Shown piece by piece: positions 1-21,372 of a stretch of 21,372 nt of DNA. Positions within the stretch are counted from its first letter, which is position 1. Each line of letters begins with the position of its first letter. The translations under genes and the position numbers were made by a program. The stretch is taken from the IMG/VR virus record IMGVR_UViG_3300048547_000135, positions 1 to 21,372 of that record. One strand, written 5' to 3'. Source of the stretch: a virus. The notes below the pieces were generated by a model that worked only from the letters and a program-made list of their open reading frames with translations, made no database searches and was not told where the DNA came from.

Positions 1-208
1 CCATATAAACTAACCAAACATAATCAACTGATCCATAATAGTCCAATGCAATGTCTTCTGCTCTTTCACCTTCAGAAACGGTATAAGAATAATAAACAAA
101 TGGATTATTTGCGAGTGATCTTGCGAATGATGCTCGTCGAGATATATCTCTAACCTTTCTTCCTTGATATTCTATGACCGGGAAATGTTGAAAATATTTA
201 GTTGCCAT
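1..208 (-). CDS. 53: Baseplate wedge protein gp53 (N-terminal part, runs off window)
   Basis: The reverse strand encodes 69 codons from an ATG at 208 with no stop before the window edge. The product begins MATKYFQHFPVIEYQGRKVR and continues with a DYYGSVDYVWLVY segment. The 'YFxxFPxIxYxG' opening and the aromatic DYYGS/WLVY region are typical of gp53, a wedge component of the T4-type baseplate that helps join wedges around the hub. Its start codon overlaps the stop of the upstream gp48 gene (TAATG), so the two are translationally coupled. The gene order gp48-gp53 fits the identification. Truncation is due only to the window boundary. Confidence 0.75.
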   Translation of the reverse strand, partial: MATKYFQHFPVIEYQGRKVRDISRRASFARSLANNPFVYYSYTVSEGERAEDIALDYYGSVDYVWLVYM

Positions 209-1236
209 TATCCTTCTCCCTCTTCACTACCCGAATTAGATTCAACATTATCACTGTAATCTTCGGCTGTTTGTATTTCAAGTTCTTTAAACTCCATTGA
301 TAATTTAACTCCTTGTGGTACACCGCCTTCGGCAATCACAATTTCACCACTTGCTCCATAATCAACATTTATACTACTACACATACAAGGTTTAAATTTT
401 ACAAAATGATTTTCTTGAATACCTAACAGATTAATACTTACAACTGCGGGGTATGTTAAAAATGCTCTACTAAGTGATGCAGTAAATACGCCGTTATTAC
501 CAGCAACATTTCCGGATTCATTTGTAAGATCTCCTGTTACTGATTGAACGTGTGGTAATACTTGACTCTTAAGTGCTCTTATAATTAATCGAATATCTTC
601 TGCTTCTTGTTTACTCTCAGGATATAATGTCCAATCTAATGAAAACGATCTTAAGTTAACACCTTCAAAAGAAAGAGTAGCCTGTGGATTAATTGCGGTA
701 CCTCTTGAAGCACCCATTGCTTTACCTAAACCTGGAGAGAAACTATTTAAAGTATTACTCATAAGAAATGATAACACTCTTGATCCTTGTGCTGCAAGTT
801 CTGCATTTTGACTATTTGCATTATTTGATTCTTGAGTTAAAAAGTCGGCAATTCCTTTTACTCCTGATTCTCCCATACTAAATAGGTTACCAGCAACTCC
901 ACCTAAACCACCACCTTCTGATGAAAATACAGGTGCAAGAGTATCAACAATGAAACTTTCAATAAATGTCTTTTCCATAGAATTAACACTAATGCCTGTT
1001 GCGTCTGTTAATGATTTTGGCATTGGTAATTCAACAACGCATTGGCCAGTTTCTTGTGCGTTTGAAAATTGTGTTTTAGGAATGGTTCCTGTACTATCTG
1101 GCGTTACGAGCTGAGAGTAATCGTATTTCTTAAAGATTAATTGAATCCCGTGCGGAAATGGTGCAGCAGGAAAATGGTGTCGAGTGATCCCACTTAGATC
1201 TCGCTTGCCACCGCTTCTGTTTTTAGGTCTTGCCAT
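208..1236 (-). CDS. 48: Baseplate tail-tube cap protein gp48
   Basis: 342 aa; T4 gp48 is 364 aa. In T4, gp48 sits on the baseplate hub and with gp54 starts tail-tube polymerisation. Visible family features are a PMPKSLTD segment (about residues 72-79, compare the T4 LLPRSKSD stretch), a Gly/Ala-rich middle, an FSLDWTLYPES segment (about 198-208), and a C-terminal block with FKPCMCSSINVDY followed by PQGVKLSMEFKELEIQT. The last block lines up with the T4 end, where FGPCQIQSIRFD is followed by STFTLEITMREI. An AAGGAA ribosome-binding site precedes the ATG. A T4-type late box lies about 60 bp upstream, consistent with late expression. I rate it gp48 rather than gp54 because the PC...EL/REI ending is gp48-like. 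Confidence 0.8.
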   Translation of the reverse strand: MARPKNRSGGKRDLSGITRHHFPAAPFPHGIQLIFKKYDYSQLVTPDSTGTIPKTQFSNAQETGQCVVELPMPKSLTDATGISVNSMEKTFIESFIVDTLAPVFSSEGGGLGGVAGNLFSMGESGVKGIADFLTQESNNANSQNAELAAQGSRVLSFLMSNTLNSFSPGLGKAMGASRGTAINPQATLSFEGVNLRSFSLDWTLYPESKQEAEDIRLIIRALKSQVLPHVQSVTGDLTNESGNVAGNNGVFTASLSRAFLTYPAVVSINLLGIQENHFVKFKPCMCSSINVDYGASGEIVIAEGGVPQGVKLSMEFKELEIQTAEDYSDNVESNSGSEEGEG

Positions 1237-1269
1237 TCTTAGTTTCCTTTGCTGTCTCCGTCTAATTCT

Positions 1270-1277
1270 AATAAATA
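1270..1277 (+). promoter_or_regulatory. Candidate T4-type late promoter for the gp4-tail operon
   Basis: AATAAATA fits the relaxed NATAAATA form of the T4-like late -10 box. It lies about 50 bp before the gp4 start in the only gap ahead of the rightward late genes. It faces right, while the leftward late box at 1297-1304 lies just downstream, so the two transcripts would cross. Confidence 0.5.
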
Positions 1278-1296
1278 TGTATACGGATAATGTAAT

Positions 1297-1304
1297 TATT
1301 TATA
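1297..1304 (-). promoter_or_regulatory. T4-type late promoter for gp48-gp53
   Basis: The reverse strand reads TATAAATA, the exact T4 late consensus recognised by gp55-programmed RNA polymerase. It lies about 60 bp upstream of the gp48 start codon, in the 89-bp gap between the diverging late genes. Confidence 0.65.
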
Positions 1305-1325
1305 ACAAAAATCGGAAAGTATATT

Positions 1326-1787
1326 ATGGCATATAAGGGTAAGTTTAGACCAAAACGTCCCGATAAGTATAAAGGTGACCCTACAAAAATTATTTATAGG
1401 TCTTTGTGGGAATTTAAGGTATTTAAATGGATGGATTCTCATCCTGATGTAATATGGTGGCAATCAGAAGAAGTCATTGTTCCATATAGATCACCGATAG
1501 ACGGAAAGGTACATAGGTATTTTCCTGATGTGGTAGTACATAAAAGAGATGGTCAAGGTAATCCTCAAACGATTATGATTGAAATTAAACCAAGCTCTCA
1601 ATGTAGACCACCTGATATAAAGAATAAAAATAAAACAAAGACAGGCAGAGTTTCGAGAAGATATTTAAATGAAGTTAAACAGTGGGGAGTCAACGAAGCA
1701 AAATGGAAAGCAGCAAAGAACTTTTGCGCTGACCGTGGATGGTTGTGGACAATTATGACAGAAAAACATATACCAGGAGCACGATAA
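1326..1787 (+). CDS. 4: Head completion protein gp4
   Basis: 153 aa; T4 gp4 is 150 aa. It is needed to finish DNA-filled heads so that tails can attach. The sequence tracks T4 gp4 throughout: MAYKGKFRPK against MAYSGKW, YKGDPTKIIYRSLWEFKVF against YRGDPKKITYRSNWEKFFF, then RYFPDVV, an IEIKPSSQCRPP segment, and a KWKAAKNFCADRGW ending. P67-D68 followed by E86-I-K88 has the spacing of a PD-(D/E)XK nuclease core, so a nuclease-like fold is plausible. That is inferred from the pattern, not demonstrated. A GGAAAG ribosome-binding site precedes the ATG. Its stop codon directly abuts the next gene's start. Confidence 0.9.
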   Translation: MAYKGKFRPKRPDKYKGDPTKIIYRSLWEFKVFKWMDSHPDVIWWQSEEVIVPYRSPIDGKVHRYFPDVVVHKRDGQGNPQTIMIEIKPSSQCRPPDIKNKNKTKTGRVSRRYLNEVKQWGVNEAKWKAAKNFCADRGWLWTIMTEKHIPGAR

Positions 1788-2405
1788 GTGGCACAGCTGT
1801 TTTCAGATATACTCGCAAAGGGTATAAGACAAGGACAAATTCCTGCTCGAACAAAAAGTGCTCGTGAATGGTACCGCGGACAAGCAACTAAAGCATTAGG
1901 TAAAAAGATTACCGAACAGGAGCTTGTAGGTAATAGTGATCCAGGAAGAAACGTTTCTCAACTCAGAGGTGATAGTCCATACGGTTCAATGTATTTCTTT
2001 AGATACGATCCTAAGCATAAAGCTACTTTACCATATTACGACGCATTCCCATGTATATTCCCAATAAATAAAGTTAAAGGTGGTATACTTGGTTTGAACA
2101 TGCATTACTTACCACCAAAGATGAGAGCAGAATTAATGGATGCTCTCTATAGTACTGTATCAGATAAAAGATACGATGAGAATACACAATTACAAATAAA
2201 CTATAAGATATTAAATAGTGCTGCGAATCTAAAGTTCTTTGCACCATGTGTTAAAATGTATTTAGCAAAACATGTAAAATCTAAGTTTGTTAGAATAAAT
2301 TCGTCAGAATGGGATACTGCTTTGTTTTTACCAGTGCAGAGTTTCCAGAAAGCAGGGCAACAGCAAGTCTGGGCGGATTCAAGAAAGATTGCCAACAGGA
2401 GTTAA
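1788..2405 (+). CDS. Conserved T4-like structural/late protein of unknown function
   Basis: 205 aa, starting at GTG immediately after the gp4 stop, with an AGGAG site 8 bp upstream (inside gp4) supporting this start. Notable features are a basic N terminus (PARTKSAREWYR), then a YFFRYDPKHKATLPYY segment and an FPINKVKGGILGLNMHYLPP segment (about residues 64-105), which look like the conserved core. The C-terminal third is basic. There is no signal peptide or membrane segment. I believe equivalents occur beside structural genes in marine T4-like phages, but I cannot name a T4 counterpart. Its place between gp4 and a gp54-like gene suggests a virion or assembly role. The T4 DNA-end protector gp2 is a neighbour of gp4 in T4, but I see no motif that proves identity. 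Confidence 0.6.
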   Translation: MAQLFSDILAKGIRQGQIPARTKSAREWYRGQATKALGKKITEQELVGNSDPGRNVSQLRGDSPYGSMYFFRYDPKHKATLPYYDAFPCIFPINKVKGGILGLNMHYLPPKMRAELMDALYSTVSDKRYDENTQLQINYKILNSAANLKFFAPCVKMYLAKHVKSKFVRINSSEWDTALFLPVQSFQKAGQQQVWADSRKIANRS

Positions 2406-2408
2406 TGA

Positions 2409-3176
2409 ATGCCATTTAACATAACAGATTTTAAGAGTCAGTTTGAAAAACATGGCGGTCCTGCGATGTCAAATTTATTTGAGGTCCAATTGCTTGGTTT
2501 ACCTAAAGGAATTGTAGTAAATAAAAACTACGATCCTTCAAGAGGATTTACTTTCTTTTGTCATAAAATGGATATACCTGCAGTTGCGATTAATTCTTCT
2601 GACGTTGCATATACAGGACAAATGAAAAGGAAAATCCCAACAGCAGTTCAAAACCCAGGACCAATGACAGGAAGTTTCTTTGTTGATAGTAATCACCATG
2701 TATTAGCATTCTTTCATCAATGGGCACAAACTATTGTAAATTACAGTAAAGGAAATGATCCTACAGCAGAAGTAAATGGTAAGTTACCACATGAAGTTGG
2801 ATTTAAGAAAGACTTTTCTTGTGATATGATTATTAAACATTATTCAACAGATTCATACCCAGAGGTTTATTATGAAGCAAAACTATTTGGAGTATGGCCT
2901 GTAAGTATTGGAGCTTTAAATCTTGATTGGGCCGGTGGAACTGCATTATCATTAGATGTGCAATTCACAATGTCTGATATTGGATTTAGTTCTGATAGAA
3001 CAGGAACAAAAGATGGACTATCAAGAGGTGGTGGTTTATTGGATGTACTCGGAGATATCGCAGGATTTGCCGATACTGTAAGAGGTACATTAAAAGGTGG
3101 GAAACCAACAAGCATTCAAGACGCAGTCAATAGATTAGACAGGCTAGGGAATGCAATTGATAACTTAGGTGGTTAG
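2409..3176 (+). CDS. 54: Baseplate tail-tube initiator gp54-like (tail-tube fold) protein
   Basis: 255 aa. T4 gp54 (320 aa) nucleates the tail tube on the baseplate and is related in fold to the tube protein gp19. The N terminus (FKSQFEKHGGPAMSNLFEVQLLG) matches the gp54/gp19-type start, where a short helix leads into the first strand. Residues about 140-195 (a TDSYPEVYYEAKLFGVWPVS segment followed by LSLDVQFTMSDIGF) mirror the T4 gp54 stretch in which LPHTAVMFTGCIPISV is followed by TTFDVTFAYRVMQ. The C terminus is Gly-rich then amphipathic. An AGGAG site sits 7 bp before the ATG. A gp19-like paralogue is the alternative. Its place just before gp26 and the tape-measure-like gene favours gp54. 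Confidence 0.7.
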   Translation: MPFNITDFKSQFEKHGGPAMSNLFEVQLLGLPKGIVVNKNYDPSRGFTFFCHKMDIPAVAINSSDVAYTGQMKRKIPTAVQNPGPMTGSFFVDSNHHVLAFFHQWAQTIVNYSKGNDPTAEVNGKLPHEVGFKKDFSCDMIIKHYSTDSYPEVYYEAKLFGVWPVSIGALNLDWAGGTALSLDVQFTMSDIGFSSDRTGTKDGLSRGGGLLDVLGDIAGFADTVRGTLKGGKPTSIQDAVNRLDRLGNAIDNLGG

Positions 3177-3198
3177 ATTTAAATTATAGGAGTATACT

Positions 3199-3900
3199 AT
3201 GGCACTACCAAAAATTGATTTACCGATTGGAGAATTAACTCTTCCAAGTAACGGTGATAAAATAAAATATAGACCGTTTACGGTTAAAGAAGAAAAGATA
3301 TTATTGGTCGCACAGGAAGCTGGAGATGCAGAAGCTGAAGTGATCGCAATGAAACAGATAATTAATAACTGTTTGATTGATTATCATATTGAGGATATAG
3401 CATTATTCGATTTTGAATATGTATACTTGATATTACGATCTAAGTCTGTAGATAACATGGCAAAGTTTGTAATTAAAGATCCTGACACAAATGAGAATAT
3501 TGAATTAGAACTTGATATGTCAGAGATAGAGGTAGCAAGAGATCCTAAACATACAAACGAAATTATAATTAATGATGATTATACATTATTTTTAAAATAT
3601 CCAAACGTGGATAGTTTTATTAGAATCGTTGCTATGAATGAGGAAGATCCGTTAACGAATTATTTTGTAATGGTTGCTTGCTTGGATACATTGGCTTCAG
3701 AAGATGAAGTACATGATTTTTCAGAATATAGTTCTGAAGATGTAGAAACATTTATGGATGGTCTCTCAGGAGATGTTATTAGACAAATAACTACTTTCTT
3801 TGAAACTATGCCGAAGATACGAAAAGAATTACCGTATACAAATAGTGAAGGTAAAGAGCAAACATTTGTAGTAGAAGGAACACGAAGTTTTTTTACGTAA
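3199..3900 (+). CDS. 26: Baseplate hub/tail assembly protein gp26 (zero-frame product)
   Basis: 233 aa in the zero frame; T4 gp26 is about 208 aa. It opens with ALPKIDLPIGELTLPSNGDK and then IKYRPFTVKEEKILLVAQEA, the classic start of the T4 gp26 family. Further marks are IINNCL, FDFEYVYLILRSKSV (about residues 72-86) and an acidic middle. It has a strong AGGAG site 6 bp before the ATG. The frame ends in Ser-Phe-Phe-Thr-stop, where the two Phe codons are part of a seven-T run followed by a hairpin (see the frameshift entry). A minor product of 290 aa is therefore predicted. The acidic N-terminal protein with a frameshifted extension just before a tape-measure-like gene is what tail-assembly chaperones look like in other tailed phages. 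A chaperone role for this gp26 is my inference. Confidence 0.85.
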   Translation: MALPKIDLPIGELTLPSNGDKIKYRPFTVKEEKILLVAQEAGDAEAEVIAMKQIINNCLIDYHIEDIALFDFEYVYLILRSKSVDNMAKFVIKDPDTNENIELELDMSEIEVARDPKHTNEIIINDDYTLFLKYPNVDSFIRIVAMNEEDPLTNYFVMVACLDTLASEDEVHDFSEYSSEDVETFMDGLSGDVIRQITTFFETMPKIRKELPYTNSEGKEQTFVVEGTRSFFT

Positions 3901-3924
3901 GCCTTAGCCATATAACGCTAGGGC
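3888..3924 (+). promoter_or_regulatory. Programmed -1 ribosomal frameshift signal at the end of gp26
   Basis: Slippery heptamer TTTTTTT at 3888-3894 sits in register T_TTT_TTT relative to the gp26 frame. A 6-nt spacer (3895-3900) contains the zero-frame stop. It is followed by a hairpin with arms GCCTTAGC (3901-3908) and GCTAGGGC (3917-3924) around an 8-nt loop: 8 pairs, one of them a G-U. Spacer length and stem position match canonical -1 frameshift elements. No T tract follows the hairpin, so it is not a terminator. In the -1 frame the reading continues uninterrupted from the slip to 4070. Confidence 0.75.
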
Positions 3925-4070
3925 ATTACTACCAAATGATTTTCTCCATGGCACAACACCATAAATGGTCTGTGGCTGAAATTGAGGCAATGATGCCTTA
4001 TGAAAGAGATCTTTATTTTAGTATGCTGGTGCAATGGATAGAAGAGCAAAACGAAAAACGACAAGGTTAA
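3894..4070 (+). CDS. gp26 frameshift extension (C-terminal 58 codons of a gp26 fusion)
   Basis: This is the -1 frame read after slippage, TAC at 3894 to the stop at 4068-4070. It encodes YVSLSHITLGHYYQMIFSMA followed by QHHKWSVAEIEAMMPYERDL, ending in an acidic/basic helix with IEEQNEKRQG. It looks like real protein (helical, with a well-formed MMPYERDLY core), and protein-like sequence begins upstream of the first in-frame ATG codons (3936, 3948). Neither ATG has a ribosome-binding site, so independent initiation is less likely than fusion to gp26 (total 290 aa). It resembles the C-terminal helical 'T' part of lambda-type G-T tail chaperones in position and size. I cannot claim sequence homology to that. 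The alternative is that one T is missing from the run and this is simply the end of one continuous gp26 gene. Confidence 0.7.
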   Translation, partial: YVSLSHITLGHYYQMIFSMAQHHKWSVAEIEAMMPYERDLYFSMLVQWIEEQNEKRQG

Positions 4071-4075
4071 ATTAA

Positions 4076-5959
4076 ATGGCAGAAGAAACCACAAAGAAAA
4101 AGTTAAGTCCTGAGACTGAAGCTATTATAGATCGGCTGAAACGAGAAGGTCAGCTGACGCGTAATAGTGAAGGTAATTCTATCAAGTCAATTAAAATAAA
4201 TCTTGACAAGTTTGCTGATGCCTTTACAGCCATTCAAAAAAGTTCAGAAGATACTGCCAGAATTATGACAGAAAACTTTGTTGATGGTAATACTGAAATA
4301 CTTAAAAAGGTTGATGAATCATTAGAAGGTTTAACCGACGAACAAAAGAAAGCCGAACTTCAAAGAAGAAAGGAAGTCAAAGAAGAAGCAATTAAAAAGA
4401 AAGAGGAGACAAGAGAACAATCAATGGCTGAAAAGTCGTTAAGGGCTACTCTTATGAATGGCTTTGGTGATTTAAAGAAAGGATTCTTAGCGGTTAAAAA
4501 AGATCCGTGGGGTTCATTACTTCAGATCGGAAAGTGGGCAGTTATAATACCAATATTAGCAGGAGCAATAAAAGGTGTTCTTGATTTGATGTTTGGTGAT
4601 TCTGAGATGGCCCAGTTTTATAAAGATATCAATAATAGTGCGTTTATGAAATTTGTTAAAGATCATCCATGGGCGTCTCTTGGTATTGCTCTTACAGCTT
4701 TTGCCGGTGTTAAATGGATGAAAATGTATTTAGCAATGATGGCTGCTGCAAAAACACTTGGAGTAGGTGGTGGTACAGATGTTGTAGCAGGCGGTACTGG
4801 AAAAGGAAAAGGAAAGGGACTCAAAGATAGACTTGGAAGATTATTAAAAACAACAAAGGGTAAAGGTGGACTTGCTGGTATTGTACTTCTTACTGTTGGC
4901 GGTATAACATATGCAGTAATGGATGATGATGACGAACCTGTAAATGTTGACGAAGAAATTAAAAGAATTAGAAGAGAAAACGAAGTAAAAGAACAAGAAG
5001 TTATAAAAGGAAAAATAGACAGTTATAAAACCACCTTAGAAAGAGATAGAACAACTTTTGGTGATGTATTAACAGGAACTTTAGTTAGTGGAGGCATTGG
5101 TGCTGCAGGTGGTGCCGCTTTTGGTGGCGTAGGAGCAATTCCAGGCTTGATAGGTGGATTAATTTTTGGAGCTGTTACTGGTCTTGGTACGGTTGCGTAT
5201 GAAGCGGTTGATGATTATAGAAATGATATTGATAACATTCCTAATGAATTAGAAGCATTATTAAAGAAAGAAAAATTTAACATGGCTGATAAAACTGGTC
5301 GTAACAGACAGTTTCAATTATCAGATAAACAAAAAGAAGATTTAGTAAACGCTAACGATGCTCTTATTCAAAAAATGATAGATGGTTTAGTTGGCACAAT
5401 AGCAGGACAAGATGTAGATCTTAAAAATTTAGAAGCTGCTCTTGGCGGTGAAGTTACACGACAACGAAAAGGAAGTTCTAGAGTATTTTCCGATTATGTA
5501 ACTATGCCTGATGGTACATTAATTAAAAAATCAGAAGCTGAAAAGCAACTTGCAGATTTAAAAGAAGAAAGATTATTAAGAGAACAACAATTAATTACTT
5601 CAAGAAATATATTGAAAGCAAGGAAAGGAGAAGAGCAGGCAATACAAGAAAATGTACAAGCTGTTGAAGATAACACAACAACAGTTAATGAGAAGACTAC
5701 GGAAATAAAAGATACTCCGAAAGAAGAGGTCGATATAAAACCCAGTACAGAAGAAAGAGAAAGAAAACAAAATATTGCTGCTGGTGGATTTGCTCTTAAT
5801 ATAACAAATAACTATTATAATAAAGGTGGAGATACTGTTGTTCAGAACCAATCTGATAACAGAGTTGCATCTACAAAGAATACTGCTATTCGTGCTGATG
5901 GTGGTGGTGGCGGTTCAAGATTTGGCGGTTCATTACCATCCGGTGGCGCGATGGCATAA
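4076..5959 (+). CDS. Tape-measure-like / baseplate hub protein (gp29-type)
   Basis: 627 aa; T4 gp29, the tape measure, is 590 aa. Layout: a charged helical N terminus with a Lys/Glu-rich coiled coil (about 75-120); hydrophobic segments at about 152-174, 199-229 and 266-281; a Gly-rich hydrophobic stretch at about 334-375; more charged helix; then NITNNYYNK and a Gly-rich tail ending SLPSGGAMA. Alternating coiled coil and hydrophobic, Gly/Ala-rich segments are typical of tape-measure proteins, which fill the tail tube and set its length. It follows the gp26 frameshift region by 5 bp, the expected place for a tape measure. A weak AAGG lies 9 bp upstream. Another hub protein cannot be ruled out, since I cannot align it confidently to T4 gp29. 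Confidence 0.6.
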   Translation: MAEETTKKKLSPETEAIIDRLKREGQLTRNSEGNSIKSIKINLDKFADAFTAIQKSSEDTARIMTENFVDGNTEILKKVDESLEGLTDEQKKAELQRRKEVKEEAIKKKEETREQSMAEKSLRATLMNGFGDLKKGFLAVKKDPWGSLLQIGKWAVIIPILAGAIKGVLDLMFGDSEMAQFYKDINNSAFMKFVKDHPWASLGIALTAFAGVKWMKMYLAMMAAAKTLGVGGGTDVVAGGTGKGKGKGLKDRLGRLLKTTKGKGGLAGIVLLTVGGITYAVMDDDDEPVNVDEEIKRIRRENEVKEQEVIKGKIDSYKTTLERDRTTFGDVLTGTLVSGGIGAAGGAAFGGVGAIPGLIGGLIFGAVTGLGTVAYEAVDDYRNDIDNIPNELEALLKKEKFNMADKTGRNRQFQLSDKQKEDLVNANDALIQKMIDGLVGTIAGQDVDLKNLEAALGGEVTRQRKGSSRVFSDYVTMPDGTLIKKSEAEKQLADLKEERLLREQQLITSRNILKARKGEEQAIQENVQAVEDNTTTVNEKTTEIKDTPKEEVDIKPSTEERERKQNIAAGGFALNITNNYYNKGGDTVVQNQSDNRVASTKNTAIRADGGGGGSRFGGSLPSGGAMA

Positions 5960-5963
5960 AAAA

Positions 5964-5981
5964 GGACCCTGCAGCGGGTCC
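5964..5981 (-). terminator. Intrinsic terminator for the leftward Hsp20-peroxiredoxin transcript
   Basis: Perfect 6-bp stem GGACCC/GGGTCC around a 6-nt loop, with A6 tracts on both flanks in the plus strand. On the minus strand this is a GC stem followed by T6, the standard intrinsic terminator form, placed after the peroxiredoxin stop. On the plus strand no T tract follows, so it serves the leftward transcript. It sits 4 bp beyond the tape-measure-like stop, between converging operons. Confidence 0.7.
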
Positions 5982-6029
5982 CAAAAAACGGCTCGGCAGG
6001 ATGTCACCTACGGAGATTGTTTTTAATAT

Positions 6030-6542
6030 TTATTCTCCTTTGAGGTAAGCAAGTACTTTCTCAGGAGTTGTTTCACCGTATGGATCTGTAGTACAATCAT
6101 CTTCAAACCCAGGTTCACTAAACATCCTTTCAACAGTACCATCGTCTACGACCATAGCATATCTCCAAGATCTTTTACCGAAACCTAAGTTATCCTTTGC
6201 GACTAACATATCCATTCCTGCTGTAAATTCGCAAGAACCATCAGGAATCAATTTAACATTTTTAATTCTCAAATCTTCAGCCCATGCATTCATTACAAAT
6301 GTATCATTACAGCTTACACAATATACTTCATCAACACCTGCTTCAGTAATTTGGTCATATAGGACATCAAATCCTGGTACCTGATTATTGGAACAAGTTG
6401 GTGTAAATGCGCCAGGTAGTGAAAATACAACTACTCTTTTACCTTTAAAATAATCGTCTGTAGTCGGGTAGGTCCAATCGAACTCACCGCTCTCTACGTT
6501 TCTGCTTCTTACTTTAAAAGTTACGTTAGGGATAGTTTTCAT
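6030..6542 (-). CDS. Peroxiredoxin (Prx5/AhpE-like redoxin)
   Basis: 170 aa. Peroxiredoxins reduce hydrogen peroxide and organic peroxides through a catalytic cysteine. The active-site motif PGAFTPTC has the PxxxTxxC pattern with Cys50 as the peroxidatic residue. A conserved Arg is available in GKRSWRYAMVVDDG (about 122-135), a stretch also diagnostic of the Prx5 subfamily. Cys75, Cys78 and Cys150 are candidate resolving cysteines. The length is full for the family and there is no signal peptide, so it should act in the cytoplasm. An AGGAAA site precedes the ATG. It follows Hsp20 on the same strand, so the pair could form a stress-protection unit transcribed late from the box at 7140-7147. 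The glutaredoxin at 20811-21026 is a possible reductant (inference). Confidence 0.9.
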   Translation of the reverse strand: MKTIPNVTFKVRSRNVESGEFDWTYPTTDDYFKGKRVVVFSLPGAFTPTCSNNQVPGFDVLYDQITEAGVDEVYCVSCNDTFVMNAWAEDLRIKNVKLIPDGSCEFTAGMDMLVAKDNLGFGKRSWRYAMVVDDGTVERMFSEPGFEDDCTTDPYGETTPEKVLAYLKGE

Positions 6543-6564
6543 AATTTAGTTTCCTATCAATAGA

Positions 6565-6585
6565 GGGAGGCCATTGCGACCTCCC
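6565..6585 (-). other. Intergenic hairpin between Hsp20 and peroxiredoxin genes
   Basis: Stem GGGAGG/CCTCCC (6 bp) with a 9-nt loop, in the 56-bp gap between the two genes. On the minus strand only a mixed TCTATT follows, so termination would be weak. It may be an attenuator or RNA-stability element that sets the ratio of the two products. Confidence 0.4.
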
Positions 6586-6598
6586 AGATTAATATTGA

Positions 6599-7051
6599 TT
6601 AACCTTTTAAGAATTCTTTCTTAGTGTTAATCTTAATTTTACGAGCCTTTTTCTCTTCAGGAATTATTCGTTCCAATGAAACAGTTAAAAGACCATTTAC
6701 GAAGCTAGCATCAATTACTTCAATATCGTCTGCAAGAGTAAAACTTCTTGTGAACTTTTTGAAGGAAATGCCACGGTGAACATAGTCTCCACCGCCGTTG
6801 AAGTAATCTCCTGCTTCATCCCATGTGGAACGAACAGTCAATACGTCTTCTTTTACTTCTATTTCTACATCGTTAATATCAAGACCTGCTAACGCAAGAT
6901 CAATAAAGAACTTTTCGTTTTTATCAGTTCTGATATTATAAGGCGGGAAGCCTTGTGATTGATGTACTTGTGGGAATTCCACCAATCTGTCGAAAACTCT
7001 ATCAAAGCCTACGGCAAAAGGGTGAAGTTGGTTTATATTTAATCCAGTCAT
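6599..7051 (-). CDS. hsp20: Small heat-shock protein, Hsp20/alpha-crystallin family
   Basis: 150 aa, IbpA-like. Small heat-shock proteins hold unfolding proteins in soluble complexes without ATP. The N terminus resembles IbpA (HPFAVGFDRVFDRL). The alpha-crystallin domain spans about residues 35-135, with YNIRTDKNEKFFIDLALAG, the EVKEDVLTV strand and the signature FVNGLLTVSLERIIPEEKK. The C terminus carries an IKI anchoring motif (IxI type). The gene has a clear AGGAG site and a TATAAATA late box about 90 bp upstream. Hsp20 genes are a recurring accessory gene in marine T4-like phages, probably aiding virion protein folding late in infection. Confidence 0.93.
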   Translation of the reverse strand: MTGLNINQLHPFAVGFDRVFDRLVEFPQVHQSQGFPPYNIRTDKNEKFFIDLALAGLDINDVEIEVKEDVLTVRSTWDEAGDYFNGGGDYVHRGISFKKFTRSFTLADDIEVIDASFVNGLLTVSLERIIPEEKKARKIKINTKKEFLKG

Positions 7052-7139
7052 TTTTATCTCCTATTAAGCAAGATTAATTATTACTATGATGGTTATTACC
7101 CATCGGTTAATGTAAAACCCTTACGGCGTTCTACAAATT

Positions 7140-7147
7140 TATTTATA
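7140..7147 (-). promoter_or_regulatory. T4-type late promoter for Hsp20-peroxiredoxin
   Basis: The reverse strand reads TATAAATA, the exact late consensus, about 90 bp before the Hsp20 ATG and just past a probable terminator for the lipoprotein transcript. Confidence 0.6.
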
Positions 7148-7150
7148 ACG

Positions 7151-7170
7151 AAGAAAAGACATCCTTGTCT
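7151..7170 (-). terminator. Probable terminator after the lipoprotein gene
   Basis: Stem AGACA/TGTCT (5 bp, 4-nt loop at 7162-7165). On the minus strand it is followed by a T-rich TTTTCTTC. It starts 7 bp past the lipoprotein stop. The stem is short and AT-containing, so strength is uncertain. Confidence 0.45.
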
Positions 7171-7176
7171 GAAAAG

Positions 7177-7362
7177 TTACTCCTTTTCTTCTGTTTCAGT
7201 TGCTGCTTTAACTGCACCGCTAGCTGCATCAAGAGTATATGTTGTTACATCAGATACGTCTTTGATTACACCGCTGATAATACCAGTTGTTCCATCGACA
7301 ACATTGCCGACTGAACTACAGCCCATTACAAAAAAGGTCAATACGAATAGTATATACTTCAT
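7177..7362 (-). CDS. Small predicted lipoprotein
   Basis: 61 aa. The N terminus (MKYILFVLTFFVMGC) is a type II signal peptide with a lipobox ending V-M-G-C15, so the mature protein would be a lipid-anchored peptide of about 47 residues. The remainder (SSVGNVVDGTTGIISGVIKD and on) is a repeating amphipathic Val/Gly/Thr-rich stretch with an acidic end, reminiscent of entericidin-like or other small envelope lipoproteins. An AAGGAGAGAAGG tract precedes the ATG. No specific function can be assigned. Phage lipoproteins can act in superinfection exclusion or lysis, which is only a possibility here. It lies downstream of the tRNA and its promoter, so it may share that transcript. Confidence 0.75.
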   Translation of the reverse strand: MKYILFVLTFFVMGCSSVGNVVDGTTGIISGVIKDVSDVTTYTLDAASGAVKAATETEEKE

Positions 7363-7462
7363 AGCCTTCTCTCCTTATTACAAGGTACTTCCGGGGGTGG
7401 TTTCCTACCCACTAATTGAAGAAGCGTACCACTTGATACGCCGATCATCTTCCTTGAAATAA

Positions 7463-7538
7463 TGGTGCCGGCACCAAGAGTCGAACTCGGGACCTACTGA
7501 TTACAAATCAGTTGCTCTACCAACTGAGCTATACCGGC
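7463..7538 (-). tRNA. tRNA-Thr (anticodon TGT)
   Basis: A full cloverleaf can be read on the minus strand. The acceptor arms are GCCGGTA and TGCCGGC (one G-T pair), the D arm begins TAGCTCAG, and the anticodon stem is CTGAT/ATCAG around TT-TGT-AA. A T-loop TTCGACT is present, the discriminator base is A, and CCA is encoded at 7465-7463. TGT reads ACA and other ACN threonine codons, useful in an AT-rich genome. Its own consensus promoter ends about 16 bp upstream. Confidence 0.95.
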
Positions 7539-7554
7539 CTAATTCTATATTTTT

Positions 7555-7583
7555 ATTATACAACAGATTTAGTATAATGTCAA
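7555..7583 (-). promoter_or_regulatory. Sigma70-type promoter of tRNA-Thr
   Basis: TTGACA (7583-7578), 17-bp spacer, TATAAT (7560-7555), all consensus. The -35 lies immediately after the regA stop codon and the predicted start point (about 7548) is about 10 bp before the tRNA. Confidence 0.8.
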
Positions 7584-7985
7584 CTATTTTTTGCCGATAT
7601 TATACTTGACCGTCAGCTCCCAATCATTCTTTTCTTTAAATGAAATTATTTTTATTTGGTTCAGAGAAGCAACTGGATCTTTAGTCTTTGAAGGATCCAC
7701 TATTTTAACAAGTTCCCATTCTTCTAATAAATTCACAATCGTATTACGACGTGAGATATCTTCTTCTGTTAACGTATTATGCTTTCCGTCTAAAATAAAC
7801 AATTCTTTAAAGTGTAGTATTGAGTACCTACCTTTCTTATGTAGGATGTGACATGATTGATATAACTTTTTTTCTTTGCGGCTTGAAATGCCTATTCGAG
7901 TCAATGTTTCTTTAACCTTGAGGAAGGAATCCTGCGTGGGTAATTCAACTTCGACACCTACTCCTTTGAAAATATCCGTGTCCAT
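7584..7985 (-). CDS. regA: Translational repressor RegA
   Basis: 133 aa; T4 RegA is 122 aa. RegA binds the start region of many early phage mRNAs and blocks ribosome loading. The match to T4 is close: DSFLKVKETLTRIGI against DFLKVKETLTRMGI, then LYQSCHILHKKGRY against LYQSCHILQKKGLY, HFKELFILDG, TEEDISRRNTIVNLLEEW, and IISFKEKNDWELTVKYNIG against VISFKQKHEWKLVPKYTIG. About ten extra residues precede the T4-equivalent start and no alternative start codon exists there. It follows gp62 as in T4, but the DNA polymerase gene gp43, next in T4, is replaced here by tRNA-Thr and accessory genes. A late-type box lies 62 bp upstream. Confidence 0.95.
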   Translation of the reverse strand: MDTDIFKGVGVEVELPTQDSFLKVKETLTRIGISSRKEKKLYQSCHILHKKGRYSILHFKELFILDGKHNTLTEEDISRRNTIVNLLEEWELVKIVDPSKTKDPVASLNQIKIISFKEKNDWELTVKYNIGKK

Positions 7986-8046
7986 GATTTATATTCACCT
8001 TGTTAATTATTATGTTTAGTGGCAACGGTTAAGTACCGTATCAGAT

Positions 8047-8054
8047 TATTTATA
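8047..8054 (-). promoter_or_regulatory. T4-type late box upstream of regA
   Basis: The reverse strand reads TATAAATA in the 80-bp gap between gp62 and regA, about 62 bp before the regA ATG. Its position suggests separate late synthesis of RegA. AT-rich chance occurrence is possible. Confidence 0.45.
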
Positions 8055-8065
8055 ATAATCATATT

Positions 8066-8458
8066 TTAGCCACCTTCATTAACTTTATCATGGAGAGATT
8101 TAACTTGTTCCTTATTTAATACCTTAAGATATTGTTTAGCAACAGTTCGGTTACATTGATATATTTCTTGGATTACATCAAGATCAGTGTTCTTATCAGC
8201 CTTTGGCCATTTTGAGAATCTTTTGCGTTTACGAAGTACAGCACGATAATAATCAAACTGAGCAGCATCAAATAAATGATGACGCATATTCATTTCGTTT
8301 GCATGTAAGATGGTGTCCTCAAAATTTGTGAAGCCACGGTTCACTACATAAGGCGTATACATCTTTTCAGTATGTTCAGGTATATCGCTATTGCGAATCA
8401 GATCCTCCTTTGAGAAGGACGCAGCGTTCATAAAATCAAACGGAGTTAGGTCTTTCAT
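8066..8458 (-). CDS. 62: Clamp loader small subunit gp62
   Basis: 130 aa from the ATG at 8458, smaller than T4 gp62 (187 aa). With gp44 it forms the ATP-driven loader that places gp45 on DNA. Family marks are LTPFDFMNAASFSKEDLI at the N terminus, an NEMNMRHHLFDAAQFDYY segment, the basic RKRKRFSKWPK core, and a C-terminal helix-rich end. A TTG lies one codon upstream of this ATG. ATG is preferred because the GGAG site is then 7 bp away. The start lies inside the end of the preceding zinc-ribbon gene, so translation is coupled. Confidence 0.85.
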   Translation of the reverse strand: MKDLTPFDFMNAASFSKEDLIRNSDIPEHTEKMYTPYVVNRGFTNFEDTILHANEMNMRHHLFDAAQFDYYRAVLRKRKRFSKWPKADKNTDLDVIQEIYQCNRTVAKQYLKVLNKEQVKSLHDKVNEGG

Positions 8459-8621
8459 CAAAAAGCTCCTCGTATTCCTTTACCATAACATCAAAACTTT
8501 TACCACAGTCTTCACAGAGAATAAGTGATTTCTTGCCTTCTTCGGTATTCATCTCAACCGTAAACGATTTCTTTTTGGATGTCTTGGTACCACAGTTAAA
8601 ACATTCAAGTCTTCCAAGCAT
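8436..8621 (-). CDS. Small zinc-ribbon-like protein in the clamp-loader operon
   Basis: 61 aa. Two CxxC pairs, Cys7-x-x-Cys10 and Cys36-x-x-Cys39, separated by about 25 residues, give a zinc-ribbon arrangement. The C terminus is acidic and helical (VKEYEELFDERP). Its ATG overlaps the gp44 stop (TAATG) and its end overlaps the gp62 start by 23 bp, so it is embedded in the gp44-gp62 unit. T4 has no gene in this position. A role linked to clamp loading or nucleic-acid binding is suggested only by the location and the zinc motif. Confidence 0.75.
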   Translation of the reverse strand: MLGRLECFNCGTKTSKKKSFTVEMNTEEGKKSLILCEDCGKSFDVMVKEYEELFDERPNSV

Positions 8622-9574
8622 TATGAGTACTCACATTCAATCATTACTTCTGTTAAGAACGCAACCATATTGATTTCTTGGTCAGCAACTAGGCCTGACT
8701 TGTACATATAATCGGCTAATGTAACTATGAAACCAGCTTGTGATTGTAAAATGACCTTTTGTGAACACATATCGTAGATACGTCGAAACATTTCGTTCAT
8801 ATCTTGGTCTGAATTCTTGGCAACCCATTTACGCATATCGGTAAATTGTTTTGCTTTGAGTAATCTGAAAAGATCATCAACTGATTCTTGTTTTAAATTA
8901 ACAAAGATACCTTCATCAATTTTACCTGAAGCAGCATACGATTGTAATTCAGTTAATACTCTACGGAAATCAGGAAAGTGTTTCTCAATTACTTTGGCAA
9001 CAACTTTAGGATCGTATTCAACTTCTTCTTGGTCAAGTATTGCCTTAACTCTTTTGAAGAACTCCATTGCCATTTGCGGACGATCGTTTGTATCAATAGT
9101 AAAGTCTACTTCTGATAACCTTGAACGTAATGGACTGATAATACGATTCTTGAAATTACAAGTAAAGATGAAACCACAGTTTGAACTATACTCTTCAATA
9201 AAGTTACGTAATGCCGGTTGGACATTAGCTGCATTCAAATAATCTGCTTCATCAAAGATTACATACTTACGACCTGTACCTGTTAGAGATACTGCGGAAG
9301 CAAATGTTGAGATATCGTATCGGAGGGTATCAATATTAACATTAAGAGAACCATTCTTTACGATATAATCGCAACCAAGTTCTTCAAGCATGGCTTTGGC
9401 AATTGTAGTTTTACCTACACCTGGACCACCTGTTAATAATAGATTTGGAACACTGCCGTCTGATACGAACTTACGGAATTGTTCTTTTGTCTTGTCAGGT
9501 AGAATTGTATCTTCAACAATCTGCGGACGATATTTTTCAACCCATAAGACTTCGTTTGATTTTGCATCAATCAT
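8621..9574 (-). CDS. 44: Clamp loader ATPase gp44
   Basis: 317 aa; T4 gp44 is 319 aa. An AAA+ ATPase, it forms the motor of the gp44-gp62 sliding-clamp loader. It opens WVEKYRPQIVED, typical of clamp loaders. Walker A is GGPGVGKT (49-56), Walker B is VIFDEAD (about 105-111, DEAD box), sensor 1 lies in IFTCNFKNRI, and PLRSRLSEVDF (about 148-158) takes the place of the SRC arginine-finger motif. The C-terminal third is the helical collar domain. Gene order gp45-x-gp44-x-gp62-regA is that of T4 with two small insertions. It may depend on read-through of the terminator-like hairpin at 9622-9641. Confidence 0.95.
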   Translation of the reverse strand: MIDAKSNEVLWVEKYRPQIVEDTILPDKTKEQFRKFVSDGSVPNLLLTGGPGVGKTTIAKAMLEELGCDYIVKNGSLNVNIDTLRYDISTFASAVSLTGTGRKYVIFDEADYLNAANVQPALRNFIEEYSSNCGFIFTCNFKNRIISPLRSRLSEVDFTIDTNDRPQMAMEFFKRVKAILDQEEVEYDPKVVAKVIEKHFPDFRRVLTELQSYAASGKIDEGIFVNLKQESVDDLFRLLKAKQFTDMRKWVAKNSDQDMNEMFRRIYDMCSQKVILQSQAGFIVTLADYMYKSGLVADQEINMVAFLTEVMIECEYS

Positions 9575-9621
9575 AATTCACCATAAACATAATATAAAAT
9601 AATAAAAATTTGAGAAAACGC

Positions 9622-9641
9622 GAGGGTGTTTGACCACCCTC
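9622..9641 (-). terminator. Attenuator/terminator between the gp45 unit and gp44
   Basis: Perfect 7-bp stem GAGGGTG/CACCCTC with a 6-nt loop. On the minus strand it is followed by GCGTTTTCTC and then AAATTTTT, a loose T tract. It lies between the 95-aa gene and gp44. Partial termination here would give more clamp than clamp loader. A 10-bp palindrome TTCTCGAGAA sits beside it at 9644-9653. Confidence 0.55.
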
Positions 9642-9665
9642 ACTTCTCGAGAAATGAGTTATTGT

Positions 9666-9953
9666 TTAACCAACAACTTTATCAGCTAAAGGAGCTTCAG
9701 GATTTGTTGTGTCAACAGCAATTTCCTCTTCGCCTTTACTTGTATCAGGCTGTGGAGATTTCTGTCTTAAGAATGTTTCGAGTTTATTTCTTAACATCCC
9801 TACACCAGCCATCTCTTGTCCTTGGAATCCACCACGCTGAGAAACTACATCAATAATTTGCAGTAGCGTTGACAGATCACTAAGATTGATAACCACTTCT
9901 TGTTGTTCCTGACCTTGTTGGCCAAGATGTGATACGTCATTCATATTAATCAC
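9666..9953 (-). CDS. Small conserved-type protein following gp45, unknown function
   Basis: 95 aa. The N terminus is Gln/Glu-rich, a central part (VVINLSDLSTLLQIIDVVSQ, then RGGFQGQEMAGVGMLRNKLE) is likely helical, and the C terminus is acidic, Pro/Thr-rich and probably disordered. It overlaps the gp45 stop by 4 bp (ATGA), so it is co-translated with the sliding clamp. Similar small proteins seem to sit next to gp45 in marine T4-like phages, but I know of no assigned function. It may be a clamp partner, inferred from the coupling only. Confidence 0.65.
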   Translation of the reverse strand: MINMNDVSHLGQQGQEQQEVVINLSDLSTLLQIIDVVSQRGGFQGQEMAGVGMLRNKLETFLRQKSPQPDTSKGEEEIAVDTTNPEAPLADKVVG

Positions 9954-10612
9954 CTTTTATTATAAGTCGACTTTGAATCTATAGCCACGTAATACGTGAC
10001 CCCTTCACCTTTAAACTCTGAGATACCTTTTGAACAAAGAGTAACATCATAGTCTATTGGCATTAGTTTCAAGTTATCAGTTTTAATAATAATCTTGAAC
10101 TCATCGGCAGTTTCCCCAATTTCAACGCCAAAGTCATCTGCGTTGTCGTTGGCACTGTCGATTGCTTTCAGATAACATTTGCCACTTTCGCCAACAAATG
10201 CAATCTCTGAAAATTGTAATACACCAGCCGCCTTCAATACTGAAGACAGTGTATCTGCCGTCACCGATACTTCTACATCAGCAGAAGGAATAGTAATATC
10301 CTTTTCTGGTGGAGTATGTATCATTGACAGATCAGCAAAGACGTATTTGGTTCTACGTTTGCCTTCCGATATAATAAAGTATTTATCAAAAAACTCTACA
10401 TCCGGATCGTTATACAGAGATAAAATAGACAAGAATCTTGATAAATCGTAAACACAGGCATCAGAAGGAATCTCCTGGTCTATATTTGCGATCGCAATCA
10501 GCGTCTTCTCTGGAGTTATGGTCTTAACAACTGAACCTGCTGATAACAAGATCGACTTGTTGATAGCGGTAAAGCTTTTTAGGACCGTCAAGGTTTCGTT
10601 AGAAAATTTCAT
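9950..10612 (-). CDS. 45: Sliding clamp gp45
   Basis: 220 aa; T4 gp45 is 228 aa. It forms the trimeric ring that holds the polymerase on DNA and, in T4, also activates late transcription. The N terminus MKFSNETLTVLKSFTAINKS is the family signature, followed by ILLSAGSVVKT, the DLSRFLSILSLYNDPDVEF strand pair, and the second domain with a VTADTLSSVLKAAGVL helix. The C-terminal KGEGVTYYVAIDSKS closes the fold. A perfect promoter at 10646-10674 lies just upstream, making this the first gene of the clamp-loader transcript. It is the expected partner of the LE(E/D)FFG tails noted on two modification enzymes in this window. Confidence 0.93.
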   Translation of the reverse strand: MKFSNETLTVLKSFTAINKSILLSAGSVVKTITPEKTLIAIANIDQEIPSDACVYDLSRFLSILSLYNDPDVEFFDKYFIISEGKRRTKYVFADLSMIHTPPEKDITIPSADVEVSVTADTLSSVLKAAGVLQFSEIAFVGESGKCYLKAIDSANDNADDFGVEIGETADEFKIIIKTDNLKLMPIDYDVTLCSKGISEFKGEGVTYYVAIDSKSTYNKR

Positions 10613-10645
10613 TATATAAGTTTCTCCATTAGTTTATTGTTGTCT

Positions 10646-10674
10646 ATTATACAACAGTTATTTAGATTTGTCAA
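10646..10674 (-). promoter_or_regulatory. Sigma70-type promoter of the gp45 operon
   Basis: TTGACA (10674-10669), 17-bp spacer, TATAAT (10651-10646), preceded by CTA. The -35 and spacer lie inside the end of the upstream glycosyltransferase gene; the -10 ends 34 bp before gp45. Confidence 0.85.
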
Positions 10675-11527
10675 TAGGATTATAAGCTTTTTTGTTGGAG
10701 CTATTATCTGCGGTTGCAGTTACACCTAATTGACCGAGAGATCCCATGTCACCCTTAAAGATATAAGAACCAACATGATTAAGTTTCATCCAAGGACACA
10801 TCCATACTGAAAGGTCGGCTTTACGAGCCATCTTACAGAAGAAGTAATCTTCAGACAAGTACCTTCTTGACTCTGGGTCAATGACACAATCAAAGAAAGC
10901 ATGTATATCTCGAGTACCGTCAAATTGTTCGGTTCTAACATGGTCAGGTTTATATGCAAGTTCAGGATAGGCATCTCGATATTTTTCTAATGCTTCTCTT
11001 GTAATTAACATAAACCCAGTACCACCTTCGGCAACTTGAACAGGTTCTGCGAGTTTAAATTGTTTTATATCTCCAACAGGATTAAAAACAAAATCTGATG
11101 TAAATTTTTCTAGGTCAAAAGGATTCTCTTTGCCTACTCCGGATTGAGCAGCAGCTGATACCTTTTCCCAAGCAATTGTTTTCTTAGGATATGGACCACA
11201 TACGACATCGTATTTTTCAGGATCTGAAATCTGTAATGCAAGTAACGCCAAAGCATCTCTTGGATCAAATCCAATGTCTGCGTCAATAAACAATAAATGT
11301 GTACAGTCAGATCTTAAGAATTCATCTACGATATAGTTTCTTGCTCTTTGTATTAAACTCTCATTAAATAGAAAGTAATACTTCATTGGTATTTTGTGAG
11401 ATGAACATAACATACTTAAATCATTGGTTGACTTAGTATATAGTCCAGTACATTGACCACCATACATAGGTGTACCAACGAATAGTCTTTGTTTTTGTAA
11501 TTCTTCTGTTTTTACTTCAAGCTTCAT
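10658..11527 (-). CDS. GT-A type glycosyltransferase (family 2-like)
   Basis: 289 aa. The N terminus RLFVGTPMYGG is the first nucleotide-sugar strand of a GT-A fold. The metal-binding D-x-D motif is in HLLFIDADIGF (Asp82, Asp84), preceded by a QRARNYIVDEFLRSDCTH helix. An AEGGTGFMLITREAL segment is typical of the acceptor-side region, followed by EDYFFCKMARKA, which supplies the usual catalytic acidic residues (SEDYFF). The protein is cytoplasmic. Related genes occur in cyanophages and pelagiphages. Acceptor unknown: host surface polymer, virion protein or modified DNA base. Its start overlaps the DexA stop by 4 bp, so the two are co-transcribed from the promoter at 12188-12216. Confidence 0.75.
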   Translation of the reverse strand: MKLEVKTEELQKQRLFVGTPMYGGQCTGLYTKSTNDLSMLCSSHKIPMKYYFLFNESLIQRARNYIVDEFLRSDCTHLLFIDADIGFDPRDALALLALQISDPEKYDVVCGPYPKKTIAWEKVSAAAQSGVGKENPFDLEKFTSDFVFNPVGDIKQFKLAEPVQVAEGGTGFMLITREALEKYRDAYPELAYKPDHVRTEQFDGTRDIHAFFDCVIDPESRRYLSEDYFFCKMARKADLSVWMCPWMKLNHVGSYIFKGDMGSLGQLGVTATADNSSNKKAYNPIDKSK

Positions 11528-12162
11528 ACTGTGATTTGCTCCATATCGTTTTCGGCTCTTGTGATTGATTGTAGACGCATAACATCAGCCAATATGTCCC
11601 ATGCCGAATCGTGTGCTTTAAATACTGAATCCCACTTATCTTCGTTTGCACATGGAGGAAATCCATTCTTCTTAATACCAAAGTCAAACTTTGCATCAAT
11701 AAAAGTTCTTGTATCTCTAACAGTCCAATGTTTTAAGTGTGATTGTAGATGTCCTACTTTACCTTGAGACTTAAATAGTCTTTCAAGTATAACAGGATCA
11801 AATGAATTAGATCTTGACCACCAAAAATTAATCTTTGGACCGTCAATTAAAAAATCTGTAAATTGTCTTACGAACTCTTCAACAGAAAGATCTGAACTTT
11901 TTGGAGCAATATTCTTTCTTACTTCAGAATCTTGTTTTGACCAAAAGTCTAATGTACCTTTATCAACTACCCAATCAAAGTCCTTTACTTGTTGAGCTAC
12001 ATTTAATTTAAATTTCTTTGTTTTAAATATATCACCCAAATTGTATGGATCGTCTGATGTAAACTTATCCCACTGAAATACCATGACTGACATATCAATC
12101 ACAGCACAGTTGTGGACATCTTGTCCCATTGTTTCAAAGTCGATGATTAAATCGTTTCTCAT
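11524..12162 (-). CDS. dexA: DexA-like 3'-5' exonuclease (DnaQ fold)
   Basis: 212 aa; T4 DexA is 227 aa. It is a DEDD-type exonuclease. Exo I is LIIDFETMG (Asp8, Glu10), Exo II includes SFDPVIL with Asp122, and Exo III is AHDSAWDI with His184, Asp185 and Asp189, the DEDDh form. The T4-like stretches TLDFWSKQDSEVRKNIAP (T4: TIEWWKNQSPEARKNIAP) and VRDTRTFIDA (T4: QRDIRTRIEA) confirm the family. In T4 DexA contributes to host DNA degradation. It is first gene of a two-gene unit with the glycosyltransferase, under a consensus promoter. Confidence 0.9.
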   Translation of the reverse strand: MRNDLIIDFETMGQDVHNCAVIDMSVMVFQWDKFTSDDPYNLGDIFKTKKFKLNVAQQVKDFDWVVDKGTLDFWSKQDSEVRKNIAPKSSDLSVEEFVRQFTDFLIDGPKINFWWSRSNSFDPVILERLFKSQGKVGHLQSHLKHWTVRDTRTFIDAKFDFGIKKNGFPPCANEDKWDSVFKAHDSAWDILADVMRLQSITRAENDMEQITV

Positions 12163-12187
12163 AGTAATACCTTTAATTTAATTTGTT

Positions 12188-12216
12188 ATTATAACAAACA
12201 TTGCTACGGATGTCAA
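12188..12216 (-). promoter_or_regulatory. Sigma70-type promoter of dexA
   Basis: TTGACA (12216-12211), 17-bp spacer, TATAAT (12193-12188), inside the ACTATTGACA frame shared by most early promoters of the window. It sits in the 59-bp gap after the methyltransferase stop. Confidence 0.85.
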
Positions 12217-12221
12217 TAGTT

Positions 12222-13448
12222 TTATCCAAAGAATTCTTCTAAATTTGGAGTTGTATCAACACCGTTAGGATCAAGCTCTAATAATTGCTTGTGGTTGTTC
12301 TGTCTTAAATAGGTGGTATCTGATAATTCTAATTTACCTGTAAGGAATTTGGCAATCTCTGTATGTAGATCTCTTGATGTTGGTACAGGAACATTCTGTG
12401 CAATATGGTTCATCTTCTTTAAACCACCTAGCAATTCAAAATTAGGTGGGAATCCCATCATATGTAATGCTTCACGAATTGTTAATGATCGTTCTTCTGT
12501 TGGATGCATTGTGTCAACCATATTACGACCAATTACAGCATTCATATATTCACCAAAGACATGTACTGAACCATCCCATACACCTTTGCCATCAGCAAAC
12601 TTCATTATTGCGTGGTCGGAATATTTAATACCTTTTTCGTTGCCTGTCTTATGGAACCATTCGTTAGCTTCTTTCATCCAACCTTTCTTACAAACATAAT
12701 TCAGAGTTGTCTTAACATTCTCTTCAATCATAATCTCTCGAACATCACGGTTCGTTTTGGTCTTAATAAAATTGTAATAAGGTTCATCAGGAACATTCTT
12801 ATTAATAACTAAATCTTGATGTAAAGCATCTTCAGGAATCTCTTGTAAGTATTCGGTAAAATCCTTTCGGTCTTTATTATACCAATTCATTACAGGAGCG
12901 GAGTCTGACTTCCAACCAATCGCAAAGGTCCTGTCGCGTCCTTGTGGAACTCCATGGAATCTCGTTGATGTTTTATACAGGGATAAAGAATAACCCCTCT
13001 CAGCACATATTTCATACAGTCTATTCGCTACTGGACGTCCTTTGTTTGTAAACAATGCAGGAGCATTTTCAACGATGACTACCTTTGCACCAAGTTTATC
13101 AATACCATCTTGAAAGACCATATACATAAATTCGTTCTTAGCACAACCTGCACCTTTACTCTCTGTTGTTGTTCCTGTATTTAATTGAGATAGAGCAGCA
13201 CAAGGCGGAGTACCAGAAACTACATCAACTTGTTTAATTTGACCAGGCTCTGCTTCGTCAAGTTTAATATAAGGAATATCGCGTCCCATTGTATTTTGTT
13301 GATAGTTTACATATTGACTATCGTTATCTTCAAATCCACCATAAGAATAGATTGCTTCAGGTGGTTTACCAAAAGCTTTTTCTGCTCCTAGCATTTGTCC
13401 ACCAATAAGTGGAATCAGTGGTGCCCATGTTATTTCTTTTTTGTTCAT
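12222..13448 (-). CDS. DNA cytosine-5 methyltransferase
   Basis: 408 aa. It transfers a methyl group from SAM to C5 of cytosine. Motif I is divergent (IPLIGGQMLGAEKAFG, 12-27). Motif IV is SGTPPCAALS with catalytic Cys83, motif VI is VIVENAPAL (Glu127-Asn128), motif VIII is HGVPQGRDRTFAIGW (Gln169, Arg171, Arg173), motif IX is RSLTIREALHMMGFP (about 320-334) and motif X is NHIAQNVPVP (about 347-356). The target-recognition region lies at about 180-310. No restriction partner is present. The last seven residues NLEEFFG match the end of the upstream GT-B protein and resemble clamp-binding tails. The start overlaps that gene's stop by 4 bp. If phage cytosine is hydroxymethylated by the gp42-like enzyme, its substrate is a puzzle. 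Confidence 0.9.
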   Translation of the reverse strand: MNKKEITWAPLIPLIGGQMLGAEKAFGKPPEAIYSYGGFEDNDSQYVNYQQNTMGRDIPYIKLDEAEPGQIKQVDVVSGTPPCAALSQLNTGTTTESKGAGCAKNEFMYMVFQDGIDKLGAKVVIVENAPALFTNKGRPVANRLYEICAERGYSLSLYKTSTRFHGVPQGRDRTFAIGWKSDSAPVMNWYNKDRKDFTEYLQEIPEDALHQDLVINKNVPDEPYYNFIKTKTNRDVREIMIEENVKTTLNYVCKKGWMKEANEWFHKTGNEKGIKYSDHAIMKFADGKGVWDGSVHVFGEYMNAVIGRNMVDTMHPTEERSLTIREALHMMGFPPNFELLGGLKKMNHIAQNVPVPTSRDLHTEIAKFLTGKLELSDTTYLRQNNHKQLLELDPNGVDTTPNLEEFFG

Positions 13449-14704
13449 CCGAAAAAGTCCTCAAGTGTTGCAGCTGCTTTCTTTTCAAATTGTGTTACAT
13501 CAGGTGCAACATAATCATTATCCATTGCTGTCATAATTTTATTGTTTAAAAATGTACCATCGTAATATTCAGGCTTACATATTAGTTTACGCAATCCTGT
13601 AATTACAGATTCATACTCGTCCTCATTATTTAATAACCTATCCATCCTTTCTTTAAATTCAGTAGGAGTCTTAGGTCTTAAAAAATCTGGTATTGGCAAA
13701 TGCCCTTGTTCATCATAAGATGGATGTAAGAACGGTATCACACCAGCATGTACCATTTCAATATACTTTGAAGTTACCCAACCTTTTGCGATTGGAATAA
13801 TAAAAGTAAACTTAACATTATTCATTTTTGCCATTACATCATCAAGATGAATAGAGCCTTTGAATCTTGCGTCTGTTTCTGTTTTCTCATGAGTCCATTT
13901 ACCATAAATCTCAACGTCGTCAAAATCATCAAGTACCCATTCTTTTAATAAGTTATATCTTGAAGGGTTTGCTTCATTCAATATAACCATGAATGGTAAT
14001 TTACGATTCAGATTAAACTGTTCTGAATGATGATAGTTAATACAGAAACAAGTTTCCATACCTGCATATGTTGCAGATTGCTTTCTTTCGTATCTGACTT
14101 GATCTTCATAATCTTTAATAGAACTTACAGTGTATTCATAATCGTATTGACCTAAAGACACTGTTGGTAAATGAAATATGTCTCTTGACTGATTCATTAC
14201 ATATCTTGGATCATTTATAATTTCAACATAAGGAGGTTGTTCTTCATTTAACCAAATAGAAATTGGTGAAGTATAATTCTTTGTCATATCAATCACAGAT
14301 GCAGGTTTACCATCAGTGATACCTTCTTTTAAATGTTTCACTTGAGTAATTTTATCTGGAATTGTAACTGTACCAACCTGACCGACCATTAGAACTGTAT
14401 AGTCTAACTTAAATCCTTTCTGACCAAAGTAATTAAAGATATGACGATAGAAATTATCAGTACCATCATTCTTAACTCCTTTCCAAATATCAATTACATT
14501 ATTATATGGAAACAACTCCAACTCTTCAGACTCAGTTAGAGTACTGAAATCAGATCTTCCGATAATGTAAAATGTTTTGTCTGGGTTGTTATTTGCGAGT
14601 GCAATTAAAACTGTAGATGGTTCGTTGTCTCCACCAATAGGAGAGAAACGATTCCGTTTGAACTTGACCGATTTACCGATCTTTCCGAAGCCAATGTTTT
14701 TCAT
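13445..14704 (-). CDS. GT-B type glycosyltransferase, candidate DNA base glucosyltransferase
   Basis: 419 aa. The C-terminal half reads like a GT-B nucleotide-sugar domain: LPFMVILNEANPSRYNLLKE (about 240-259), FDDVEIYGKW, RFKGSIHLDDVMAKMNNVKF, FIIPIAKGWVTSKYIEMVHAGVIPFL. The order of elements parallels T4 beta-glucosyltransferase: a 'YGG...' strand, F(T/K)Gxxxxx(D/N)V(M/S), an A/F-x-I-I strand, an Arg/Lys-x-x-E-M helix, then a short strand and loop. Identity at residue level is low, so this is a structural resemblance. The N-terminal half (about 1-220) is the less conserved acceptor domain. It ends in ATLEDFFG. It is coupled by a 4-bp overlap to the C5 methyltransferase, supporting action on DNA. 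A surface-sugar transferase is the alternative. Confidence 0.65.
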   Translation of the reverse strand: MKNIGFGKIGKSVKFKRNRFSPIGGDNEPSTVLIALANNNPDKTFYIIGRSDFSTLTESEELELFPYNNVIDIWKGVKNDGTDNFYRHIFNYFGQKGFKLDYTVLMVGQVGTVTIPDKITQVKHLKEGITDGKPASVIDMTKNYTSPISIWLNEEQPPYVEIINDPRYVMNQSRDIFHLPTVSLGQYDYEYTVSSIKDYEDQVRYERKQSATYAGMETCFCINYHHSEQFNLNRKLPFMVILNEANPSRYNLLKEWVLDDFDDVEIYGKWTHEKTETDARFKGSIHLDDVMAKMNNVKFTFIIPIAKGWVTSKYIEMVHAGVIPFLHPSYDEQGHLPIPDFLRPKTPTEFKERMDRLLNNEDEYESVITGLRKLICKPEYYDGTFLNNKIMTAMDNDYVAPDVTQFEKKAAATLEDFFG

Positions 14705-14731
14705 AATATAAAATAATTCCGTTCTGTAAAT

Positions 14732-15166
14732 TTATTTATTAGAATCCACCACACGCTTTCGAAGCTCTGTGGAACTGAAGGAATGCCTTCTTCGATTATA
14801 ATGTACTGGACATAAACCTTTTCCTGTATGTTCCATATCTTTGTATTCTTCACCTACGATACGAATGTCAGGATTAATTGTAAGTATCATATCAATGATT
14901 TCTTGTTCAGTTGAAAAAGGTATTACTTCATCTACATATTTACAAGATGATACCTGTATGTATCTTTCAAAAGGTGTTTGGATAGGCTGATTCTTTGCAT
15001 CAGGACGATCTACGGTTGGGTCTGTAAGTAATCCAACAATTAAATAATCGCACATTGATTTTGCTTCTTGTAACATAACAATATGACCTGCATGAAACAG
15101 ATCAAACGTTGAACAAGTAAAGCCAACCTTTGCGCCTTCTGATAATTTGGTTCTATCAAGAAACAT
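14732..15166 (-). CDS. Cytidylyltransferase (TagD/RfaE-like nucleotidyltransferase)
   Basis: 144 aa. Enzymes of this family join CTP (or ATP) to a phospho-alcohol or phospho-sugar, for example glycerol-3-phosphate to CDP-glycerol. It has GFTCSTFDLFHAGHIVML with the HxGH signature (25-28), LIVGLLTDP (43-50), the conserved RxxxV helix region (ERYIQVSSCKYVDEVIPF) and the closing SSTELRKRV motif (131-139). The length is that of TagD. An AGGAG site precedes the start and the start overlaps the upstream gene by 11 bp. It is next to a HAD-kinase fusion and glycosyltransferases, so a pathway making a CDP-linked group is plausible. Substrate unknown. Confidence 0.85.
   Translation of the reverse strand: MFLDRTKLSEGAKVGFTCSTFDLFHAGHIVMLQEAKSMCDYLIVGLLTDPTVDRPDAKNQPIQTPFERYIQVSSCKYVDEVIPFSTEQEIIDMILTINPDIRIVGEEYKDMEHTGKGLCPVHYNRRRHSFSSTELRKRVVDSNK
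14733..14740 (-). promoter_or_regulatory. Possible late-type box before the GT-B gene
   Basis: The reverse strand reads AATAAATA, overlapping the cytidylyltransferase stop and 29 bp before the GT-B start. It fits the relaxed late consensus. It is close to the gene and in AT-rich sequence, so this is a weak call. Confidence 0.25.
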
Positions 15167-16073
15167 ATATATTCTCCTCTTTTAATAATTCCTCTACTCT
15201 AGGTGCGTATATATTATATAGTGGTGATTTATCAATTGGTAAGTAATGAATATACGCAGGAATCTTTTTTAACTTTTTAACTTCTCTCATTACTGTTGTC
15301 CATACTCGGACATCACCATTAAATCTTTCAGGTTCATAACCATTTTCGGAAAGCCATTTATAATAGATGGCATAAATGTTTTGTTCTATACACCAATACT
15401 TTCCACCCATACTACGGTTATTCTTTTTTGAACCGTACTTAGGTATTACTGAACCACCATAACCTTTCTTATTCTTGTACTTATATACACCATCCATGAT
15501 AAGTATATATGTATCTTTACAAACTGCTCTCTGAAAGAACTCAATATAACGATCATTCTTGGTATGTATTACTTGTCCTGAGTTCATACTAAAGTAAGGT
15601 TCTTTTCTCATTGTTGAAATATCAACTAAGTCTTTATAGATTGGAGCCAAACTGGATTCAACAAACTTACCCATAACACCTAATGCAGATTCATTATAGA
15701 ACACATACTTATTAAAGAAATAATGATCAAGCGGTTTAAGTAATAATACATCGTCGTCCATCATCATTGCTTTATCAATGTTAAGTACTTCGTGTACATA
15801 AGGAAAGACCAACCATTTAATTGCTACTCCGTATGCATTTAGAATCTTAAACAAGTATTCTTCATCAAAGAAATGTTTTGTCTTCTCAATCATTTCCGAA
15901 GCATAATGTATTTCAATCTTATCTGATATTGTTTCTGTATTATATGTCTTATTCCTATCATCTAAGATAACATTCAAACGTGTATATGTATCTTCACCAT
16001 ACACATTCCAATATTTAAGTAAGCTTTCAATCCTCTCAATATTATTACTTACTACGAATATATTATTCTGCAT
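15156..16073 (-). CDS. Putative glycosyltransferase (GT-A, DxD type)
   Basis: 305 aa. IDKAMMMDDDVLLLKPLDHYF (about 99-119) carries a DDD metal-binding motif followed by a 'xLLLKPLD' strand, as in GT8-like and similar GT-A enzymes that use UDP- or other nucleotide sugars. An EPYFSMNSGQVIHT segment (about 157-171) matches the 'N-S-G' acceptor region of GT8 proteins. The C-terminal part has many aromatic and basic residues. There is no membrane segment. It overlaps both neighbours by 11 bp (HAD-kinase upstream, cytidylyltransferase downstream), so it is part of a tightly coupled unit. Donor and acceptor cannot be read from the sequence. Confidence 0.6.
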   Translation of the reverse strand: MQNNIFVVSNNIERIESLLKYWNVYGEDTYTRLNVILDDRNKTYNTETISDKIEIHYASEMIEKTKHFFDEEYLFKILNAYGVAIKWLVFPYVHEVLNIDKAMMMDDDVLLLKPLDHYFFNKYVFYNESALGVMGKFVESSLAPIYKDLVDISTMRKEPYFSMNSGQVIHTKNDRYIEFFQRAVCKDTYILIMDGVYKYKNKKGYGGSVIPKYGSKKNNRSMGGKYWCIEQNIYAIYYKWLSENGYEPERFNGDVRVWTTVMREVKKLKKIPAYIHYLPIDKSPLYNIYAPRVEELLKEENIYVS

Positions 16074-17103
16074 AATTAATCATATCCAATATATCGTTAA
16101 CACATTGTAATATAAAATCTTTATCATCGTGGTATTTGTAAACTCGTATTACTTCAGCAGCAACAAGAGTAAGCAGTTCATATTTGTCTATATGATGGTT
16201 ATATGCTAACAGTGTATTAATAGCAAGATCTTGTTGATGTCGAGAATAATGATTAATCATCAAACTTGCGATAAACTTTGCTATGTCAAGTTCACGACAA
16301 CCAAATACATTAGGGATAGGATCAATTAAGAACAATTTATCTTCATTAAACAGCATGTTCTTAACACCAAAATCTCCATGACAATAACCGTATTCTAATT
16401 CGATCTTTGCCATCTTTTCAATCACTTCATTAAATGCTTCAAGGTTTGCCAATTGAACATGACTTACAATTCTTGCGATGTAATCGTCAAAGGTTAGAAA
16501 CTTAGTTTGTTTAATAGAATCAAAAGCATCAAGAGATTCTTGAATCATTGCCAATGCTTTATAAGGTTTGTCATTGAAGTAGTTTGGATCATTAGGAATG
16601 TAATCCATTGTAAGTGTATCACCTACAACTCTATGAATTGTTGGAGTGTTTACAATATTACCAGTTTCTTCAAACCACTTTGCTGCTTCATGAGCATTTC
16701 TTGCTGTCTTATGTACTAAGGCACCATCAGTATAGATATCAGAACCTGAGAGACCACCTTCGAGTTCTCTTATATCTGTTTCTATAAAATCTTCAGGAGT
16801 AATACCTTTGTCGTCAACATAGTATGCTGCAAGTGGTTTATTAAAAGATAGAGCATGGTATTTTACATGATGTTTCTTTAACCAAGATTCAATTTGTGGA
16901 CCATACTTATCTGATGCTTCTTCTCTACTCCTACAAGAAATAGAACCACGAGCAGTAAAGATATCAATGATCCAACCAGATTCATATAACTTATTGCACT
17001 TTTCTATTAACTCAAGATTAGGCTTTGCGTTCTCCCAATCACGATTAGAAGTAAACGCAAGTGTATCATCAAAGTCGAGTACAATTCTTTTATGTAGAGA
17101 CAT
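16063..17103 (-). CDS. HAD phosphatase-like domain fused to an aminoglycoside/choline-kinase-like domain
   Basis: 346 aa, two domains. Residues 1-108 form a HAD domain: RIVLDFDDTLAF (nucleophile Asp10, Asp12), a DIFTARG motif II region (48-53), Lys89 and YYVDDKG (Asp97, Asp98). This resembles small HAD proteins of sugar-phosphate and capsule pathways. Residues about 113-340 form an APH/choline-kinase fold: a Gly-rich loop GGLSGSDIYTDG with Lys132 in VHKTA, the catalytic loop CHGDFGVKNML (His242, Asp244, Asn249) and the metal-binding FLIDPIP (Asp261). The kinase domain would phosphorylate a small hydroxyl compound. Fusion to a phosphatase fold and coupling to a cytidylyltransferase suggest a small-molecule activation pathway. 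Substrate unknown. Confidence 0.8.
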   Translation of the reverse strand: MSLHKRIVLDFDDTLAFTSNRDWENAKPNLELIEKCNKLYESGWIIDIFTARGSISCRSREEASDKYGPQIESWLKKHHVKYHALSFNKPLAAYYVDDKGITPEDFIETDIRELEGGLSGSDIYTDGALVHKTARNAHEAAKWFEETGNIVNTPTIHRVVGDTLTMDYIPNDPNYFNDKPYKALAMIQESLDAFDSIKQTKFLTFDDYIARIVSHVQLANLEAFNEVIEKMAKIELEYGYCHGDFGVKNMLFNEDKLFLIDPIPNVFGCRELDIAKFIASLMINHYSRHQQDLAINTLLAYNHHIDKYELLTLVAAEVIRVYKYHDDKDFILQCVNDILDMINYAE

Positions 17104-17104
17104 C

Positions 17105-17305
17105 TTAGTCCCTATTCATCATAGATCTTGTTAAACCACCGAAGGCCCAACAGAAATATACAAAGAGTGGAGTTGCGATAGCAAGACGAATCGCGTCAGG
17201 CGTCATATCAACCATCTTCATAAATGCAACAAGAATAAACATAGTAGCTGCTATTGTGCCAACTGCTGCGATTCCATACCAAGTATCAATAATAATTTCT
17301 TTCAT
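17105..17305 (-). CDS. Small two-helix membrane protein
   Basis: 66 aa. Two hydrophobic helices, about residues 8-31 (TWYGIAAVGTIAATMFILVA) and 41-58 (LAIATPLFVYFCWAFGG), with a short acidic-polar loop and a basic end (RSMMNRD). GAGG lies upstream of the ATG. It is the first gene after the promoter at 17331-17359 and one base from the HAD-kinase gene, so it heads the modification cluster transcript. No family recognised. It might localise the pathway at the membrane or be unrelated. Confidence 0.65.
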   Translation of the reverse strand: MKEIIIDTWYGIAAVGTIAATMFILVAFMKMVDMTPDAIRLAIATPLFVYFCWAFGGLTRSMMNRD

Positions 17306-17330
17306 AATATATCCTCAAATAATAAATTCT

Positions 17331-17359
17331 ATTATAACAAAGTTTAAGTCATATGTCAA
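17331..17359 (-). promoter_or_regulatory. Sigma70-type promoter of the modification cluster
   Basis: TTGACA (17359-17354), 17-bp spacer, TATAAT (17336-17331), with CTA before the -35. It lies directly after the dCMP deaminase stop. No further consensus promoter or clear terminator appears until the methyltransferase ends at 12222, so one transcript of about 5 kb is likely. Confidence 0.85.
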
Positions 17360-17363
17360 TAGA

Positions 17364-17816
17364 TTAGTTGACTGTATCATTCATAAAGTCAACAAGAACA
17401 CCTGACTCATCAAACATTCTTCGAGATTTCTCAAATGAATCTAACCACTTCTGTGGTATATCTTCCATTGCCATTACAATTCTATTTATGCCAACTTGGA
17501 TAATTCCTTTTGCACAATCATGGCAAACTGGTAATCCGTAAACATATAGAGTTGAACCTTTTAATGAAATACCGTTAAAGGTAGCATTATATATGCAATT
17601 CATTTCAGCATGAACAACCAAATCATATTTAATTGATCTGTCTTCATATCTTTCAGGTATATCTTCAATTCCTTTTGGAAATCCGTTATACCCAGTGGCT
17701 AGGATACGACGGTCATCATTAACTGCCACCGCTCCTATTTGCTTTGATGGATCTTTACTCCAAGAAGAAATCTCTCGAGCAACTCTCATAAAGCGTTTAT
17801 CCCACTTATCCTGCAT
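17364..17816 (-). CDS. cd: dCMP deaminase
   Basis: 150 aa; T4 Cd is 193 aa. It converts dCMP to dUMP, feeding thymidylate synthesis. The zinc site is VVHAEMN (His69, catalytic Glu71) and GLPVCHDCAKGI (Cys98, Cys101). An NGFPKGIED segment and the N-terminal WDKRFMRVAREISSWSKDP helix are the usual dCMP deaminase features, here shorter than T4 in the allosteric insert. Its start overlaps the end of the dCMP hydroxymethylase by 11 bp, so two enzymes competing for dCMP are made from one message. Confidence 0.92.
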   Translation of the reverse strand: MQDKWDKRFMRVAREISSWSKDPSKQIGAVAVNDDRRILATGYNGFPKGIEDIPERYEDRSIKYDLVVHAEMNCIYNATFNGISLKGSTLYVYGLPVCHDCAKGIIQVGINRIVMAMEDIPQKWLDSFEKSRRMFDESGVLVDFMNDTVN

Positions 17817-18471
17817 TTACTAATTCCTCTACAAATTCAAAATGTCTTTCGTAAACATGGAAGTTAGTTGCTGTCCATATTAAATCACCAGCTTCAATCT
17901 CAAGATCATAAGCAAGTTGATTCTGAACAAACTTTGCCCAAGCATAATCATTATTATAACCAAAGACTGCGTCGTTAGATCTCATTACATAATGGGAAAT
18001 AAGTTTACCATCTCTAATCATAAACGTATTACTAAAGGTACACATAAAGTCATTCATACCGTCACGGTTGAAATCAGTATGCATACTTGGTCGATTATAA
18101 ATCATTGAAGCACGTCGGCTGTTTGGATTATTTCTCAACTCTCGAAGTACATGTTTATACTGATGACCATTCTCTTCAGAGTAAATACACCAACCATAAT
18201 TAGAATTGATCTTACCTTCGTCAGAAGATATGTCTTTCCAAATCTGTGGTGTATCACCAGGAATATCATCAACATATAATGATTCAGACATGTACCAATC
18301 TAGTTCACGTTCAATATACTTATATGCAGGTTTACGAATTACGAAATCTTCATCGGCAAGAAACGATTCACCAAAGACTTCGATAGTTTTTGCACCAGTA
18401 CGATCAATAGTATAATCTTCACAGAGATACTTGTTCATAATGATGTTACGAATGTCTTGGACTTGTTTCAT
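17806..18471 (-). CDS. 42: dCMP hydroxymethylase, gp42-like (thymidylate synthase fold)
   Basis: 221 aa; T4 gp42 is 246 aa. gp42 makes 5-hydroxymethyl-dCMP from dCMP using methylene-tetrahydrofolate. The match to T4 is extensive: KTIEVFGESFLADEDF, YIERELDWYMSESLYVDDIP, INSNYGWCIYSE, NPNSRRASMIYNRPSM, GMNDFMCTFSN (catalytic Cys144), MRSNDAVFGYNNDYAW (164-178) and FHVYERHF. The decisive residue is Asp175 in YNND. It takes the place of the Asn of thymidylate synthase that selects dUMP; T4 gp42 has Asp here (FRND), favouring dCMP. The C terminus is shorter than in T4. The gene is coupled to DsbA upstream (TAATG) and dCMP deaminase downstream. Confidence 0.85.
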   Translation of the reverse strand: MKQVQDIRNIIMNKYLCEDYTIDRTGAKTIEVFGESFLADEDFVIRKPAYKYIERELDWYMSESLYVDDIPGDTPQIWKDISSDEGKINSNYGWCIYSEENGHQYKHVLRELRNNPNSRRASMIYNRPSMHTDFNRDGMNDFMCTFSNTFMIRDGKLISHYVMRSNDAVFGYNNDYAWAKFVQNQLAYDLEIEAGDLIWTATNFHVYERHFEFVEELVNAG

Positions 18472-18725
18472 TAGATAGATTCCATTAACGCTTCAATATC
18501 AGATACTTCTGCAATTAGATCAGAAACATTTTGATTATGGAAAGCTCTTGCGGTTTTCCTTAGGATTGATTTTGGGATCTGAACTTCTTCAGCCAAAGCA
18601 TTGATTGCTTCTTTTTGAAAATCACGTTCTGATTCCATTCTTGTAAACGAATTACTCATTTCTTCCATGCAACCACGGATTCGTTTTTTGTCTGCGTCAC
18701 TTGACGGTAATATCACATTGCTCAT
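18471..18725 (-). CDS. dsbA: DsbA-like dsDNA-binding protein
   Basis: 84 aa; T4 DsbA is 89 aa, a small dsDNA-binding protein tied to late transcription. All-helical pattern: DKKRIRGCMEEMSNSFTRME, then ALAEEVQIPKSILRKTARAF with HNQNVSDLIAEV and an acidic end. The middle parallels T4 DsbA (AKDELGVDGKMFNRLLALYHKDNR against AEEVQIPKSILRKTARAFHNQNV): a helix, then a Leu/Ile-rich DNA-contact helix, then an acidic helix. Coupled by TAATG to both neighbours. Its place in a nucleotide-modification operon rather than near late genes is notable. Confidence 0.7.
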   Translation of the reverse strand: MSNVILPSSDADKKRIRGCMEEMSNSFTRMESERDFQKEAINALAEEVQIPKSILRKTARAFHNQNVSDLIAEVSDIEALMESI

Positions 18726-19069
18726 TATTTAGTACTCCTGTTAAATACATCTTTAGTTGAATCCTGACCTTTAATACCTTTACGACAGTAAGAGACAAAG
18801 AAACTTGAATAGTTAATTAAATCTTTTGCTGAATCTTCAAGGGATTCAAAGTTAGGATCATAATCATCTGACTGCATTGCTTCCATTACAGATTTCATAC
18901 GTAGCATTTTTGCATGCATGATATCATGAATGGTTGTAATTCCGTTAGGATAGTAGTCAGCTTGTTGAACAGTTGAGTTCGGATTTTGATAATCACGAGA
19001 CTTTCTCAACTGAAGGTCAACGCACTCTTGTAGTACATCAACCGAAACTGGGTTTGTCTGTTTCGACAT
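18725..19069 (-). CDS. Nucleotide modification associated domain 1 (DUF1599-like) protein
   Basis: 114 aa. The sequence shows the features I associate with the DUF1599 / 'nucleotide modification associated domain 1' family: RKSRDYQNPNS (about 22-32), a GITTIHDIMHAKMLRMKSVM stretch with His and acidic residues, and a FESLEDSAKDLINYSSFFVSY stretch. All-helical, MazG-like character. The domain was named for its recurring link to modified-nucleotide pathways, and here it heads an operon with DsbA, the gp42-like hydroxymethylase and dCMP deaminase, which agrees. Biochemical activity unknown. A perfect sigma70-type promoter lies just upstream. Confidence 0.75.
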   Translation of the reverse strand: MSKQTNPVSVDVLQECVDLQLRKSRDYQNPNSTVQQADYYPNGITTIHDIMHAKMLRMKSVMEAMQSDDYDPNFESLEDSAKDLINYSSFFVSYCRKGIKGQDSTKDVFNRSTK

Positions 19070-19093
19070 AGTTTACTCCATAATAAAAAATCT

Positions 19094-19122
19094 ATTATAA
19101 CAAAGTTCTAATAGAATGTCAA
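19094..19122 (-). promoter_or_regulatory. Sigma70-type promoter of the dCMP hydroxymethylase operon
   Basis: TTGACA (19122-19117), 17-bp spacer, TATAAT (19099-19094) in the ACTATTGACA frame. It begins just past the stop of the GIY-YIG-like gene and drives the four overlapping genes down to dCMP deaminase. Confidence 0.88.
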
Positions 19123-19125
19123 TAG

Positions 19126-19629
19126 TTATTGTAATTGATTGCTGAATGGTAATTCATATCCTTCTTCAAGGAATTGTGCGGTAAGTGATCTCTCAACATT
19201 ACCATGAACCTGTACTTCTTCTTTAGTAACTTTACCTGTAAGAGGACAGATAACATCAATGACCGTAGGTGGTGTATAGATTCCAAAGACATGAATTGTT
19301 TCTTTCATCAAACCACGTTCTTCCATAATACGAAAGATCCTTGCGTTAGTACCATCTCCTCGTGGAGTAATACCATTCTTATACATTCCTACTCTACCAT
19401 TCCATGCCGTTTTACCACCAGCTTTACCTATCTTCATAAGTTGACCTTTACATACCATATAATATACTAAATCATTGTTTAGGTCTTTGGCTCTAAGGTG
19501 TGGTGATCTGACATAAGAAAGTCGGTCTCCGTCAATTTGGAGAGTACCGATAAATGTCATTTTGGTTATATGTTCTTTTAATAAAGACCCATCGAGAGAT
19601 AGGTCAGTATTGAAGATTTCCATTTGCAT
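19126..19629 (-). CDS. GIY-YIG-like (T5orf172-type) putative nuclease domain protein
   Basis: 167 aa. Residues about 54-85 (LVYYMVCKGQLMKIGKAGG and the following WNGRVGMY) have the GIY-YIG arrangement: a strand with Tyr, a 'KIGKA' second strand and a basic Arg soon after. Towards the C terminus NVERSLTAQFLEEGYELPFSN supplies the Glu-helix-aromatic pattern (E-R-x-L..F...Y.LP.N) common in T5orf172-type domains. The middle GDGTNARIFRIMEERG is compatible. A role as a nuclease or homing-like enzyme is a family-based guess. ATG at 19629 or 19623 could start it and neither has a strong ribosome-binding site. Its own promoter is at 19661-19689. Confidence 0.5.
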   Translation of the reverse strand: MQMEIFNTDLSLDGSLLKEHITKMTFIGTLQIDGDRLSYVRSPHLRAKDLNNDLVYYMVCKGQLMKIGKAGGKTAWNGRVGMYKNGITPRGDGTNARIFRIMEERGLMKETIHVFGIYTPPTVIDVICPLTGKVTKEEVQVHGNVERSLTAQFLEEGYELPFSNQLQ

Positions 19630-19660
19630 AATATAAAAGTCTTTTTTAATTTACAGATAT

Positions 19661-19689
19661 ATTATAATCTAATTCATAAAGAATGTCAA
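19661..19689 (-). promoter_or_regulatory. Sigma70-type promoter of the GIY-YIG-like gene
   Basis: TTGACA (19689-19684), 17-bp spacer, TATAAT (19666-19661), in the ACTATTGACA frame. It lies in the 238-bp non-coding stretch before the 167-aa gene. Confidence 0.85.
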
Positions 19690-19867
19690 TAGTTTTTTAG
19701 AGAACTTTTCTCCAAACATTCTGAATTCTGTTTTGTTTCATGAATATATGAAACGTATTGTATTGCTGTATAATGTATTGCATTGTGTTTCCTACTTGTT
19801 ACCTACATGTTACATAAATGTAACATTGTAATATTATATATAAGGAAAACCTAATGGTATCAATAAT
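19690..19867. other. Non-coding stretch rich in inverted repeats
   Basis: Largest gene-free stretch of the window apart from its promoter. It holds three inverted repeats: GAGAA/TTCTC around CTT (near 19700-19712), GTTTCAT/ATGAAAC with a 6-nt loop (19735-19754), and the 20-bp ATGTTACAT-AA-ATGTAACAT (19807-19826), a near-perfect palindrome. Between the last two is a run of repeated GTATTG units (about 19755-19786), and GTTAC recurs at 19798 and 19809. No T tract follows any repeat on either strand, so these are not simple terminators. Operator, structured RNA or an origin-like role are all open. Confidence 0.5.
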
Positions 19868-20095
19868 TTATACGACTTTTGGTGCCGCAGGTATTACAAA
19901 CGTTCTTACTGTTGCCAATTTATCTTCGGCTTCGGCAAGTTTTGCGACTTCAGCATCAAGAGTTTCAACTGTACCAGGATGTTCTGCTACTCCAACTCCA
20001 TTCTCTAAAAATACCGCAATGTTTGCTGTATGTTCTGCAATGGCTGCTTCGTATTTTGTAATTAGTGCGTTGACTAATATTTCTCTAATTGCCAT
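19868..20095 (-). CDS. Small helical protein, unknown function
   Basis: 75 aa with a strong AAGGAG site before the ATG. The sequence (MAIREILVNALITKYEAAIA, then EHTANIAVFLENGVGVAEHP and TLDAEVAKLAEAEDKLATVR) predicts two antiparallel helices around a GVAEHPG turn. I believe very similar short proteins are widespread in marine T4-like phages, where they are annotated hypothetical. It is the last gene of the redox/nucleotide operon, one base after the MazG-like stop region. The real strand is minus; an overlapping plus-strand reading frame lacks support. Confidence 0.75.
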   Translation of the reverse strand: MAIREILVNALITKYEAAIAEHTANIAVFLENGVGVAEHPGTVETLDAEVAKLAEAEDKLATVRTFVIPAAPKVV

Positions 20096-20096
20096 T

Positions 20097-20510
20097 TTAT
20101 TCTCCTTTCAATGTTGGTAGGATACCGTGATTACCTTCGTGAGATGGAGCTGTCCATCCTTCAGGTTTCATTAGATCAGGTAATCCTAATGGGTTTGGCC
20201 TTCCTTCCTTTACTCCAGGTTCTTTGGCCATATTTGCTTTAAGAACTTCGTCCCAAGCTTTATAAGGATCGACTCCGAAGGCATCAAGAGTACCGATTGC
20301 CACTACACAAAGGTCAACTAAACCATCTACGATTTCTTCGGAGTCGATAACTTTTTGGGCTGATCTTGTTTCTTCAAGTTCTTCTTGTAGGAAGTCAACT
20401 CGAAAACGCAAGAACGCCTTCAACTGATTTATATCTGCTGTCTGCATCCAATCATGTGTTTTATATTTGGCTTGCATTTCATTAATGTCTTTTACCCAGT
20501 CTTTACTCAT
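20097..20510 (-). CDS. mazG: MazG-like nucleotide pyrophosphohydrolase
   Basis: 137 aa from the ATG at 20510. This start is chosen over an upstream ATG at 20549 because AAGGA lies 7 bp before it and it overlaps the cytochrome gene by only 8 bp. All-alpha NTP pyrophosphatase features are FLQEELEETR (Glu43, Glu44, Glu46, Glu47) and SEEIVDGLVDLCVVAIGTLD (Glu59, Asp62, Asp66), the EExxE...ExxD metal site, followed by AFGVDPYKAWDEVLKANMAK. The C terminus is Pro/Gly-rich. Phage MazG proteins may alter (p)ppGpp or clear nucleotides. T4 dCTPase gp56 belongs to the same broad superfamily, so a dCTPase role in the cytosine-modification scheme is worth considering. Confidence 0.85.
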   Translation of the reverse strand: MSKDWVKDINEMQAKYKTHDWMQTADINQLKAFLRFRVDFLQEELEETRSAQKVIDSEEIVDGLVDLCVVAIGTLDAFGVDPYKAWDEVLKANMAKEPGVKEGRPNPLGLPDLMKPEGWTAPSHEGNHGILPTLKGE

Positions 20511-20814
20511 TTGGATATCCTTGTGAAATATATACACCGATAGCACCAATTTGTCCTTCGGTTAAACCTTTTGCTGTTCCCCACATCAACATAGATTGAG
20601 GACCAACTTGTTCTCCTGCTTTATATTTTAATAACTTACCAATAATATCATCAGCAGATTGTCCTTGTAATTTAGGACCTATACCACCTTGTCCTTGTGG
20701 TCCATGACAGGCAGCACAAGTATTCATAATTGGTCTGATATCAGCAAAACGATCTTCAGCCATTGCGACTGATGTCATTCCTAATAGAGCAGTTGTTAAT
20801 AAAACGTTCTTCAT
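20503..20814 (-). CDS. Secreted class I c-type cytochrome (c553/c4-like)
   Basis: 103 aa. A Sec signal peptide MKNVLLTTALLGMTSVAMA with cleavage after Ala19 leaves about 84 residues for the periplasm. The haem-binding CAACH is at 33-37, preceded by FADIRPIMNTC and followed by GPQGQGGIGPKLQGQSA, the usual class I layout. The axial Met is probably Met75 or Met77 in GPQSMLMWGTAKGLT. The closing helix is EGQIGAIGVYISQGYP. It is a complete, apparently functional electron carrier. It overlaps the glutaredoxin stop by 4 bp and the MazG-like start by 8 bp, so it is integral to the operon. Phage cytochromes are uncommon; it likely supports host electron flow during infection (inference). Maturation would use the host haem-ligation machinery. 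Confidence 0.92.
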   Translation of the reverse strand: MKNVLLTTALLGMTSVAMAEDRFADIRPIMNTCAACHGPQGQGGIGPKLQGQSADDIIGKLLKYKAGEQVGPQSMLMWGTAKGLTEGQIGAIGVYISQGYPNE

Positions 20815-21026
20815 AGTAATTCCCTTAATTGGTCGAAACCACCGATCTTTTCTTCGTCTTTAATAATCTGAGGAAAAGTTCTTGCGGTTGGAAAAATTTC
20901 AAAAAATTCGTCTTGAGAATAATCAAGACCTAAATGCATGTACTGATATTCAGCACCTTTAGATTCACAAAGTTGTTTTGCCATTTTACAATAAGCGCAA
21001 TTGTCTTTACCGTAAATCTTTATCAT
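20811..21026 (-). CDS. Glutaredoxin
   Basis: 71 aa. Dithiol active site Cys10-Ala-Tyr-Cys13 in DNCAYCKMAK, cis-Pro motif TFPQI (Pro52) and the GGFDQL glutathione-binding turn (62-67) are all present. Length is normal for phage glutaredoxins such as NrdC-type proteins. It would donate electrons to ribonucleotide reductase or reduce protein disulfides, possibly the peroxiredoxin at 6030-6542. Overlaps the upstream gene by 4 bp (ATGA) and the cytochrome start by 4 bp. Confidence 0.92.
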   Translation of the reverse strand: MIKIYGKDNCAYCKMAKQLCESKGAEYQYMHLGLDYSQDEFFEIFPTARTFPQIIKDEEKIGGFDQLRELL

Positions 21027-21310
21027 ACTAGTTTTAGTCCACCACTATCTGGTAGAGCTATCCCTGTTGTTGCTTCAAGTACCTGCTTTTTCAACTCGTC
21101 TTGTGGTTCAGCCACGAACATAACGTGTTGTTCAGATACAGCAATTGGTTTTCTTGAGGCATAAGGTACGAAAGGAACCATTCCAATTTTACCTTCACCT
21201 GCTGGTACTAACAAGATTCCATCTGTTAATGTATAGAATCCTTTATCATATACCACTTTTGCTACAACCTCTTCTCCGGTTGATAGTCTTACAATTTGTA
21301 CATCGCTCAT
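21023..21310 (-). CDS. Small conserved-type phage protein, LSm-like beta protein
   Basis: 95 aa. The opening VQIVRLSTGEEVVAKVVYDK followed by FYTLTDGILLVPAGEGKIGM reads as a short-stranded beta barrel of the LSm-like type. I recall similar proteins in marine T4-like phages, annotated as hypothetical. The C-terminal half (EPQDELKKQVLEATTGIALP) is helical and then loose. First gene after the promoter at 21335-21363, coupled to glutaredoxin by ATGA. Function unknown; RNA or DNA binding is only suggested by the predicted fold. Confidence 0.7.
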   Translation of the reverse strand: MSDVQIVRLSTGEEVVAKVVYDKGFYTLTDGILLVPAGEGKIGMVPFVPYASRKPIAVSEQHVMFVAEPQDELKKQVLEATTGIALPDSGGLKLV

Positions 21311-21334
21311 TGCGTTTCTCCTGTAATAGTGTTT

Positions 21335-21363
21335 ATTATAACACAGTTTAATTTAAATGTCAA
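21335..21363 (-). promoter_or_regulatory. Sigma70-type promoter of the redox/nucleotide operon
   Basis: TTGACA (21363-21358), 17-bp spacer, TATAAT (21340-21335), with ACTA before the -35 and A after the -10. A CAGGAGAAACGC ribosome-binding region follows before the ATG at 21310. It drives five coupled genes to 19868. Confidence 0.88.
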
Positions 21364-21372
21364 TAGTTTAAC

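Follow-up and report, generated by a model that had tools for sequence, protein, structure and literature searches.

The gene under study, cytC, lies on the minus strand at positions 20,503–20,814 of the window, which is the whole stretch of DNA that was analysed (21,372 bases, the entire virus record). It starts with ATG and encodes a predicted exported class I c-type cytochrome of 103 amino acids. The neighbouring operon genes are on the same strand. The first one visible encodes a 95-residue phage protein matching phrog_527 (21,023–21,310), which was used as the synteny anchor, and it is followed by the genes for a 71-residue glutaredoxin upstream of cytC (20,811–21,026; Pfam, E 3e-9) and a 137-residue MazG/PRA-PH-like pyrophosphohydrolase downstream of it (20,097–20,510; Pfam PRA-PH, E 8e-10; phrog_671, E 4e-22). 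Glutaredoxin is a recurrent neighbour of phage cytC. The glutaredoxin stop and the cytC start overlap by 4 bp (ATGA, 20,811–20,814, minus strand), and the cytC stop and the MazG start by 8 bp (ATGAGTAA, 20,503–20,510, minus strand; the empty site reads TTATGAGTAAAGAT). The two overlaps form the upstream and downstream edges of the cassette discussed below.

Elsewhere, the window encodes the clamp loader gp44, the sliding clamp gp45, the tail-tube cap gp54, the head closure protein gp4, and a tail tube protein, as well as thymidylate synthase and dCMP deaminase. By this gene content, the window is a fragment of a T4-like phage. A peroxiredoxin gene (6030–6542) adjoins the gene of an IbpA-like small heat-shock protein (the pair spanning 6030–7051), and homologues were seen in other cytC phages. 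A tRNA-Thr gene (7463–7541) had ~91% identity to its counterpart in Phage C48C1, and at the DNA level only tRNA stretches of the window had near matches among deposited phages. The block at 10,658–17,103 holds genes resembling glycosyltransferases, a cytidylyltransferase, a kinase, and a Dcm-like methyltransferase, and probably serves surface or DNA modification.

The protein begins with MKNVLLTTALLGMTSVAMA, followed after the predicted cleavage point by EDRFADIRPIMNTCAACHGPQG. The first 19 residues (20,758–20,814, minus strand) are lysine-led, hydrophobic, and end in AMA; a Sec signal peptide was predicted here solely from hydropathy and the AxA site. The haem attachment motif CAACH occupies residues 33–37 (20,704–20,718, minus strand), and Met77 (20,584–20,586, minus strand) is, as deduced from its position, the candidate sixth ligand of the haem iron. 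Residues C33, C36, H37, and M77 did not vary across the 34 phage and cellular sequences that were aligned. The spacing from the first haem cysteine to the methionine was 44 residues in all complete, distinct phage versions examined, or 45 where a version had one additional loop residue. An earlier note, made from the sequence of this DNA, had listed the signal peptide, the CAACH motif, the candidate methionine, and the 4- and 8-bp overlaps, and all of these were confirmed, the signal peptide on the basis just given.

In profile searches, cytC scored 30.7 bits against Pfam Cytochrom_C (PF00034; E 8e-7), above the curated cut-off of 21.3, and it also matched Pfam Cytochrome_CBB3 (E 3e-6). The assignment to the PF00034 class was based on this score together with a CXXCH motif near the mature N-terminus, a distal methionine, and the fold. 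Two narrower identities were considered. The score against the NCBIfam cytochrome c550 model (NF045773) was 21.8 bits, below its cut-off of 125, and cytochrome c4 was rejected, as it needs two haem domains and cytC has one CXXCH in 103 residues.

An AlphaFold2 model built with 34 sequences had a mean pLDDT of 86.6, with values of at least 90 at 75 of the 103 residues; an earlier model from 22 sequences (pLDDT 73) had no Foldseek hit with E below 0.001. The best solved match of the final model was Thioalkalivibrio cytochrome c546/556 (8yts; Z 12.7, rmsd 1.9 over 80 residues), followed by Vibrio parahaemolyticus c554 (2zzs; Z 11.9), a Colwellia cytochrome (Z 11.5), and the cytochrome c4 chain of the Pseudomonas bc1-cbb3 supercomplex (Z 11.1). 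High Z scores can arise by chance for small helical proteins, and the match is credited because the sequence profile, the haem motif, and the fold all agree. The c546/556 and c554 proteins, Pseudomonas nautica c552 (1cno), and Desulfovibrio c553 (1c53, 1dvh) share with cytC the monohaem domain of ~80 residues, the CXXCH motif, and the distal methionine, and they fall in the same-fold range when compared with the model (Z 11–13, rmsd 1.7–3.0). They differ from it in sequence (25–37% identity), the phage side having a QGQGG-GP loop and a GYPNE-type tail. Each domain of cytochrome c4 (6q2u, 8smr, 1etp), a component of the bc1-cbb3 supercomplex, likewise has the fold of cytC, but c4 consists of two haem domains in ~180–190 residues, whereas cytC has a single domain with a single haem motif. 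The earlier note had made its reading depend on a cellular homologue that acts as an electron carrier; in the modelled structure, cytC is indeed closest to small monohaem electron carriers.

Relatives of cytC were searched for in IMG/VR with the family alignment, and 84 stretches were found to encode them, of which the best 80 were retained. The run of glutaredoxin, cytC, and MazG, together with further neighbours from the window, was kept in ~40 contigs with T4-like synteny. Two long relatives (89 and 108 kb) were read whole: both have replication genes beside cytC, and the 108-kb contig also encodes a major capsid protein and a terminase. Contigs with cytC also carry virion and replication genes, which speaks against contamination with cellular DNA, and contamination or an assembly chimera was rejected on the recurrent synteny. 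The earlier note would have been undermined if the gene had been absent from related phages and the assembly chimeric; many related phages carry it, and signs of chimerism were not seen. With its phage surroundings, its occurrence in related phages, and its relatives among cellular redox proteins, cytC has the features of a phage auxiliary gene.

The rarity of c-type cytochromes in phages, which the earlier note had given as background, was borne out. The window protein had no match at E 1e-5, and two divergent family members had none at E 0.01, in 50,697 deposited phage records. PHROGs contains no family for cytC, and a BFVD structure search, for which the first, weaker model was the query, returned no cytochrome match.

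Over 279 pairs drawn from 26 distinct phage cores, dN/dS had a median of 0.20 and a maximum of 0.44. The gene is under purifying selection. By its sequence features, cytC is thus a phage-encoded, apparently exported, and selected monohaem cytochrome c of the carrier type. At the same time, it is optional. With the 95-residue neighbour as anchor, and counting contigs that extend 1 kb or more downstream, cytC was present in 45 contigs and absent from 20. In most of the contigs lacking it (L214 and others), glutaredoxin is joined directly to MazG through an ATGA overlap, TTATGAGTAAAGAT, and in the window one ATGA is found at either edge of the inserted gene. When presence and absence were mapped on the tree of the neighbouring proteins, seven changes were counted, six of them forced by well-supported branches, a count that phage-phage recombination could have inflated. 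Close siblings manage without cytC, so these phages as a group cannot depend on it, a point that goes beyond the earlier note.

The slot is also refilled. In four contigs (L197, L218, L219, L257), the place between glutaredoxin and MazG is occupied by a diverged cytochrome (~148 residues), which is anchored in the membrane at its N-terminus and has a cysteine pair of the CTGQCY type; in three others (L235, L249, L254), an anchored cytochrome directly follows MazG, and in other phages anchored cytochromes are found at quite different places of the genome. Judged from these arrangements, cytC is a cassette that phages acquire, lose, and exchange as a whole. A passenger without selected function, or a piece of contaminating cellular DNA, would explain why many close siblings lack the gene, but it is highly improbable given a dN/dS of ~0.2, haem ligands kept across very divergent phages, and the refilling of the same slot by the anchored version. 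The statement in the earlier note that the gene is not recent debris is upheld by the same dN/dS value, the 84 IMG/VR stretches, and the ~40 syntenic contigs.

The N-terminus is the variable part of the family. Besides the signal peptide of the window protein and the membrane anchors, a probable lipobox (LTGC) was seen in the L182 cytochrome, and the N-terminally extended L036/L040 group has a signal peptide as well. Every complete phage version has an apparent export signal of one of these kinds (signal peptide, membrane anchor, or probable lipobox). It appears that the N-terminus varies freely while the haem domain is placed outside the cytoplasm in all complete versions. In L036, L040, L043, and L157, an odd conserved insert, HMLDGPIHLQEWSVF, lies between the signal peptide and the haem domain. 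The anchored cytochromes of L176, L180, L183–L188, and L197 have a common linker with a CTGECY-like cysteine pair and an EYV-x-GT motif.

Genes for electron-transport and haem proteins were found linked to cytochrome c in other phages. Phage pseudoazurin is encoded in eight contigs (L215/L401, L402, L403, L404, L405, and L406–L408). In L401, L402, and L405 (about 5001–5905), glutaredoxin is followed first by a pseudoazurin that has a signal peptide and then by a membrane-anchored cytochrome c. The L215/L401 pseudoazurin scored 126.6 bits against TIGR02375, above the equivalog cut-off of 109.85. Pseudoazurins and small cytochromes c can act as alternative periplasmic carriers, and for this reason nothing speaks more strongly for cytC as a carrier than this pairing. 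An exported redox sensor, a haem or iron store, or a surface-exclusion protein that merely borrows the cytochrome fold is very unlikely: the exported location and the additional cysteine pair of the anchored versions (CTGECY) would suit such a protein, as would the haem oxygenase and Fe-S assembly-like genes of one phage, but the methionine ligand and the pseudoazurin partner indicate electron transfer, and cytC has no regulatory domain attached.

The densest cluster is in L406 (4150–6703), where genes for a cytochrome c, an EF-hand protein, a pseudoazurin, a ferredoxin-like protein, and an alternative oxidase (AOX) stand within 2.6 kb, close to a contig end. The contig (IMGVR_UViG_3300020360_000085, 250 kb) encodes a relative of T4-like terminases (35% identity). 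The AOX matched PF01786 with 228 bits (E 1e-67; cut-off 22.7), and L406 is the only contig in which AOX was found together with phage cytochrome c. Oxidase routes comparable to this pairing have been proposed for infected Prochlorococcus (PMC5082946). The presence of cytC, pseudoazurin, and the non-pumping AOX on one contig might suggest that the phage carrier redirects or slows the electron flow of the host as a decoy or shunt, for example to a non-pumping route, by which redox balance is altered and energy yield is not raised. Such a diversion is quite unlikely, as the haem ligands and the fold are all conserved, as in a competent carrier, and AOX occurs on a single contig.

Other linked genes belong to central metabolism and haem supply. 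Isocitrate lyase is encoded 2–4 genes upstream of cytC in L036 (4087–5331; NF011645, 583 bits, above cut-off) and its kin L157, L043, and L159. In L144 and L161, cytC is flanked by genes for a helicase and a primase, and the phage encodes a family A polymerase. The phage of L131, which is the 89-kb relative of the window, encodes a 5-aminolevulinate synthase (TIGR01821, 553 bits against a cut-off of 338), an IscA-family protein, haem oxygenase, and serine hydroxymethyltransferase (L312: 2648–4802; L313: 14,502–19,728), as well as an IscU-like gene (79,925–80,368 of its contig) with a score below the equivalog cut-off. A general linkage of cytC to the synthase gene, alaS, was not supported: 12 alaS contigs had no cytC and 16 cytC or sibling contigs had no alaS, these mostly being fragments in which absence carries little weight, and the two genes were seen together only in the L131 phage. 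Phage 5-aminolevulinate synthase (vAlaS) has been described in T4-like aquatic phages as supplying haem precursors (PMC11480375). Those phages are T4-like, and the L131 phage shares alaS with them; the available part of that report describes no phage cytochrome, and alaS and cytC are not generally linked.

Pseudoazurins and small cytochromes c can also donate electrons to periplasmic cytochrome c peroxidases. In a defence against oxidative stress, cytC would feed such a peroxidase of the host and, alongside the phage peroxiredoxin and glutaredoxin, remove peroxide. This is unlikely on the present evidence. The window does encode a peroxiredoxin (6030–6542) and a glutaredoxin, a related phage has a Redoxin-family protein, and peroxidase donation by pseudoazurins and small cytochromes c is established, but glutaredoxin and peroxiredoxin work in the cytoplasm, no peroxidase gene adjoins cytC in the neighbourhoods examined, and the linkage to AOX and isocitrate lyase suits respiration better.

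The nearest cellular relatives, located by whole-genome sweeps, were cytochromes of one gammaproteobacterial order (G205, G581, G590, and kin), with 50–55% identity to phage cytC over the haem domain. Against the phage profile they scored up to 90 bits, where phage members reach ~180 bits; no score above 64 bits was obtained in sweeps of 289 genomes of an alphaproteobacterial class, 200 of the Thiobacillus order, and 398 from across the phylum. These cytochromes resemble the phage family in having soluble and lipoprotein versions. Unlike phage cytC, their genes are cellular and stand at loci of their own, outside enzyme operons. An electron partner was sought in the cellular gene neighbourhoods, in which the closest genes stood alone or beside a second cytochrome.

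In the cytochrome tree, which was built from few columns, all phage sequences could be placed on one side of one branch, separate from the cellular sequences sampled, with weak support (77), L172 and L174 loosely. The tree is compatible with a single origin of the phage cytochromes. The capsid and terminase of a close window relative were nearest to Sinorhizobium phages phiM12/phiN3 (60–65% identity), and gp44 of the window was nearest to Methylophilales phage Melnitz (55% identity). As the affinities of capsid and terminase, gp44, and cytC disagree, no host was assigned; the marine proteobacterial host assumed in the earlier note is plausible only.

Taken with the neighbouring genes, cytC is probably an auxiliary electron carrier that props up periplasmic respiration of the infected host, and as such a respiratory counterpart of the plastocyanin encoded by cyanophages. 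The protein would be exported through the host Sec system and loaded with haem by the host cytochrome c maturation machinery. Inspection by eye of the window and the two long relatives revealed no ccm genes, so the host would have to provide maturation. In the periplasm, cytC would shuttle single electrons from the quinol-oxidising side of the host chain (a bc1-type complex or periplasmic dehydrogenases) to a terminal acceptor, such as a cbb3 or aa3 oxidase or possibly a peroxidase. A carrier supplied by the phage could in this way maintain respiratory electron flow and ATP supply through replication. We infer the haem loading, expression, and partner of cytC, and its benefit to the phage, be it in energy or in redox balance. 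The periplasmic electron-transport role had been suggested in the earlier note; as a suggestion it stands, and it gains independent support from the pseudoazurin linkage and, once, from AOX. Counted in its favour are the fold, the ligands, selection, synteny, the export signals, the swapping of the slot, and the pseudoazurin, AOX, isocitrate lyase, and haem-gene neighbours. Counted against it are the siblings without cytC, the haem-synthesis link that is not general, and the fact that a soluble carrier could equally serve a peroxidase or act as a decoy.

More tentatively, and as a possibility that we would not yet favour, diverse T4-like phages of respiring bacteria may carry an exchangeable periplasmic electron-transport module that rewires host respiration, the heterotrophic counterpart of the photosynthesis genes of cyanophages. 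Its parts would be cytochrome c (soluble, lipoprotein, or membrane-anchored), pseudoazurin, and sometimes AOX and haem or iron-cofactor genes. Cyanophages carry genes for plastocyanin (petE) and PTOX, which are thought to sustain electron flow in infection. The likeness to cytC lies in a small electron carrier and an oxidase encoded by phages. In contrast, petE encodes a copper protein for a photosynthetic host, whereas cytC is a haem protein, sometimes accompanied by pseudoazurin, of phages with no known cyanobacterial host. A general model of electron flow in infected cyanobacteria is available (PMC5082946).

No description of the phage cytC family was found in searches of an open-access library of papers. 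A viral cbb3 oxidase was reported from reads (PMC3474794), viral electron-transport and glyoxylate-shunt reads have been reported (PMC4053976), and SoxD has been reported in viruses (PMC8190135). As far as the available parts of these papers go, they resemble the present work in hinting at respiratory or cytochrome genes within virus fractions, and they differ from it in that they concern reads or enzyme subunits and do not describe a family of c-type carriers in its operon setting. The phages studied in PMC8115048 were stated to show no cytochrome or quinone carriers. The closest earlier idea to phage cytC is cyanophage plastocyanin.

Photosynthetic electron carriers are known from cyanophages; to our knowledge, evidence that phages of respiring bacteria manipulate the respiratory chain has so far been thin. 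With a phage cytochrome c family that is both widespread and under selection, that comes with interchangeable anchoring and that has pseudoazurin as a partner, the idea that viruses control respiration can be tested directly. Such control could affect the flow of oxygen and carbon through infected bacteria.
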